DNA of 64,000 nucleotides from positions 372,001 through 436,000 of the forward strand of contig NZ_CP082162.1 in assembly GCF_023101665.1 (NCBI RefSeq). Direction: 5' to 3'. The DNA comes from Bradyrhizobium sp. 195 (GTDB lineage Bacteria > Pseudomonadota > Alphaproteobacteria > Rhizobiales > Xanthobacteraceae). A model generated the notes under the pieces. It had not been told where the DNA came from and did no database searches. It worked only from the letters and a program-made list of their open reading frames with translations. Position numbers and translations under genes: made by a program. Shown here piece by piece: positions 1-64,000 of the stretch. Every line of letters begins with the position of its first letter. The first letter of the stretch is position 1.

Positions 1-49
1 GCGGACCCGCGCGGCGGACACCGGCAACTCGTCCAAGCAGGAGGCGACC

Positions 50-373
50 ATGCGGCCGACGACCGCGATCCACGACAACGTATTCGATTTCGACTACCTG
101 CTTCACCCGGGCACCAAATTCGAACGCCCGCGGGATGTAGTCTCCCATCCGGGCCTCAGCCTCGGCGAGAAGCGCTCCATACTGGCCTCATGGGCCTCGG
201 ACGCATCGGCGATCGCATCCTGTCCTTCGCTGCGGGCTCCCGAAGGGCTGAAGTGTCCAGTCACCATCGACGAGATCCTCGAGGCGCTGTGCGAACTCGA
301 TGGCGGCCCGCGCGATCCGCCGCGCGGCAAACCGATGCGCCTTCGGTCGGCCGAGCGTTGTGCGGCGGCATGA
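50..373 (+). CDS. small conserved hypothetical protein
   Basis: A 107-residue protein with no recognisable enzymatic motif. The N-terminal half (FDFDYLLHPGTKF, then a VVSHPGLSLGEKRSILASWA stretch at about residues 31-50) resembles a small family I recall from Bradyrhizobium, in which a 'FDLDYLLHP' motif precedes an 'EKRAILASWASDA' helix. Function unknown. The start is supported by a strong AGGAGG ribosome-binding site just upstream. Its stop overlaps an in-frame ATG (370) of the next reading frame, so it may be translationally coupled to the zinc-ribbon gene that follows. Confidence 0.75.
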   Translation: MRPTTAIHDNVFDFDYLLHPGTKFERPRDVVSHPGLSLGEKRSILASWASDASAIASCPSLRAPEGLKCPVTIDEILEALCELDGGPRDPPRGKPMRLRSAERCAAA

Positions 374-510
374 AGGGGGGCGGCATGGAGAAGCCGCAAC
401 GGCATCCGGAAATGGCGAGCCTTCCGAACAAATCTGCGCCAGGACCGGCCCAGGGTAGCGCTTATAGGCGGATCGCGAGCGGCAGTAGGCTGCCGCGGCA
501 GGGAAATCCA

Positions 511-690
511 ATGGCAGTGATCCATCCGATCCGGAAGGCATGTCCGGCGTGCGGGCGGACTATGAAGCTTGGGCCTGATGACCCCGGCACGGGCGGCGAG
601 CGCTATGTCTGTCCATACTGCGACGGAGACCCCTTGCACGATCCAGCCGCCCGGAAGTGGATCGACAGTCCGCTGAAACCGCCAAGCTAA
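511..690 (+). CDS. small zinc-ribbon protein
   Basis: A 59-residue protein with two cysteine pairs (CPAC at residues 11-14, CPYC at 34-37), the arrangement of a single zinc ribbon. Such tiny proteins usually bind nucleic acid or protein partners; the partner is unknown. The start at 511 is chosen for its AGGGA ribosome-binding site about six bases upstream and because the conserved part begins there. The frame is open further upstream, and an ATG at 370 overlapping the previous stop would give 106 residues. One of five small zinc-ribbon proteins in the window. Confidence 0.65.
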   Translation: MAVIHPIRKACPACGRTMKLGPDDPGTGGERYVCPYCDGDPLHDPAARKWIDSPLKPPS

Positions 691-1325
691 TCTTGCGTCT
701 CGTAGTTGGTGGAGGTGTCGAACCCCGTCATGCCGATCGTCGAACTGACAGTGAGCGCGCGGATCACACCGTCCGACTCCGACGCCCTCAAGCAGAAGCT
801 GCTGACCGGCCCGCCATGCTGGTCGGCTCCGGATCAGGCGACGTCTGGCTGCACAGGCTTCCGGTTAGACCAAGCCGCCTCATGCGGCGCCGTCATCGTG
901 ACGAGGCGGCTTCGGCAGCTTGCTGGCGTCGAACTTTGGCACCGCGCGTTCCGTCCTGACTTCGGCGGTCGGCTCCGGGCGACAAAGGATGAGCGTCGCC
1001 TCGAGCGTTACACCGGGCGCAGCGTGGGTGGTGCCGGTGCCTCGCCGCGCGGCGTCTTGATCCAGGCCGAGGAGGTGCCCCTACGGGCGGGGAGGGGGCG
1101 CGACATAAGGAAGCGGCCGCCAGGGAGGGGAAGCGTGCGCATCGGCGGCAGTTAATCGACAGATGGACGCGGTGGACTCGCCACGCTGCGAACGATCCTT
1201 CTGCCATGCAGTCATCTGAACGAATGATGCATGGAGAACACGCGTCTAATGGACGCATTGGAAACACCAACATGGAGGTCTTTGCTTTGAGCAGTTTAAC
1301 CCGCCAACCCATATGGGAGGAAACC
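691..1325. other. intergenic stretch without a supported gene
   Basis: Long GC-rich open frames exist on both strands (for example 706-1155 plus and 893-1561 minus), but their translations are rich in arginine and proline, lack recognisable motifs and overlap each other. I see no terminator or RNA gene. The last 60 bases hold the leader of the next gene, including its GGGAGGAAACC ribosome-binding site. Confidence 0.4.
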
Positions 1326-1859
1326 ATGAGGTATCGTCTCAATTCATCGTGGATGTGCGGTTGTGTTGTGCTTGCTTTGGTGGTCCCCGCGGCGGCTGTT
1401 CCGTCCGTCGCGGAAGAAGCGGGCCAATGGTTCGGTCGAGCCGTCCTGGTCACCCTGTCGAACAAAAGGGTGAAGCTCGAAGACCGGGCTGACCATACGG
1501 TGTCGGTCACCGAGTACGACGGCGCCGTTTTCAACGCCGACGGCAAGCCCTTCCTCGACAAGGCTCGCTATCAGGTGGTTGATCTAACGGATGCTGGCAC
1601 ATCCAGCGGCGGCCACAAGACCTTCACCGAGGCTGACGGCTCCAAGGTCTTTGCCAAGTACGTCCTGAAAGACGCGAAGCCGAAAGAGTTCCGCGGCACT
1701 TTCGAGTTCACTGGCGGCACGGGGAAATATGCAGGGATCACCGGCCGCGGTGAGTATCACGTCGTGCTGGTCAGCGACACGGCGTTGTGGGATGAACTCC
1801 GCGGCGAGTACAAGATTCCGGGTACCGTTGGAAGCGCGCGACCGGAGTCGACCAAATAA
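1326..1859 (+). CDS. secreted beta-barrel-like hypothetical protein
   Basis: A 177-residue protein. Residues 1-30 form a signal peptide (positive MRYR, hydrophobic VVLALVVPAAAVPSVA), so the product is probably periplasmic. The C-terminal half contains FEFTGGTGKYAGITGRGEY, a glycine-rich strand-turn motif seen in small lipocalin-like or allene-oxide-cyclase-barrel-like proteins of rhizobia. No catalytic residues can be assigned. The start at 1326 has a GGGAGGAAACC ribosome-binding site; the frame extends to 1206, but that region does not look like protein. It stands alone, before a run of broken genes. Confidence 0.7.
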   Translation: MRYRLNSSWMCGCVVLALVVPAAAVPSVAEEAGQWFGRAVLVTLSNKRVKLEDRADHTVSVTEYDGAVFNADGKPFLDKARYQVVDLTDAGTSSGGHKTFTEADGSKVFAKYVLKDAKPKEFRGTFEFTGGTGKYAGITGRGEYHVVLVSDTALWDELRGEYKIPGTVGSARPESTK

Positions 1860-2007
1860 GCATCGGGAATCCGAGCTATGGGGAGCGCCGTTCGCGCCCC
1901 ACGGCGGCCTGAGAGAAGTCTGAGCACGAAGCGCTACACCGGCCGCAGAACGGCTCTTCTAAAAGCGAAATGGCCGCTGATTTCTCGGCGGCCCACCGGC
2001 TCGAAGT

Positions 2008-2666
2008 ATGCGTTGCCGTACTGAAATCGCCAGCCTCGGTGACTGTCATTTTCGGCCGGAACGGCGGTCCAAGCGGATCCGGCGGGCAATGGCGATCTCG
2101 TTCTCGCCCAGGTCGGCGGCCATCGCGCAAGACGTCAAGGTTCGGCTGGTCGTCCCGCAGATGCTGGAATGGCTGGCGCGTCTCGATCCGCAAGCCGCCG
2201 GCGCGCCAAAGGAGTGTTCCCGTTCGTGCTGGCGGCTGGAGGCCGCCGCATGTTCAATGCCAACCAGATCTTTCGCCATCCCGCGTGGCGTCGCGAGGAC
2301 CCGGACGGCGTCCTGTTGATCAATTCGAGCGATCTGAGCGAGTTGGGCGCGAAGGATGGCGACTGGATCGCCGTCGAGTCGTCGGTCAGACGGCTCGTTG
2401 TCCGTTCCAAAATCGATGACGCCATGCGCAAGGGCCGGCTGGCGCTGCCGCACGGTTACGGCCAGGCTTATCCCTCACCGGACGGTGAACGCCTGATCAA
2501 CGGACCGCGTATCAATCTGCTCACCGAGAGCGGCAACCGCGATCCCATTGCGGGCACGCCCTACCACAAGAACGTCGCGATTCGTCTCGCCCTGGTATCC
2601 GCGCAGGAAGCTGCCGCCTATCAGTCGCAATCCGAGCGAATTCACAAGAGATCTGTGGGCCAATAG
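2008..2666 (+). pseudogene. C-terminal relic of a molybdopterin oxidoreductase
   Basis: Only the C-terminal, molybdopterin-dinucleotide-binding part of a formate-dehydrogenase-type oxidoreductase survives. One frame gives KVRLVVPQMLEWLARLDP (about 2126-2185). A second frame, one base out of phase, continues with FPFVLAAGGRRMFNANQIFR and LINSSDLSELGAKDGDWIAV, ending in LPHGYGQAYPSPDGERLING. The shift lies near 2205-2215. The catalytic N-terminal 500 or so residues and Fe-S motifs are absent upstream, so the gene is both truncated and frameshifted. The 5' boundary is uncertain. It heads the catabolic cluster and ends 17 bases before the next gene. Confidence 0.75.
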
Positions 2667-2683
2667 CTCGAAGGGAACGTCAG

Positions 2684-3389
2684 ATGACCGAGAAACTGAT
2701 CGCGATCGTGACCGGGGTGGGGCCGGGCCCCGGAGCTGCCATCGTCAAGCGCTTCTCTGCTGGCGGTTTCCGTACCATCGCGCTTGCTCGCTCTACGGAG
2801 CTCATCAATCGCCTTGCGCAAGAGCTTCCCGACGTGCACGCGGTGACCCTGTGACGTCTCGGACGAGAGCCAGGTGCGAAACGTAATCAGCGACGTAAAG
2901 CGTCGGTTCGGCCCGGCTGACGTTCTCATCCACAATGCGGTCGGAGGGGGCTGGGGGAATTTTCGCGAGATCGATCCGAAGATGCTGAAGGGCAACTTCG
3001 AAGTCAACGTGATGGGCCTTTTGTACCTGGCCCGCGAAGTGGCGCCTGACATGATCGATCGAGGTAAGGGCGCAATCCTGGTCACCGGAAATACGTCTTC
3101 GATCCGAGGCAAAGCCAATTTCGCAGGCTTCGCTCCGACAAAGGCGGCGCAGCGTATCTTGGCCGAGTCGATCGCACGTGACGTCGGACCTCTCGGCGTG
3201 CACGTCTCCTATGTTCTCATCGACGCCGTTATCGATACGCCCCGGATGCGCGCGCGGATGAGTGACAAACCGGATCAATTCTTCATCAAGCCGGCGGCGA
3301 TCGCCGACGAACTATTGCATCTCTACGGTCAGGACCGCTCGGCCTGGTCGTTTCTCACGGAACTGCGGCCATTCAACGAAAATTGGTGA
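2684..3389 (+). pseudogene. short-chain dehydrogenase/reductase, frameshifted
   Basis: Encodes a Rossmann-fold SDR with the glycine motif TGVGPGPG near the N-terminus, then NAVGGGWGNF and TGNTSSIRGKANFAG. An extra C in the run at 2846-2849 puts a TGA at 2852. Removing one base restores VTCDVSDESQ and a normal protein of about 234 residues. The active-site region reads GFAPTK, so the usual tyrosine four residues before the lysine is phenylalanine; this also occurs in the divergent SDR at 8932. The ATG at 2684 has an AGGGAACG leader. Probably a dead or recently disrupted gene of the catabolic cluster. Confidence 0.8.
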
Positions 3390-3459
3390 TGCTCGAACAC
3401 GGACACGGCGCGCTGGGTCACTTTGGAGAGCTCTCCGCGGGACTTGAAAGGTCAGAAAC

Positions 3460-4279
3460 ATGACTGATGGATCCATCTCGGTTGATACGGGGACGGACGA
3501 ACTGCTGTGCGCGATCCGGGATCGCGTCGCGGTGATTTCCTTGAACCGACCCGAAGCCCGAAATTCGTTGTCCGATCATCTTACGCCGGCGTTGCGCCGG
3601 ATGATCAAACAGAATGGAGATGATCCTGAGGTCGGAGCCCTCCTGATTACCGGTGCAGGCATTGCGTTCTGTTCGGGCGGCGACGTCAAGGGGATGGGCG
3701 GCAACTCTGCCGCGCCGGCCATGTCAGTCAGCGACAAGGTTGCGCGATTGCGGGAACGTCAGCGAACCCTGACCGGCGTACTTGTTTCGGTGCGGAAGCC
3801 ACCATCGCGGCCTTGCCGGGGCCGGCGGCTGGCGCCGGGCTTGCGATCGCGCTCGCCTGCGACCTTCGTATCGCAGCCGAATCCGCCATCATGACGACTG
3901 GCTACGCCAGATTGCGCTCACCGGCGATTACGGTATCTCGTGGCTGTTGACCCGGCTGGCCGGGACGGCGCGTGCCCGCGAGTTGATGTTCTTGTCCGAA
4001 CGTATCGATGCACGCCGCTGCGAAGCGCTGGGGCTGGTCAATCGCGTGGTGTCCGATTCTGAGCTGCAACACGAAGCGTTTGCAGTGGCCAGGACGTTGG
4101 CGAACGGTCCGGCGAGCGCGTTTGCCTCCATGAAGGATAATCTCGACCTTGCGCTGTCGGCTGACTTCCTGACGTCATTGGATCAGGAGGCCGAGAGGAT
4201 GGTCGTTGCCGCGGGCACTGCGCAGCACGCCGAGGCCGTCCGGGCATTTATTGAGAAACGTCCTCCCGGTAACAGGTGA
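3460..4279 (+). pseudogene. enoyl-CoA hydratase/isomerase family, two frameshifts
   Basis: A crotonase-fold protein read in three successive frames. Frame one gives AVISLNRPEARNSLSDHLTP and the oxyanion-hole segment FCSGGDVKGMGG. From about 3800 a second frame gives TIAALPGPAAGAGLAIALAC-type sequence, and from about 3911 a third gives IALTGDYGISWLLTRLAG to the stop. Each change equals loss of one base. With both corrected the protein would be about 273 residues, normal for enoyl-CoA hydratases that act in beta-oxidation or aromatic-acid degradation. Follows the broken SDR by 71 bases in the same direction. Confidence 0.85.
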
Positions 4280-4352
4280 AACCCGCTGGGTTCATTGCCT
4301 TGAGGTGCGGTTGGGCCTGCGCTCGCAACCGCACCAGAAGAATGTGTGTAGC

Positions 4353-4784
4353 TCATTCGGGTTCGGCGATACGAATGGAACGTGTTCCGATCGGAGCGCC
4401 GGTCGCACGGTCGATGGTAAGGGGATCGATCTCCGTTCCGCCCTCGGCGTCGTAGAACCGGATCATCTTGCCTCCGCCACGATGCTTGCGTCCCCACGCG
4501 CCAATCGCGAAGAGCACCGGCAAGAAGTCGCGCCCGGCTTCCGTCAGCACATATTCGTCCCGTGGCGGACGGTCTGAATAGCGACGTTTCTCCAGCAACC
4601 CTTCCTCGACTAGGGCTGAAAGCCGCCCTGTCAGCATCGTGGGCGCGATACCGAGACTCTTACGAAAGTCATCGAAGCGGGTCAGGCCCCCATGGGCGTC
4701 GCGCATGATCAACATGCTCCACGCGTCCCCGACAATGGCCAGGCTCCGGGAGATCATACAGGGTTGGGTCGAAAGTTTTTCCAT
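4353..4784 (-). CDS. HxlR-family transcriptional regulator
   Basis: A 143-residue winged-helix regulator. The N-terminal cysteine (CMISRSLAIVGDAWSMLIMR, residues 9-28) and the following FDDFRKSLGIAPTMLTGRL, LVEEGLLEKRRYSDRPPRDE and YVLTEAGRDFLPVL segments are typical of HxlR proteins, which act as dimers that often sense electrophiles or redox state. It is divergent from the alpha/beta hydrolase at 4872. The shared 87-base promoter region has an inverted repeat (4796-4818) that is a good candidate operator. It probably controls the hydrolase-dehydrogenase-OYE genes and itself. Confidence 0.9.
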   Translation of the reverse strand: MEKLSTQPCMISRSLAIVGDAWSMLIMRDAHGGLTRFDDFRKSLGIAPTMLTGRLSALVEEGLLEKRRYSDRPPRDEYVLTEAGRDFLPVLFAIGAWGRKHRGGGKMIRFYDAEGGTEIDPLTIDRATGAPIGTRSIRIAEPE

Positions 4785-4795
4785 GTCGGTCTCGT

Positions 4796-4818
4796 TTTAG
4801 TAGTGACTTCATACTAAA
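4796..4818. promoter_or_regulatory. candidate HxlR operator
   Basis: A perfect inverted repeat, TTTAGTA, nine bases, TACTAAA, lies immediately upstream of the hxlR-type gene start and within the divergent promoter region of the hydrolase gene. A further TAGTA-like half occurs a few bases downstream (4822-4826). HxlR dimers usually bind such short inverted repeats next to their own gene. Binding is inferred from position and symmetry only. Confidence 0.5.
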
Positions 4819-4871
4819 TTGATAGTAACGGGTTGTTCGTCGATGTTCCAGAGCAAATTGAGAAGGCCGGT

Positions 4872-5807
4872 ATGAGCAAGACAGAACAGGGAATTGCGCT
4901 GATTCCGGGTGCTTCCGGTGCCAGCCGAACGATGGAGCAAGTGATGCCAAACTATGTCAGCCACGCCGGATCGGTTGTGCGCTATGTCGATGCGCCGAAT
5001 CTCTCGATCAGTGCTGCAGGAAAAACCTTCGCCTATCGCGACATCGGTCCACGCAGTGGCGCGCCATTGATCCTTCTCAACCATTGGGGCGCGGTTCTCG
5101 ACAATTTCGATCCACCGATTGTCGATGGGCTCGCCACCAGGCATCGCGTCATCGCGATCGACTACCAAGGGATCGGCGCTTCAAGCGGGAAGGCGCCTGT
5201 TACCGTTGGCGAAATGGCACAAGATACGATTGCTCTGATCGCCGCGCTGGGCTTTGAAAAAGTCGATCTGCTCGGCTTTTCCCTCGGCGGCTTCGTGGGG
5301 CAGGATATCGCGCTGAAGGCGCCTGATCTCGTGCGAAAGCTCATTCTGACCGGCACGGGCCCGGCAGGCGGCAAAGGCATTGAGAAGGTTGGTCCGGTGT
5401 CCTGGCCGCTGATGATCAAAGGCTTGCTGACACTGCGAGACCCGAAATTCTACCTGTTCTTCACCTCGACGGCCAATGGCCGCCGGGCCGCAAGGGCCTT
5501 TCTGGAACGGCTGAAGGAGCGCAAGGTTGATCGGGACAAAGGAGCCACACCAGCGGCCCTGTTGCGGCAACTCAAGGCGATCAAGAATTGGGGCCAGCAG
5601 GCGCCTCAGGATCTCGGCAGTATTCGCATCCCGGTCCTGATCGCGAATGGCGATAACGATATCATGGTTCCGACCGCGAACAGCACCGACATGGCACGGC
5701 GTATCCCAGGCGCGCAATTGGTCATCTATGAAGATGCCGGGCATGGCGGGATTTTCCAGTACCACGCCGATTTCGTGCCGAAGGCGCTGTCCTTCCTCGA
5801 CCCTTGA
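4872..5807 (+). CDS. alpha/beta-fold hydrolase
   Basis: A 311-residue alpha/beta hydrolase. The oxyanion-side motif LNHWGAVLDNFDP, the nucleophile elbow GFSLGGFVG with serine, a late aspartate region (ANGDNDIMVP) and the histidine in DAGHGG form the expected catalytic triad. Substrate unknown; relatives act on esters, lactones or ring-cleavage products. ATG at 4872 has AGAAGG upstream. ATGs at 4932 and 4944 are alternatives, and the conserved region starts at MPNYVSHAG (4944), so the first 24 residues may not be native. First gene of an apparently HxlR-controlled set, 33 bases before the dehydrogenase. Confidence 0.88.
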   Translation: MSKTEQGIALIPGASGASRTMEQVMPNYVSHAGSVVRYVDAPNLSISAAGKTFAYRDIGPRSGAPLILLNHWGAVLDNFDPPIVDGLATRHRVIAIDYQGIGASSGKAPVTVGEMAQDTIALIAALGFEKVDLLGFSLGGFVGQDIALKAPDLVRKLILTGTGPAGGKGIEKVGPVSWPLMIKGLLTLRDPKFYLFFTSTANGRRAARAFLERLKERKVDRDKGATPAALLRQLKAIKNWGQQAPQDLGSIRIPVLIANGDNDIMVPTANSTDMARRIPGAQLVIYEDAGHGGIFQYHADFVPKALSFLDP

Positions 5808-5840
5808 CGCTGCGATCAAATTTTAAATGGAGATGACATC

Positions 5841-6845
5841 ATGAAGGCATTCGTCGTCGACAAATACGAGAAGAAAGGCGCTGTTCGCCCGGCAACCATG
5901 CCGGAGCCGGAGGTGCGGGACGACGATGTCCTGGTTCGGATTCACGCAACAGCCGTGAACGTTCTCGACTCCAAGATTAGGGGTGGGGAATTCAAGCTCA
6001 TCCTGCCGTATCGTCCGCCTTTCATTCTGGGCCACGACGTTGCCGGGACGGTCGTCAGTGTTGGCCGCAATGTCAGGCGGTTCAAGGCGGGCGACGAGGT
6101 CTACGCACGGCCGCGCGATCATCGCATCGGAACATTCGCCGAATTCATTGCGATGAACGAAGCCGACGTGGCGCCGAAGCCTGCGAACATCAGCATGGAG
6201 GAGGCCGCGTCCATTCCGCTGGTGGGGCTGACCGCCTGGCAGGCGCTGGTCGAGGTGGGCAAGCTGAAGCCTGGCCAGAAAGTTTTCATCCAGGCCGGCT
6301 CCGGCGGGGTGGGGAGTTTCGCCATCCAGTTCGCCAAGCATCTCGGTGCGGTCGTGGCGACGACGACGAGCGCGAAAAATGCCGACTTGGTCAAGAGCCT
6401 CGGCGCGGACTTGGTCATCGACTACAAGACCCAGGATTTCGAGAAGGTTTTGTCGGGCTACGATCTGGTCCTGCACAGCCAGGATGCCAAGACGCTTGAT
6501 AAATCTCTGCGGGTGCTCAAGCCGGGCGGCCTGCTCATCTCGATCTCCGGGCCGCCCGACCCCGAATTCACCAAGCAGCAGGGCATGAACTTCTTCCTGA
6601 AACTGGTGATGCGTTTGCTGAGCCATGGTGTGCGGAAGAAAGCCAGAAAACTTGGTGTGCGCTTCTCATTCCTGTTCATGCGAGCGCAAGGACAGCAGCT
6701 ACGCGAAATCACGTCCCTGATCGAATCCGGCGTGATCCGTCCGGTCGTGGACAAGGTTTTCCCGTTCGAAAAGACCGCCGATGCGCTCGCCTATGTCGAG
6801 ACCGGGCGCGCAAAGGGCAAGGTCGTGATCAGGGGAGCAGCCTAG
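5841..6845 (+). CDS. NADP-dependent zinc-type alcohol/quinone dehydrogenase
   Basis: A 334-residue medium-chain dehydrogenase/reductase of the quinone-oxidoreductase type. It has the N-terminal GroES-like half (HDVAGTVVSVGRNVRRFKAGD) and the nucleotide-binding signature GQKVFIQAGSGGVGSFAIQ at about residues 148-166, followed by a Rossmann domain. The zinc-binding cysteines of classical alcohol dehydrogenases are absent, so it is probably a zinc-independent NAD(P)H quinone or enone reductase. It ends KGKVVIRG as family members do. Intact, between the hydrolase and an SDR, and probably co-transcribed from the HxlR-controlled promoter. Confidence 0.9.
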   Translation: MKAFVVDKYEKKGAVRPATMPEPEVRDDDVLVRIHATAVNVLDSKIRGGEFKLILPYRPPFILGHDVAGTVVSVGRNVRRFKAGDEVYARPRDHRIGTFAEFIAMNEADVAPKPANISMEEAASIPLVGLTAWQALVEVGKLKPGQKVFIQAGSGGVGSFAIQFAKHLGAVVATTTSAKNADLVKSLGADLVIDYKTQDFEKVLSGYDLVLHSQDAKTLDKSLRVLKPGGLLISISGPPDPEFTKQQGMNFFLKLVMRLLSHGVRKKARKLGVRFSFLFMRAQGQQLREITSLIESGVIRPVVDKVFPFEKTADALAYVETGRAKGKVVIRGAA

Positions 6846-6923
6846 CATCCCTAGCATCCACGGCGGGCACCAATCGAAAATTGCGATCCTGCCTAATTGA
6901 GTACCTCGAGAAAGAACAAGATC

Positions 6924-7712
6924 ATGGCTAGAAATCCCGCCGTCCTTATTACCGGAGCATCCTCTGGCATCGGAGCCACCTATGCAGACCGTTTCGCCCG
7001 CCGCGGACATGATCTCGTGCTGGTGGCCCGCGACAAGGAGCGAATGGAGGCTCTTGCTGCGGGGCTTCGCGACGAGACGGGTATTGCTATCGACATCCTG
7101 CAGGCCGATCTGACCAACCCCGGCGACCTTGCGGCCGTCGAAAAGCGGCTGCGTGACGATCGCCGCATTGGTGTCCTCGTCAACAATGCAGGGGCCGCCC
7201 TGGGCGGGTCCTTCGTGGCGCAAGCGGTCGAGGATGTCGGTCGTCTTGTCGCTCTGAACACGACCGCCGTCGTTCGTCTCGCGAGTGCCGTCGCGCCGCG
7301 GTTTGCAGAGGCCGGTGAAGGCGCGATCGTCAATATTTCATCGGTGGTCGGGCTCGCGCCGGAGTTCGGCATGTCGGTGTATGGGGCGACCAAGGCTTTC
7401 GTGACTTTCCTGTCCCAGGGGCTCAGTCTCGAGCTCGGCCCCAAAGGCGTCTATGTCCAGGCAGTGCTTCCCGCCGCGACACGCACCGAGATTTGGAAGC
7501 GCGCCGGCGTCGACGTCAACACGCTTCCCGTGGTGATGGACGTGGCAGAGCTGGTGGACGCTGCACTGGTCGGCTTCGATCGCCGCGAGCCGATCACCAT
7601 TCCGCCGCTGCACGACGCTGGGCAGTGGGACACCTATCAAATTGCCCGGCAAGCGATGCTCCCCGGCCTTCGGCAGGAACGCGCGGCTGCCCGCTATCAG
7701 CCGTCGGTGTGA
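6924..7712 (+). CDS. short-chain dehydrogenase/reductase (classical)
   Basis: A 262-residue SDR with all classical motifs: TGASSGIG cofactor loop at about residues 9-16, NNAG at about 85, serine in NISSVVG, and YGATK supplying the catalytic tyrosine and lysine. Likely NAD(P)-dependent oxidation or reduction of a secondary alcohol or ketone. ATG at 6924 gives the normal N-terminus; a TTG at 6897 would add nine residues. Unlike the SDR genes at 2684 and 8932 it keeps the full active site and is intact. It lies between the alcohol/quinone dehydrogenase and the OYE gene. Confidence 0.92.
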   Translation: MARNPAVLITGASSGIGATYADRFARRGHDLVLVARDKERMEALAAGLRDETGIAIDILQADLTNPGDLAAVEKRLRDDRRIGVLVNNAGAALGGSFVAQAVEDVGRLVALNTTAVVRLASAVAPRFAEAGEGAIVNISSVVGLAPEFGMSVYGATKAFVTFLSQGLSLELGPKGVYVQAVLPAATRTEIWKRAGVDVNTLPVVMDVAELVDAALVGFDRREPITIPPLHDAGQWDTYQIARQAMLPGLRQERAAARYQPSV

Positions 7713-7750
7713 TTAGTTTCGATGCGGCAAACTCTTGGTGAAAGTGACAA

Positions 7751-8838
7751 ATGACCAACACACTCTTTGAACCCTACGTACTCGGTGCTCTCACGCTGTC
7801 CAACCGGATCGTCATGGCTCCGTTGACGCGGAACAGAGCGGGCGGCGAGTTTGTGCCAGGCGATCTGGCTGCGGAATACTACGCACAACGTGCCTCGGCA
7901 GGCCTGATCATCTCGGAGGCGACCCAGATCTCGCAGCAGGGGCAGGGCTATCAGGATACGCCGGGCATCTACAACCAGGCGCAGATTGACGGTTGGAGAA
8001 AAGTGACGGATGCCGTTCACGCCAAGGGCGGTCATATCTTCTGCAGCTCTGGCAGGTTGGCAGGGTATCGCATGTCGACCTGCAGCCGAATGGGCAGGCC
8101 CCAGTAGCGCCGTCGGCTGTGAGGGCCGAAACCAAGACATTCGTGAACAATGCTTTCGTCGACGTGTCGGTCCCTCGAGCGCTCGAACTGAACGAGATCG
8201 CGGGCATTGTCGATGATTTTCGTCGCGGCGCCGCCAATGCGATTGCCGCCGGCTTCGATGGTCTGGAGGTTCACGGCGCGAACGGCTACCTGCTCGATCA
8301 GTTCGCCAAGGACGGAGCCAACACCCGCACCGATGCCTATGGCGGGTCGATCGAAAACCGCGCCCGGCTGACGCTCGAGGTGACCGCTTCGGTCCCAGGG
8401 GAAGTTGGAGCCAATCGATCCGGGGTTCGGATTTCTCCGGTGTCGCCGGCAAACGGGGTGTCCGCAACCGATCCGCAGGCACAGTTCAACTATATCGTCG
8501 AGAAGCTCGACGAGCTCGGTATTGCCTATCTCCACGTCGTCGAAGGCGCGACGGGCGGGCCGCGCGATGTTGCATCGTTCGACTTCGGGGCGCTTCGGCG
8601 CAAGTTCGGGAACACCTACCTCGCCAACAACGGTTACGATCTGGACCTCGCGACAGCGAGACTAAAGCAGGGCCAGGCAGATTTGTTTGCGTTCGGAAGG
8701 CCGTTTATCGCCAATCCGGATCTTGTCGAGCGCCTGAAGATCGGTGCGCCGCTGGCCAGCTTCAGTCCGGCGACTCTCTACGGGGGTGGCTCGGCGGGCT
8801 ACACCGACTACCCCGCTATGGCTGGGGCAGCCCGCTGA
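7751..8838 (+). pseudogene. Old Yellow Enzyme-type alkene reductase, one frameshift
   Basis: FMN-dependent NADH:flavin oxidoreductase of the NemA/OYE family. The N-terminal frame gives [20 protein letters not shown] and TRNRAGG. The downstream frame gives WQVGRVSH, the substrate-binding GFDGLEVHGANGYLLDQF and the FMN-phosphate region FAFGRPFIANPDLV. Loss of one base near 8040 (before CTGCAGCTCTGG) separates them; with it restored the protein is about 362 residues, full length. OYE enzymes reduce activated C=C bonds or nitro groups and fit the HxlR, hydrolase and SDR context. Either recently inactivated or a base-calling error. Confidence 0.88.
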
Positions 8839-8931
8839 CGATCATGGGGTCGCGCAGGCGCGGCCCCATTTTTCGCGTGTACGATCGCAGAGTAGATCCT
8901 GACGGCCATAAAACGCATCGGAGGAAGCAAC

Positions 8932-9711
8932 ATGACTCAGTCCGGCCTCGGCACCCAGACTTCTACACAGGAGGTTGCGCTTATTGTGGGCGGTGGCCCG
9001 GGCATCAGTTCGAGTTGCGCCAGGCTGTTCGCAAGAAACGGGATGCGCGTCGCCGTCGCAGCCAGGAATCCGGAAAAAGCGGTTCTTCAGTCTCTCGAAA
9101 AGTCGCATGGCGTGCGTCGATACGCCTGCGATGCAAGTGAACCGGCAGAAGTGGCACGGCTGTTCGAGAATGTCGTTCAAGAGATCGGGACGCCAAGGCT
9201 TGTCGTGCATAACATCGACGGCCGGGTTCCCGGCATTTTCCGCAAGAACGTGGTCGAGGCCGATCCGGTCATGGCGCTCGAGACGCTTCGAAACGCGGCG
9301 TTCTCTGCGTTTCTGGTCGGCCAACAGGCGGCTCGGCTCATGCTCGGAAACGAGCCTGATGCCAATGGCGCGCGAGGAACGATCATCTTCACGAACGCCA
9401 GCGCGGCGCTCAAGGGCTTTCCATCGGGTGGGCCATTTGCAATGGCATGCCATGCCAAGTCCGGACTCGCGCAAAGCATGGCACGAGAATTGATGCCGCA
9501 GGGAATCCACGTGGCGAACGTGCCGATCGACGCCGCGATAGGCTGGACCCAGGAGGACGGGACCCGCGCGCACCGGCTGGCGGGAACGACTGTCGACGAC
9601 AACATGGCCGACCCTGTCCATATTGCGGAAACCTATCTGCAACTGCACCGCCAGCATCGATCCACCTGGGCCTTTGAAGTGGTGCTGCGGCCGTGGGTCG
9701 AGAAATGGTAA
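8932..9711 (+). CDS. divergent short-chain dehydrogenase lacking the catalytic tyrosine
   Basis: A 259-residue SDR-fold protein with the glycine-rich VGGGPGISSS loop at about residues 19-28 and IIFTNASAALKG preceding FAMACHAKSGLAQS. The lysine is present (HAK) but the position four residues earlier is alanine rather than tyrosine, so classical SDR chemistry is doubtful. The C-terminal STWAFEVVLRPWVEKW matches the end of the broken SDR at 2684 (SAWSFLTELRPFNENW), so the two are paralogues. ATG at 8932 follows a GGAGGAAGCA site. Intact and downstream of the OYE gene. Confidence 0.82.
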   Translation: MTQSGLGTQTSTQEVALIVGGGPGISSSCARLFARNGMRVAVAARNPEKAVLQSLEKSHGVRRYACDASEPAEVARLFENVVQEIGTPRLVVHNIDGRVPGIFRKNVVEADPVMALETLRNAAFSAFLVGQQAARLMLGNEPDANGARGTIIFTNASAALKGFPSGGPFAMACHAKSGLAQSMARELMPQGIHVANVPIDAAIGWTQEDGTRAHRLAGTTVDDNMADPVHIAETYLQLHRQHRSTWAFEVVLRPWVEKW

Positions 9712-9829
9712 TCGCGCTCAGCTGATCTCTCCGGGTGATTGCACGGCGCTAGCCAATTCCAAATTAGAATTCTGTGCCTCTGCTAAAATTCCTCTATTCG
9801 ACGCTTATCTGGCGCTCACTTTTGTCTTG

Positions 9830-9850
9830 ACCGTTCTATTTTAGAACGGT
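9830..9850. promoter_or_regulatory. perfect 9-bp palindrome, candidate operator
   Basis: ACCGTTCTA, three T, TAGAACGGT is a perfect inverted repeat of 9 bases. A TTGACC at 9827-9832 could be a -35 element, which would place the palindrome over the promoter of the acyl-CoA synthetase gene starting at 9944. The size and symmetry suit a TetR-, MarR- or GntR-type dimer. No such regulator gene is adjacent, so the factor would be encoded elsewhere. It is too short and has no U-tract to be a terminator. Confidence 0.55.
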
Positions 9851-9943
9851 TTACTCCGCTGGCCAATAGGAATGAAGGGTGCGGATCTCCCGGTTAAAGG
9901 GGGCCGCGCACGCTGCCGAAAACAAGGCGCGAGGGAGGATGGC

Positions 9944-11536
9944 ATGAGGAGCTTCGACGAGCTCACCGCAGCCGAACTGCTGGGCGGCCTGCCGTCCAGG
10001 GTGCACGACATCTACGCGCCGTTCGTGCGGGACATTCCGGATCATCCGGCTTTCGTGGAGGGTGGCCGTTCCTGGAGCTACCGGCAGTTCTCGGACGCTG
10101 TCGACGCTGCGGCAAAGGATCTCGCCGGTTTGGGCATCAGGCCCGGTGATCGCGTGATCATCGCGAGCGAGAACAGCGTGGCGCTCGGAGCGATGCTCTT
10201 CGCGGCCAGCAAGCTCGATGCCTGGGGTATTCCGGTCAATCCTCGCCTTTCGCCCAGGGAGATTGACCTGATCGGGACGCACAGCGGCGCCAGACGCGTG
10301 CTGTTCAACTCGGCGCTCTCGAAGGAAGCGGCCGATCATGCCTCCCGGCTCGGTGCGAAGATCGGCGCCGTCGGGCCGTTCGGCGGAATCGGTGTCGGTC
10401 CTCTCAATGCGGATGCGCAACCGGAGCCGGTCGAAAAGGACGGCGCCCACCAGGTCGCGGGCCTTTTGTACACCTCGGGCACGACCGGCGCACCGAAGGG
10501 CGTGATGCTGAGCCATCGCAACCTCCTTTTCACCGCAAGGACGTCGGGAATCCTTCGCCAAAATAGTCCAGGCGACCGCATCTACGGCGTGCTGCCGATG
10601 TCGCACATCGTCGGGTATGCGATCCTGCTGATCTCCACGCTGATGCACGGCGGCACGTTGCATGTCGTAGCCAAGGCCGATCCGGCTGCGCTGGCTCACG
10701 CCATCGCCGAGGAGGGGATCACGAGCCTGTTCGGCGTGCCCGCCACATATCAGCGTCTGCTCGAACACAAGGCGGTCAAGGGCCTCCAACGGCTCGAACG
10801 GGGCAGGCTGCGGATCATGGCCGTCGCCGGCGCTCCGCTCGACCTCGATCTGAAGCAGCGGATCGAGGACGAGTTTGGAATCCCGTTGCTGAACAATTAC
10901 GGTATAACAGAATGTTCGCCGGGACTTACGGGGGTCCGTTCGGAACAGCCTGTCGCGGATGAGTCGGTCGGCCCGTTTCTTCCGGGTATCGAGCACCGGA
11001 TCGTGGACGGGCAGGGAATGCAGGTGGCGACCGGCGAAGTGGGCGAATTGCACGTTCGTGGTCCAAACATCATGCTCGGCTACTATCGCGCGCCGGATCT
11101 GACGGCGGCGGCGATCGATCACCAGGGATGGTTCAATACGGGGGATCTCGCCCGGGTCAACGGCCAGGGGCATCTCTATATCGCCGGTCGTACCAAGGAG
11201 CTGATCATCCGCTCCGGCTTCAACGTCTATCCCGCCGAGGTGGAAGCGGTGCTGAACGCGCACGACCAGGTCGTTCAATCGGCCGTCGTCGGACGGAAGG
11301 CCGACGGCAACGAGGAGGTGGTCGCGTTCGTGCAGCTGCTGCCCGGCGCCAGCATCAGCGCCGAAGAGCTGAAGGCGTATACGGCTCAATTGCTCACGTC
11401 GTACAAGCGTCCGACCGAATTGATCGTGCTCGACGCTCTCCCCTCGGCCTCAACCGGCAAGATCCTCAAGCATCAGCTGCGCGAGATGGCGAACGCGCGC
11501 CCAAGCGCACGGATGTCCAACGCAGCCGCGGGCTGA
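9944..11536 (+). CDS. AMP-dependent acyl-CoA synthetase/ligase
   Basis: A 530-residue adenylate-forming enzyme that would activate a carboxylic acid via acyl-AMP to acyl-CoA. The P-loop-like LLYTSGTTGAPKGVMLSHRN lies at about residues 170-190, the NNYGITECSP motif near 320, the hinge motif GWFNTGDLA near 390, and the catalytic lysine in PSASTGKILK near the C-terminus. Length and domain order are complete. Substrate (aromatic, fatty or terpenoid acid) cannot be told. ATG at 9944 has a GAGGGAGGA site. A palindromic operator candidate lies upstream, and a binding-protein gene follows. Confidence 0.93.
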   Translation: MRSFDELTAAELLGGLPSRVHDIYAPFVRDIPDHPAFVEGGRSWSYRQFSDAVDAAAKDLAGLGIRPGDRVIIASENSVALGAMLFAASKLDAWGIPVNPRLSPREIDLIGTHSGARRVLFNSALSKEAADHASRLGAKIGAVGPFGGIGVGPLNADAQPEPVEKDGAHQVAGLLYTSGTTGAPKGVMLSHRNLLFTARTSGILRQNSPGDRIYGVLPMSHIVGYAILLISTLMHGGTLHVVAKADPAALAHAIAEEGITSLFGVPATYQRLLEHKAVKGLQRLERGRLRIMAVAGAPLDLDLKQRIEDEFGIPLLNNYGITECSPGLTGVRSEQPVADESVGPFLPGIEHRIVDGQGMQVATGEVGELHVRGPNIMLGYYRAPDLTAAAIDHQGWFNTGDLARVNGQGHLYIAGRTKELIIRSGFNVYPAEVEAVLNAHDQVVQSAVVGRKADGNEEVVAFVQLLPGASISAEELKAYTAQLLTSYKRPTELIVLDALPSASTGKILKHQLREMANARPSARMSNAAAG

Positions 11537-11615
11537 CGGAGGCGCCCGAAATCGAATTACGCCCGATCAAGGAAGAATGGTGAGCGACGGAATTGTCGCC
11601 GAAGGGAGATGGCAA

Positions 11616-12815
11616 ATGCTTAAGACGACCATGATTGTTGCGGCATTCGCGGTATCGATGGCAAGCGCGCAGGCCCGCGCGGAAACGCCTGGGGTCACTG
11701 AATCCGAGGTGAAGATAGGGGCGACCTTCCCGTTTAGCGGCCCTGCTTCGCCGCTCAGCAATACCGGAAAGGGCATGATCGCCTACGTCAATTCGATCAA
11801 CGATCGTGGCGGCATCAACGGGCGGAAGATCAACCTCGTCACCTACGACGATGCCTACAGTCCTCCCAAGACGGTGGAGCAGACCAGGAAACTCATCGAG
11901 AGCGACGAGGTGGCGTTCCTGTTCGGCCCATTGGGTACGCCCGGCATCAGCGCCACCATCAAGTACGTCAATGCGAAGAAAGTGCCGCATCTGTTTGTCG
12001 TGAGCGGAGTCAGCAAGTTCACGAACTTCGCTGAATTCCCCCTGACCACGACGGGATTGCCGAGCTACGATACCGAGGGACGCATCTACGCGAAATACAT
12101 CACCCAGACCCGTCCGGACGCGAAGATCGCGATCCTCTATCAGAACGACGATCTCGGTAAGGACTTCGTCAATGCATTCAAGGCCTACCTGAAGGACGAT
12201 TTCGACAAGAAAGTCGTCGTGTCCTCCTACGAGGTGACCGAGCCGACCATTGATTCCCACGTCGTGTCGCTGAAGTCGTCCGGCGCAGAGGCGTTTTTGG
12301 TGGCCGGCACGCCAAAATTCGCAGCTCAAGCGATCAAGAAAGTCGACGAGATCGGTTGGAAGCCGCTGTTCCTGATCAACTTCGTCTCGAGTTCAGTGTC
12401 GTCGACCATCGTCCCCGCGGGACCCGAGAAGGCTGTCGGCATCGTGGCCGCGACAATCACCAAGGATCCGAATGACAAGAAGTGGGCCGACGATCCCGGC
12501 ATCAAATGGTACCGCGACTACTTTGCCAAATACCTGCCCGGCGCCGATATCGGCGATAACAATTACCTGTTCGGTACCCAGCAGGGACAGATCCTGGAGC
12601 AGGTGCTCAAGCAATGTGGTAACGATCTCTCGCGCGAGAACATCGTCAGGCAATCGCGCAGCATCCGTGGGCTGTCGCTTCCCACGGCCATACCAGGTGT
12701 CGTGATCAACACGGGACCGGAAAGCAGCATGGCGTACACGCAGCTGCAATTGCAGCGCTGGAATGGGACCACGTGGGAGCAGTTTGGTAGCGTGCTCAGC
12801 GCCGACGGAAAGTGA
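11616..12815 (+). CDS. branched-chain amino-acid-type ABC substrate-binding protein
   Basis: A 399-residue periplasmic binding protein of the LivJ type (Peripla_BP_6). It has a signal peptide (residues 1-24, MIVAAFAVSMASAQARA), then GVTESEVKIGATFPFSGPAS and INDRGGINGRKINLV, hallmarks of this family. In rhizobia such proteins also bind aromatic acids and other carboxylates. No LivFGHM permease or ATPase genes are nearby, so it is orphaned or uses a distant transporter. Being directly after the acyl-CoA synthetase suggests uptake of that enzyme's substrate. ATG at 11616 follows GAAGGGAGAT. Confidence 0.9.
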   Translation: MLKTTMIVAAFAVSMASAQARAETPGVTESEVKIGATFPFSGPASPLSNTGKGMIAYVNSINDRGGINGRKINLVTYDDAYSPPKTVEQTRKLIESDEVAFLFGPLGTPGISATIKYVNAKKVPHLFVVSGVSKFTNFAEFPLTTTGLPSYDTEGRIYAKYITQTRPDAKIAILYQNDDLGKDFVNAFKAYLKDDFDKKVVVSSYEVTEPTIDSHVVSLKSSGAEAFLVAGTPKFAAQAIKKVDEIGWKPLFLINFVSSSVSSTIVPAGPEKAVGIVAATITKDPNDKKWADDPGIKWYRDYFAKYLPGADIGDNNYLFGTQQGQILEQVLKQCGNDLSRENIVRQSRSIRGLSLPTAIPGVVINTGPESSMAYTQLQLQRWNGTTWEQFGSVLSADGK

Positions 12816-12877
12816 ATTGTACCTTCTCAAGGTGCAAGGTTTGAGCCCGCAATACGACCCTCAGCATTGGAGCACGG

Positions 12878-13140
12878 ATGTCCAGCGACGTTCTTTTCCG
12901 CCCTTTCAAGCTGAAAGGGCTGACCTTGCCGAACCGGGTCGTAATGGCGCCGATGACGCGCTCATTCTCTCCGGGCGGAATCCCGACCGACGACGTCGCG
13001 CAGTATTAGCGTGGGCGTGCCGAAGGAGCGGTCGGCCTCATTATCTCGGAGGGCACGGGCGTGGATCGTCCGGCAATCCTTGAACGATCCGAATGTTCCC
13101 CGTTTTCACGGAGAGAAGGAGTTGGCGGGGTGGCGGCGTG
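12878..13140 (+). pseudogene. N-terminal relic of a second Old Yellow Enzyme gene
   Basis: Starts LFRPFKLKGLTLPNRVVMAP and MTRSFSPGGIPTDDVAQY, clearly an OYE N-terminus. It then has an in-frame TAG at about 13007, reads GLIISEGTGVDRPAIL, and after a frameshift near 13080 NDPNVPRFHGEKELAGWRRV. Beyond about 13140 homology stops, so roughly two thirds of the gene, including the FMN-phosphate region, is missing. It is a different OYE subfamily member from the one at 7751. Confidence 0.8.
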
Positions 13141-13305
13141 TGGGCTTCATTTTATACCGGTCGGCACACAAAGGCCGGCACGCGAAATGGCGCACGTCGT
13201 CCGGAAACGGTGTTCTTCATGGGTAGGAACGCCCGGAGCCCACACGAGGTTAGATAGATCGCGCGCCATCGCAGCGGCGCTGACCGGCGGATTGGAGGCG
13301 GCCCC

Positions 13306-13500
13306 ATGAAGTTCATCGTGGACGAAGCCGGCGAGATCATTGCCCAAGCAACGGATGACCATACTCTAATCGGCGGCCACCACCGCCTCGCAGTGGCGGC
13401 CAGCCTCGGTAAAAGATTGTTCTGGCGAGATACCGGCGAACCTGTAAGGCTTGATAACTTCTTCAAGCATTACGGAAGTTCTCTTCGGCATACAGCCTGA
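13306..13500 (+). CDS. small hypothetical protein
   Basis: A 64-residue open frame with a GGAGG ribosome-binding site at suitable distance. MKFIVDEAGEIIAQATDDHT followed by GGHHRLAVAASLGKRLFWRD reads like protein rather than random sequence, but I recognise no family. It lies just after the OYE relic. Function unknown. Confidence 0.4.
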   Translation: MKFIVDEAGEIIAQATDDHTLIGGHHRLAVAASLGKRLFWRDTGEPVRLDNFFKHYGSSLRHTA

Positions 13501-13861
13501 GCCGCTAAGGTAGAGGACGCGTCACCAAGGTGCGCGGAACGTCACTGCTGTTGAACCGGATGGTCCTGGCGCGAGAAAGCAATCGCGTGATTGGGCTGCG
13601 AAGCTGATGCAACGGCGGCAAGGCTGCCCAACGTGAAGCCCATCGCATGGTCAGTGAAAAAATCCTCCCTGCGGCGAAGACCAGCACCAGCCAGCCTGAC
13701 GGCGGCGCTTCCGGCGACAAGATTGTTGAGCAATATCGAAGAAAGGTGGGAGCGAACACCAAACGGCTCGGTCGCGAGCGAACGAAAATCGCGCTGAATT
13801 CGCCGGGGCGGCAAGAGCGGCTTGCCCTAGCCGCTCTCTCCATTTAACAAGTCCGCCCCGC
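13501..13861. other. intergenic stretch with a strong hairpin at 13814-13837
   Basis: No convincing gene. AGAGCGGCT and AGCCGCTCT form a 9-bp stem with a 6-base loop at 13814-13837. It sits 25 bases downstream of the minus-strand phasin gene and lacks a clear T-run on either side, so it may stabilise the 3' end of that mRNA rather than terminate intrinsically. Overlapping open frames here have no motifs. Confidence 0.4.
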
Positions 13862-14461
13862 TTAGCGTGGGATCTGATCCATAGTTTTTTTAATTTGCTT
13901 CCCGGTATCGTCGGCCATTTTGAGCGACAAGTCGGCGATACGACGGCCGCTTTCCAGAGCGGTCTCCATGGTCTCCCGCACCATGTCACTCTGCACCGCT
14001 GCAAAGTCCTGTGGAGTTCGGCACGTCCACAACCTGTTCCAGTGTTCGATGTGCTTCTCAAATTGTTGCCGAGCCATCTGGAGGTACTCTTGGGACAAGC
14101 CCCCCATCACTTTGGCGGCGGCTGTACCACTGTAAAGGAGCGTCTGCGCGTTGCGAGCTGACCGTTCGGTTGCCGCCGTTGCCTTTTGCGCATCTTCTTC
14201 AGATAAGCCAAGCGTGCGACTAAACTGCTCGCTTGACCGTCCCATTACCGAGGTCGCCGCTTCGAGGCCGGAGCGCCAAGTCTGCTGTAACGTCTCAACA
14301 TTTTGCTTGAGCATATCAGCGCTGGCCCGGGCCACTTCCTCGCCGGCTTCAGCCGCAGCTTGCCCGATGCGCGTAGTCTGCTCCGCAGCCCTCTCGCCTG
14401 TACGACGGGCTGTGTCTTCCATGTTTTGTGTCGATCTCTCTTCCGGACGCGGGTTTGCCAT
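13862..14461 (-). CDS. phasin family protein
   Basis: A 199-residue, alanine/glutamine-rich, almost wholly helical protein. It begins MANPRPEERST, with heptad-like segments such as QTWRSGLEAATSVMGRSSEQ and ATERSARNAQTLLYSG typical of phasin_2 proteins that coat polyhydroxyalkanoate granules in rhizobia. The start at 14461 has a GGAGAACTAAAG leader. The frame is open to 14575, but that extension lacks phasin-like composition. No phaC or other PHA genes are adjacent. Confidence 0.88.
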   Translation of the reverse strand: MANPRPEERSTQNMEDTARRTGERAAEQTTRIGQAAAEAGEEVARASADMLKQNVETLQQTWRSGLEAATSVMGRSSEQFSRTLGLSEEDAQKATAATERSARNAQTLLYSGTAAAKVMGGLSQEYLQMARQQFEKHIEHWNRLWTCRTPQDFAAVQSDMVRETMETALESGRRIADLSLKMADDTGKQIKKTMDQIPR

Positions 14462-14789
14462 CTTTAGTTCTCCAATGATTGTGTCGATGACTGCCCTCAG
14501 CCTATTGTGCAGAAACGCGATCCTGATGAGAGCGTTCCTGAGGCTACCCACTCTTTCCGCTTGGGCTGATGTCACTATTAACTACAAGCGAGATGTCTAC
14601 TGCAGCTCGTTCCGCCGCAACGTGTGTTGCTCAAGAAGGCTGAGTAGAAGGCTCTCGCCGGCTATTCTATCGTGATCCCACGAAACCGATGGTGCGGTCG
14701 TGAGACAGGTCAGCATACTTGATCATCGACAGGCCGGTTGCACCGAGAAGTAATATCCACGCCGAAGCGATGGTGGCGAGGAAGGACAC
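14462..14789. other. intergenic stretch without a supported gene
   Basis: Contains the upstream region of the phasin gene on the minus strand. No additional motif-bearing frame, RNA gene or clear terminator was seen. Confidence 0.35.
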
Positions 14790-14993
14790 TCAATATGCAG
14801 CCATGCCTGAGCGCCGCTTGTGCCAGCGGCAGTGGGCATCCAGTCGCCACGGGTCCGCGCTGATCTCAACCGCGACGCCGTGCTTGGCGCAGGCACGCAG
14901 CACCTTCTTGACGTCGATCTCATATCCCCGCCGCCGCTGGAGCTATCGACCGGTCATGTGGCCGATGATGGTGGTGTGTTTGTTGGAGATCGC
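14790..14993 (-). pseudogene. relic of the PHP domain of a PolX-type DNA polymerase
   Basis: Read on the minus strand from about 14993, the translation gives NKHTTIIGHMTGR, a stop, then GYEIDVKKVLRACAKHGVAV and EISADPWRLDAHCRWH, ending in a stop. This matches the PHP phosphoesterase domain of bacterial family X DNA polymerases (normally about 570 residues) around the 'GHMTGR' and 'AVEINA-PWRLDLDWRWH' motifs. Only about 65 codons remain, with an internal stop. Confidence 0.7.
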
Positions 14994-15036
14994 GAGAGGC
15001 CGGCAGCGTCGTCTGGTGGCACGGCTCCGAAGGCAA

Positions 15037-15989
15037 CTACGCGTCTGCGACTCTGACCGCCCTCGCTTCATTGACACCTGGTAGGACCACCGCAAACTCC
15101 TCGCCGCCATACCTTGCCGAGAGGCCGCCCGTATCCTTTGTCGCGCTGCCGATCACTTCGGCAATCTGTTTGAGACAGCTGTCGCCAGCTTGATGACTGA
15201 GGGCATCGTTGAAGCCTTTGAAATGATCGATATCGATGAGAAGGACAGAGAACCCGCTGCTTGGCGTACGCTCTCGCAAGAAAGCGTCTAAGCTGCGCCG
15301 GTTCGCAAGCCGCGTTAACCCGTCCGTCGTCGCCAGCTGCGCAAGCTTCAGGTTGGCTGAGGACGACTCCTGTTCCAGCCATATTTGCTCAGCGACGTCA
15401 CGGAGCACACCGATGATTTCCAGATCCTACCGGAGGAATGGTCGACCAGTTTGAAGCGACATTCCAACCAGACCGTCTTAGCGTCCGCGCGGCGCATGCG
15501 GAACCGCACTGAAGGGCATGCTCCTGCTCAACCTTCGACTCGCATCGACTATTTTCTGGCGGTTGTCCTCGTGAACCATCTCCAAACACGCGCGCCCACG
15601 GAAAACGTTCTTGTCCAACCCGAGAGCCGTCACGACTGAGGGTGAGACGTAGCGAAGGCATCCCTTGCGGTCCATCACGACTACGATATCCGCGAGAGCA
15701 GCCGAACCCGCGCCTCTCTGTCCCGAAGGAAATGTTCAAGCTTGGTGCGGAAGCGGAACTGGCCGTTCAACAGACCAGCCATTCCTATGACCAGAGCCAC
15801 CAGGCCGCCAACAAGCGCGTCGGAAAGGAGATCGGCAGTGCTCCAGGATCTGGTGCTCTGAACGCGCAACGCCACCACCACCTGATATTCAGCCGTCTGC
15901 TCATAGTATTTCGGTAGTCCGTCTCTCGGTTCTACTGCGACACTCCCAGAGCTTAGAATCGAGGGCTGCTTGTGACCCTGAGCAGACAT
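15037..15989 (-). pseudogene. membrane PAS-GGDEF diguanylate cyclase, multiply frameshifted
   Basis: On the minus strand three pieces line up: a membrane segment (DALVGGLVALVIGMAGLLNG, about 15770-15830), a PAS piece (VVVMDRKGCLRYVSPSVV and VFRGRACLEMVHEDNRQKIV), and a GGDEF domain (ATTDGLTRLANRRSLDAFL, LIDIDHFKGFND, RYGGEEFAVVLPG). The pieces are in different frames (shifts near 15675 and 15400-15480), and the GGDEF domain stops about 50 residues early. The active-site GGEEF is intact. An inactivated c-di-GMP synthase; its start near 15989 is uncertain. Confidence 0.8.
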
Positions 15990-16079
15990 CGACCTGACGA
16001 ACTCGGATGTCTGGTGATGCGGACGAAACCCGCGGCCACTGACGTGTCGGCAGAACAGAGTAGAGGTTCGACCAGCGCC

Positions 16080-16938
16080 TTACGGGCTCCCCTTCTCTAA
16101 AGAGCTGCGCGGTGGCCGCGGGGCCGCCGCTTTGCGGAGTTCATATTCAATCGCTTGGGCGTGCATGCAAAGCCGGGCTACGATCTCGTCGGTGCGCTTG
16201 GGCGACAGCCGGCGCGGTATCGGGGTTATGGTCAAAGCGCCCTGAGCGGCGCCACAGGAAGATCGGATCGTCACGGACACGGGACTTGCCCCCGGGATAA
16301 GGGAGCTTGCGCGCGCTGCAAAGCCGCCTTTCGCTCGTGCCATCGCCACCTCCCGCAAGATCGCTTCCGTTGAGACGCCGTACGGCGATAAGCGCGATCG
16401 GTTCTTGGCGAGTACGTCACGCGCCGCGTCAGTCTGCATGCCTGATAGGATCGCAATTCCGGCATTGGAGACACCAAGGGGGCGGCGCTCGCCAACATCC
16501 CGAACGAGCGCCTGGATGGGGTAGGTTCCTAGCTCCCGTGCCACGCAGACAGTCTCAAGTCCCACACGGCGCGTGAAAAAGCCGGTGTCGCCGAATTCAC
16601 CGACGGCAGCCCGCAGATGAGGACTGACGATATCGAGCAGCGGATCGCGTGTTCGGCGCGACAGTGCCAGCAGCGGTATCTGCTCGCCAATGACATACCG
16701 TCGAGAGTTCTGTCGCTGCTCAACGATGCCTTCCGCAACCAGGACGCCCAGTATGCGATGCGTCGTCGGGCGCGTAAGCCCCATGCATCGAAACCTCGGA
16801 GAGTCCTAGGCCGGATTCGCGGGCGGCCGCCAGAATGCGCAACACCGCCAGTGCTCTCTGAATGCTCTGCGTTCCGCCCGGCAGATCAACGGATGCAGTG
16901 TCCGATCCAGTCGTTCCATCATCGCCCCGAGCTACCAT
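16080..16938 (-). pseudogene. IclR-family regulator, frameshifted in the HTH
   Basis: The N-terminal frame gives GTQSIQRALAVLRILAAARE and GLGLSEVS. The downstream frame gives MGLTRPTTHRILGVLVAEGI, then the ligand-binding domain (LGTYPIQALVRDVGERRPLG, RLSPYGV) to 16080. The shift falls near 16785, inside the recognition helix region, and equals about a two-base loss. A corrected protein would be about 285 residues. The 34 residues at the C-terminus are proline/arginine-rich. Divergent from the lipocalin-like gene at 17110. Unless translation restarts at the ATG at 16784, DNA binding is lost. Confidence 0.8.
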
Positions 16939-17109
16939 GAGACGCCTCCGGCCGGGCTAACAGCACAATGTCTGCCGGCAAGTCGCCGAGAGGGTGACAC
17001 CTTTCCTTGGCAACGTCCACAATGTGGAAACAATCAGCGCTTTTCCGTTGCGCCGCGGTCAACGACCTGTAGCGTTAATTGATCGACATCGGCATATGAG
17101 GGCTTCGTC

Positions 17110-17619
17110 ATGAACAGGCGTTTTGTACTTGGCCTTTGCGCGGTTGCATTGATCTCGACTCCGGTGTTGCCCAACAGCGGTGTGGCACAGGGAAAGTCGC
17201 TTAAGGATCAACTCGTTGGCACGTGGATTTACGTGTCCAGCACTGCCAAGCGGGCTGATGGCAGCAGTGTGCCGCGCCCACAATTGCAGGGAGCAGTGAC
17301 TTATACCGCGGATGGGCATTTCCACTTCATCACAGTGCCGGTTGATCTGCCCAAAATCGCGTCAGGCGACCGGCTGAAGCCCACTCCAGAAGAGGCCAAG
17401 GCTGTCGCCACTGGAGTGATCGCTTACACAGGGACTTACACCATCGACGAAAGTACCAAGACGGTTCACCCGACTGTAGTAACGAGTACTTTTCCGAACA
17501 TGGTTGCTTCGGATCAGAGTCGGATCGTCACGTCGGTTACGGCCGACGAATTGCGATTGACGAATCCAGGTGGATCAGGCGGTTTGATCCTTGAACTGGT
17601 ATTCAAGCGGGCGAAGTGA
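17110..17619 (+). CDS. secreted lipocalin-like domain protein
   Basis: A 169-residue protein with a signal peptide (MNRRFVLGLCAVALISTPVL) followed by a lipocalin-like core: LKDQLVGTWIYVSSTAKRAD, GAVTYTADGHFHFITVPVDL, and VIAYTGTYTIDE. The 'LVGTW' opening and 'Y-GTYTID' strand are typical of the lipocalin_5 group, which likely binds small hydrophobic ligands in the periplasm. Complete length. No partner gene is evident; the broken IclR gene is divergent. Confidence 0.85.
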   Translation: MNRRFVLGLCAVALISTPVLPNSGVAQGKSLKDQLVGTWIYVSSTAKRADGSSVPRPQLQGAVTYTADGHFHFITVPVDLPKIASGDRLKPTPEEAKAVATGVIAYTGTYTIDESTKTVHPTVVTSTFPNMVASDQSRIVTSVTADELRLTNPGGSGGLILELVFKRAK

Positions 17620-17920
17620 CGGCTCTTCTTCCGAGCGAGCACAAAGGTCGATTGCGTCTGCTCCTGGCCCAAATGCGAAGTAACGGCGTGGGGCGCTGAG
17701 GTCGCTGATGGCCGCACAGCGGACGGGATTTTGCTCTGCCAGGGTTCTTCTCAGGTTGACCATAGCTCACGCGGGCCTTTGTTCGCGGGCGTTTGTGGTC
17801 TGTCCTATAGCGCTTGCGACCGGCCTGTTTCCGACTTGGCAGTTTGATTGCTCAGTGGCCTGGGTTGATACGGAACCGGGTTTGAGGGAACAGAGTTTTG
17901 TAGGAACCAGGAGGGTTCCG

Positions 17921-18112
17921 ATGACCACGTTTCCTCTGCCGGACATCCTGCACAGAATGATCACAGGCGAGCTGGAGCCGATTAATGCCACGAGCCTCTC
18001 GGCGCGATCCGCCACGGCCGAACGCGTCGCCATCTCAAACGAAATGCTTTGGCGTTCTCGGCGATTGCTTGCTCAGTCCGTGAAAGAAGAAGGCCCCTCG
18101 TCCGCTTCTTAA
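17921..18112 (+). CDS. small hypothetical protein
   Basis: A 63-residue frame starting at an ATG preceded by CAGGAGGG. The sequence MTTFPLPDILHRMITGELEP and ERVAISNEMLWRSRRLLAQS is helix-like and coherent. The longer in-frame extension to 17708 is not protein-like. Family unknown to me; such short proteins are common in rhizobial accessory DNA. Confidence 0.5.
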   Translation: MTTFPLPDILHRMITGELEPINATSLSARSATAERVAISNEMLWRSRRLLAQSVKEEGPSSAS

Positions 18113-18156
18113 CCTATGAAAATGCAACCTTTGCTAAGCGCGTGCATTTTTTGCCA

Positions 18157-18330
18157 ATGACCGACGTCTTGCTCTCTCGGGCCGAACTTGCCATCCAGGA
18201 AGCCCGCAAACTGCGGGATGAGCGAGACGCTCCCGCTCGGCATGGCGAGACGATCCGCGCTGAGTGCCGCCGCGCTTTGCTGGCAAGTGAGATGGTGCGC
18301 TCAAAGGTCCGAGAGGGCAACAAAGAGTAA
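18157..18330 (+). CDS. small charged hypothetical protein
   Basis: A 57-residue frame, helical and highly charged (LSRAELAIQEARKLRDERDA, ECRRALLASEMVRSKVREG). No strong ribosome-binding site is visible, so the start is provisional. No known family. Confidence 0.45.
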   Translation: MTDVLLSRAELAIQEARKLRDERDAPARHGETIRAECRRALLASEMVRSKVREGNKE

Positions 18331-18393
18331 GTCCGCCCCAGTTGGCTTGAGATAGATCAAGGCTCCCACCCATTCCGGGATGACCAGCGGACT

Positions 18394-18527
18394 ATGGCCG
18401 CCGGCGACAAACAGACCGATGGCAAGGAAACCAAGCCTCCCGCTTGGAGGAGGCGCGGCGGATCATTGAGGAATACGCAAACGACTTGCGAGACATCATC
18501 CGGAAGCTACGCCGCAAGATGAATTGA
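18394..18527 (+). pseudogene. small helical protein with a single frameshift
   Basis: From ATG 18394 the frame reads MAAGDKQTDGKETKPP. One base out of phase it continues LEEARRIIEEYANDLRDIIR and KLRRKMN to TGA at 18525. Joined, this is a roughly 44-residue helical protein of a kind I recall as common in Bradyrhizobium. The stop runs into an intrinsic terminator, supporting that this was a real transcription unit. Confidence 0.55.
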
Positions 18528-18555
18528 GGCCGCCTCAGTGGGCGGCCTCTTTCAT
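18526..18555 (+). terminator. rho-independent terminator
   Basis: GAGGCCGCC, six-base loop, GGCGGCCTC followed by TTTCATTT. The 9-bp GC-rich stem begins at the stop codon of the small helical gene, so it ends that transcript. Confidence 0.75.
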
Positions 18556-18768
18556 TTCAGCCCACGTTGACTTCCGTTGCTGGCCCGTTCCAGACATTCG
18601 GTCTCGACCCGCTGAGGAATGCTCGTGACCATTAGCGGTCATGGTGGCAATGCAGATAGCGGATCGCCGCGCTGACATCTTGCGCCTCCAACGCCCCGGA
18701 CTCCATGCCGCGATGTGGTATGCTCCAACCTGAATTTAGCGTGGTCCTGAGCCTCCTTGGAGGGCTGC

Positions 18769-19773
18769 ATGAGACGGCGCGATTTCATCAATCTTCTTGG
18801 CGGTGCGGCGGTGGCATGGCCGCTGGCTGTGGCGGCGCAGCAGAGCACCAATAGCAAGCGTCTTGCTATCTTCAGCCCAGCAGAGCCAAGCGCGGACTTG
18901 CATGAGCATAGCGAAAGCAAAAAGTCCCGAGCCTTTTTCGCGGAGCTTCGGCGGTTGGGGTGGGTCGAGGGACAAAACCTCAAGGTCGAAAGTTACGGCC
19001 GAGAGCAAAATGCGTCCGGCCCCGAATCCCTGGCGGCGGAAATCGTTCGGAGCAGCCCGGATGTCATCCACGTCGTTGGCCCGGGCGCAGTCATCTTCAA
19101 GAAGCTAACATCGCGTATTCCAATCGTAGTGATAACGACCGACCCCGTTAAGCAAGGGATCGCCGAAAGTCTGGCTCACCCGGGCGGCAATTTCACCGGA
19201 GCTAGCATCGATGCCGGTCTGTCCATTCATGGGAAGCGGATTGCACTGTTGCGCGAGATGGTTCCGACGATGTCGAAACTTGGCTGTCTCGCTCTTCGTT
19301 TCCAATGGAATGGGTCGAGCGCAGACGCTTTCCGCGCAGCTGCCGAAATAGCAGGCCTCCCTCTCGCAGTGTCTTTACTGGAATTTTCTACCAGCGAAGC
19401 AGACGTTCGGGCGGCGGTCGAGAGCATCTCCCGCGACGGTGCAAACGCGATCATGGTCCTCGATTCGCCTCAGGTCCTTCAAAACAGCACTTTGATCGCC
19501 AAGCTGCTCGGCGACGCGAAACTTCCGGCGATTTTCACCTTTACCGAATCCGTCGAGGCCGGGGGCTTAATGGCCTATTCCTTCGATCTGATCGAAGTGC
19601 ATAAGCGCGCCGCCCACAATATCGACGCGATTCTCCGAGGATCAAAGCCCGGCGACATCCCGATTTACCAAGTAACCAAATTCGAGTTGTCCCTCAACCT
19701 CAAGACAGCCAAGCAACTGGGGCTTTTCGTACCTCCTGCGCTCGTCGCGAGCGCCGATAAGGTAATTGAGTGA
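18769..19773 (+). CDS. orphan ABC transporter substrate-binding protein (TrpX/ABC_sub_bind type)
   Basis: A 334-residue periplasmic binding protein. The N-terminus MRRRDFINLLGGAAVAWPLA is a twin-arginine-like signal peptide typical of this rhizobial family. Then come FFAELRRLGWVEGQNLKVES, TTDPVKQGIAESLAHPGGN and the C-terminal ELSLNLKTAKQLGLFVPPAL. The ATG at 18769 is used rather than a TTG at 18757. No permease or ATPase lies next to it. A relic of another family member's 3' end occurs at 28648-28788. Confidence 0.88.
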   Translation: MRRRDFINLLGGAAVAWPLAVAAQQSTNSKRLAIFSPAEPSADLHEHSESKKSRAFFAELRRLGWVEGQNLKVESYGREQNASGPESLAAEIVRSSPDVIHVVGPGAVIFKKLTSRIPIVVITTDPVKQGIAESLAHPGGNFTGASIDAGLSIHGKRIALLREMVPTMSKLGCLALRFQWNGSSADAFRAAAEIAGLPLAVSLLEFSTSEADVRAAVESISRDGANAIMVLDSPQVLQNSTLIAKLLGDAKLPAIFTFTESVEAGGLMAYSFDLIEVHKRAAHNIDAILRGSKPGDIPIYQVTKFELSLNLKTAKQLGLFVPPALVASADKVIE

Positions 19774-20000
19774 ACAAGCAAAGGTCCGGTTCTGGCCCAT
19801 CGCGTTGGCGCAGTGCAGCGGCAGAATCATCCTGGAGCCGGGAGTAGAGCCGAAGTCATCGCCTCCGGTGCAGATCGGCCGTTGAGGTCCGCTGTTAGTT
19901 CACTCGGGCGAGACTCCCTTAACCGACGCTTTAGGGCGGCGTGGGCTGGCGATGCTGATCTTCCAGCAGCGCGGAAGCGAGCGCGAGCAAGCTCTGCTGG

Positions 20001-20587
20001 TCATAGCTCGCGCTCCATCGCTGGATGCTTGGGGTTCTTCAATTTGATCCAATAGCGACAGCGACCGGCCTCATAAGGACGGTCCCGCCGTTTGGACACC
20101 AGTCCCTCAAGCCCGATGTTGCAGGCAGCGCGAAACAAATCAGGCCCAAGCTCGCCAAGTTCGAACGGATTGATGAACACGCCTTCAGGACGCCGCGCCA
20201 GCAGGCGCTCCAAGTTGACCTTCCGCATCGACAGCGGGAGCATGCGGAGGTCGTCGCCGTCCTCAGCGAGAATATCGAAGGCACAGAACTGCACCTCGTC
20301 ATCATGCTTGCGCGAGTGCAACGCGTTGAAATCTGAGACGCCATCGACGCCCAGCACGACCGCTTCGCCGTCGAGCACGAACTGCTTCTGGCGGACCTTA
20401 CGAGCGGCTTCCACGATCCAAGGATAACGGCTGGCCCAATTGTAGCCTCCGCGCGTGATCAAGCGCACGCGGGCGCCGTCGCGCTCCAGACGGAGCGGTA
20501 ACCGTCGTATTTTACTTCGTGAAGCCAATCGGCGCCGTCCGGGACCGTGGGTGCCCCTGGTCGGCAGGCAAAACTCAATGAACGCAT
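20001..20587 (-). pseudogene. ATP-dependent DNA ligase catalytic domain, one frameshift
   Basis: On the minus strand the first frame reads WLHEVKYDGYR, containing the adenylation lysine in KYDGYR. One base out of phase the second frame continues LERDGARVRLITRGGYNWAS, FVLDGEAVVLGVDGVSDFNAL and the motif EGLVSKRRDRPYEAGRCRYW, ending near KLKNPKHPAMEREL. This is the nucleotidyltransferase domain of LigC/LigD-type ligases used in non-homologous end joining or short-patch repair. No OB-fold, polymerase or nuclease domain follows; length with the base restored is about 195 residues, as in stand-alone small ligase-like genes. Confidence 0.8.
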
Positions 20588-21020
20588 GCGGAAAAAATAG
20601 GCATTCCCGACCGTTTTGGCAGGTCGGCATACCCGTAGATCGCATCTACGGGAAAATTTGTAGCGCTCTGAGCGGTAGTCCGGACTCCCCCGGCACACCG
20701 ATACCTTTAAGTAGACAGCGCCGGGGCTGGCATTTCATCCCGAACAAGATTGTAACCGGCAAGGGGTCGCTGTGAGGCGGCCCCTTTCGGTTTTGGTGTC
20801 TCGCGCAGATTAAGCTTGAGCACCCGCACTTTCGGACCGCTCCGAACTTCGGGCGGATTTCGCACTGCACAATTGGTTCCCATGGTAAGGTCCTCCCTTG
20901 AGGCTTGGCTCCGAGAGCAAGATGGCGATCTATCTGCATCTACAGACCCACGGCATGGCGCCGAAAGAGGTTGCCTGCATCACCCCAAAGCATACGAGCA
21001 AACGTTGCATGCCCTCTCTG
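20588..21020. other. intergenic stretch without a supported gene
   Basis: Region upstream of the ligase relic (minus strand). Short overlapping frames on both strands have no motifs, and no terminator with a T-run is apparent. Confidence 0.35.
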
Positions 21021-21143
21021 TCAAGGATCGCGACGACCCGCTAACGGAACTGATTGCGAAAACGATCATCAAAATCGCGCAGACCGGCATCAAATCGCTT
21101 CCCACATTCGGCTCTGGCGATCAGGGAACTCGAAATGCGCTAA
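21021..21143 (+). pseudogene. small helical protein, frameshifted
   Basis: The frame beginning around 21021 reads VKDRDDPLTELIAKTIIKIA then QTGIK. In another frame ALAIRELEMR and a TAA follow. Together they match a small rhizobial protein type ('DP-T-LIAK-II-IAQTG...A-AIRELG'). A 1-2 base shift near 21095 breaks it and no proper start is visible. Confidence 0.5.
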
Positions 21144-21228
21144 GGCGCCCCCGTGGGAACCGAAACATTTCCGAGCCTCCGGGAGTTTGGTTCTCGGCTC
21201 GGGGCTTCGCAATCACGCGAGGCGCGCT

Positions 21229-21330
21229 ATGACCCATTTACCGGCGGGCGACGCAGTTCTCACTGTCGCCATCATGGGCATCACCTTCCTAATTGAGGTT
21301 ACGTTTTTCGCCTGGATCGGGGTGTTCTGA
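21229..21330 (+). CDS. putative 33-residue single-span membrane peptide
   Basis: MTHLPAGDAVLTVAIMGITF followed by a hydrophobic LIEVTFFAWIGVF tail makes one transmembrane helix. A weak GCGAGG lies upstream. Too short to classify. Confidence 0.4.
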   Translation: MTHLPAGDAVLTVAIMGITFLIEVTFFAWIGVF

Positions 21331-21391
21331 ATGCGCGCCCCCGCATGATTGATGGAGCGGTCGGCGTCATTGCTCAGGTGCGGAGCGTGTG

Positions 21392-21541
21392 ATGGACGAC
21401 GATGAGGACCAGCACGACCTTGAAGATCAGATCATGCGCTACCGTATGATGGAGCGTGATGTCACCGATCCGCTCGCACTCGGCCTCCTACAAGACATCG
21501 TTGCAGAATTAGAGGCGGCACTGCGAGTGCCCAATGAGTAG
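21392..21541 (+). CDS. small acidic hypothetical protein
   Basis: A 49-residue frame, MDDDEDQHDLEDQIMRYRMM through LLQDIVAELEAALRVPNE, acidic and helical, preceded by GGAGCGTGTG. No known family. Confidence 0.45.
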   Translation: MDDDEDQHDLEDQIMRYRMMERDVTDPLALGLLQDIVAELEAALRVPNE

Positions 21542-21554
21542 GGCGGCCTGACGG

Positions 21555-21720
21555 CTACTTCTTCAACAGCAGTCCCAACGTTCGCGCCATTCGCCTCACT
21601 GATCCTGCGTGACGGCCCAGCTCGGCTGCTATCTTCGATACGCCAGCGCGTGCCCCGGGCCAGTCTGACCAATCCTCGGACTTCCTGCTCGTCCCATTGT
21701 TTTGGCTTCGGTGTTTTCAT
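21555..21720 (-). pseudogene. small HTH/SANT-like protein, one frameshift
   Basis: Starts MKTPKPKQWDEQEVRGLVRL on the minus strand. One base out of phase it continues AGVSKIAAELGRHAGSVRRM and ARTLGLLLKK to a TAG at 21555. The corrected 54-residue protein is a helix-turn-helix of the small rhizobial type with 'W-E-EVR-LV-LAR..G-S-IA..L-R-AGSV'. It would bind DNA; the shift removes the recognition helix. Confidence 0.6.
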
Positions 21721-22129
21721 GGTGCGGCGTTCAACCCGCGCTAGTTAACCAGTGGGCCTACTAGCCGACACTTGGGAAATTTACGGGTGGTGCCTGCCCC
21801 CACGAGGCTCGGCGGTGGCGGCGGATTTTGGCGCGCGCAAGATGGGCGTGCGCGGCGGCCCGACTATCGCCCGAACTCTATCGGGGATCGGACCGGTGTC
21901 GTGGCATAAGAGGTCCGGTATCAAGGGTAGATCGGACCTGCCGTATGCGAGCGCGGACCGCCGCTTTGCCCATAGCGGACCTCGCACGAGTCGCTTCATT
22001 TTGTGGCTAAGCTGACCCCGTTTAAGGCAGTCGGAAAGAGCGCAGCCAACGGACGTGGTGACAGCAGAGGCATGCTGGAGGGCGAGGGTTACATTTCAGA
22101 GCAGGAAGAGTGGCCGAGAGCTTGCTCGA
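21721..22129. other. intergenic stretch without a supported gene
   Basis: Overlapping frames on both strands, no motifs. Contains GTCCG-rich dispersed sequence similar to other intergenic patches in the window (for example near 19785 and 33480), which seem to be old repeat debris. Confidence 0.35.
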
Positions 22130-22372
22130 TCAGCGCTTATCTGCCGTCTGACTGTTGGCTTTCTTCTCGAGTTCATCAATTCTGTCTAGTGCGTTGCTTA
22201 GAAGCTCGCCTAACACCAGCAGTGTTGAGTAGAGCTGCTGCGACATACCTGGCGTCGCAGCATGTATCACTCGCTTTATTTCCTCTCGCATTGCCATGGC
22301 AGTTCTCGCAGTGCCCTTCGTGATCGGAGCTAAGACAGACGCGACTTCGTCGGCTCTGGAACTAAGGTGCAC
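22130..22372 (-). CDS. small helical hypothetical protein
   Basis: An 80-residue protein with a long helical C-terminus (LLVLGELLSNALDRIDELEK). It starts seven bases after the stop of the DUF768-like gene upstream, in the same direction, so the two form a small operon. Function unknown. Confidence 0.6.
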   Translation of the reverse strand: MHLSSRADEVASVLAPITKGTARTAMAMREEIKRVIHAATPGMSQQLYSTLLVLGELLSNALDRIDELEKKANSQTADKR

Positions 22373-22379
22373 GTCGAAG

Positions 22380-22622
22380 TCACTTGCGGCGATCCTGCTC
22401 AGTCCGGTTGGCAGTCGCTAGTTTTTCCCGGATGTACTGCTTTAGATCACCAACCTCTTCCTCAATGGCCGCTCGCGTGATGTTTTGGTTCTTGGCGCCT
22501 TCAACGAGGCGGTCAACCAATACGTCCACACTTTGTGAAGCACCCGGCGTCCCGTATTGCTCCGCAGCGTGAACGCTGTTCTCGATCCAAAAAACAATGT
22601 ACTCGCGTGCCGTCGTAAGCAT
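22380..22622 (-). CDS. DUF768-like small protein
   Basis: An 80-residue protein. EYIVFWIENSVHAAEQYGTP, VDVLVDRLVEGAKNQNITRA and AIEEEVGDLKQYIREKL match the layout of DUF768 proteins of rhizobia ('FL-KWL--NV...V--L---L---A---GI-R-EIEE--G-V---I'). First gene of a two-gene minus-strand unit. Function of DUF768 unknown. Confidence 0.65.
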   Translation of the reverse strand: MLTTAREYIVFWIENSVHAAEQYGTPGASQSVDVLVDRLVEGAKNQNITRAAIEEEVGDLKQYIREKLATANRTEQDRRK

Positions 22623-22847
22623 GTGAAGTCTCTGCCAGCATCGAATTTAGCTTCGCTTGGAGCGTAACTAGATGCAGGGCTCGGGGCAAGGCGGCACCCC
22701 CGCACGGCGGTTCCAGGCGTTGCTATCAGACGTTGCGGTTGCGGCCTGTATCCTCAGCTTCACGGGGCAGTAGGCCTGTTTCCGGCCTCGGCGGCCTGGT
22801 TCGGTTTTCGCAGTGGCCTGTTTTGCCTTTCGGGCGCATAAACGGAC

Positions 22848-23039
22848 ATGTCCGATTCTCATTACCGAACCTGTCGGTGTGGCGCGGTCTATAGCCGAAC
22901 TGAGGCGATGGCCCCGGGTCGGCAGATCGCCAGCTTCGAATGCTCGGTTTGCGGCGCGACCATGGAATCGTGGAACACCGCTTGGGTGCCCACCTATAGG
23001 TTGATTGCCGGACCCGTCCGACTTCCTCGACCCAGCTAG
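22848..23039 (+). CDS. small zinc-ribbon protein (CxC/CxxC)
   Basis: A 63-residue protein with Cys9 and Cys11 (RTCRCGAVYSRTE) and Cys32/Cys35 (FECSVCGATMESWN). It matches a small rhizobial family in which 'CRCGA-Y-RTEA..F-C--CG--LE-WN' is conserved. Probably binds one zinc. First of three small plus-strand genes before the IS110 element. Function unknown. Confidence 0.7.
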   Translation: MSDSHYRTCRCGAVYSRTEAMAPGRQIASFECSVCGATMESWNTAWVPTYRLIAGPVRLPRPS

Positions 23040-23077
23040 TTATTGCAACTCTCGGCATGTCCCCGGATTAGCCATTG

Positions 23078-23320
23078 ATGGCAGAGTCGTTCGGCAATTC
23101 GTTCACTATCGTTGAGGTGACCTCAGACGACGCGCGGCCAGCGAAGCAGATGTGGCTGGCCTTAGCCAAGCCCAGTCAGGCGTTGACATTGGTACTCGCG
23201 GCTGTTCCCGAAGGCTGGACGGCCGAAATTGTACCAACGGTTCTCACTGCAAAGCAGCAAAAGCTGTTTCAGGAACTCAACCTCGGACCAGGAGAGGTTT
23301 ACAGGCTCGCTCCAGAGTGA
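23078..23320 (+). CDS. small hypothetical protein
   Basis: An 80-residue frame from ATG 23078 (a TTG directly before it is also possible). AKQMWLALAKPSQALTLVLA and VPEGWTAEIVPTVLTAKQQK are protein-like, with a C-terminal LFQELNLGPGEVYRLAPE. No known family. It lies between two zinc-ribbon genes. Confidence 0.6.
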   Translation: MAESFGNSFTIVEVTSDDARPAKQMWLALAKPSQALTLVLAAVPEGWTAEIVPTVLTAKQQKLFQELNLGPGEVYRLAPE

Positions 23321-23369
23321 GGCACCGGGTGACCCCTAGTAGCTCCCCGTCTCCAGTTGAGCCGATCCC

Positions 23370-23579
23370 ATGATCGTAGAAACCTCTGCCACTGTTCGAG
23401 CGTTCCCGGGGATGGCGAAGCAAGAGCAAGAAACCAAGCATCTGCCGGCTTGTTCGGCTTGTCATAAGCCCATGCACTTCGTTGACGTAGTTGGTTCTCT
23501 GGACGGGCCGATTGCCATCTTTCGATGTCCCGACTGCAAGAAGCTGTTTTGGGACCAGCCGAAGCGTGACGAAAAATAA
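23370..23579 (+). CDS. small zinc-ribbon protein (two CxxC)
   Basis: A 69-residue protein with CSAC at residues 28-31 and CPDC at 53-56, separated by PMHFVDVVGSLDGPIAIFR. Classic four-cysteine zinc ribbon. A shorter start at MAKQEQE (23412) is possible. The stop overlaps a terminator stem. Function unknown. Confidence 0.7.
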   Translation: MIVETSATVRAFPGMAKQEQETKHLPACSACHKPMHFVDVVGSLDGPIAIFRCPDCKKLFWDQPKRDEK

Positions 23580-23605
23580 GGTCGCGTCAGTTGGCGGCCT
23601 TTTTC
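23578..23605 (+). terminator. rho-independent terminator
   Basis: AAGGTCGC, eight-base loop, GCGGCCTT followed by a T-run (TTTTT). It overlaps the stop of the zinc-ribbon gene and ends the three-gene unit. Confidence 0.7.
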
Positions 23606-23629
23606 TCCATTTGAAGTCCGCTGCTGATG

Positions 23630-25110
23630 CTGTGGACGGCTCCTCCACGGGCACGAGAGTGCCAAGGAGTGGGCGCCGTTTGAGGCTCCCACGATTCCGA
23701 GGAGCAGCCTATGCAGTCAATTTCGACGATTGGTCTGGATATCGCGAAGTCGGTCTTTCAAGTGCATGGCGTCGATGCAGCCGGTCAGGTGGTGATCCGC
23801 CGCCAGCTCAAGCGCCGTTTGGTGCTATCCTTCTTTGAGAAGTTGCCGCCGTGCCTGGTGGGGATTGAGGCTTGCGCGTCATCCCATTATTGGTCCCGCG
23901 AACTGCAGGCGTTGGGACATACGGTGCGGTTGATGCCTCCGGCCTATGTGAAGCCCTACGTCAAGCGGCAGAAGAACGACACCACGGACGCGGAGGCGAT
24001 TTGCGAGGCGGTCACCAGACCCAACATGCGGTTCGTGCCGACCAAGACGGTCGAGCAACAGAGCTGTCTGATGCTTCATCGAGCGCGCCATCTCTTCATC
24101 CGACAGCAGACTGCCGTCATCAATTCAATCCGCGCTTATCTTGCCGAGTTCGGGATTGTCGCCCCGGTGGGGCGCCGGGGTGTCGAGCAACTGCTGGAAG
24201 TTGTCGCCGACACAGCTGACCGCCGGCTCCCGGAGGTGGCCGCGCGTGTCTCGCGGCTCTCGGCAGCCAATTGCGGGCAGTGAAGGCCCAAATCCTGGAG
24301 TTCGACCGACGCATCATCGCCTGGCATCGATCGAGCGCGACGAGCAAACGGCTGGACGCGATCCCTGGCGTCGGGCCGGCGCTGGCAACAGCGCTGGTCG
24401 CGAGCGTTGCAGATGCCAAGGTCTTCCGATCAGGTCGGGATTTCTCGGCTTGGGTTGGGCTCGTGCCGAAGCAGAACTCGAGCGGAGGCAAGGACAAGCT
24501 TGGCAGCATCAGCAAGCAGGGCGACCGCTATTTGCGCAGCCTGTTCACGGCAGGCGCACTCGCCGTGATCCGCTATGCCAAGATCCATGGCACGGGGCAT
24601 CGGCCCTGGCTCACCGCGTTGCTGGCGCGGCGCCCCACCAAGGTCGCTGCCATCGCGCTCGCCAACAAACTCGCCAGGATGGCATGGGCGATGATGGCCA
24701 GGAACGAACGCTACAAGGAACCCGTCGCTCTTACGGCGTAACCGAGATCACAGCCGGTCATCCGGGTGTGACGTAACGGTTGGAAGGACGAACAGCACTA
24801 ATGCAGCGCCGGTCGATCCGGCGATCGGGACAACCCACATGGGCCATGGCATCTTCGAATGCGTGCTTTTGATCGGGACCTGATCCGCGGAGGGCATTAT
24901 GGCCAGCGGTCATGTGGACCGCGCAAACAGGCCGAACACATGGCCGCTCCGACCAACGCCGCAAAGTGAAGATTCTCCTTGCCAACCAGGAGCCGTCCAC
25001 ACATGGGCCATGGACCGAGGGGCAGAGCAGACGTCGTCCCACCGAGGGGCTCAGGGCTGCCTTTGACCCAAACCGGTCCTCAAGAGGGCGCTCTAGACAG
25101 GCTGTCTCAA
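23630..25110 (+). mobile_element. IS110-family insertion sequence (approximate limits)
   Basis: Defined by the IS110-type transposase at 23711-24741. IS110 elements carry no long terminal inverted repeats and usually make no target duplication, so the ends cannot be fixed by eye. The non-coding right flank (24742-25110) resembles sequence often found after such transposases in Bradyrhizobium. The 1 kb transposase is broken, so this copy cannot move itself. Confidence 0.5.
23711..24741 (+). pseudogene. IS110-family transposase, one frameshift
   Basis: The N-terminal DEDD half starts TIGLDIAKSVFQVHGVDAAG and includes LVGIEACASSHYW and QKNDTTDAEAICEAV, providing three of the acidic residues. 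The C-terminal half in another frame gives RLDAIPGVGPALATALVASV and SGGKDKLGSISKQGDRYLRS, containing the serine typical of the transposase_20 domain. One base is lost near 24248, between VAARV and the expected QLRAVKAQILEFDRR. Length otherwise normal (about 343 residues). Confidence 0.88.
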
Positions 25111-25150
25111 CTGCAGGATCATGCAGCGCAAGGCGAACCGGGGCGCCATC

Positions 25151-28100
25151 ATGGACGTCGGAGTTTGGCTGCGGAGGCTTGACCTCGAACAATATGAGGC
25201 GGCATTCCGCGAAAATGAGGTCAGTGAGAAGGTCCTGCCCAATCTGACGGCGGAGGACTTGAAAGACTTGGGCGTCGCCATGGTTGGGCACCGCCGCATG
25301 CTTCTAGATGCGATTGCGGCTCTGCGCGCGGAAAAGAGCGCAGCCACGCCAGTATTCGACGTTTCTCTGGCAATCCACGAAGAGGACACCGCCGAGCGTC
25401 GCCAAGTGACCGTAATGTTCTCGGATCTCGTCGGCTCGACGGCGCTCTCGGTCCGGATGGACCCAGAGGATTTGCGCGAGGTCATCACGGCCTATCAGAA
25501 ATGTGTTGCCGAGACCGTCCGCAGCTTCGGCGGGTTCGTGGCAAAATACATGGGCGACGGCGTTCTCGTCTACTTCGGTTATCCTCAAGCGCATGAGGAT
25601 GACGCCGAGCGAGCTGTTCGTGCCGGCCTCGCCCTGATCGACGCGGTTGCTGCCCTCCCAGCTCGCGAGCCCCTGCGGATGCGGGTTGGGGTTGCCACCG
25701 GGCTGGTGGTCGTCGGAGATCTCGTCGGCTCCGGCGAAGCGCAGGAGCGCGGGATTGTCGGCGAGACGCCGAACCTTGCGGCCCGTCTGCAAAGCATCGC
25801 GGAACCGAACACGGTCGTCATTGCCCAGGCCACGCGCAAACTGCTGGGCAATCTCTTCGAGCTGCGGGACCTCGGGCCAACGGAGCTTAAGGGGATCACA
25901 GGTCCAGTGCGAGCTTTCGCGGTGCTGCGGGCCAGTTCTGTCGAGAGCCGTTTCGACGCAATGCATCCCGGCGGCCTGACCGCACTCGTCGGCCGCGAAG
26001 AGGAGCTTGAACTCCTGTTACGGCGCTGGGCAAAAGCCAAGGCCGGCGAAGGCCAGGTGGTGCTGCTGTCCGGTGAGGCCGGTATCGGCAAATCCAGGCT
26101 CTCCACTGCACTCATGGAGCGCCTGACGGCCGAACCCCACACACGGCTTCGTTATTTCTGCTCGCCCCAACACATCGACAGCGTTCTTTATCCGATCATC
26201 GGGCAGCTCGAACGGGCTGCCGGACTTGTGCACGGCGACATACCGCAAGCCAAGCTCGACAAGCTCGATGCGCTCCTGGCGCAGACTTCGACGTCCCGGC
26301 AGGACGCGGCGCTGTTGGCCGAGATGTTGTCGCTTCCTAACGACGGACGCTATCCCGCTCTGGAGCCTGTTCCCGAACAGCGCCGGCAGAAAACGCTGGC
26401 GGCACTCGGCGTCCAATTGGAAGCCCTAGCGCGGTCCAGCCCCGTGCTCATGATCGTCGAGGATGCGCACTGGGGCGATCCCACGAGCCTGGAAGTGTTC
26501 GGTCGCTCGGTGAACCGGATCGTGAGCCTTCGCGTGCTCTTGATCGTGACGTTTCGGCCTGAGTTCGACGCGCCCTGGGTCGGACAACCGCATGTGACAA
26601 CGCTTGCCCTCAATCGGCTGGGACATCGCGAGGTCGGGACCGTCATCGAGTGCGTCGTCGGCAATAAGCTGCTGCCGGCGAAGGTCAGAAAGGACATTGT
26701 CGAGCGCACCGACGGCATCCCGTTGTTCGTCGAGGAGATGACGAAGGCGGTGCTGGAGGCTGGGGGCGAGCGCGGAGCGATGCAGACTGCGGCCGCGATT
26801 CCCTCTCCAGCGCTGGCGGTCCCCGCGAGCCTGTATGCTTCTCTGATGGCGCGGCTCGACCGGCTTGGCCCGGCCAAGGAGGTAGCACAAATCGGAGCGG
26901 TGATAGGTCGAGAGTTCTCTCATGTGCTATTAGCCGCCGTGCTGCGGCAGTCAGAGCCGGAACTGGTCTCGGCGCTCGACCGCCTGATGCAAGCCGGGTT
27001 GCTGTTCCGAAACGGCATCCCGCCGCACGCGACCTATTTGTTCAAGCACGCCCTCGTTCAGGACACCGCCTATGGCACATTGCTGCGCAATAGGCGGCAC
27101 GCGCTGCACGCGCGCATTGCCCGGGCGCTCGAGGAGACGTTTCCGGACATCGCGGCAACCCAGCCGGAAGTGCTTGCGCACCACTTCACCGAAGCTGACC
27201 TTGCGGAAAACGCCGTTGCCTACTGGCAGGCGGCCGGCCAGCGCGCGGCTGAGCGCTCGGCGCATGCCGAGTGCCTTGCCCATCTCTACAAGGGGCTGGC
27301 GCTCGTCAGGCGGGTCGCCGATCCGGCGGAGCGTGCCCGCCGCGAACTCGCCCTGCAGCTCGTGCTTGCGCCGGTGCTGATCGCCACCAAGAGCTATTCG
27401 GCGCCGGAGGTGGAGCAAGCCTATCTGCACGCACGCGATCTGTGTCAGCAAGCCGGCGATGTAGCGCAGCTCTATGCCGTGAACTGGGGGCTGTGGCTTG
27501 TTTACCAGCAGCGCTGCGAGTTCAAGGCGGCTCGCGGCCTATTGGACGGGCTGTTCGCGGTCGCTCGGCAGAGCGCCGATCCGGCGCTCCTCCTGCAGGC
27601 GCATCATGCCGCATGGACGACACTCCTTCATCTCCCGGAACTGACCGCGTGTCGGACGCATCTCGAAGCCGGATGGGCGCTGTATCGGCCGGACGCGCAC
27701 CGTGGCCATACGTTCCTGTATGGCGGCCACGACGCAGCCGTCTGCAATCGATACACCGCGGCCCTCACGCTGTGGCCGCTTGGTTTCCCCGAGCAGGCGC
27801 TTGCCACGGCGCGCGAGGCGGTGAGGATGGCGCGGGGGCTGTCGCACCCCTTCAGCCTTGTTCTCGCCCTGGTGTTCGCGGCAATGATCTACCAGCATCG
27901 GCGGGAAGCGGAGCCGGCCCAGGAGCATGCGGAGACCGCAATCGCGGTGTGCGCCGAGTATGGCATCGCACCGCACCTGGCGGCGGCTGGGAGCATCTTG
28001 CGGGGGTGGGCGATCGCGGCACGCGGGCAGGCGGTGGAAGGGATCGCGGAGATTCGCGGCGGTCTCGCGGCCGTCGAGCCGACGGGCGTGCGCATCCGTC

Positions 28101-28507
28101 GGCCCTATTATCTCGCGTCGCTGGCCGAAGCATCGGCGTGGGCCGGAGAAATCGAGCAAGGATTAACCGCGCTGGTCGAGGCTGCGCGCATTGTCGAGGA
28201 AACCGGCGAGCGGCGATGGGAGGCGGAAATCTGCCGGTTAACTGGGGAGCTGACGCTTGCCAGGCGGAGCGGCGACGGGACCGAAGCAGAAGGGTGGTTT
28301 CAGCGTGCGCTAGACGTGGCGGGTTGCCAGAGCGCCAAATGCCTGGAGCTGCGCGCTGCCACCAGCTTGGCCCGGATCTGGCGCGACCGTGGCAAGCGCA
28401 GAGAATCCCGCGATCTCCTCGCGCCTATCTACGGCTGGTTCACCGAGGGCTTCGACACGTTGGATTTGAAGCAGGCCAAGTCCTTACTCGACGAGCTGGC
28501 GCAATGA
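25151..28507 (+). CDS. SAM-adenylate/guanylate cyclase-AAA-TPR signalling protein
   Basis: An intact 1,118-residue protein. Residues about 1-60 form a SAM-like domain ([35 protein letters not shown]). Then comes a class III nucleotidyl cyclase domain with both metal aspartates (MFSDLVGST near residue 90, [13 protein letters not shown] near 135), an AAA/P-loop ATPase ([13 protein letters not shown] near 315, [13 protein letters not shown] as Walker B), and a long TPR-like helical C-terminus. This architecture is common in rhizobia as a stand-alone signalling protein making cAMP. The ATG at 25151 is used; one at 25121 would add ten residues. It lies immediately after the IS110 flank. Confidence 0.92.
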
Positions 28508-28647
28508 AGGTGCTTGTGGTCGCGGGGGGCCACGTGGAAGGTCAGGTTATGGCCCGTAGCGGACCCTTGCGGCGATCCCCGCTGAAGCCGCTTGTGACCC
28601 ATTGCGTGCATATCGTCGGGCCGCTTTGCGTCGCAATATTGCACTCA

Positions 28648-28788
28648 CTGAAAGGCGCCAATCCGTCCGATCTACCGGTAGAGCAGCCGACTAAATTCGA
28701 GTTCGTGATCAACATGAAGACTGCCAAAGCACTCGGCCTCAGCGTGCCGACCTCATTACTGCTTCGCGCTGATGAGGTGATCGAATAG
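28648..28788 (+). pseudogene. 3' relic of an ABC_sub_bind substrate-binding protein gene
   Basis: Ends with [20 protein letters not shown] and [20 protein letters not shown] before a TAG. This is the C-terminus of the same binding-protein family as the intact gene at 18769. Everything upstream of about 28600 is unrelated, so it is a truncated fragment. It may come from recombination between family members. Confidence 0.75.
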
Positions 28789-28912
28789 AGATCCTATTTG
28801 CTGCAATGCACGGGTCTCTGTTGGCCCAAAGCGGAGATCTGTCTTCGCGGCCTTTACATCAGCAATTAATCCAGAGCGGACGAGGCTGGCCGCCTCGAGG
28901 TCCGAGCGTTCG

Positions 28913-29186
28913 CTAGCGCTCCTCGGCAGGCAGGCACTCGGGACAAGTGTCTCCGATCTCACCAAGAATTTCCGCTACCGCCACAGTTGCTGCCCTTGGT
29001 GAAACTCCTGCCGGAGGATGTTGCCGAGCTATTGCGAATGCCTCGGTCGCGGGCATGAGGGTGAGCCCGGTCCTTAGCCCAGCCGTGCTCCTCGCACTCG
29101 CGGATGGTGCCGGCCTCCTGCAGCACGCTCAGTGCCCATCCACGCAGCGTGCGTATCGCCGGCCGTCTCTCCTTCGCCATCAGCAT
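28913..29186 (-). pseudogene. frameshifted paralogue of the hypothetical protein at 42012
   Basis: The N-terminal frame reads MLMAKERRPAIRTLRGWALS and VLQEAGTIRECEEHGWA, nearly identical to the protein at 42012-42278. One base out of phase it continues EAFAIARQHPPAGVSP and EILGEIGDTCPECLP to a TAG. The intact copy has the same C-terminal GDTCPECPP zinc-knuckle-like end. About 100 bases upstream of the start are also similar between the two loci, so a gene-plus-promoter cassette was duplicated. Confidence 0.8.
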
Positions 29187-30098
29187 CGAGATTGCTCCTG
29201 CCGGGACGAATCCTTGCGCCCTTCTGTTCGTTCCGAGCGGTTAGCACAGGGCAAGGATTCACAAATGTGCAGGGTCGAGCTTGTCCACCTGTTCCGGACC
29301 GGTCTGTGGACAGCTACCGGTTAGATTTTAGAAGTGCCGCGGAAGTATGAGCACTTATTCATCTGACGCTCGACGATATAGGCGGAGCTAATTCAGACCG
29401 GCCGGCACTTAAAATCGACTTAGCACAACATGCACCAGCGCCGCTGTTTCGCAAAGTCCGTTTCGGGTCACAAGCGACGGTCGGGGTGATCCGGTCCCGC
29501 GAATGGTTCACTGTTGATAGCCGACTTTACAACGGCCATCCGGGTGCTTCGGCTAGGGGCCAATTCCGGAACTCGAGCTACCACCGAGAGCGAACGACGT
29601 CCTGGCCTGCATATGACCGGCTTACTTCGGAAAACTCACCCTCGAACGTCGCCACGGCGGCCAGTCGCTGATCCACCTCACTTCGGCCGAGGTGGTGTTG
29701 AGCGCGGCGTCACGCGCTGGCTGCCCGCCACTGGCAACGAAGCTGTGTCGGGCGCGTTTGGAGAATACTCTCCCCATACTCGGTCAGCTTGCATCGAATG
29801 TTGCTGTCACTCAGTGGTAAAATTGTTCGCGCTGTGGTTGGATTTTAATTGGCGTTCGGCGCCCTTGAGTTGTTTGACGAAGTTTTGCTGAAACAATGCG
29901 CTGCTATAGTCTGTACTAGCGTGACTAGCCCTGTTGTTTTTCGCGCAGACGATCAGGTCAACCAATCGGCTCTTGAACTTTCGAACTGGTGCAGTCTGTG
30001 AACGGGCTCACATCGAAGAGCCATCTGACGGGGCTACAATCACCGCGAAAATCGAGGTGGAAAAATCTGACATTGACACTCAAACGGTGGGGGTGACG
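29187..30098. other. long stretch without a supported gene
   Basis: The first 120 bases are the duplicated promoter region of the preceding minus-strand gene. The rest has only motif-free frames on both strands and lower GC (for example 29815-29930). No RNA gene was recognised. Confidence 0.4.
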
Positions 30099-30293
30099 AT
30101 GCCCGCCATATTCGACCTGCTCTATCGTGAATATTGCCGCGCCTGCCTCGCGGAGATGCGAAAGCAGCTTCTGATCGCAGCTGAACGCCCAGAGGCTCCA
30201 GCCCGTGTCTGCAATCCGCGCTCCGACCCTCCTCTCACGTCGTCTTGGAGATCACGGCTCGAAATCGGGCACGCGCGCTCCTTGCTTTCGTAA
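30099..30293 (+). CDS. small hypothetical protein
   Basis: A 64-residue frame from ATG 30099. MPAIFDLLYREYCRACLAEM followed by RKQLLIAAERPEAPARV is coherent and basic, but the tail is serine/arginine-rich and may be junk. No known family. Confidence 0.35.
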   Translation: MPAIFDLLYREYCRACLAEMRKQLLIAAERPEAPARVCNPRSDPPLTSSWRSRLEIGHARSLLS

Positions 30294-30322
30294 CAACTAC
30301 GTCGCCCCACAGGAGGTGTATC

Positions 30323-30595
30323 ATGAAGACCGCACTTCTCATTGCAGCTATGTTAGCTGTTGGTGTCGTATCCGCTGATGCTGGTCGAAATCAGCGTCAT
30401 GGTTCATCATTCCACAAAATGCACCGTGTCGGATCAAGCATGGCGGCTGTTGGTGTTCCAGCAGGCGGTGGTCTTGGCGAACAGCCTGCTTCGGCACTTT
30501 ATAGGCGGAATCTGCGTGACTCAGGCTACGATGCTAAGAAGAACTTTGATAAAGGTGGTCATATGTGCGTGTCCTGTGATTTTTACGGCAATTGA
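30323..30595 (+). CDS. small secreted hypothetical protein
   Basis: A 90-residue protein with a signal peptide (MKTALLIAAMLAVGVVSADA) and a strong AGGAGGTGTATC ribosome-binding site. The mature part is glycine/histidine-rich (GRNQRHGSSFHKMHRVGSSM) and ends KGGHMCVSCDFYGN with two cysteines. Probably periplasmic. Family unknown. Confidence 0.65.
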   Translation: MKTALLIAAMLAVGVVSADAGRNQRHGSSFHKMHRVGSSMAAVGVPAGGGLGEQPASALYRRNLRDSGYDAKKNFDKGGHMCVSCDFYGN

Positions 30596-30750
30596 CAAAG
30601 CTGGTGCTGTGGCGACTGAGAATGGGATAACAACAGGAGCAACCGGGCAAGACGAACCGGGCCGGGTGTGCAAAGAGAAGCCTCGCAGTTTTTGAATACG
30701 AGCTTCGCCAAAAACTCCCCCGCGTGGGACGTTCTGCGGGCAGCTGCATA

Positions 30751-30972
30751 TCAGGTCTCTTTGTAAGCGTGTTCAGCCTCGACGCCGCGGAGCAGGGCGG
30801 CAAGGCTGGGATATTCCACGCCATTGCGGACGTAGCGGTTGACGTGCTCGACATAGCGGGCCGATCCGTCGGGCTTGCCCTGCCAGCTGAACAGCAGCAC
30901 GGCACTGTTGTAATGGCGCAGTACGTGGCCAGCGCCATTACTGAAAGACTTGCTCATGGCGTGGCGCTTCAT
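30751..30972 (-). CDS. small hypothetical protein
   Basis: A 73-residue protein starting at an ATG with a GGAGG site (reading GGAGGCGCAGCC before the start). The core HVLRHYNSAVLLFSWQGKPD and YVEHVNRYVRNGVEYPSLAA looks like a compact domain. No known family. Confidence 0.55.
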   Translation of the reverse strand: MKRHAMSKSFSNGAGHVLRHYNSAVLLFSWQGKPDGSARYVEHVNRYVRNGVEYPSLAALLRGVEAEHAYKET

Positions 30973-31231
30973 GGCTGCGCCTCCAGCTTCGCCAGCTCCG
31001 GCTCGTCAACTTCCGGAAAGCATCCGGAACCGAGACGTTCCTATTGCGAAGCGAGAAGATCTTCGCCGGGCGCAAGCGGCTTCACGTAAGTTCCACCTTC
31101 GTGAAGCACAAGATATTCTCCGCGCATTAACATTGAAATCTGGGCCCCCCTCGCAAGTGGCCGGCCAGTGTGCTGCCGAAGAGAGAGGATAAGCTGATGG
31201 CTTCCGTGATCATAACTGAGGGCGGTTCCTG

Positions 31232-31435
31232 TCAGCGCCACATCGACGGTCTCTTGGTCGCAAATTCGGTCTGCCGAGATAGCAGAGCCTCTGCACGTTG
31301 GGTGCTTTCGAGAGCACACTCATTGCACCTAAACAGTTGGGACCCGCCGTGCTCTCCCAAACACTTCATTGGCTCCAGGCAGAGTTCGCACGGGCAAAAC
31401 GGCGTAGCCACAGCAGCTTTGAAATCAACTTTCAT
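31232..31435 (-). CDS. small cysteine-rich zinc-ribbon protein
   Basis: A 67-residue protein with six cysteines: CPCELC at residues 14-19, Cys25 (MKCLGEHGG) and CNEC at 37-40. The spacing suits a zinc ribbon with extra ligands. ATG at 31435 is chosen because the conserved part starts there; an upstream in-frame start at 31504 is less protein-like. Function unknown. Confidence 0.6.
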   Translation of the reverse strand: MKVDFKAAVATPFCPCELCLEPMKCLGEHGGSQLFRCNECALESTQRAEALLSRQTEFATKRPSMWR

Positions 31436-31743
31436 CCTAATCTCCGACCATTTGCTCTTCGTACGGCCGAACCAGTGCCGCGAGCAGATCTGCGATGCTC
31501 GCAACGTCGCTTGCGCAATCTCGATAGAGCTTGAGATCGTCTTCGCTCAATATTGAATCGATCTCACACTGGACAGCAGCCTAGAACCGGCGGGGGCAAG
31601 TGCCTGTACCCGCCTAGACACGCTGCGGGCTATTCGTCTGTTTTCCCCAGAGAGGCTGGATTTTCCACACGGACCGCTCGGCCAATCCGGTACTGCGCGC
31701 ACCCGGTAGGCCTTAAGGCGGATGATCAGCTCCAGCTTGAACT

Positions 31744-31868
31744 GATGTCGCGCGCGATTGCCCGAGGCTTTGTTGTTATAAGGGCGTGCTGCTTTATGTG
31801 CCCGAGACCCGGACGCTCTCATACCAAAAGATGGATGACGTGCACCGGATGGAGTGGCGGCGCGGGTA
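31744..31868 (+). pseudogene. possible frameshifted small protein
   Basis: MSRAIARGFVVI in one frame joins, one base away, KGVLLYVPETRTLSYQKMDD and VHRMEWRRG in another, ending in TAG. The second part is clearly protein-like. I do not recognise the family, and the join is an inference. Confidence 0.3.
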
Positions 31869-32258
31869 GGCCGGCGGGTCATCCCGAGCAGGAAAGCAAA
31901 ACCGGTGGTCTGGCCCCAATTTTACGCTAGCAGCAGGGGTCAAATCTGATGCACGGGGCCCTAATGCAATGCCTTGGAGCTGATTTCGATCAGCGAGGCG
32001 GTCCTGGCTTATCGGGATCAACAAGACCACTTTGGGCCGCCAGGTCGACAGCGGTTAATGCTAATCGAGCCACGCGATGGGGCCTCCAAGCGTCTCTGTT
32101 AAGTTCCAGCGGGTCCTTGAGCGACGTCAATGACATGTCGGTCCGAACCTACTGTGATCACGATCGTGTAGCTCTTCTGAGCTCCTGACTGGCTGGATCC
32201 GCAAAGACCATGCCAGCGTGCAACCTGACGCAGAGAGCGCTGTAGGCGGGCGCGAGGA
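31869..32258. other. intergenic stretch without a supported gene
   Basis: Short frames on both strands without motifs. Nothing resembling a terminator, tRNA or repeat was recognised. Confidence 0.35.
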
Positions 32259-32417
32259 CTATCGGGTGGGTGGCACCTTCCATCCATAGGACTGGCGCGG
32301 AATCTGGCCAGTAATGTCGACGTCCTTTTCGTCAGAGAGGCGCCAGGCTGCCACTCCGAAGCAGACGGTCAGAACCACGGCTGTTGTTAGCAGCAGCATC
32401 GATAGAAACTGGCTCAC
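32259..32417 (-). CDS. small single-span membrane protein (GTG start)
   Basis: A 52-residue protein, SQFLSMLLLTTAVVLTVCFG followed by VAAWRLSDEKDVDITGQIP. One N-terminal transmembrane helix then a short hydrophilic tail. The GTG at 32417 has AGGGGTG upstream. Function unknown. Confidence 0.5.
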   Translation of the reverse strand: MSQFLSMLLLTTAVVLTVCFGVAAWRLSDEKDVDITGQIPRQSYGWKVPPTR

Positions 32418-32529
32418 ATTTACACCCCTGAACGCGACGCATGGGCGAGCGACCATGGAACGTCGATTCGGAAAATGCAGATGCGTTGGCCTAACGCCGG
32501 AATGTCCCCAAGCTTCTGCAGGATAGCGC

Positions 32530-32775
32530 AAGTAACCCGGGTCGCACTCGCTGTCCGATCAAAGCGACGCCGCCCGCCGCGGTAATTTGGTATTCGGTTT
32601 CGCCTGATGTTTGGGGGGATTGCGTCCAGGCCGAGCTCCACCAAGCGCGCGACGAGTTCGTGATCGAACAGTGGGGCTGATCCACGGTTCGGTAGATAGC
32701 TGCTTCAGGAACGCGCGCGCAATATTCACGCAGACGCCGAAGGATGATCGTCGTTGAAATCGCGCAACCCAACCA
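32530..32775 (-). pseudogene. small winged-helix-like protein, frameshifted
   Basis: Minus-strand pieces in different frames: REYCARVPEAAIYRTVDQP, LFDHELVARLVELGLDAIPP, and GETEYQITAAGGVALIGQRV. In order they look like one small protein ending in a 'Y-IT-AG--ALIG' wing typical of small helix-turn-helix domains. Two shifts are needed. Family uncertain. Confidence 0.4.
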
Positions 32776-32812
32776 CTCTGTCCCTGGGCTAACTCAGCCG
32801 CGGCCGGCGAAC

Positions 32813-32968
32813 TTAAGTGCTGGAGGGGACCATTAGTGCTGGCGCGAACCGTTCCGAGAATGTTGCGGCCTTCGCATCCCGCGCTGCAGAAAGGGCGGCC
32901 GAAATAAACGATGAGAATCCGATCGTTGCTAGTGCGACGAGCACTACGCCGAAAATCAGGCTCCGCAT
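32813..32968 (-). CDS. 51-residue membrane peptide
   Basis: MRSLIFGVVLVALATIGFSS is one hydrophobic helix, followed by AALSAARDAKAATFSERFAP. A textbook AAGGAGGG ribosome-binding site precedes the ATG at 32968, strong support for translation. Function unknown. Confidence 0.6.
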   Translation of the reverse strand: MRSLIFGVVLVALATIGFSSFISAALSAARDAKAATFSERFAPALMVPSST

Positions 32969-33073
32969 CTAACCCTCCTTCAGGGGCGATACACCTACTC
33001 ATTATCGGATCGCATTGTTTCAACACCGCTTCGTGCGACGACCAAAATGGCTTCATGTGGAGAGAGTGGTCGG

Positions 33074-33272
33074 ATGAAACGGAACGCGAGAGTTACGGAT
33101 CGCTCAATCTGAACAAGCTCGCAAGGCGGAGCTCAGCGTTTGCGCATTGCAGCAAGACGGTGCCAGACACGCCGCGGTTGGAGCTCGGCATTTGTCGGAT
33201 TTCGGCCCGTCTTGGGAAGTCATCGCCACCAGCGGGGATGAGCTTCGAATGCGCTCGGAAGCCGAGGCATAG
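33074..33272 (+). pseudogene. small hypothetical protein, one frameshift
   Basis: From an ATG with GGAGAG upstream the frame reads MKRNARVTDR. One base out of phase it continues AQSEQARKAELSVCALQQDG, LSDFGPSWEVIATSGDELRM and RSEAEA to a TAG. A corrected product of about 66 residues looks complete. Family unknown. Confidence 0.45.
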
Positions 33273-33352
33273 TGGTCGGAAAATTCCAATCCATTTGCTG
33301 TTGCCCATTCTGACACTGTGCGGAAACATGCCCGATCACTGAGGGCGGTCTA

Positions 33353-33469
33353 ATGGGGCTTTCAATCCGCTTGGCGGAGCAGGCGAAGATACCGTGCAAC
33401 ACGCTGTTGCTCGCCTACACCAACGTCAAGGCTTTCGAGCAACGACGCGCCGCGGGGCGTTTGTCCTGA
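33353..33469 (+). CDS. putative 38-residue peptide
   Basis: MGLSIRLAEQAKIPCNTLLL and AYTNVKAFEQRRAAGRLS form a plausible helical peptide, with a GAGGGCGG leader before the ATG. It is too short to classify and could be the end of a lost gene. Confidence 0.35.
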   Translation: MGLSIRLAEQAKIPCNTLLLAYTNVKAFEQRRAAGRLS

Positions 33470-33553
33470 TTGCTTTACCGACGTCCGGTTCTGGCCCGTT
33501 CGAGACATGCCGGTCCGATATCCGCTTATCCGGTCAGACCGGAAGTCACCTGC

Positions 33554-34297
33554 TCAGGGCAAACCGACGCGATTGACCCGACGCGGACACAGCCGCGCGT
33601 TGCTCGTGCCTCTAACTGGCTTACACCCCCGCCAGCTGACCGTGCTGTCCCTGATACCGAGCACCAAGCGACGCCATGCCGCCGGGCTAACGCCGACCAC
33701 GGCCGAAAACGCGCGCGTAAGGCGGCTTTGGTTCGCGAAGCCAACCGATATCGCGATCTTGGCCAGCGGCAGCTCGCGTACGGTCGTCAACTGCTGCGCA
33801 GCCTCCGCGCGCCGACGAAGCAGCCACTGATGCGGAGGCTGGCCGGTTGAATTCCGGAAAGCGCGCGAGAAATGGCTAACCGACAGGCCGAACTCAGCCG
33901 CGACCTGTTGCAGTGAGAGCTTTCCACCAAGATCGGCGTCAAGCCTTTCACAAGCTCGTTTCACCTGCCAGTGCGCGAGACCGCCCCGTGCAAACGCCGC
34001 GATGCTTCGCATACCGCCATAAGTCTGCGCGACGTGTACAGTGAATGCGAGCATCATGTGATCGATGAAGAGCTGGTTGATCTCAGCGGGCCTACTCAGC
34101 GCTTGCAGGAGCGACCCACCAATATGCAGCGTCCAAGCCATTGAGATGTCGGCTGTGGGAGGTAGAGCAGGCGCTGGGCAGCACCAGCGTTCACCGCCGC
34201 TTGTGACCCTTAGCTGACTTTGAGGCTCCTGCACTTCCTTGAAGGGAGAGGACGGCCGTCCCTGAGGCGCGGAGCGAACTTGTAATGTGACGGCCAC
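33554..34297 (-). CDS. AraC-family regulator, probably N-terminally altered
   Basis: A 247-residue frame with a typical AraC double helix-turn-helix: LSLQQVAAEFGLSVSHFSRA (first HTH), AKIAISVGFANQSRLTRAFS and AVVGVSPAAWRR (second). The preceding AFTVHVAQTYGG and QVKRACERLDADLGGK are also conserved in rhizobial members. Those usually have about 130 further N-terminal residues; here the first 50 are atypical, so the gene may be 5'-truncated with the domain starting near 34141. The last 40 residues also look extra. Ligand unknown. Confidence 0.75.
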   Translation of the reverse strand: MAVTLQVRSAPQGRPSSPFKEVQEPQSQLRVTSGGERWCCPAPALPPTADISMAWTLHIGGSLLQALSRPAEINQLFIDHMMLAFTVHVAQTYGGMRSIAAFARGGLAHWQVKRACERLDADLGGKLSLQQVAAEFGLSVSHFSRAFRNSTGQPPHQWLLRRRAEAAQQLTTVRELPLAKIAISVGFANQSRLTRAFSAVVGVSPAAWRRLVLGIRDSTVSWRGCKPVRGTSNARLCPRRVNRVGLP

Positions 34298-34321
34298 GCT
34301 ACCAGCGGTTAGCTTTGATGT

Positions 34322-34492
34322 ATGAGCCAGACCGAAAGCGACCTTCTCAAGCGAGCCGACGAAGCCATCGCCGAGAGCCGCTGGCTTTGCGAACAGAACC
34401 GCTCAAACATTGCGAAAAGCCGGTGGCAGCTCCAGCAATTCTATTGGACCTTGAAAGAGAGGCAGCCCGCCCGACCTCCGAAGCCGAAATAG
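34322..34492 (+). CDS. small helical hypothetical protein
   Basis: A 56-residue protein: MSQTESDLLKRADEAIAESR then SNIAKSRWQLQQFYWTLKER and a basic, proline-rich tail. Strongly helical and coherent. First of several tiny plus-strand genes between 34.3 and 36.8 kb. No known family. Confidence 0.5.
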   Translation: MSQTESDLLKRADEAIAESRWLCEQNRSNIAKSRWQLQQFYWTLKERQPARPPKPK

Positions 34493-34588
34493 CGCTGAAG
34501 AACGAGCCGACATTGCACGACAAGCTAAGCGTGGTGGCCCGCCCCTGGAGATTAAATCGGGTTCCAAGAGGGTTGAACTGAGTGACCC

Positions 34589-34843
34589 ATGAAGGATATG
34601 CAAGCGCAGGCGGAAAAGCTCCGGACAGACGCGGCCGAGTGCGCGCTCATTAGGGACCTTGCCACCGAGCCTCACAAGCGCGAGCTTTTCAACCGACTGG
34701 CAGAGCACCTCAACACTCTCGCAGACAGCGCTGATCCTGATTTTGCTCACCCGCGGAGGCGCCTGATGAGCACAATCGTCCTCATCTTTGAGTTGAAAGC
34801 CGCCCGCGAGAGGAAGCCGCTGCCATCGTCCCGAAGCGAGTGA
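34589..34843 (+). CDS. small helical hypothetical protein
   Basis: An 84-residue protein. The N-terminal MQAQAEKLRTDAAECALIRD and LATEPHKRELFNRLAEHLNT resemble a small rhizobial family ('A-KLR--AAEC-LI-DLA--P-KRELF-RLAEH---LA'). The tail after residue 50 differs from what I recall, so a shift near the C-terminus is possible. Function unknown. Confidence 0.6.
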   Translation: MKDMQAQAEKLRTDAAECALIRDLATEPHKRELFNRLAEHLNTLADSADPDFAHPRRRLMSTIVLIFELKAARERKPLPSSRSE

Positions 34844-34956
34844 CAGCTCCTTGAACACAAGGCCGCGCGCTCATCCACTCAGATTCCGGCAGCCGATGTA
34901 AGGCTCCCGTCAGGATCGCGATGCTATACAAACGCCAAGTTCTGAATCATTCAAAA

Positions 34957-35172
34957 ATGTCGGCAGCAAGACCAGAGCGCAAGGTGAAAGAATACAGAGC
35001 ATATATCGCCGACAAAGACGGTCACATTGCGAGCCGGATCGACCTCGTCTGTGAAGACGAGGACAGCGCCCGCCAGCGCGCCCAGCAGCTTGTTGACGGT
35101 CACGTCGTCGAGCTATGGCGGGGCAATGAGAAGATCGAGCGGTTCGAGCCACCACCGCGCGCCCAACCCTGA
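34957..35172 (+). CDS. small hypothetical protein, paralogue of the one at 36542
   Basis: A 71-residue protein: EYRAYIADKDGHIASRIDLV, then CEDEDSARQRAQQLVDGHVV and ELWRGNEKIERFEP. The same pattern (RAY..D..GHI..R.D..C..D..ARQ...L..G...ELW.G....RF.P) recurs at 36542-36769, so the two are diverged paralogues 1.4 kb apart. The start at 34957 is used; 34921 would add twelve residues. Function unknown. Confidence 0.7.
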   Translation: MSAARPERKVKEYRAYIADKDGHIASRIDLVCEDEDSARQRAQQLVDGHVVELWRGNEKIERFEPPPRAQP

Positions 35173-35212
35173 AGGCGTGGACGTTCAACCTACCTTGTGG
35201 CTATTTGGGCCT

Positions 35213-35409
35213 ATGAGCCAAGAAGACGCAAAGCGGTTCCGCGAGCAGGCGAACGACTGCCGCCAACAGGCGGAGAAAATCGATCAGCCAAGACGCCGCC
35301 GAAGCATGGTTGCAGCCTGGCGGGCGACTGGATGAAGCTCGCCGAAGACGCCGAAAGGCGACGAGGTCGTTTCGATCCGCCAGAGTCTGAGCAGAACGGC
35401 TCACTTTGA
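35213..35409 (+). pseudogene. small helical protein, two frameshifts
   Basis: Starts MSQEDAKRFREQANDCRQQA, then in the next frame SQDAAEAWLQ, then in a third LAGDWMKLAEDAERRRGRFD. The three parts together match a small rhizobial family ('RFR-QA-ECR-QAE...D-EAWL-LA-EW-KLA--AERRRGRF'). Two single-base changes, near 35283 and 35322, break it. Confidence 0.65.
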
Positions 35410-35483
35410 GTAAGTGAAAGCTGATCGCCGCAACCGGCTCTCAATCGATAGGAACGCTATTAGCCAAGGCAGTGTTGGCCCAT

Positions 35484-35741
35484 ATGCGCTTCTACTTTGA
35501 CTATCAAGACTCGGCAGGCATCATCCTTGACGGCCAGGGCGAAGAGCTTCCGAGCTTCGAGGCTGCCCGGGACGCCTCGATGAGATATTTAGCTGAGGCC
35601 ATACGAGACCACAGTCTTCCAAGCTTGACCGAGAAGCTGGCCGTGCTCATACGAACGGAAGAGGTCCCGATCATGACCGTGTCGGCTACAGTTGAAGTGG
35701 CGGCGGCAACTCCGACTGGGAGAAGCAGAAGCCTCTCTTGA
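35484..35741 (+). CDS. DUF6894-like small protein
   Basis: An 85-residue protein: MRFYFDYQDSAGIILDGQGE, then ELPSFEAARDASMRYLAEAI and VLIRTEEVPIMTVSATVEVA. It follows the DUF6894 plan ('YFD--D-----D--G-ELP--EAAR-EA---LAE...V-VR-E---PV-TV--T--V'). A truncated paralogue lies at 61820-61997. It is 13 bases before the DUF1488-like gene, so the two are probably co-transcribed. Function unknown. Confidence 0.75.
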   Translation: MRFYFDYQDSAGIILDGQGEELPSFEAARDASMRYLAEAIRDHSLPSLTEKLAVLIRTEEVPIMTVSATVEVAAATPTGRSRSLS

Positions 35742-35754
35742 GGGAGAATCCGAG

Positions 35755-36030
35755 ATGCCCCTTTCCCCCGATCCCTCCGGCGGCTTCCAGCAAGCCGAGT
35801 TGGAAGCTGTTCTGTTCGCAATGTTCAACGGCGACGACCGTATTGGCTGCAGGGTCGAATGGTCCGCCTTGCGCGACCGTGCCATCTTCGACGGCACCGC
35901 CCCGAACGACATCTCCGGCACGTTTATGAGGCATCGGGCGACCATTGAGCGAATAGCGAGTGACCAGTTCGATGCAGGCAAAGAGATGCCGGTCGTTGAG
36001 CCTGAGCAGCTTACGCCGGCGGTGCCTTAA
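35755..36030 (+). CDS. DUF1488-like small protein
   Basis: A 91-residue protein with a GAGGGAGAA site. LEAVLFAMFNGDDRIGCRVE, WSALRDRAIFDGTAPNDISG and FMRHRATIERIASDQFDAGK match the DUF1488 outline (a small alpha/beta domain ending 'F--HR--IE-IA---F'). Function unknown. Second gene after the DUF6894-like gene. Confidence 0.65.
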   Translation: MPLSPDPSGGFQQAELEAVLFAMFNGDDRIGCRVEWSALRDRAIFDGTAPNDISGTFMRHRATIERIASDQFDAGKEMPVVEPEQLTPAVP

Positions 36031-36043
36031 AGGGAGTGAACTC

Positions 36044-36172
36044 TTAGTCGGCTTTTGCCTCTGTCTTGCACCATCTCTTCAGTGCGCCCTTGCTGACGTC
36101 CCCGGACACCTCAAACTGATGTCCCATAACCGCCCTTAGTGCATTGCAGCATGCTTCGTTGAAGGGGAGCAT
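36044..36172 (-). CDS. putative 42-residue protein
   Basis: MLPFNEACCNALRAVMGHQF then EVSGDVSKGALKRWCKTEAK on the minus strand, convergent with the DUF1488-like gene. Coherent but short, and no clear ribosome-binding site. Confidence 0.35.
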   Translation of the reverse strand: MLPFNEACCNALRAVMGHQFEVSGDVSKGALKRWCKTEAKAD

Positions 36173-36302
36173 GACACCAGTTTAGTTCCTGATCTCGGAA
36201 CCAAATTATGCGGGTCAAAGATTCACGTGCTTAAATGTGAGTGGCTCCGCCTCCCATCTTAATTGAAGTCGTTTCAGAAGCGGCTTTAGCGATGGGGTCT
36301 TG

Positions 36303-36470
36303 ATGCATAACTTTCGCACGTTTCTCGTTGCCCAACGATTGAATGAACTCACCTCTCAGCTCTCAGAATTGGAAATTCTTCGAGCTCAAGTCGAAGAAGC
36401 GGAGCAACGCGCCCGCGCCGTTCGTCGTCTTCCTCGGTCGCCGCCGAGCGCTCAATCGCTTCGCCGTTAA
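36303..36470 (+). CDS. small coiled-coil protein
   Basis: A 55-residue protein. FLVAQRLNELTSQLSELEIL and RAQVEEAEQRARAVRRL give a heptad-like coiled coil, followed by a short basic, serine-rich tail. A similar helical protein is encoded at 62326-62514. Function unknown. Confidence 0.5.
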   Translation: MHNFRTFLVAQRLNELTSQLSELEILRAQVEEAEQRARAVRRLPRSPPSAQSLRR

Positions 36471-36541
36471 CCCTTGTGATTGTCGGAATTTCCACAGCGT
36501 GCTCGACTTGGCCCAACCAAGTTAAGCGGGGTGGATCCGTG

Positions 36542-36769
36542 ATGACCGAACGTTCGTTTAGAGCCTATGAGCTTGATCTGGAAGGTCATATCGTCGGCCG
36601 CTGGGACTTTGTGGGTTGCGCATGTGACAATGAAGCACGCCAACTTGTCAGTCATCTGCCCAACGGACAACCAATAGAGCTATGGGAAGGGGCTCGTTTG
36701 GTTGCAAGGTTTGCGCCTGCGGCCGGCCATCAGAAGAGCGGGCTTTATCCAGATGATCTTCTAAACTAA
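36542..36769 (+). CDS. small hypothetical protein, paralogue of the one at 34957
   Basis: A 75-residue protein: MTERSFRAYELDLEGHIVGR, then WDFVGCACDNEARQLVSHLP and PIELWEGARLVARFAPA. Shares the pattern described for 34957-35172. Intact; start well placed after GGGGTGGATCCGTG. Function unknown. Confidence 0.65.
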   Translation: MTERSFRAYELDLEGHIVGRWDFVGCACDNEARQLVSHLPNGQPIELWEGARLVARFAPAAGHQKSGLYPDDLLN

Positions 36770-36779
36770 GCTGACGCAT

Positions 36780-37110
36780 CGGGCAGCGAGCTTTCGGTAG
36801 GCTATCGCTTGCCCCTAAAGATTCGGCTTGAAACGCATGCTCTCGTCTGCGGCCCGCCGCGAACTCATTGCCTTTCGATGTAACGCATCAACGTCGCCTT
36901 GCGACCCTGCGACGTGCAGCTAGTCCCGCTATTTCCCGCACGTTCATATGATCGGTCGCTGGACTAACCTGGATTAGCAAGGCTTCACGAGTAGCAGAAA
37001 CGAGCCAGTGCGCGAGGAACGGCTAAACAATAGACTCGTTGCAGGGACGTCGATGACGATCATTCCTCCCCATACTAACTCGGTCAGCGCTGCTGGCCGA
37101 GTTTTCTTTT
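36780..37110 (+). ncRNA. candidate small RNA ending in an intrinsic terminator
   Basis: No protein-coding frame is supported here, yet the stretch ends in a textbook rho-independent terminator (37079-37110). A CCTCCCC segment capable of pairing with Shine-Dalgarno sequences lies about 10 bases before the stem (37066-37072). Many alphaproteobacterial trans-acting small RNAs have such anti-Shine-Dalgarno motifs next to a terminator. The 5' end and expression are unknown; it may instead be the trailer of the gene ending at 36769. Confidence 0.3.
37079..37110 (+). terminator. strong rho-independent terminator
   Basis: CTCGGTCAGC, loop GCT, GCTGGCCGAG and then TTTTCTTTT. A 10-bp stem with one G-T pair and a clean T-run. 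Confidence 0.8.
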
Positions 37111-37131
37111 CAAAGGGCGCTAGAAGCGCTT

Positions 37132-37158
37132 AAAAAAGGCCGCCACCTGAGTCGGCCC
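37132..37158 (-). terminator. rho-independent terminator for the zinc-ribbon gene
   Basis: On the minus strand, directly after the stop of the gene at 37159, GGCCG pairs with CGGCC (37138-37142 with 37153-37157) and is followed by six T (the A-run at 37132-37137). Converges with the plus-strand terminator just upstream. Confidence 0.65.
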
Positions 37159-37335
37159 TTACTCGTTGCCCTCGGTCCAGGTGCGTTCGCCGCACTGGCA
37201 TTCGAAAACGCGGACGGTAAGACCCCGCACGGAGTCCATCATGTTATGGACGAGTCTGGGTTGAGCACCGCACTTGCAGCGCCGGTCTTCCCGCGTCTTA
37301 GACCCTGAGAATTTATCGCTACTGAAATAGTTCAT
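37159..37335 (-). CDS. small zinc-ribbon protein (CxC/CxC)
   Basis: A 58-residue protein with Cys20/Cys22 (RRCKCGAQPRLVHN) and Cys46/Cys48 (FECQCGERTWTE). The paired CxC motifs suggest one zinc site. ATG at 37335 begins the conserved part. Similar in plan to the protein at 22848. Function unknown. Confidence 0.65.
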   Translation of the reverse strand: MNYFSSDKFSGSKTREDRRCKCGAQPRLVHNMMDSVRGLTVRVFECQCGERTWTEGNE

Positions 37336-37412
37336 GGAGGGACCCTGCCACAGGCGAGTCATTAAGTACCAAAGTGCACATTTGTTCCATCAAAGCCGAC
37401 TGCTGGGCCGCT

Positions 37413-37580
37413 TTACTCGGCTGCGTCTTGAACGGTACGTATTTGTTCGGCGCGGCGGGCGAGTTCGTCGTAGGTCTTGGCGACTTTACGCAAGCTCTCG
37501 CTCGTCTGTGCAAATTCGCAGTTGTCGGCCTTGGCGCGGAACTCCTCCGCTCGCATTCGCCAGTACTTCGGCGGGTGCAT
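37413..37580 (-). CDS. small helical hypothetical protein
   Basis: A 55-residue protein, MHPPKYWRMRAEEFRAKADN then TSESLRKVAKTYDELARRAE and QIRTVQDAAE. It matches a small, very common Bradyrhizobium family ('P-YW--RAEE-RT-AD-...A--SLR-VA--YD-LA-RAE'). Starts at 37625 or 37595 are in frame and possible. Function unknown. Confidence 0.65.
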   Translation of the reverse strand: MHPPKYWRMRAEEFRAKADNCEFAQTSESLRKVAKTYDELARRAEQIRTVQDAAE

Positions 37581-37679
37581 ACGCTCGATACCCATGACGC
37601 CAATCCCCGGAATTGGTCCGTCCATGTTGGTTAATGAACATGCAGTTGAAGTATTCCATTCTTGCATACACGCTCACAG

Positions 37680-37930
37680 TCAACACGGAGAGCACCGGTC
37701 ATTAAGCCGGTGGCCGTCCTGCTCCAGTTCTCTCAGGATTCGGGCGCGGTGCCCAATGTGCAGCATCTGAGTGGCGAAGAAACTATTGAGAAGCGTCTGA
37801 GCTTCGGCTGTGTCTGCCCCGAGCCGGATAAGACGCACAATCCGATCTTCCTGCTCTGAGATGTGGCGCTCGCCTGGGCAATATGCCGCTCTGCTTCTTC
37901 CAGATGGCGCAGCTGCATGGCTCGGTCCAT
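37680..37930 (-). pseudogene. small helical protein, one frameshift
   Basis: Frame one reads MDRAMQLRHLEEAERHIAQ. The neighbouring frame continues ERHISEQEDRIVRLIRLGAD, TAEAQTLLNSFFATQMLHIG and HRARILRELEQDG. Together they match a rhizobial family with an 'H---A-RHIAE-E-RI-EQ--RI--L---G-DT--A--LL--F--TQ-LH--HR--IL-EL' pattern. One base change near 37880 separates the halves. Confidence 0.6.
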
Positions 37931-38156
37931 GAGCCAAGCTAGAGCAAAACAGGCCACCGTAGAGATTAAATCAGCCTACCAAGTATGAAGACAGGCAGTG
38001 CCCGCCAAGGCTATAGGAACATACCGGCAGCCGGAACAGTCCTGAGACCCCACTGCGTCGGCTAAGGGGTCAAAATGCGAAGAACTCAGGTTGAGCAAAT
38101 CTGAACCGCTCTGCCGCGATGAGCGGACCTCCGTCAGACCCGGCGCAACTTCGCTT

Positions 38157-38255
38157 ATGGGCCACAAGGTGACATTCAACAGGCCGATCCTTATCAGCAT
38201 GAGCGCCGAGAAAGCGCATGGTTGGCTCAACGGCGAGCTACGTCCGCCCAAGTAA
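38157..38255 (+). CDS. putative 32-residue peptide before a terminator
   Basis: MGHKVTFNRPILISMSAEKA and HGWLNGELRPPK. The stop abuts a strong terminator, which favours a genuine 3' end, but the 5' part may have been lost. Confidence 0.35.
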   Translation: MGHKVTFNRPILISMSAEKAHGWLNGELRPPK

Positions 38256-38285
38256 AGGCCGCCCCAGTTGGCGGCCTCTTGCCTT
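38256..38285 (+). terminator. rho-independent terminator
   Basis: AGGCCGCC, six-base loop CCAGTT, GGCGGCCT followed by CTTGCCTTT. Very similar in sequence to the terminators at 18526 and 23578. Confidence 0.65.
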
Positions 38286-38599
38286 TCAGGACGTTTCTCT
38301 CTTGGCGCGTGGCTGCCGCCTATCGGGCTCGCAGTGTCCGCTATCGAGGGCTGAGCAAAAATAAGCTTCATGGAGCTGCCGAGGGCAGCCTTTGATCCGA
38401 ACCAGACATCCACTTCGTGCTCGCTTGCGTGGCGCGGACAGGATCGTCTAATCAATTTGGCCGTCGGGTTCTGCGCCCCGCGTTTTTGGAGTTCCCCTAT
38501 TCCAGACTGGCGCTTGATCTGATTGTCCGACCGCCACTATTGGACAGACCACCGAGGGCAGACGGCGCGATAAATTTTCTTTTGGCTGGGGACCAAGCA

Positions 38600-39226
38600 G
38601 TGCCTTCAGGGGGTGATCGGAAAATCGTTAACATCGTCGATGACAATGCCACCTTCCGTAAGGCGGTAGAGGCTGTCTTGACGAGATTTGGGTATGAGGT
38701 TTTGGCCTATCCTTCGGCCCAGCACCTGCTGGATCGCTTGCCGAACGACGAGCTGCCAGGCTGCATCCTACTTGACGTGCGCCTGCCAGAAATGAGCGGT
38801 CCAGAGCTGCAACAGCAATTGAACGCACTCAACTTCGCGCTACCAATCATCTTCCTCACTGGCTACGAAGATATTCCCACCACCGTGCGGACCATAAAAG
38901 CGGGTGGCGAGGACTTCCTCACCAAGCCGGTCACACCGGAGCAATTGCTGGGCGCCATTGAACAGGCAGTGGCCCGCCACGCAATCATGCTTAACGCGCG
39001 ACGCGGGCTGCAACAGATACAGGCGCTGTTGGCGACACTGACTGCGCGTGAACGGCGGGTATTCGAGCTTGTCGTGCGCGGAAAACTCAACAAGCAGATC
39101 GCGTCTGAATTGGGAGCGACGGAGCGGACAATCAAGGCACATCGTCATCGAGTGACGGAGAAGATGAAAGTGCGGTCTCTGGCAGAGCTGGTCACGATAG
39201 CTCAGCGGCTCGGATTGCTTGCTTAA
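38600..39226 (+). CDS. FixJ/NarL-type two-component response regulator
   Basis: A 208-residue response regulator. The receiver domain has VNIVDDNATFRKAVEAVL (acidic pair), the phosphoacceptor aspartate in ILLDVRLPEMSGPELQQQL, a threonine in FLTGYEDIPTTVRTIKAGG and the lysine in FLTKPVTPEQLL. The C-terminal LuxR-type HTH reads LTARERRVFELVVRGKLNKQ and IASELGATERTIKAHRHRVT. GTG at 38600 is chosen because the receiver starts right after it; the longer upstream frame is not domain-like. No histidine kinase is adjacent, so its partner is elsewhere. Confidence 0.88.
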   Translation: MPSGGDRKIVNIVDDNATFRKAVEAVLTRFGYEVLAYPSAQHLLDRLPNDELPGCILLDVRLPEMSGPELQQQLNALNFALPIIFLTGYEDIPTTVRTIKAGGEDFLTKPVTPEQLLGAIEQAVARHAIMLNARRGLQQIQALLATLTARERRVFELVVRGKLNKQIASELGATERTIKAHRHRVTEKMKVRSLAELVTIAQRLGLLA

Positions 39227-39298
39227 CGAATCTGGCCGCGATGATTGATACGGTCGAACGTGCTCAACTTAGACACCGCAAGGTAGCAAAGGCCAAGA

Positions 39299-39511
39299 AT
39301 GTCAGCAGCCATTGAGCTGATCGTGGAGGGTTACGTTTCGCTCAAGGACCCGAAGTCTCTCGATGGGCTTAGGATGCAGCGCCGGAAACTGATTGCCGAC
39401 CTCAATGCGTGTACCGGGATCGACTGCACGAGCACAATCCAGCAGATCGAGGAAGACATCGTCGTGATTGAGGCCGGGCTGGCGCGCTTCGACAGCGCGA
39501 GGACGAGATAA
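39299..39511 (+). CDS. small helical hypothetical protein
   Basis: A 70-residue protein: AAIELIVEGYVSLKDPKSLD, LRMQRRKLIADLNACTGIDC and TIQQIEEDIVVIEAGLARFD. Likely two helices. It starts 72 bases after the response regulator, in the same direction. Function unknown. Confidence 0.65.
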   Translation: MSAAIELIVEGYVSLKDPKSLDGLRMQRRKLIADLNACTGIDCTSTIQQIEEDIVVIEAGLARFDSARTR

Positions 39512-39525
39512 CCGTCAGTCTGTGT

Positions 39526-39738
39526 TCACCCTGGTGTGGCCCGCAGGTTGCGGAGGTAATAGCCTTGTGCCCGCACGGCTGACTGGATTTCCTCGCTGAC
39601 CTTGAGAACTCTTTTTCTGCTCTTGCGCCACTTATGCGCAGAGTAAAGCACGGGGACGGCAGAGCCTGTGCTTAGAACGAGCAAGTCGCGCTTGTGATTG
39701 CGATAGACATCAAACACCTTCTGCGCCCCGCTGATCAT
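39526..39738 (-). CDS. small basic hypothetical protein
   Basis: A 70-residue basic protein with a possible membrane-associated stretch (LLVLSTGSAVPVLYSAHKW). Convergent with the preceding gene. No known family. Confidence 0.4.
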   Translation of the reverse strand: MISGAQKVFDVYRNHKRDLLVLSTGSAVPVLYSAHKWRKSRKRVLKVSEEIQSAVRAQGYYLRNLRATPG

Positions 39739-39949
39739 ATGAACTAAGAATGAAGTATGTTTCTCGTCTCTATCGCGGAGCTTAGTGCCTCGAATGGCTA
39801 TGCGGGTTGTAAATCTGCAACGCCTGCCGCTTTTTCCTTCATCGCGAATTGATGCAAGTCCACGGCTGGAGCGGGCGGCGCTTACGGAATTACCCTAGCG
39901 ATGCCTTTCAAGGCACCAGCGGCTGTTGGTGACGAGGAAGGGGCGGCTT

Positions 39950-40143
39950 GTGCCTGGCGGTAGTGAACAGCTCCCGCATTAGCGTCATCTCGCTCCGGCC
40001 TCGGTGTTGCGGACCAGCCTGAACCGGTAATCGCGAAAGACGCCGGGCATCGGCTGTAAATTGCCGACGTAGCGATTGAGCACACGGAAGAGCGCGAGGA
40101 TGGCAGCTTGGCTTGTTGTGATAGAATAGAGACTGCACCACAT
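39950..40143 (-). pseudogene. relic of an SOS response-associated peptidase (SRAP/HMCES) gene
   Basis: Minus-strand reading from ATG 40143 gives MWCSLYSITTSQAAILALFR and VLNRYVGNLQPMPGVFRDYR then a stop. A short EMTLMREL piece follows in another frame. This matches the start of SRAP proteins ('MCNLYSITT-QAAI-ALFRV-NRYVGNL-PMPGVFPDY'), which crosslink abasic DNA through Cys2. Here an extra tryptophan codon precedes the cysteine and three quarters of the protein are missing. Confidence 0.75.
40047..40102. repeat. SRAP-derived direct repeat, copy 1
   Basis: A 56-base segment within the SRAP relic recurs with moderate divergence at 40634-40688. The two copies are in the same orientation and flank the DoxX-like gene. 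Confidence 0.6.
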
Positions 40144-40190
40144 TTGCAGAGGATTACGCGTCGCAACAAAATTCGATTTAGGAGGTCAAT

Positions 40191-40616
40191 ATGGTTGATC
40201 AACGGACCGCGCCATGGGCGGCACTTCTGCTACGTCTAACTCTCGGCTCGCTCTTTATCGCACACTTGTATTGGAAGTTCGCCATACTCCCCGGAGGTCT
40301 AAGCACGTGGTGGGAGAACTTTGCAAAGAACGGATATCCAGCCATTACCCCATGGTACTGCATCTCGGCTGAATTTCTCGGTGCCATCCTCTTAATACCA
40401 GGCATTTGGACCCGCTGGGTCGCGCTCTACGCGCTCCCGCTTATTGCAGGAGCCGCCCATTTCTGGCTGATCCGAAAAGGCTTCTTTTTTACTGGAGCCG
40501 GGGCAGAGCTGCCGGTCGTCTGGTCGATAATGCTTGCGACCCAGGCCCTGCTTGGCGACGGGCTTTACGCCATGGTGCCTTCACTCGGCTCTCGAAGCGA
40601 CTTGAGAGCCGCCTAG
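40191..40616 (+). CDS. DoxX-family membrane protein
   Basis: A 141-residue protein with four hydrophobic segments: LLLRLTLGSLFIAHLYWKF, FLGAILLIPGIWTRWVALY, ALPLIAGAAHFW and VWSIMLATQALLGDGLYA. Four-helix DoxX-like proteins are associated with quinone- or thiol-linked oxidoreductases. ATG at 40191 follows GGAGGTCAAT, a strong site. It sits between two SRAP-derived repeats. Confidence 0.82.
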   Translation: MVDQRTAPWAALLLRLTLGSLFIAHLYWKFAILPGGLSTWWENFAKNGYPAITPWYCISAEFLGAILLIPGIWTRWVALYALPLIAGAAHFWLIRKGFFFTGAGAELPVVWSIMLATQALLGDGLYAMVPSLGSRSDLRAA

Positions 40617-40902
40617 CTGCCCTTGGACGCCTAGCATCGGCTGCAAGTCGCGACGCAGCGGTTGACCACGCGGAAGAGCGCGAGGATGTCCGTGCTGCTT
40701 TCATTATTCCTTTTGACATCTCGGCCTTGGCAATATTGTCCAATGAGGCAGGGATTTCGGACATCATTGCTTCGAAAGCTGATGTAACTAGCTGCTTGTC
40801 CAGCGCGTTCATTCGGTCCCAGCGTTGCAATGTATCTTCGACTTCCTTTTTTGCTTCCATTGCTCGCGCTTCAGCCCATGGCTTCTTAATTCCTTCAAAC
40901 AT
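40489..40902 (-). pseudogene. small helical protein running into duplicated SRAP debris
   Basis: The first 70 residues from ATG 40902 (MFEGIKKPWAEARAMEAKKE, TLQRWDRMNALDKQLVTSAF, IPASLDNIAKAEMSKGIMKA) are a coherent helical protein with a good leader (GGGGGGAGCAG). After about 40690 the frame enters the second SRAP-derived repeat and then the antisense of DoxX, where the translation is arginine/alanine-rich. The original C-terminus was probably lost when the repeat was placed there. Confidence 0.5.
40634..40688. repeat. SRAP-derived direct repeat, copy 2
   Basis: Matches 40047-40102 over its length, including GCATCGGCTG at one end and GGAAGAGCGCGAGGATG at the other. It lies just after the DoxX stop. 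Confidence 0.6.
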
Positions 40903-40982
40903 ACCTGCTCCCCCCTCGATCACCGAATAAGCCGGTAGGCCTTAGGCTGGTAGCAACGCCAGCAGTGCGATTACCGTCTTGG

Positions 40983-41393
40983 TCATCGCGGCAAACAGGC
41001 CTTTAGCGATTCGCATCGAGTACACACACCCGCACTTTGGGATGGCGCAAAAACTATGCCTGAAGGATCGATTGACTGACGTGAATTGATGACGCGCATA
41101 TCCTTCTGCACGGTCAACAGCCCAACAGGCGTACCGTCGGCATCCAATTCAACGAATACATGAGCGCCCATGCGGTCGGCGAAAGCAAAAGCTTTGTTTC
41201 CGATTCCGGGTGAGATGCCGATCCGCGCGTATTGACCGTCATTCTGATTGGTGTCGGGTGGGGACGTGATGAAAATGCTTTCGCTGAAGCCTTCGATTCT
41301 GCACCTCAGCACGTCGGCCGAGACGTTAGTCGCTAGAATGGTGAGCGTCAGCGAGGCGGCGAACGATAGCAGGGCGCATAGTGTCTTGGTCAT
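40983..41393 (-). CDS. secreted hypothetical protein
   Basis: A 136-residue protein with a signal peptide (MTKTLCALLSFAASLTLTIL, cut near ATNVSA) and a compact mature domain (VLRCRIEGFSESIFITSPPD, AFAFADRMGAHVFVELDADG). Several cysteines near the C-terminus (GVCTRCESLKAC) may form disulfides. The start is at 41393; the frame continues upstream but overlaps the antisense of the iron-permease gene. Family unknown. Confidence 0.6.
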   Translation of the reverse strand: MTKTLCALLSFAASLTLTILATNVSADVLRCRIEGFSESIFITSPPDTNQNDGQYARIGISPGIGNKAFAFADRMGAHVFVELDADGTPVGLLTVQKDMRVINSRQSIDPSGIVFAPSQSAGVCTRCESLKACLPR

Positions 41394-41414
41394 CGGTTTC
41401 GTACCACCGAGCAG

Positions 41415-41717
41415 GTGCCGCTCTCCGACACTTGGCAGCTCGTCATCAACACCGGGACGACCATCGTGACCTTCCTGATGGTCTTCCTGATCCAGAACTC
41501 GCAGAACCGCGACAGTGCCGCGATCCAGGTGAATCTGGATGAGCTGATCCGGACGGGTATCGTGCAGAACAGCTTCGTGGGAATCGAGCATCTGAGCGCG
41601 GACGAACTCGAAGAACTGCGCGCGCGCTGCGAAGAACGCGCGAAGACCGTCGCCCAAGACGAGGTCGAGCGCAAGACGGGGAGGGCCGGCAGAGGCCGGA
41701 GAGCCGCAACTGACTAA
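41415..41717 (+). CDS. low-affinity iron permease family protein, 5'-truncated
   Basis: A 100-residue frame with the family core LSDTWQLVINTGTTIVTFLM and VFLIQNSQNRDSAAIQVNLD, then SFVGIEHLSADELEELRARC. Complete members carry a further N-terminal transmembrane helix (about 40 residues) before this core; here the sequence stops at a GTG directly before LSDTW, and upstream is a divergent unrelated gene. Probably non-functional as a permease. It may still be expressed as a one-helix fragment. Confidence 0.7.
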   Translation: MPLSDTWQLVINTGTTIVTFLMVFLIQNSQNRDSAAIQVNLDELIRTGIVQNSFVGIEHLSADELEELRARCEERAKTVAQDEVERKTGRAGRGRRAATD

Positions 41718-41789
41718 TCTGCTTCCGCCATCCGCTATTCCGGAACCCATGAATCCTTTGCTGTGTTACACGACGAACAGGAGGAGCCG

Positions 41790-41972
41790 ATGGCGACAGC
41801 GAAGAAGACGGCACGCGGACGCAAGCAGGACCGGGCGCGCGTGGCCGGCGGGCAGGACCACGAAGTGAGATTCGAATCGAAAAAAACCGGGCGGTCGGCC
41901 TCGGCTGTGAAGAAGGCGGTCAAGAAGGTCGGCACCAGCCGCAAACGGGTCGAGAAGCGCCTTGGCCGGTAG
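41790..41972 (+). CDS. DUF3606-like small basic protein
   Basis: A 60-residue lysine/arginine-rich protein: ARVAGGQDHEVRFESKKTGR then SASAVKKAVKKVGTSRKRVE. The 'D--RVAGGQ-YEV-YE--K-G-S---V---V---G-SR--VE' pattern is DUF3606. A clear AGGAGGAGCC site precedes the ATG. Possibly binds nucleic acid; role unknown. Confidence 0.8.
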   Translation: MATAKKTARGRKQDRARVAGGQDHEVRFESKKTGRSASAVKKAVKKVGTSRKRVEKRLGR

Positions 41973-42011
41973 TCGCCAACCGCGGCGCGACGTTGCACCG
42001 CGGCGCGCCGG

Positions 42012-42278
42012 CTATTTTTCCGGCGGGCACTCGGGGCAGGTGTCGCCGATCGAGTCCATGATGTCACGAACCTCGGCGGCGGCCTCGTCCGGAGAGATGC
42101 CGGACGGCGGGGCCAGGCGGGCGATGTCGAGGGCGCGCTCGCGGGCGTGCGGGTCGCCGCGGTCCTGCATCCATCCGTGTTCCTCGCACTCGCGGATGGC
42201 GCCCGCTTCCTGCAGCACGGAGATTGCCCAGCCGCGCAGCGTCCGGATGGTGGGCCGCCTCTCTCTCGTCATCAGCAT
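42012..42278 (-). CDS. conserved hypothetical protein (intact copy of a duplicated cassette)
   Basis: An 88-residue protein: MLMTRERRPTIRTLRGWAIS, VLQEAGAIRECEEHGWMQDR and SIGDTCPECPPEK, with a terminal CPEC that may bind metal. A frameshifted paralogue lies at 28913-29186; similarity continues about 100 bases upstream of both starts. Function unknown. Confidence 0.75.
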   Translation of the reverse strand: MLMTRERRPTIRTLRGWAISVLQEAGAIRECEEHGWMQDRGDPHARERALDIARLAPPSGISPDEAAAEVRDIMDSIGDTCPECPPEK

Positions 42279-42623
42279 TGAAATTGGTCCTGCTCGGTCG
42301 AATCCTTGCCACCCGGCCTTCGTTCCGGCCTGCTAACACAGTGCAGGGATTCGAAATCGTGCCGCGGCTTTTCCACCTGTCCGCCGCCCTGAGCAAATGG
42401 GCATTGCGCAATTTGGCAGCAACGCTCTGCCAAATTCCTCGGCTCACGCCGTTGCCCCTCCGGCATCACCGATCTGCTTGGTCTGGAGACGGAAAGGCCG
42501 ACGACGCGAGCTCCTCAGCCGCAGGACGAGCTCCTGTCGGCGGTTGGCAGCGAACGGGAGCAGGGGCCGGCTTTCGTCCGTCGTCCTATTGGGAGGGATC
42601 CGAACGCCGGTTGTCAATGAACA

Positions 42624-43793
42624 TCAGCGGAGTGATGTTCGTGGCGCGAGGCCAAACCACCCAAGCGGAAGCGCTATGCCGCAGAGAATTGCCATCCAGA
42701 GGAACGCTGCTCCACCATATGCGGCGTAGAGCATTCCTGACAGGAAGGTCAGTATAGCGGTCACCGAACCTGAGCCAAACGCGTAGAAGGTTTGGGCCGT
42801 TGCTGCGAGACTTGGGTGCACAAGCACTGCCATGGTGCGCATACAAGCAAGGTGAAGCAGGGCGAAGGTCAGACCGTGGAGTGGCTGCAGAATCGAGAGG
42901 GTGACGATGGACGTGGTCACGCCCGCAATCGACCACCGTATAATTCCAGCGATGGCCGCTACTGCGGCTGCGCCACGCGCATCGATACGATGGAGTAATG
43001 CCGGCCCAACTAGAACAAAGACGACGACTTCCGCAGCTACTGCTTCGGACCACAGCACGCTCATGATCCATGGCTGTATTCCAGCATTGCTCCATCTGAT
43101 CACCGCAAACGCATCATGCAATGCGTGGCTCCCGTAGACTAGGGCTGATACCAAGATGACTGCCCGAAACTGCGGAATGGTGAGGAGTCTATATAGTCGA
43201 GCGAGAACTGGTGCGGCCGCATGTGATGACGATCGTGTGGCGGCAGGAGGGAGCCATGCGGTTGTTGCCGCCGTCAGCACAAGCAAAGACGCATTTATCC
43301 AGACGATAGGCGTCAGGTCGGTACTGGTTATGACGAGACCGATCGACAATGTGCCTGCAACGAATGCCGCAGACGCCGAACCTCGGACCCAGCCGTATTC
43401 AAAAGCTCGTCGTCCAGCCTGAGGCGTTGCTGCGTTGACTGACAAAGCATCCGCGATCGATGTTGTAGGGGCAAGCGCGGCCGCTTGAACCAAAGCTATC
43501 AAAAGGAGTAGCTGGAACGCCCGCGTCCAGAGCAGGGCAGTAGCTGCTCCCGCCGCGGCAATAGCGCAGGTTGCGAGGGTGAGCCGCAGCGATCCAGTGA
43601 GATCAGCGAGCACTCCAATCAAGGGACCAGCCGCTAGACGTATCAACATGGCTGCGGCCAATATCAGACCAATCTGCTGAGGTGGTAGAGCTTTTGTTTC
43701 GAAGAATTTCGGCCAAAACGGCGATGCCGCTCCAAAGGCTGCGTATAGAGCAGCGTAAAGAAGAATGTAGTCAAGTGGTCCGTTAACGCGCAT
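42624..43793 (-). CDS. MFS-type transporter (MFS_1-like)
   Basis: A 389-residue membrane protein with about twelve hydrophobic segments, starting YILLYAALYAAFGAASPFWP and including LIRLAAGPLIGVLADLTGSL, the loop typical of MFS_1-like (phenylpropionate/nucleoside permease-like) carriers. GFLAPRTS-type ends are usual. Substrate unknown. It is isolated from other metabolic genes; the nearest plus-strand gene is divergent. Confidence 0.85.
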   Translation of the reverse strand: MRVNGPLDYILLYAALYAAFGAASPFWPKFFETKALPPQQIGLILAAAMLIRLAAGPLIGVLADLTGSLRLTLATCAIAAAGAATALLWTRAFQLLLLIALVQAAALAPTTSIADALSVNAATPQAGRRAFEYGWVRGSASAAFVAGTLSIGLVITSTDLTPIVWINASLLVLTAATTAWLPPAATRSSSHAAAPVLARLYRLLTIPQFRAVILVSALVYGSHALHDAFAVIRWSNAGIQPWIMSVLWSEAVAAEVVVFVLVGPALLHRIDARGAAAVAAIAGIIRWSIAGVTTSIVTLSILQPLHGLTFALLHLACMRTMAVLVHPSLAATAQTFYAFGSGSVTAILTFLSGMLYAAYGGAAFLWMAILCGIALPLGWFGLAPRTSLR

Positions 43794-43841
43794 GAATTTA
43801 TTGCCGGTATGGGGCGACGAGGTGCAACGGGTTTTCTTCCT

Positions 43842-44441
43842 ATGAGTTTCCCGCTGCGCAGGAACACCCTCCCTGTGGATGAATTGGGCTCTATGGCACG
43901 ACGTGTAAGAGGTCCGTGGCCATCAAACGCGAAGGGAGTTGCGCTCGTATCGGCCCTGACACATAGGAACAGTCCCTTGAAGTACGTTGTTTATTCTCTT
44001 CTGGCGATAGCCGCTTCGACCACAATGGTCGGGGCACAACCGGTGCGCTGGACGACTTTTTCAATTCCGCAGACAGGCACATCGGTTCAGATCCCTTCAT
44101 CAATATTCAGCCAAAGGGCAGGGCAGCCAGACGGGTTTGGACAACGGTTCGAAACGGTTGATGGCCGCGCTGAACTGACAATCCAGTCGGTACCTAGAAG
44201 AGGTAATGAGACGCCGGCGACCTTTCTAGCGGAAAGGGGGCCACCCGCGCACATTCAATACAAGAGAGTGACGCCGCAGTTCTTTGCAGTATCGAGTTAC
44301 AAGCGGGATGTGGTCTGGTACAATCGATGCAACTTCTCTCGTCGCTTCGTGCACTGCGTATTGATTAACTACCCAGCGCGCGAGGAGCGCGCCTGGGACC
44401 AAATCGTCACGCGCATCAGTCTATCTCTGAAAGCCGATTGA
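43842..44441 (+). CDS. hypothetical secreted protein
   Basis: Up to 199 residues. The part from KYVVYSLLAIAASTTMVGAQ onward is a signal peptide and mature domain (FGQRFETVDGRAELTIQSVP, HIQYKRVTPQFFAVSSYKRD, WYNRCNFSRRFVHCVLINYP), with a pair of cysteines. A more natural start may be the TTG near 43977 before KYVVYSLL, since residues 1-45 are not typical. Divergent from the MFS gene. Family unknown. Confidence 0.65.
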   Translation: MSFPLRRNTLPVDELGSMARRVRGPWPSNAKGVALVSALTHRNSPLKYVVYSLLAIAASTTMVGAQPVRWTTFSIPQTGTSVQIPSSIFSQRAGQPDGFGQRFETVDGRAELTIQSVPRRGNETPATFLAERGPPAHIQYKRVTPQFFAVSSYKRDVVWYNRCNFSRRFVHCVLINYPAREERAWDQIVTRISLSLKAD

Positions 44442-44809
44442 CGGGTGAAAGCCCTCTTGGCGTTGCAGCAGCACTTCCTCCGCTCAGAGCGCCGCCCGGC
44501 TGAGCGCCCTCATGCCGGCTCGGACGGGATCCAACTTTACCCGCTTCGCGGCCGCCTTGACCTACTTCGACGTCGCGTGCGGCACGCTGCAGAACGTGCT
44601 CGTGTAGAGAGCGCTTCGGTCGCGCAGCGAGCCTGGTCCAATACCCGCCGAGGCCAGTCCGTACTTCAAGGAGTGCCAGGGCAACGGGTACTGATCATTG
44701 CCGATCCGAGGAACCCGCCGAAGCCGAGATGCGCCTTCATCGGCGATGACATTGGATCCTGAGCAAAACGGCGGCACCTCGACGAGCGTTCCCATCAATT
44801 GCAACATAG
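44442..44809. other. intergenic stretch without a supported gene
   Basis: Frames lack motifs. A short tail PIPAEASPYFKECQGNGY before a stop near 44697 is protein-like and may be the end of a lost gene. Confidence 0.3.
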
Positions 44810-44998
44810 GTGATGGACGGCCTCTCGCCGACCACCCTCGAGCTGTTTCGAGGAAATACGCGAGCTCTGCAAGGACGTCGAGGACGTCCTCGAGGCCGCA
44901 AAGCGCTTTGGCGTGCCGGCGCGGCTGCTTTCGCTGATCAAGGCGTCCCGAGACGATTTGCACGCCCACCTCGCCGAGACTGGCCCAAGACCATACTA
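44810..44998 (+). pseudogene. small helical protein, one frameshift
   Basis: MDGLSPTTLELF in one frame joins EEIRELCKDVEDVLEAAKRF and GVPARLLSLIKASRDDLHAH in the next, ending HLAETGPRPY and TAG. The combined product of about 62 residues is a coherent helical protein. The shift lies near 44851. Family unknown. Confidence 0.5.
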
Positions 44999-45436
44999 GG
45001 ACCGCGAGCCTTACCGGACAGCAGATCGCAGGCTCGCACTAGCACGGGGGCAGGCCCGCGGTCATCCGAAGTCGCTCGCGTCTACGCGATCTTTCTTGCC
45101 TCGGACGGGCAACTGGGAGTGCCGCCGTCGTAACGCGCCCGAACCGAGGCGATAGCGGCTCGGAGTCTTCCGGGCGCGTGGCAATCTCCCGAAGCTGCGC
45201 GCGAGTGCTCTCGAGGTCGTGCGTAGTCGTTGCTGTAAGCTGAAACATCTGCGCCTGCCAAGGTGCGCGATGCGGGCGGTGCTTCCGTGTTGCCGACAAA
45301 CCGCTGCGTGCCCGTAAAGATACTGAGTAGTGCGACGTTAACCCTGTCTTTGGAGCGCATCGGTAGGATTGCCTAATAAGTGTGCAATCCCAGCAGGTTG
45401 CATGCAGGACCTGCACGAAGAGGTTGAGAGAGACAG
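44999..45436. other. intergenic stretch upstream of the chemoreceptor gene
   Basis: A minus-strand frame (45039-45416) has a helical piece MFQLTATTTHDLESTRAQLR but no support beyond that. The end of the stretch supplies the GAGAGAGA leader of the chemoreceptor gene. No operator was recognised. Confidence 0.35.
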
Positions 45437-47182
45437 ATGCGCATGATCGAGAACATTGGAATTGGAATGAAGCTGGCCATTTCGTCCATGTTGGGCATCT
45501 TGCTCGTTGCCGCGATGGTCGCAGCTCAGATAATTAGCAACGCGACCATTCAGGCCGCCAACGACACAGCAACCATTCAGCAGACAATCACGAAGGATGG
45601 AATCGACGCGAAAGCTTCGGTGCGCGGCCTGCAAGTGGGCGTGCGGGACATCCGGCTTGCTGCCAGCACGGACGAGATGCAGTCCGCCCTAGAATATCTT
45701 TCGGCACGCGAGAAGTCGGTGCTCGGCTTCTGCGACGAGATGCTGAGGCTCTCGCAATCGGCGGAAAACCGAGAAAGAATTTCGAGGCTGAGAACGCTTG
45801 CCAACGAGTTCGTCAGCAAGGCTGGAGGCATCGCGAAGGTTAGAGCCGAGGCGATCCAATTCGGGGACAAGCGAGCGACGGCAGAAGACGCTGCCCGGAT
45901 CGCAAAGCTGGAAGTCGAGGCCAAGCGCATCGCCGTCGAGCAGACACTGCCCATCGCGACTGAGATGGACAAACTCGCCAATCGGATCGGGGACTTCGCC
46001 AAGCACCGCGTCAAGGAGGAGCATGACAAAGCAATGGCGGAGATGGGATGGTCGGAGCGGAAGTCCCTCATGATCGGAGTTGGCGTCGCGTTGATGTTGA
46101 TCGGCGCGGCCGTACTTTCGTTCATGACCATCGCACGGCCGGCCCGGTCCCTTGCCGGGGCCATGCACGAACTTGCCGGCGGCAACTTCTCCGTTACTTT
46201 GCCTGGTCTTGGCCGCAGGGACGAGATCGGCGCGATTGCCGCGGCAGTCGAGCAGTTCAAGACGATATCCGAGCAGAAGGCCCGCGACGATGCCGAAGCC
46301 AAGGCTGCGCAGGACCGTCTCGTGGCCGAACGCCGAAAAGCCGACATGATGAGGCTGGCCGAAGAATTCGAAGGAGCCGTCGGCGGCATCGTCGAGGCTG
46401 TCTCCACGGCTTCCGGTCAGCTTAAGGCCTCTGCCACGACCCTCACTTCCACGGCGGGTCGAGCCCAGGAAATGGCGACAATGGTCGCAACAGCTTCGGA
46501 AGAGGCCTCGACCAACGTGCAGTCCGTCGCCAGCGCCACCGAGGAATTGTCCTCGTCCGTCAACGAGATCAGCCGCCAAGTGCAGGAATCAGCCCGCATG
46601 GCCGGTGCAGCCGTCGACCAGGCCCGCACCACGACCGATCGGGTGGGGCAGTTGTCCAAAGCCGCGGCTCGCATTGGCGACGTCGTGGAATTGATCAACA
46701 CGATCGCCGGCCAGACCAATCTGCTCGCGCTCAATGCGACCATCGAAGCGGCGCGCGCCGGCGAAGCCGGCCGTGGCTTCGCGGTCGTAGCCTCCGAGGT
46801 GAAAGCCCTTGCCGAGCAGACCGCCAAGGCCACCGGGGAGATCGGCCATCAAATTGCGAGCATACAGTCCGCGACCGGGGACTCCGTTACCGCCATCAAA
46901 GACATCAGTGCCACGATCGAAAGGCTGTCGGAAATCTCATCGACCATCGCGGCCGCCGTGGAAGAGCAGGGCGCCGCAACTCAGGAAATCGCCCGAAACG
47001 TGCAGCAGGCCGCTCAAGGCACCGGGCAAGTGTCCGCCAACATCATCGACGTGCAGCGTGGCGCCAGCGAAACCGGTTCTGCCTGCTCGCAGGTTCTGTC
47101 CGCGGCCCATTCGCTCGCCACCGACAGCAGCCGCCTCAGTCATGAGGTGGGCAGATTCTTGAACACTGTTAGAACGGCGTAG
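45437..47182 (+). CDS. methyl-accepting chemotaxis protein
   Basis: A 581-residue chemoreceptor. One transmembrane helix near the N-terminus ([19 protein letters not shown]), a periplasmic helical sensor of about 170 residues (similar to HBM/4HB types), a second helix ([20 protein letters not shown]), a HAMP domain, and a cytoplasmic signalling domain. The hairpin tip reads [20 protein letters not shown] followed by [20 protein letters not shown]. No CheR/B pentapeptide is seen at the C-terminus (LNTVRTA). Ligand unknown. No che genes nearby, as is usual for scattered rhizobial receptors. Confidence 0.93.
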
Positions 47183-47334
47183 GGCCGCTTAGGATTGCTC
47201 CAGTGTGGCGGCTACGTACACCCACGAAGCTCAGTGCGCTCTTGTTTACGCGGCGACCCCCTGGTCGCCAATCTTCCGATGTTCGCCGGGCTCGACGCCG
47301 CCGGGCGGAATGATTGGAGCCCTCAGTTTGGGCT

Positions 47335-48754
47335 CGTTAGAAATGTCACCACAAGGTCCGGCGAGGAGGGCGCACGGACGCGAAGCTGGCCGGGGTTGCG
47401 CAGCGGCCGGGCGCCCGGATGAGAGGCCCAGTGCCAGTGACGGCGACTGGTCGATGCGGGATTTATAGCCTGCCTTGAACAGGCTCGCACCTTGGCCGCG
47501 CCGGCGCGGGGCCTTCTGGCTGCGGCTGACGTCGAGCAGCTTCTGCTGCTCGGCGATGTACGCCAGAACCGGTCCCAACCTCTTGTTCTCGACGATCGCC
47601 GCCTGGTCGACCTGTCGCACCTTGTCGAATGTCCGGTAGGGCAACGCACGGCCCCTGTGCTTGATCACAAGCCGCCCATCCGGATAATCGAACACGGTGA
47701 CGCGCTGGCGGGCGAGGGTGCTCGTGATCTCGTTCGGCTCGAGGATGAACAGCATCTTGTCGTATTGCAGCGTCAAGCTCTGCGATACCGTGCGCTCTCC
47801 CTTCCAGGCAAAGGCATCATCCACGACGTCCTGCTCGGTCAGTGGGCGATGAACGTCCTTGTCAGTGGAGTCTTCGCAAATCGCCGATTGTAATCTTCCA
47901 TAAACGCCGGCAAAAATGCATTGCCGGCCTCGATGGTCGAGATTCCGGCCAGCCGCATCTCCTTCACAGCCGATCTTGGAGCGTTCCATTGGCACGTTCG
48001 ACACGGCCCTTCGCCTGCGGAGCGTTGGCACAGATGATATCGATGTTGAGCTCGTGCAGCGCACGGCCAAACTGGGTCATGCCATCGCCCCCGGTTGCCC
48101 CGACCTTGTTCAGCCGGAACGTCGCGTGCTTATCCGAGTAGAATGCGATCGGCTTGCCATAGCGCTGCAAATAGGCGCGCGTCGCGGCAAAATAATCAAA
48201 GGTCGACTCCGTCTCTGCAAAGCGCAAGTGCATCAAACGACTGGTCGCATCATCGATGAAGACGAGCAGGGTGCATTGTGGGCCGCGATCCTCGAACCAC
48301 CAGTGTTCAGAGCCGTCGATCTGAATCAACTCGCCCACACAGTCGCGGCGATGCCGTGGCTGGTAGACCCGTTTGAGCCGTTGCCGGCGATCCTGCCAGA
48401 GCCCGTCGGCCAGCATCCAGCGCCGCACCGTCTCAACACCAAATGCAGCCCGTGCCGCTCCGAAAGCTTCTCCGCCGCCAACGTCGGGCCGAAGTCGCCG
48501 TAATTGGCCTTGATCAGCGCCATCGCTTCGGTCCGGACAACCGCCGGATACGCCCGATTGCTCGGCTTGCCGCGCTTCTTGGAAATCAGTGCTGCAGGGC
48601 CGCCAGCGCGATATGCCTTGAGCAATCGGAACACTTGGCGTCTCGTCACGCCCATCAGCTGCGCCGCTTCGCTCGGTCGTATCCGCTCGGCCAGCAAGTC
48701 CTTCAGCACGTGAACCCGGTCGAGCTCCGCTCGGCTCATCGACAGCACCGTCAT
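47335..48754 (-). pseudogene. ISNCY-type transposase, at least two frameshifts
   Basis: The N-terminal HTH (IRPSEAAQLMGVTRRQVFRL, PAALISKKRGKPSNRAYPAV) is in one frame. The catalytic DDE-type core (CVGELIQIDGSEHWWFEDRG, TLLVFIDDATSRLMHLRFAE, ICANAPQAKGRVERANGTLQ) is in a second. The C-terminal part (ALTLQYDKMLFILEPNEIT, VTVFDYPDGRLVIKHRGR) is in a third. Shifts lie near 48440 and 47970. Family features match ISNCY (ISDol1-type) elements. Confidence 0.82.
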
Positions 48755-48818
48755 CACACCAAACTCCCAAGCCCTCATGGCCGGGACAGTAATGAGGACA
48801 GGTGTGACCTTTCTAATG
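47335..48818 (-). mobile_element. ISNCY-like insertion sequence with matched terminal repeats
   Basis: Terminal sequences CGTTAGAAATGTCAC (47335-47349) and, as the reverse complement of 48804-48818, CATTAGAAAGGTCAC match at 13 of 15 positions, and the transposase lies between them. The element is about 1.48 kb. The transposase is frameshifted, so this copy is probably immobile. An internally deleted relative sits at 50282-50471 in the other orientation. Confidence 0.75.
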
Positions 48819-49045
48819 GTGGTCTACATCATTTCTTCGCATAAGATTGATTTCGGAATATATTCCTACCGTGGAAGCTTAGGTCTTGCGGAGAATCGCT
48901 CTGACTTCACCGAGCGGTTGCCCGATTTTGTGCCAATTCCCCGGCATTTCCATGCCTGTCCGGGGCGGCCCCGAAAGTCTCACCCTGAATTGAGCTGCTT
49001 GACCCGGGGGCAGGGAGCCCAGCTGACTGGAACGTTATCGAGTTT

Positions 49046-49073
49046 CGTTTATTTCTCCTGTTGCGTTTATTTC
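49046..49073. promoter_or_regulatory. direct-repeat operator candidate upstream of the toxin-antitoxin genes
   Basis: CGTTTATTTC occurs twice in direct orientation (49046-49055 and 49064-49073), 18 bases apart start to start, about 40 bases before the antitoxin start. Direct repeats at such spacing are common binding sites for autoregulating antitoxins. Inference from position only. Confidence 0.4.
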
Positions 49074-49114
49074 GAATATCGCCTACATACAAGGCCTGCA
49101 GGGGAGAAGATACA

Positions 49115-49573
49115 ATGACGATGCCAGCCTATGCCGAAGAGCTGGGAGGTACTCGCTTGCCTTCCGCGAGTGAGAAGGCGGCAGCCAACCAGCTCCGTCA
49201 GATACTCGCGTCGCATGCGACAGGAGATGCCAAACTGCGCGTGCTCGACGATGCGCAAAAGGCTGCTGAGATCACCTTGTCACCGGCCCTGTCGAGTCTC
49301 TTGATGGAATTGCTGCGGCATATCGGTCGCGGCGACGCGGTGACGCTCGTGCCTGTACATGAGATGTTGACTACGCAGCAAGCTGCCGACATCCTGAATG
49401 TCTCGCGTCCGTTTCTGGTCTCGCTGCTCGAGAAGAACGAAATTCAGCACGTGACAGTGGGACGTCATCGCAGGATCAGGGCGGAGGACCTCTTCGCCTA
49501 TAAGCGCATGCGTGATGAGAAGCGGGGCAACGCGCTTGCGAATCTCGGTGAGCGGGACGCGGAGCATTTGTAA
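49115..49573 (+). CDS. HTH (excisionase-type) antitoxin
   Basis: A 152-residue protein whose C-terminal half is an excisionase/MerR-like winged helix: LTTQQAADILNVSRPFLVSL then LEKNEIQHVTVGRHRRIRAE and DLFAYKRMRDEKR. The N-terminal half (residues 1-85) probably contacts the toxin. It is followed after two bases by a PIN-domain toxin gene, the usual antitoxin-first order. ATG at 49115 has GGGGAGAAG upstream. Direct repeats upstream may be its operator. Confidence 0.82.
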   Translation: MTMPAYAEELGGTRLPSASEKAAANQLRQILASHATGDAKLRVLDDAQKAAEITLSPALSSLLMELLRHIGRGDAVTLVPVHEMLTTQQAADILNVSRPFLVSLLEKNEIQHVTVGRHRRIRAEDLFAYKRMRDEKRGNALANLGERDAEHL

Positions 49574-49575
49574 GC

Positions 49576-50166
49576 TTGTTTGCAAACCGCTTCACCGCAT
49601 TCATCGATGCGTGCTCGCTTGCGAGCGCGCTCAAAAGGAACCTGCTTCTCTCCTTGGCGGAGGCGGAGTTTTTTCGTCTCCGCTGGTCGAGCCGCGTCCT
49701 GGATGAGACTGAAGCAGCTATCGAGGAAATCTTGAGCGGCAAAGGCTTTGAGGATGCAAGGGCACGCGCGAAGCACGCGCGCGCCAGCATGGAAGCTGCC
49801 TTCGAAGACGCCATGGTTACTGATTTTGACAACTTCTTGCCGGTCGCGGCGGGTCTGCCCGATCCCGGTGATCACCACGTTGTTGCCGCGGCGGCCAAGA
49901 CGCAAGCCGCAATGATCGTTACTGATAACCTCAAGGACTTCCCGGCGACAGTTCTTTCCGACCTGAACATGGAGGCGAAATCCGCCGACGCTTTCATTGC
50001 GGATACTATCGCGCTCGACGAAGCGCGCGCCGTTGCAGCCATCCGGCGCATGCGCGAACGCTTCAAGAAACCGGAAATGACGCCAGTGGAGCTATTGCTC
50101 GTGATGGAGGCTGCGGGATTAATTGAGACAGTTGACCTGCTAAGGCCACACGTCGAATCTCTCTAG
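49576..50166 (+). CDS. PIN-domain toxin (VapC-like ribonuclease)
   Basis: A 196-residue PIN-domain protein. The first acidic residue is in AFIDACSLASALKRNLLLSL; further ones lie in SSRVLDETEAAIEEIL and LPDPGDHHVVAAAAKTQAAM, with IVTDNLKDFP. These are the conserved Asp/Glu sites of the nuclease. The start is a TTG two bases after the antitoxin stop, so translation is coupled and probably weak, which suits a toxin. Probable target RNA; which RNA is unknown. Located between an IS and an IS fragment. Confidence 0.82.
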   Translation: MFANRFTAFIDACSLASALKRNLLLSLAEAEFFRLRWSSRVLDETEAAIEEILSGKGFEDARARAKHARASMEAAFEDAMVTDFDNFLPVAAGLPDPGDHHVVAAAAKTQAAMIVTDNLKDFPATVLSDLNMEAKSADAFIADTIALDEARAVAAIRRMRERFKKPEMTPVELLLVMEAAGLIETVDLLRPHVESL

Positions 50167-50281
50167 CCAATGATCGATTCCGCGACTACTAGCTTGGCTT
50201 TTGGCAGCACGATTTGATGCAAACTCCACTTCGGATATTCCATAATGAAGGTTATGCGAATAGAAGATCTAGACCACCGAA

Positions 50282-50471
50282 CCTGTCCTTTTGGTATTGA
50301 GACGGTACGGCGCTGGATGCTGGCTGATGGGCTCTGGCAGGATCGCCGGCAACGGCTAGTCGCCGTCTCCGGCATTGGGGTTCTCATCCGGGCGCCCGGC
50401 CGCTGTGCAACCCCGGCCAGCTTCGCGTCCGCGCGCCCTCCTCGCCGGGTCTTGCGGTGACATTTCTAACG
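50282..50471 (+). mobile_element. internally deleted copy of the ISNCY-like element
   Basis: The segment begins inside the transposase (FGIETVRRWMLADGLWQDRR), then jumps directly to the element's 3' end (including a stretch matching 47350-47440 in reverse). It closes with GTGACATTTCTAACG at 50457-50471, the same terminal repeat as the full element. Orientation is opposite to the full copy. The left end is missing, so it is a remnant rather than a mobile miniature element. Confidence 0.65.
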
Positions 50472-51513
50472 AGCGCAATCGGCGACTTGTCTATCGAGTT
50501 CCAACAGAAGAGAACGACGGGCGCCGCCAATATGAGCTTCAGCCAGTTCCAGCTGGGCTGAGCAGCATATGGAGGTCGATCAGATGCGCGCGCATCTCCA
50601 GGCCGCATTCCGTGCTGTTGCAGACACCCGTTCGATGGCATCTGCGCGCGCATATCACCCAGAGTGCGCGCCACGAAGATCAAGCGCCTGTCCGGCTGCC
50701 ACCCTACGTGACTTTTGCGAGGCTTGGCCGCCGGGGCCACCTCCTTCACGCTTCGCCACGGGGCCTTCCATCAAGTCGACGACGTTCTCTCCCTTCGGCC
50801 ACTCCACGGCCCGGGATCGTCTCGCTGGCGCGCTTTTGACTAATCAGCCCATCAGTGAATGACGATGTGCCTGGCCAAGTCGAGCATGTCTCTGAGGACG
50901 CACTTTAGAAACGCGTTGGGCCGGCCGCGCCTTGATTCGTTGTAGATCTAAATACTAGTATTAAATTTTGGTACTTACATTAATAATCGGTTGGGTCAGA
51001 GAGGGCGGTAGGTCTTAATCGTTGCCCGCGCTTTCTGGACCACAACCTGCCTCCGTCAATGTCGTTCGGCCCGCAGCTCAATGGCTGGCGGGAGCAAGCG
51101 CCGCCAATCGGCTGACAGTCACCGTGCTCAGCGGATTTCTGAGTTCGGGGAAGCCATCCTCACTCCAGCAACAACGAAATGATGGGGCGCTGGGCATTAA
51201 AGCTCTATGCGACCATGTGACACGGAAATCTTGATTTTAAATGTTTAATGTAGTTAATATTGCTGCTTTAATTTGGCGTGAATTGAATTTTTGCCGGCGA
51301 CGCCATGGTTGTAGCAACCGTTCCGAATAACAGCGCGATCGCAGCCGAACGGCAGATCGCGTGGGGCTTCGCGCTCGGCTCCTGGTTCAGAGCCTCTCCT
51401 GTAAGTCTTAAATTGGCTCGCTCACGAACATTAGAGATGTCGCTTCACACGTCGTCTAGGTGACGGCCATCGGGACCTGTCACGCATATTCCCCTATCTC
51501 TCGCGAGGATGTC
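50472..51513. other. long stretch with debris; promoter region of the giant gene
   Basis: No intact gene. It holds the cobW 5' relic (51104-51170). AT-rich segments (about 50945-51000 and 51225-51290) stand out against GC-rich surroundings and are the most likely promoter region for the 51514 gene. Other frames are motif-free. Confidence 0.45.
51104..51170 (+). pseudogene. relic of a cobW-type gene 5' end
   Basis: Reads [20 protein letters not shown], closely matching the start of the intact CobW GTPase at 57954 ([20 protein letters not shown]), including most of the P-loop. Nucleotide similarity covers about 65 bases and then fades. The P-loop is mutated (SSGKPS) and no gene follows. Confidence 0.7.
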
Positions 51514-54500
51514 ATGAGGTCCTTGTACGAAAAGTCCGGCTTGAGCCACATAGCTCTCGGATTGCGGAGTTGGCCACGGACTCTGCGCCAGAGAAATATC
51601 TGGGCGTCTGATTCAGACGCCGAGGACGAGCGGCTGTCGCCGCACGCCGCACGAAATCCGCTGAAAAGTACAGGCCCGAGCACCTCCGATACCGATGCGC
51701 TATCGTCCAGTATGACTTCGCCCCCTGGATTTGCGGGCGTAACCGCAGGATTGCGAACGCCAACTTCTGCGGCAGCCGACCGAATGACCTCAAATCCCGT
51801 CGTCATCCTCGGTCAGGTCCCGTCGGCGGCCTTGACCCCGAGCGTCATCGGATCGTCTACGCCTCCAGCGGTCGCGCAGATTTGTGGTTGCGGCTACTTC
51901 ATTGCTCCAACACGATTGCTCGATCAAAGTGCAGGCCATAACGGACAATTGCAGGGTAGTCGATTGTCTGGAGGAGCGGATTTCGTGCTGACCGGTCATG
52001 CCGGCATCATGGGAGCCTCTACCAGTGCTGACATGTCATTGCAGCACGTTGCGCCACTTGCCAACTGGAGCGTGCTGCCAGGCGGAGGCGAGACCGGTGC
52101 GAGGACGTCGGCCGGCCCAATCGGAACTTTGTCCGGCTCGGTGACGACCGCAAAGGCTCCCCCGGCCGGCCGCCAGCCCGCCACAACGGAGTCGACCAGC
52201 CTTCTCGCGGCCGCAGCGGCTTCTACAAATCCAATCGTTCTCGAGAACCAGAAGCCGGGAAACCCACAAAGCGAATGGGATATCGTTGGCGCGGGCAGTT
52301 CGAATATCGAAGGTTTTGCCACCGACATCAGCGTCAATCGGGGCAATCGGGTCGACTTCAAGATCAATACGAATTCATCAAACTACCGGATCGACATCTA
52401 CCGCCTTGGCTACTATGGCGGCATGGGAGCGCGAAAGGTCGCCACGATCCAGCACACGGGCGTGCAGAATCAGCCTGCGCCGCTGCGCGACGCGGCCACC
52501 GGCCTGGTCGATGCCGGCAATTGGTCCGTCTCAGACTCTTGGAATATTCCGGGCGATGCGGTGTCCGGCGTTTATATCGCAAAGCTCGTGCGCCAGGACG
52601 GAACTGCCGGCGCCAATCACATCCCCTTCATCGTTCGAGACGACGGCAGCACCAGCGATGTCGTCTTCCAAACCTCGGACACGACCTGGCAGGCCTATAA
52701 CGGCTGGGGCGGCGCCAATTTCTATGGCGGCAACGGTCCCGCGACCGGTCAAGGCGCGGGACGTGCCTACGCGGTGAGCTATAACCGGCCGATTGCCACC
52801 CGCGGCAACGTCGGGACCGTTGCCGGTCCGCAGGACTATCTGTTCGGCGCCGAATATTCAGCGATCTACTGGCTGGAGCAGAATGGTTACGACGTCTCCT
52901 ACATGTCGGGAGTCGATGCAGACCGTTACGGCAGTCTCCTCCTCAACCACCAGCTCTACCTCGATGTTGGTCACGACGAATATTGGTCCGGACAGCAACG
53001 CGCCAATGTCCAGGCGGCCCGCGATGCCGGCGTGAATCTCGCGTTCTGGAGCGGCAACGAGATGTATTGGCGCACTCGCTGGGGCAACAGCATCAGCAGC
53101 GAAGCCAGCGCCTATCGCACCCTGATCTCCTATAAGGAGACCTGGTTACCGGGAGCGTCGATTGATCCAAGCGACCAGTGGACTGGGACGTTCCGTGATC
53201 CACGCCTCAGCCCGCCGGCGGTTGGCGGGGGAATCCCGGAAAATGCCCTGATCGGGCAGATGTTCCAGGTCGATGATGTCGGCCAAGGCAACCTCCAGGC
53301 AATCACAATTCCCGATGACGACGCCAATCTGCGCTTCTGGCGCAACACCAGCGTCGCCAATCTTCAGCCCGGGCAAACAGCAACGCTGACCAAGAACTAT
53401 CTCGGCTACGAGTGGGACGAAGCGCCCGACAACGGATTCGATCCAGCCGGCCTGGTTCGACTCTCCTCGACAACGCTTCCCGTCAATAGCTATCTCCTCG
53501 ACTACGGCAACACGACCGGCAGCGGCGTCTCAACCCATAATCTGACGCTCTATCGCGCTCCGAGCGGCGCATTGGTCTTTGGCGCCGGAACGGTCTATTG
53601 GGCGTGGGGCCTGAGCGACAATCACGACCTGGCGCCGACGCCAACCGATCCGCGCGTGCAACAGGCGATGATCAACCTGCTCGCCGACATGGGGATACAA
53701 CCTGGAACGCTCCAGCCGGGGATGGTCGCGGGTACCGCTTCAGCGGACTCGACGGCCCCGACCTCCACCATCAACGCACTGGCAAATTTCGTTGCCGGAA
53801 GTGCGGTCACGATTTCCGGCACGGCAGCGGATGACGGCGGTGGCGTGATCGCCGGCGTGGAAGTCTCGACCGATGGCGGACTGAGCTGGCAGAACGCGAT
53901 CGGTGACGAGACATGGACATATACCTGGTCGCCGCAGGTTGGCGGGACTTACACCATCAAATCACGCGCGGTGGACGACAGCATCAATCTGGAAACACCC
54001 TCGGCGGGGCGCACGGTGACTGTTTCGGCACCAACTTATGTGACGCTGTTCCCAGGCTCGGCGACCCCTGCGGTCGTCAACACCACAGATTCAAGCGCGG
54101 TCGAGCTCGGAGTGAAGTTTCAGACCTCGGTGGCCGGTACTGCTAGCGGCATTCGGTTCTACAAGAGCAGCCAGGATACGGGTACCCACACCGGCGAGCT
54201 CTGGTCGAGCACGGGCACGAAGCTGGCGACGGTCACCTTCACAAACGAGACCGCGAGTGGCTGGCAGAGCGCGATCTTTTCCACTCCGGTGTCGCTGACG
54301 CCAGGGGCAACCTACACCGCCTCCTATCATACCAATGTGGGCCGCTACTCCAACACCACCAACTACTTCACCACTAACGTGACAAGCGGTCCGCTAACAG
54401 CGCCCGCTTCCGGTAATGGCGTCTACGCGTACGGCAGCACAAGCCTGTTTCCGACGAATACGTTCTCTGCGACGAACTTCTGGGTCGACGTCATGTTCAA

Positions 54501-57500
54501 CCCGTCCGCCGCCAACCAGTCGCCGGCGGCCGCGAACGATGTCGGCCCTACCGTGACGCAAGACACACCGATGGCCATCACGGCGGCGTCCCTAATCGCC
54601 AATGACAGCGATCCGGACAGCGATGCCTTGACTGTCACTGCCGTGAGCGCACCCACGAACGGAACCGTCACGCTCAACACGCAACCCAATCCACAGAACA
54701 ATACCATCACCTTCACGCCCAACGCCGGCTATACCGGTCCGGCGAGCTTCAGCTACACAATCTCGGACGGACGCGGCGGCACGGCTTCGGCGAATGTGAG
54801 CTTCTCGGTGGTACCGCCCGGAGCGGCTCCCGTGAGCCTGTTCAGCGCGTCCAGCACACCGGCACAAACCGCCCTTAATGATGGACAACAGCTCGAGGTC
54901 GGCGTGAAATTCACGTCGTCGGTTGCCGGCAAGGTCACAGCCCTCAAGTTCTACCGCAGCGCCAGCGACACCGGCTCCGACATCGTCAATCTGTGGACCG
55001 CCACCGGCACCAAGCTCGCCAGCGCGACGTTCACCAACACAGCCGCTAGCGGCTGGCAGACCGTCGCGCTGCCAGCGGCCGTGTCCATCGCCGCCAACAC
55101 CACCTACGTTGCCTCCTATCACACCACCGGCACCTATGTGGCGACCAACGGCTATTTCACCACCGCTGTCACCAATGGCCCCCTGACGGCACCTTCAGCC
55201 GGCAACGGTGTCTACGCCTATGGTGGCACCGGCACCGCCGGGATCTTCCCGACCAACACCTACAACGGCGCCAACTACTGGACGGACGTCGTGTTCGTTC
55301 CGAACGGCTCCACCAATGTCGCGCCGACGGCGGTCGCCGACGCGACGGACGCCACCGAAAAGGGTGGAACGGCGAACGGCACCGGCGGCTCGCTGGCCAC
55401 CGGCAACGTCCTTACCAACGACACCGACTCCGATGCCGGCGACACTAAGACCGTGACCGCCGTCAGCTTCGGCGCGACCGCCGGTACGCTTGGCACGGCG
55501 CTCGCCGGCGCCCGCGGCAGCCTAGTGCTCAATGCCTCCGGGGCGTTCACCTACACCATCAACGAGAACGATGCCGCTGTGCAGGCCTTGCGGCTGTCGA
55601 CCAACACGCTGACCGATGTCTTCAACTACACGATGCGCGACACCGCCGGCGCCACATCGTCGGCGACACTGACTGTCACCATTCACGGCGCCAACGACGC
55701 GCCGGTGCTAGCAGCCCAGACGGGCAACCAGAGCGCCACCGTGGGCTCGACCTTCTCCCTGGTGCTGCCCGCCAATACCTTCACCGACGTCGATTCCGGC
55801 GACACGCTCACCTACGCCGCCACCGCTGCCGACGGCTCGGCGCTTCCGGCATGGCTGACCTTCAACGCTTCGACACGGACGTTCAGCGGCACACCGACGG
55901 CGGCCGGTACCTTCGGTATCAGGGTTGCAGCCACCGATCTCGGGACCCTCGCCGCCAACGAGACGTTCAACATCATCGTGTCGACAACGCCGAACGCGGT
56001 GCCGACGGCGGTCGCCGACGCGGCGGATGCCACCGAGAAGGGCGGAACCGCCAATGGCTCGGGCGGCTCGCCCGGAAGCGGCAACGTCCTCACCAACGAC
56101 ACCGATCCCGACGCCGGCGACACCATGACTGTCACCGCCGTCAGCTTCGGCGGGACCTCAGGCACGCTTGGCGCGGCCCTCGCGGGAGCCCACGGAAGCC
56201 TCGTGCTCAATGCCGCCGGTGCGTTCACCTACACCATCAGCGAAACCGATGCCGCCGTGCAGGCTTTACGGCAATCGACCAATACGCTGGCCGATGTCTT
56301 CAACTACACCATGCGCGACACCTCTGGCGCCACGTCGTCGACCACGCTCACGGTCACCCTTCACGGCGCCAACGACGCGCCGATGCTGGCGGCCCAGACC
56401 GCGGACCAGAACGCGAGCACCGGCTCGGCCTTCTCCCTGGTGCTGCCTGCCAATACCTTCACCGACGTCGATTCCGGCGACACGCTGACCTACTCGGCCA
56501 CCGCCGCCGACGGCTCGGCGCTTCCGGCATGGCTGACGTTCAACGCTTCGACACGGACGTTCAGCGGCACGCCGACAGCGGCTGGTAACGTCGGTGTCAG
56601 GGTTTCAGCGAGGGATCTTGGCGGCCTTGCCGCGAGCGAGACATTCAATATCGCCGTGTCCGTCCCTCCCGCGACGGTGAGCCTGTTCTCGAGTTCGGAC
56701 AGGCCGGCGTTGCTGTCGGATTCCGATGCGTCCCAAGTTAATCTCGGCGTGAAGTTTACGTCGTCTGCGGCCGGCACCATTACCGGCATCAAATACTACA
56801 AGGGCGCCAGTGACACCGGCACGCATACCGGCTCATTGTGGAGCAGCACCGGCACCCTGCTGGCGACCGCGACCTTCACGGGCGAGACCACCAGCGGCTG
56901 GCAGACCGTGACGTTCGGCAACCCGGTGTCGATCACCGCCGGCACCACCTACGTCGCGAGCTTCCACAGCAACGGCCGTTACACGGCAACCGGTAACTAT
57001 TTCACCACCGCTCATGTCAACGGCCCGCTGACGGCACCCGCGAGTGGCAACGGCGTTTACACCTACGGCACGGGCACTCTGTTCCCCACCAGCACATTCG
57101 GTGCAACCAATTACTGGGTGGATGTGGTGTTCACCACAGGCGGCGGCGCCAACCAGTCGCCGGCTGCGGCGAACGACAGCGGTTTCAACGCTTCCCAGAA
57201 CAGTTCGCTCACGATTGCTGCTTCGGCGCTGCTCGCTAACGATACCGATCCGGACGGCGATGCATTGACGATCACGGGCGTCAGTGGCGACGTCAACGGC
57301 ACCGCGAGCTTGAATGCCCAGACCAATACCGTGACCTTCACGCCGACGGCGGGCTATACCGGGCCAGCGTCCTTCAACTATGCCATCGCCGACGGCCGGG
57401 GCGGCACCGCCAGTGCGTCGGTCGCTCTCACCGTGAACGCCGCGTCTTCTACCATTGTGAGCCTGTTCAGTTCGAATCCCACGCCGAGCATTGTGTCGGT

Positions 57501-57945
57501 CAACGATCCGAACTCGGTGGAGCTTGGGATGAAGTTCCAAGCCTCCAGTGCCGGCGACATCACCGGACTCCGCTTCTACAAAGGCGCATCGAACACCGGC
57601 AGCCACGTCGCGGATCTCTGGAGCAGCACCGGCACCCTGCTCGCCACCGCCACCTTCACCAACGAAACCGCCAGCGGCTGGCAACAGGTGAATTTCGCGA
57701 CCCCGGTGACGATCAACCCGGGAACCACTTACATCGCGTCCTATCACACCGCCGGAAACTACGCGGCCGATCCGAACCTGTTTGCCAACGCCGTCACCAA
57801 CGGGCCGCTGACGGCTCCGTCGTCCAGCTCCAGCGGCGGCAACGGCGTGTATACGTACGGAAGCGGGAGCCTATTCCCGACGAACACCTACAACTCGACG
57901 AGCTATGGTGTTGACGTGCTGTTCCGTCCCCAGCTCACCAGCTAG
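51514..57945 (+). CDS. giant modular protein: DMFase-like domain, Ig/cadherin-like domains and four DUF4082 modules
   Basis: An intact 2,143-residue protein. Residues 1-240 are a Ser/Ala/Thr-rich leader without a signal peptide. About 240-730 resemble the large-subunit domain of N,N-dimethylformamidase ([65 protein letters not shown]). Next comes an Ig-like domain (745-840), then DUF4082 modules at about 843-998, 1106-1265, 1721-1875 and 1982-2142. They are interspersed with two cadherin-like domains and a tandem pair of 226-residue VCBS/cadherin-like units. No RTX repeats or LPXTG anchor. Probably exported by an unrecognised route. ATG at 51514 has GCGAGGATGTC; 51460 is also in frame. cobW follows by 8 bases. 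Confidence 0.85.
55323..56678. repeat. tandem 678-bp repeat within the giant gene
   Basis: Two adjacent units (55323-56000 and 56001-56678) of 678 bases, 226 codons, with high nucleotide similarity (for example GCCGACGGCGGTCGCCGACG at the start of each). They encode VCBS/cadherin-like domain pairs ([33 protein letters not shown]). The close match suggests recent duplication or gene conversion. Confidence 0.75.
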
Positions 57946-57953
57946 GAGGACTG

Positions 57954-59201
57954 ATGGAGAGAGCGGACAAGGCTAATCGGCTGCCAGTCACAGTGCTCAG
58001 CGGATTCCTCGGTGCAGGGAAGACAACGATGCTCAACCACGTGCTGCGGAATCGCGAGGGTCTGCGCGTCGCGGTCATCGTCAATGACATGAGTCAGCTA
58101 AACATAGACGCGAATCTGGTCCAGAACGGCGGTGCCAACCTGTCACACACGACGGAGACGCTCGTAGAGCTCAGCAATGGTTGCATATGCTGCACGTTGC
58201 GCGACGACCTTCTGCTGGAGGTCCGGCGATTGGCACAAGAACGGCGTTTCGATTATCTGCTGATCGAAGGAACCGGGGTTTCTGAACCTCTTCCCATTGC
58301 GGCAACATTCTCCTTTCGCGACGAAGCTGGCGCCTCCCTTTCTGATTTTGCGAGACTCGACACAATGGTCACCGTCGTCGACGCCTTGAGCCTGCTCGCC
58401 AACTATAGCAGTCGTGACCTGTTACGTGATCGCGGCGAGTCGCGCGGTACGCATGACCAGCGGACGCTCGTCGATCTCCTGGTTGAGCAGATCGAGTTCG
58501 CCGACGTAGTGGTGATCAACAAGGTATCAGAAGCGACAGAGGCGACCCGTGTGGCAATTCGCAAGGTGGTTGCTGCAATCAATCCCGAAGCGCGCCAAGT
58601 CGAGACCGACTTCGGCGAAGTTCCTCTCAAGGTCATTCTCAATACCGGCCTTTTCAACGAAGCGAAGGCTGCGACACATCCCCTCTGGCACAAGGAGCTA
58701 TACAGCCCCGATTCACATGTGCCGGAGACCGATGAGTACGGCATATCCAGTTTCGTCTACAAGGAAAGGCGTCCCTTCGATCCTCACAGGCTTTTGTCTT
58801 TTCTCAACAAGCCCTGGCCGGGTGTGATTCGCGCCAAGGGACATTTCTGGCTCGCCACCCGTCCGGATTGGGTCGGTCTCCTCTCCGTTGCTGGGATGCA
58901 ACGTCGGTGCGAGCCGATGGGCTTTTGGTGGGCAACAATCCCAAAACCAAGCTGGCCAAGCCATCCTCAGTTTCAAGAACATCTCAACAGCCGATGGGAC
59001 GGCGTTTGGGGCGACCGACGTCAGGAACTCGTGTTCATCGGTTCAGATATGGATGAAGCGTTCATCCAAGCTTCGCTGGATGCCTGCCTAACCCATTCCG
59101 AACAGGGGTTCGATCCGCAGAGCTGGCGTAGCCTTAGCGACCCGTTTCCACCTTGGCATTCTCCTGACCATGGGAACCACACCGCAGTGTCCCTTCTCTA
59201 G
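57954..59201 (+). CDS. CobW/COG0523-family metal-chaperone GTPase
   Basis: A 415-residue G3E GTPase. It has the P-loop [15 protein letters not shown] (about residues 15-29), the metal-binding [13 protein letters not shown] motif (about 75-87), [20 protein letters not shown] as Walker B region, and VVINKVS for guanine recognition. The C-terminal CobW_C domain ([40 protein letters not shown]) is complete, ending near [14 protein letters not shown], mildly histidine-rich. Such proteins deliver zinc, cobalt or iron to client enzymes. Its AGGAGGA site overlaps the stop of the giant gene, so the two are co-translated. A metal-dependent DMFase-like client is therefore plausible. No Zur box was recognised. 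Confidence 0.9.
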
Positions 59202-59469
59202 CAGTTCCTGAGAAAGTCCTCCGGGACTTGCGGCTGATAAGTCTGCTCGTTGATGGGCCTGAATAAGCTACTCCTAGTTTCAGTTGAGTTACCCGCCTGG
59301 TGATTGGATCGGGCCTCGGCCGCTCTGCTCAACTAGTATTAACGGAGCGATAAACCTTAGTATGTTGGTTTGTGCAATGAAAGATCATGGAATACTTTTG
59401 CAATTCTTGGAATATGGCTGAAGATGACTTCGGATTACTTTGATAGACTTGCGGGGACATTTGTCTAGA
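59202..59469. other. intergenic stretch without a supported gene
   Basis: Between cobW and the convergent WGR gene. AT-rich in places (for example 59335-59440). No clear terminator or RNA gene seen. Confidence 0.35.
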
Positions 59470-59760
59470 TCAGCCAGCTTGCGGCGCGTCGCACACGGAT
59501 TCCGCGCGCGAAAAATGCCGCTGGACGTAACCACGACGGGTTTTGCGCCTGAGCCAGGACTCAAGGGCCTCGACGGCCTGCACCTGACCATCGAACAGAT
59601 CGAGCCGCCGTCGACCGCGCCCACCGAGGCGGCCCCATTCGCGCACCAAGGCCGTATCGCCAAACAGCGTCGGCTCGATCGTGAGCACATAAAACCGCGC
59701 CATGTTGCGGGCCGGATCGCGCCGCTCGAGCACGAGATATTGCACGGTGAGTTCGGACAT
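59470..59760 (-). CDS. WGR-domain protein
   Basis: A 96-residue protein, start MSELTVQYLVLERRD. The WGR motif lies in ARFYVLTIEPTLFGDTALVR and EWGRLGGRGRRRLDLFDG, followed by QAVEALESWLRRKTRRGY. WGR domains occur alone in small proteins or in PARPs and bind nucleic acid. ATG at 59760 is used; the frame extends five codons further. Role unknown. Confidence 0.85.
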   Translation of the reverse strand: MSELTVQYLVLERRDPARNMARFYVLTIEPTLFGDTALVREWGRLGGRGRRRLDLFDGQVQAVEALESWLRRKTRRGYVQRHFSRAESVCDAPQAG

Positions 59761-59988
59761 GCGCCAGAATCGCAATTCCCGAATCGAGCGTCCAATTAAA
59801 TAAATGAATCGATCTGAGCCGAAGATTCAGAAATTTTATGCAGGCAACGTGACAGTCGAGGCCGGGCTCGCTAGGCGGCTGAGCTGAGCAGGCAAGCTCC
59901 GGTCTCGCTGGGTAGCGCCGTACTCCTTGGAGCGCGTCTGAACCAAGTTGGCCCGCGCGAGTTCGACGGAGATCCCCCTCCTCCGACC

Positions 59989-60892
59989 TCAGGCATTGCG
60001 CAAGACTTTCTCAAGCTGCGCAACGAGCTTCGACCTCTGCTCGGCAGGGAGCTTGTCCAGATTGATCTGCTTCCAGCGCACCGCCGGCAGCTCCGCCGCG
60101 CCAGGGACGCCTAGCAGGCTCCAATCGGGCTCGCCGCGCTTGAACCCCATGAGGAAATCCCTGTGAGCTTGCGGCATTTTTCCCGCGATTTCGGCGATCA
60201 GCGTTTCCCGGGCTTCGAGTAACTCGTCCAAGCTTACGTCACTGGCGGTCATGCCCTCAAAGCCGTGCGTGAATTCGTGCTGTAGGAGGAACCACGACCT
60301 CGGAAATCGGCCTGTCATGGCTGATGAGGTAGACGATGAACGCCTTGCGGAGATCGTCCGTGATGCCTTCGTTGGCGAGCAGATCGCGGACGTCGAAGAG
60401 GTCGCGCGGATGCTGCCGGTCGAGAGCCGCGACGAGCTTGCCGGCGTATAGATCGGCGAGGGAAACAACTTTCATCTGTGCGAAGCCGAACGTTTCTTCG
60501 ACGCGCGCCGACACGTCGCGCAGCTCCGGCTCAAAAAAGCAGCCTCTGATCACCGGCGTGACCTCGATCTTGATTTGCGCGTCGCCTTTCTGGACGGTCA
60601 GCTTGGTGACGATCTTTTCACGGGCGTTGACGACTTCCGTCACCCGTGCGCCCGGCAATCCCTTCCTGGTGGCCGCTACGATGCGCTTCATCGCCGCATC
60701 GATCGCGGCAAGAGATTCGGGGCGCGGAGCCACCGGCAGATAGGTGAGGTCGATATCGACCGACAGGCGCGGCATGTCGCGGTGGAAGAGATTGATCGCG
60801 GTGCCGCCCTTGAGCGCAAAATCAGGCTCCGCCGCGACGAACGGAATCGTCTCGATCAACAAGACCACTTGATGCCGATATTTTTCAGACAG
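59989..60892 (-). pseudogene. AbiEii-type type IV toxin (nucleotidyltransferase), frameshifted
   Basis: The first frame gives the AbiEii nucleotidyltransferase core: LLIETIPFVAAEPDFALKGG, TAINLFHRDMPRLSVDIDLT (with GG and DID motifs) and VVSLADLYAGKLVAALDRQH. A shift near 60295 then moves the C-terminus (GMTASDVSLDELLEARETLI, LMGFKRGEPDWSLLGVPGAA) to another frame. The natural start position is CTG at 60892 (SEKYRHQVVLL follows), overlapping the antitoxin stop; only an internal GTG (60868) is usable. The toxin is probably inactive. Confidence 0.82.
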
Positions 60893-61682
60893 GGGCGTTG
60901 AGATCGTGTGGGATAGTTATGAGGTATTTGGTGTCGAGTTTGCCGCCCTTGACGAGCATACGCTTTCCGGTACCGAGATTAACTTTCGACTTGTCGATCT
61001 GTTTGAGCCAGGCGTGCTGATGCCGCTCCGCGAACCAGAAGAACAGTCGTTTGACCTTGACGCTCTTGCAGTCGTCCAGAAGCGTTTGCAGCCGCCGGGG
61101 ACTGAGGCTCCTCAAGCCTTCCGCCAGGGCATCGACCTGATGGAAGCTTTCGTGGCGGGGCAATTCGTCGAGCAGTTCGAGGAACGCACGTTCGGGCGTC
61201 GATACCGTGAGAGGCCAGTCGAATGGTCCCGGTATTTCCCGCGTCGTTCCCGACTTTGATCCGGGCAGGCTCCCGTGCGTTTTGAATAGACTTTGCGTGC
61301 GGTGAACGCGGAATTTCTGTTTGAGCGGGAGTTTGCCGAGCCAGCCGGGAGCAGGCCGCGTTCCGTATAGATGTACGGTCGAAGGACCCGTCTGGCTCAA
61401 GTAGTGGCCGAGGCCTTGCGCTTCGATCGCGATACGTCCGCCGACGACGAGATCGGAGCCGAGCAGTCGCTGGAGTGACACGACAACGCCTTGCCAGGAG
61501 AGTTCACCGAGCGGGCGCTTAAAGGCTCCCCGCGCCGGCTGAACCAGCCAGCCGGCCGATACGTATTGGCTGCGCAGGCTGGTGGAATATCCATGCTGTT
61601 CCATCCAGGCAGCATCGACCAGAAGTCCCTGCGGAACGGTCCTTTCGAGCCTGTTTAGCTTCCTGTCCTTTTGCTCAGCCAT
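60885..61682 (-). CDS. AbiEi-type type IV antitoxin
   Basis: An intact 265-residue protein. The N-terminal winged helix (LLVDAAWMEQHGYSTSLRSQ, YVSAGWLVQPARGAFKRPLG) is the usual DNA-binding part. The C-terminal domain includes VSTPERAFLELLDELPRHES and LLDDCKSVKVKRLFFWFAER, typical of AbiEi antitoxins that repress the operon and counter AbiEii. Its stop overlaps the toxin start site. With the toxin broken it may now act only as a regulator or be under relaxed constraint. Confidence 0.85.
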   Translation of the reverse strand: MAEQKDRKLNRLERTVPQGLLVDAAWMEQHGYSTSLRSQYVSAGWLVQPARGAFKRPLGELSWQGVVVSLQRLLGSDLVVGGRIAIEAQGLGHYLSQTGPSTVHLYGTRPAPGWLGKLPLKQKFRVHRTQSLFKTHGSLPGSKSGTTREIPGPFDWPLTVSTPERAFLELLDELPRHESFHQVDALAEGLRSLSPRRLQTLLDDCKSVKVKRLFFWFAERHQHAWLKQIDKSKVNLGTGKRMLVKGGKLDTKYLITIPHDLNAPV

Positions 61683-61819
61683 ACTAAGTAAATTAGCACC
61701 TCTTTACCGCCGCTTCATCCGCTTAATGAGACCTTGGGAGAAGATATCCAGGTCGGGCATGCCGAAGCTGCCAATTGCTCCGTGCGTTCGGCCAGTCACG
61801 TCCGCCAAAAATTTTGCGG

Positions 61820-61997
61820 GCGCGCGGGACGCTGCGATGAGATACTTGGCCGAGGGGACCCGAGACCACAGTCCTTCAGACCTATCCGAGAAGCTGTCCG
61901 TCCACGTAAGAACGAACGAAGCCACGATCATGACGGTGTAGGCGATGTTGAAGTGGCCGCGGCAATACCGATCGGGAGAAGCAGAAAGCTCTCCTGA
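61820..61997 (+). pseudogene. DUF6894-like relic, frameshifted
   Basis: ARDAAMRYLAEGTRDHSPSD then LSEKLSVHVRTNEATIMTV in one frame, and VEVAAAIPIGRSRKLS in the next. Closely parallels the intact gene at 35484 (ARDASMRYLAEAIRDHSLPS, IMTVSATVEVAAATPTGRSR). The N-terminal third is missing. Probably a dispersed copy. Confidence 0.7.
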
Positions 61998-62325
61998 GTG
62001 GACAGCCTTGAGTTACTGCCGCCGGCGCCATTTGATGGTCGCGCCTGCTCATGTTCTATTCCGACCGTCGCGCCAGTGCATTCAGCCCATGTATGTTGCT
62101 GAGGCGGCGCGCGTCCGCGTTAGCCCCCGATGCGATCGAACTGGCAGGCATCCCCACCAGCTCGACCGCCACGAGCCTCACGGCAAGAACGTCATGGACG
62201 AGAGTGTGGAGCTGCCACCGACATGCTATCAAACGGCCTTCCTTCCATGAATCCCGACTCACGAACTGCCGATAGCTTGGAATTACAAGCGGAAGCTGGC
62301 AATTAGTAGTCGGTTGCGTGGAAGG
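61998..62325. other. intergenic stretch without a supported gene
   Basis: Overlapping motif-free frames only; nothing recognised. Confidence 0.35.
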
Positions 62326-62514
62326 TTATCTACACCTGCGACGCCGGCCTAGTTTACTGGAACCTGAACGACCCGACCTCGACCGAGAACGGCGCATCTG
62401 CGCTTGCGCTAATCGGTTTCGCAGGACGCCTAATTCAGCAATTTGACATTCGAGAAATACGATACGTTGGTGCAAAGCAACAGCGGCGTCGAAAGTTCGA
62501 TTGGAAATACTCAT
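62326..62514 (-). CDS. small helical hypothetical protein
   Basis: A 62-residue protein, start MSISNRTFDAAVALHQRIVF with a GAGG leader, then LECQIAELGVLRNRLAQAQM and an arginine/serine-rich tail. Helical, similar in type to the protein at 36303. Function unknown. Confidence 0.45.
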   Translation of the reverse strand: MSISNRTFDAAVALHQRIVFLECQIAELGVLRNRLAQAQMRRSRSRSGRSGSSKLGRRRRCR

Positions 62515-62774
62515 CACGGCCTCAAACACAACAGGGCTGAAAAATATCTCAACAATCTCAGCATTACGCCAGTAGACGGGCACAATTGCAAGGCGAATTC
62601 TTGGGCAGCGCGTCCCGCCGGTTGGCTCCAGTCTTCAAAAGGAACACCTGGGCGGACTGATGCTTGAATCGTCGCCAGCTCGATCTCGAGCTGGCGGAGC
62701 AGGCCCCGGCCCCACCCTCAATAGTCCCTGAAGCCGGGCCGTATCTCCGGGGTCGGTAGTATCGAAGTAAGCGT

Positions 62775-63100
62775 ATGCGTCAGTCGCCTTCGATTGTCCC
62801 GCTCGATCGTCTGGATCGCGACATCTATTTGGTGCTGGAGCACTTCGGCGCGCGCGCGGGCTGCGCCTGGCGAGAAACCGACGAGCAGGACAGCGATCGG
62901 GAAACGGTGCTGCACGATCTGCTCTCCGGCCAATATGCCTACCTGCTCAGGATCGTGGCATTCAACCCCATCGAAGGTTGGTCCGGCGACGCCACCGAGG
63001 ACATCGCCGACCCGAAATTGCCGCACAAGAACGATTTGATCTCTCGCCGGCGCTTGAGGCATTCATCCGGGGCAACGCCAGCCCTTACAGCTCGCACTAC
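62775..63100 (+). pseudogene. conserved hypothetical protein, one frameshift
   Basis: MRQSPSIVPLDRLDRDIYLV, LEHFGARAGCAWRETDEQDS and VAFNPIEGWSGDATEDIAD in one frame, then EIAAQERFDLSPALEAFIRG in the next. It matches a rhizobial protein family with 'IVPLD--DRDIYLVLDDFG--LG-AW-E-DE---D-ETV--DL--GQY--P-RVVAFNTAEGWS-DVS-DIA-E'. One base change near 63008 separates the C-terminal helix. Function unknown. Confidence 0.65.
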
Positions 63101-63343
63101 CGCTGCGCGGAGCCGCTTGAGCCGCTGTTCGGCCGCAGCCTCCGCTCCGGTTGCAGCTCCTGCGGCCGGCGCCGGACGTTCCGCACGATCGGCGCGGCAC
63201 CCTCCCCTAGCAGGCATGAACCGGCCTAGCGAGGTCCGCTTCTTCTTCACCTCACGGGTGAGAGTATCAGCCAGCACGGCTGCTAGGAAACCGGCTGTCA
63301 CCAACAGGCCGGTACAAAGCGCGAGAAACGAATTTTGGATCAT
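62939..63343 (-). CDS. putative membrane-anchored protein, C-terminus doubtful
   Basis: From ATG 63343: MIQNSFLALCTGLLVTAGFL then AAVLADTLTREVKKKRTSLG, a signal-anchor helix and a basic stretch. Beyond about residue 45 the translation is alanine/arginine-rich and overlaps the antisense of the 62775 gene, so the true protein may end early or be frameshifted. Confidence 0.35.
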   Translation of the reverse strand: MIQNSFLALCTGLLVTAGFLAAVLADTLTREVKKKRTSLGRFMPARGGCRADRAERPAPAAGAATGAEAAAEQRLKRLRAAVVRAVRAGVAPDECLKRRREIKSFLCGNFGSAMSSVASPDQPSMGLNATILSR

Positions 63344-63806
63344 ACGGAGGGCCCAAACCTGGCCCGGCCACCGGACGATGCACGAAACCATTTAACGCCA
63401 CCGGCGAAGTCGTCCGGAAACAGGCAAGGCTGTAGATTGGCGGCATCAGACACGGGGATGCCACCATGTTAACCCTTATGAACCTGATTTGCGACGCCTG
63501 GCCTACACGATGCTGATCGGAATGAGATCCACGCTCGTACGTCAGTGAGGCTAGAGGCGGCTCTCGTCAGGAGGCCAATGCGCAAACAGATCGTATTGCT
63601 TTCTGCTCCTTGGCAGCCGCATGCGTAGTCGCTTTCATGGCGGCGTGGTTGCGTCACACTAGAAAGAGGAAGCCCGCCAGCTCCGGCAGCCAGCGGGTTT
63701 CCACAATGCCCATGCGTACCGCGGTACTCGTCACCAATCCGCGATGGCATATCCTAGGACGACTCCCGTTGACGTCAGGTTACCGACTGAGCCTACGCCT
63801 GGTGCG
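63344..63806. other. intergenic stretch without a supported gene
   Basis: Motif-free frames on both strands. No terminator or RNA gene recognised. Confidence 0.35.
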
Positions 63807-63962
63807 TCAGCCGCTGCCGATCGCGCTTTCGATGGGTTCTGCGGCGACGCTTAACAGGTCGCGCTCTACCATTATGCCGCGGAGTACGGCCTTTACCATC
63901 ATCTGATCCTCGGGCGAGAGCTGAGCGCACCTCGCCGCAATGTCAGCCGTTTGCGTTGTCAC
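63807..63962 (-). CDS. small hypothetical protein (GTG start)
   Basis: A 51-residue protein read on the minus strand: TTQTADIAARCAQLSPEDQM then MVKAVLRGIMVERDLLSVAA and EPIESAIGSG. Coherent and helical. GTG at 63962 follows GGAGGC at short spacing. Family unknown. Confidence 0.45.
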   Translation of the reverse strand: MTTQTADIAARCAQLSPEDQMMVKAVLRGIMVERDLLSVAAEPIESAIGSG

Positions 63963-64000
63963 CGCCTCCGGCCGCGGCGGTCCGGTTGATCAAACCCTCA

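Follow-up and report, generated by a model that had tools for sequence, protein, structure and literature searches.

A giant protein with a dimethylformamidase-like domain and a ZigA-like CobW GTPase as a recurrent gene pair in Bradyrhizobium and related bacteria

The stretch of DNA analysed in this study (the window, 64,000 nucleotides of contig NZ_CP082162.1 from Bradyrhizobium sp. 195) encodes a very large modular protein, here called the giant, followed directly by a GTPase of the CobW/COG0523 family. The window genome (G000) comprises contig C1 of 8.3 Mb, contig C2 of 0.6 Mb, which carries the window, and a third contig. The features of the locus, with residue equivalences to the dimethylformamidase (DMFase) parDMFase, are as follows.

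50899..51153, + strand: decayed remnant of an upstream cobW copy (5′ part) and its flank, cobW-like at about 51105-51153, from its match to locus L072
51514..57945, + strand: the giant, 2,143 amino acids, with an N-terminus rich in Ser, Thr, Pro and Ala (by eye), a DMFase-like domain, Ig/cadherin-like modules and four DUF4082 modules
52219..53703, + strand: modelled DMFase-like catalytic region, giant residues 236-730 (Pfam DMFA2_C at 292-703)
52696..52698, + strand: codon of Tyr395, equivalent of the parDMFase iron ligand Y399 (alignment and bridge to the parDMFase sequence; ligands from PMC7686228)
52723..52725, + strand: codon of Tyr404, equivalent of the parDMFase iron ligand Y440 (alignment; Tyr in 105/105 aligned sequences)
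52972..52980, + strand: codons of His487 and Glu489 (GHDEYW), equivalents of parDMFase H519 and the iron ligand E521 (alignment; 105/105)
53056..53058, + strand: codon of Asn515, equivalent of parDMFase N547 (alignment; 104/105)
53410..53412, + strand: codon of Glu633 (GYEWD), equivalent of parDMFase E657 (alignment; 105/105)
56701..57120, + strand: best-scoring of the four DUF4082 modules, residues 1730-1869 (Pfam)
57943..57953, + strand: stop codon of the giant, overlapped by the GGAGG ribosome-binding site of cobW (sequence)
57954..59201, + strand: CobW/COG0523 GTPase, 415 amino acids, ZigA-like but below the ZigA cut-off, with PF02492 and PF07683 and intact Walker A and GCICC motifs

An in-frame GTG upstream at 51460 would give a giant of 2,161 amino acids; ATG 51514 is taken as the start because most relatives begin with an MRSLYE/MRSFYE-like sequence. 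Pfam places DMFA2_C in the giant with an E value of 2.6e-96, together with the four DUF4082 stretches and Big_9, cadherin-like and He_PIG domains, and with the listed reading frame this bears out the length and composition described in an earlier note made from the letters alone. The Pfam matches of the giant include no RTX family and no pentraxin- or laminin-G-like family; RTX repeats are not present in every type I cargo. The stop codon of the giant (57943-57945) and the ATG of cobW (57954) are 8 bp apart, and in TAGGAGGACTGATG the GGAGG spans the stop codon, as the same note had described.

The AlphaFold2 model of the giant's domain has a mean pLDDT of 95.4 and was built from a 105-sequence alignment that draws on 94 proteins chosen from the best 120 of 6,009 listed and is thus biased to close relatives; an earlier model with 28 close relatives as input reached 40.4 and was set aside. 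Judged by model and alignment, the domain has the fold of the DMFase/N-acyl-amino-acid acylase superfamily (DMFA2_C) and carries all six of its iron-ligand and catalytic positions. Profile alignment of the modelled region to a solved acylase chain skips about 250 residues, and neither profile alignment nor Pfam detects in the giant the pentraxin-like domain II of the N,N-dimethylformamidase large subunit. The iron of parDMFase is held by Y399, Y440 and E521 (PMC7686228), and the alignment gives Y395 (TWQAYN), Y404 (NFYGG) and E489 (GHDEYW) as the predicted ligands in the giant, with H487, N515 and E633 in the places of the catalytic His519, Asn547 and Glu657. The profile alignment alone left the Y440 position ambiguous; it was settled through a bridge of ten short Bradyrhizobium DMFA2_C proteins, one of which was compared with solved chains. 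The glutamate that had been guessed as a ligand proves to be the equivalent of E521; the ligand tyrosines had been sought in two other stretches, and this assignment is rejected, since the alignment and the bridge place them at Y395 and Y404. All six positions are conserved in 15/15, 28/28 and 104/105 aligned sequences and in 21/21 further genomes, so that the three metal-ligand positions, whose loss was to count against a functional link, are retained.

Short homologues in the genus vary at these positions. In the DMFA2_C protein at L211 2995-5316, Cys replaces Y440 and Ala replaces E657; in the one at L214 125-2452, Phe stands in place of Y399, Arg in place of H519 and Ala in place of E657. 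At L211 204-5316 short DMFase homologues stand in tandem; one of them matches the Paracoccus enzyme at E 2e-168 but carries Cys instead of the ligand Y440 and Ala instead of E657.

The CobW protein belongs to COG0523 by its CobW GTPase and CobW_C domains, Walker A motif and CxCC motif. Its best NCBIfam match is ZigA (NF038288) over the full length, at 569.9 bits, which is below the curated cut-off of 600 bits. All eight giant-linked CobWs scored, the window's included, fall below that cut-off (537.6-576.1), and six of six canonical proteins lie above it (601.8-624.1). Of the 76 rows of a tree, 61, almost all of them giant-linked, cluster apart from ten canonical ZigAs (10 of about 90 matches, all from one genus) on a branch with support of 94/97, below the tool's own bar of 95; the Rhizobium cobW1 and cobW2 form two separate groups.

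Zur boxes were scanned with a 15-base consensus built from boxes in canonical loci, against a null of 300 random 350-base stretches from the same loci, 39 of which gave at least ten matches. A Zur-type box of 14/15 or 15/15 stands 76-88 bp before the match start in 11/11 canonical Bradyrhizobium ZigA loci. The best score upstream of the window's cobW and giant is 8/15, none of the 20 linked Bradyrhizobium loci exceeds 10/15, which equals background, and the maximum among linked loci outside the genus is 11/15. This contrast is clear within the genus only, because canonical-like Rhizobium and Mesorhizobium loci (L205-L207) also score low, at 9-11/15; two such Methylobacterium loci score 12/15. 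Zur control of the giant-cobW pair was considered and rejected, as no box lies upstream.

A survey of 195 Bradyrhizobium genomes yielded at least 109 CobW matches in 83 genomes (E 1e-50) and at least 127 DMFA2_C matches in 71; these counts are lower bounds because part of the first-pass candidates was scored (at most nine, eight or six per genome, depending on the search). Among the matches scored, 17 of the 19 CobWs of at least 70% identity lie within 8 kb of a DMFA2_C match, against 1/90 of those below 70%. The two exceptions are that of G037, near a contig edge and preceded by bases resembling a giant's end, and that of G177, 14 kb from a DMFA2_C match. Giants with a domain of at least 78% identity number at least 25 in 20 genomes; 19 of these genomes also have a CobW of at least 70%, the twentieth (G032) has an adjacent CobW of 65%, and no CobW of at least 70% was scored in the other 175. 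Family-level searches likewise confine such CobWs to the genus among the matches listed, save for a 147-residue fragment of 76% in G279. Within the 20-kb loci the order is giant-cobW, with a gap of at most 8 bp, in five (window included) and cobW-giant in 13; in L077 the earliest cobW start would overlap the giant by 4 bp. Since the adjacency recurs in many genomes and a comparison of ten pairs gives both genes dN/dS values of 0.07-0.22 (0.07-0.09 for the giant's domain), it is more than chance. The earlier note had wanted to see whether the pair exists elsewhere; it is conserved, and adjacency is not confined to this locus. A further 21 genomes have, among the matches scored, giants of 59-65% identity only and neither a giant of at least 78% nor a CobW of at least 70%. 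All six residues are nevertheless conserved in 21/21 (20 further domains and L177), and any CobW match at E 1e-50 occurs in five of them (G005, G059, G066, G078 and G144).

For the view beyond the genus, 80 loci were named, the top 80 when 182 were ranked by their similarity to the domain of the window's giant. CobW is present in 47 of them: 44/50 with long flanks (6.5 kb or more upstream of the domain and 7 kb or more downstream) and 3 of the other 30. Long-flank loci without CobW in the stretch examined are L081, L090, L141, L146 and L158; the CobW of L092, seemingly split by a frame break, was left out of the count. Loci with both genes span Bradyrhizobium, Rhizobium, Sinorhizobium, Mycoplana, Rhodoblastus, Lutibaculum and Neoroseomonas, the last with a more distant CobW (48-51%) on the opposite strand. 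On the evidence of these sequences the giant is inherited with a particular CobW branch. Within the stretches examined, exporter genes (ABC and HlyD) occur in 12/50 long-flank loci, belonging to several genera, and acyltransferase/Gfo-Idh/DegT genes in 17/50.

Four Rhizobium plasmid regions have the order giantA-cobW1-giantB-cobW2, with a CobW 21-102 bp after each of eight giants. Polysaccharide genes flank this array on one side; on the other, in those stretches that extend far enough, lie genes for a 102-amino-acid protein and an ABC and HlyD exporter. The translational coupling claimed earlier thus suits the window and the four other Bradyrhizobium loci of the same order, but neither these plasmid regions nor the 13 loci with cobW upstream. 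For the R. johnstonii 3841 ABC protein the highest score is that for HlyB-type type I secretion (675.1 bits, below the cut-off of 725.55), and the scores as a bacteriocin exporter are lower, at 345.7 to 439.7 bits; the polysaccharide enzymes fall below their NCBIfam cut-offs. The conserved 102-amino-acid protein, whose R. johnstonii gene (L159 27662-27970) separates cobW2 from the type I exporter, has relatives near an exporter or giant in Sinorhizobium, Lutibaculum, Methylobacterium, Rhodoblastus and Neoroseomonas and gave no convincing family or structure match.

No type I secretion genes were seen near the giant within the window. The genome has one further DMFA2_C giant, on C1 (3480000-3512000, L173-L175), with a BltDE-type exporter and amino-sugar genes; a BltD orthologue (66%) sits 3′ of it with a relative of the 102-amino-acid protein and HlyD, acyltransferase/Gfo-Idh/DegT genes lie within about 20 kb, and the region holds no CobW of the giant-linked type. 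Seven places in the genome have a cobW domain, two of them adjoining znuA-like and cobalamin genes (by eye).

The history of the window's locus is partly legible. Positions 50899-51153 match the start of the L072 cobW copy and its flank, 51188-51560 match the sequence after that cobW, and about 1.1 kb of the upstream cobW present in L072 is missing, with an identical scar in L059. In several cobW-giant relatives the bases before cobW resemble the giant's 3′ end (by eye). Sequence comparison suggests an ancestral tandem array of giant-cobW units, still present in Rhizobium, with losses in Bradyrhizobium. The window's giant is a mosaic: its domain is nearest L072 by dS (0.24, vs 0.48 for L059), whereas its 3′ end and cobW are nearest L059, the cobW having a dS of 0.17 to that of the L059/L080 genome. 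Elsewhere in the window, transposase-like frames of an integrase-type IS (by eye) occupy 47246-48844, a short part of which seems repeated near 50375-50470; upstream of the giant an HTH_17 protein is followed by a PIN_3 protein in a toxin-antitoxin-like pair (49061-50166), directly downstream of cobW lie AbiEi antitoxin and AbiEii toxin genes (60257-61682, − strand), and 25121-28507 encodes a 1,128-amino-acid protein with a SAM domain, an adenylate/guanylate cyclase and an AAA ATPase.

We tentatively favour, as a possibility that falls short of probable, the reading that the giant is an N-acyl amidohydrolase, exported and working at the surface or in the matrix, and that the ZigA-like CobW handles metal for its production. 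The giant would leave the cell unfolded through an HlyB-type type I system of the BltDE type, fold outside, bind Fe3+ through Tyr395, Tyr404 and Glu489 and cleave off N-acyl groups. Its likeliest substrate would be the N-acylated amino-sugar polysaccharide of the cell itself or amides at the root surface, and the DUF4082 and cadherin-like modules would anchor it in the matrix. A ZigA-like GTPase without a Zur box would have become its inherited partner, which may deliver the right metal to newly made chains or keep the wrong metal off before export. A more specific form is fairly unlikely: a cytosolic COG0523 GTPase dedicated to a metalloenzyme that leaves by a type I system would load or guard the enzyme's iron site before or during export, so that the metal is chosen inside and an N-acylated surface polysaccharide is met outside. 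Type I cargo is exported unfolded, and metal loading of the giant in the cytosol would therefore be mechanistically awkward. The name ZigA also suggests zinc, and the active site suggests iron. Strict metallation is hardest to reconcile with the giants that keep these six residues without a linked CobW and with the activity of DMFase made in E. coli, where recombinant parDMFase showed kinetics like those of the native enzyme (PMC7686228). The dedicated metallation factor proposed earlier, with ligands and pair both conserved, therefore stays a candidate role.

It is somewhat unlikely that the giant is an exported amidase-fold enzyme that CobW does not metallate, the GTPase serving zinc/iron balance in general or a metal signal for the timing of expression or export, with the operon kept for dosage. 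The 21 genomes whose giants keep all six residues without a linked CobW weaken metallation and raise this alternative, and it also draws on the ZigA-like score of 569.9 bits, on a subset of COG0523 proteins being tied to zinc limitation (PMC2770081) and on the occurrence of the Bradyrhizobium cobW on either side of the giant. Against it, the linked Bradyrhizobium CobWs lack a Zur box and form their own branch, and the four Rhizobium plasmid regions, with two giants each, have one CobW per giant, which a general function would not need. That the giant is a structural matrix adhesin, its DMFase-like domain binding a ligand without catalysis, is decidedly unlikely: cadherin-like, Ig and DUF4082 modules do make up most of the protein, and cadherin-like proteins exported by type I systems act in Rhizobium biofilms (PMC9298526, PMC5061743), but the six positions are conserved throughout the sets compared and the dN/dS of the domain is low, at the values given above. 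The giants have also been proposed, in 2008 and again in a 2024 review, as bacteriocin-like BltDE cargo inhibiting competitor strains (PMC2275737; PMC10925705). This is very improbable in view of the HlyB-type scoring of the R. johnstonii 3841 transporter and of a cargo with an apparently intact amidase-type site, judged by its residues, adjoining polysaccharide genes. Hitch-hiking on plasmids or islands with no functional tie is the most improbable of all, since the association holds across different gene orders, replicons and genera, the two genes co-occur almost perfectly in the 195 genomes and both are under purifying selection, even though many copies are plasmid-borne and the window's mosaic giant lies amid an IS-like frame (by eye) and toxin-antitoxin genes.

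The predicted intact iron-amidase-type site and the inheritance shared with CobW in root-nodule bacteria and some relatives, several beside secretion and sugar-coat genes, point to an undescribed system that edits the cell surface or its surroundings. COG0523 GTPases are widespread and few have a known client; the giant-linked branch has a clear genetic partner, and the two tandem giant-cobW copies in tractable R. leguminosarum-type strains make GTPase and client separately deletable. Rhizobia commonly carry giants, whose amidase-type site, together with neighbouring genes for amino-sugar polysaccharide, offers matrix or root-surface chemistry as a testable alternative to a bacteriocin role. 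If the metal is indeed set before type I export, metallochaperones and secretion would be linked in a new way.

The statement in the earlier note that no such system had been described was nearly right. In 2008 two R. leguminosarum proteins, pRL90159 and pRL90161, were described as predicted, perhaps bacteriocin-like, BltDE cargo, large, with a repeat of about 140 amino acids and encoded just upstream of bltDE on pRL9 of strain 3841 (PMC2275737); by size, repeat and place they match the two giants of NC_008379. The main text of that account does not contain the word cobW, and its passages on these proteins name neither the DMFase fold nor the CobW partners; a search of open-licence PMC (subscription literature lay outside it) found no paper joining DUF4082 proteins or giants with CobW. 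The glycosyltransferase pRL90136 is required for lentil root colonisation (PMC11103875). The N,N-dimethylformamidase large subunit (Paracoccus, PDB 6lvb) differs in that the giant's domain sits in a 2,143-amino-acid modular, probably exported protein, lacks a counterpart to the roughly 250 residues that separate the first part of the solved acylase chain from its last, and has no small subunit of the 15-kDa type identified for it. N-acetyl-(R)-beta-phenylalanine acylase (PDB 8huy, 8i5a), for which a literature search yielded no paper, shares about 20% identity and is a stand-alone protein of about 770 amino acids. The zinc metallochaperone GTPase ZigA (NF038288) is the window CobW's best family match, over the full length and with Walker A and GCICC, from which it differs in scoring below the equivalog cut-off, lacking a Zur box, lying on a separate branch and being tied to giants. 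The activator of Fe-type nitrile hydratase is not known to serve a client that is modular, giant and exported. That activator (Nha3/P47K) forms a separate COG0523 subfamily, subgroup 2, and, as a protein required by one iron enzyme (PMC2770081), offers a precedent for a GTPase of this family serving a single iron client.
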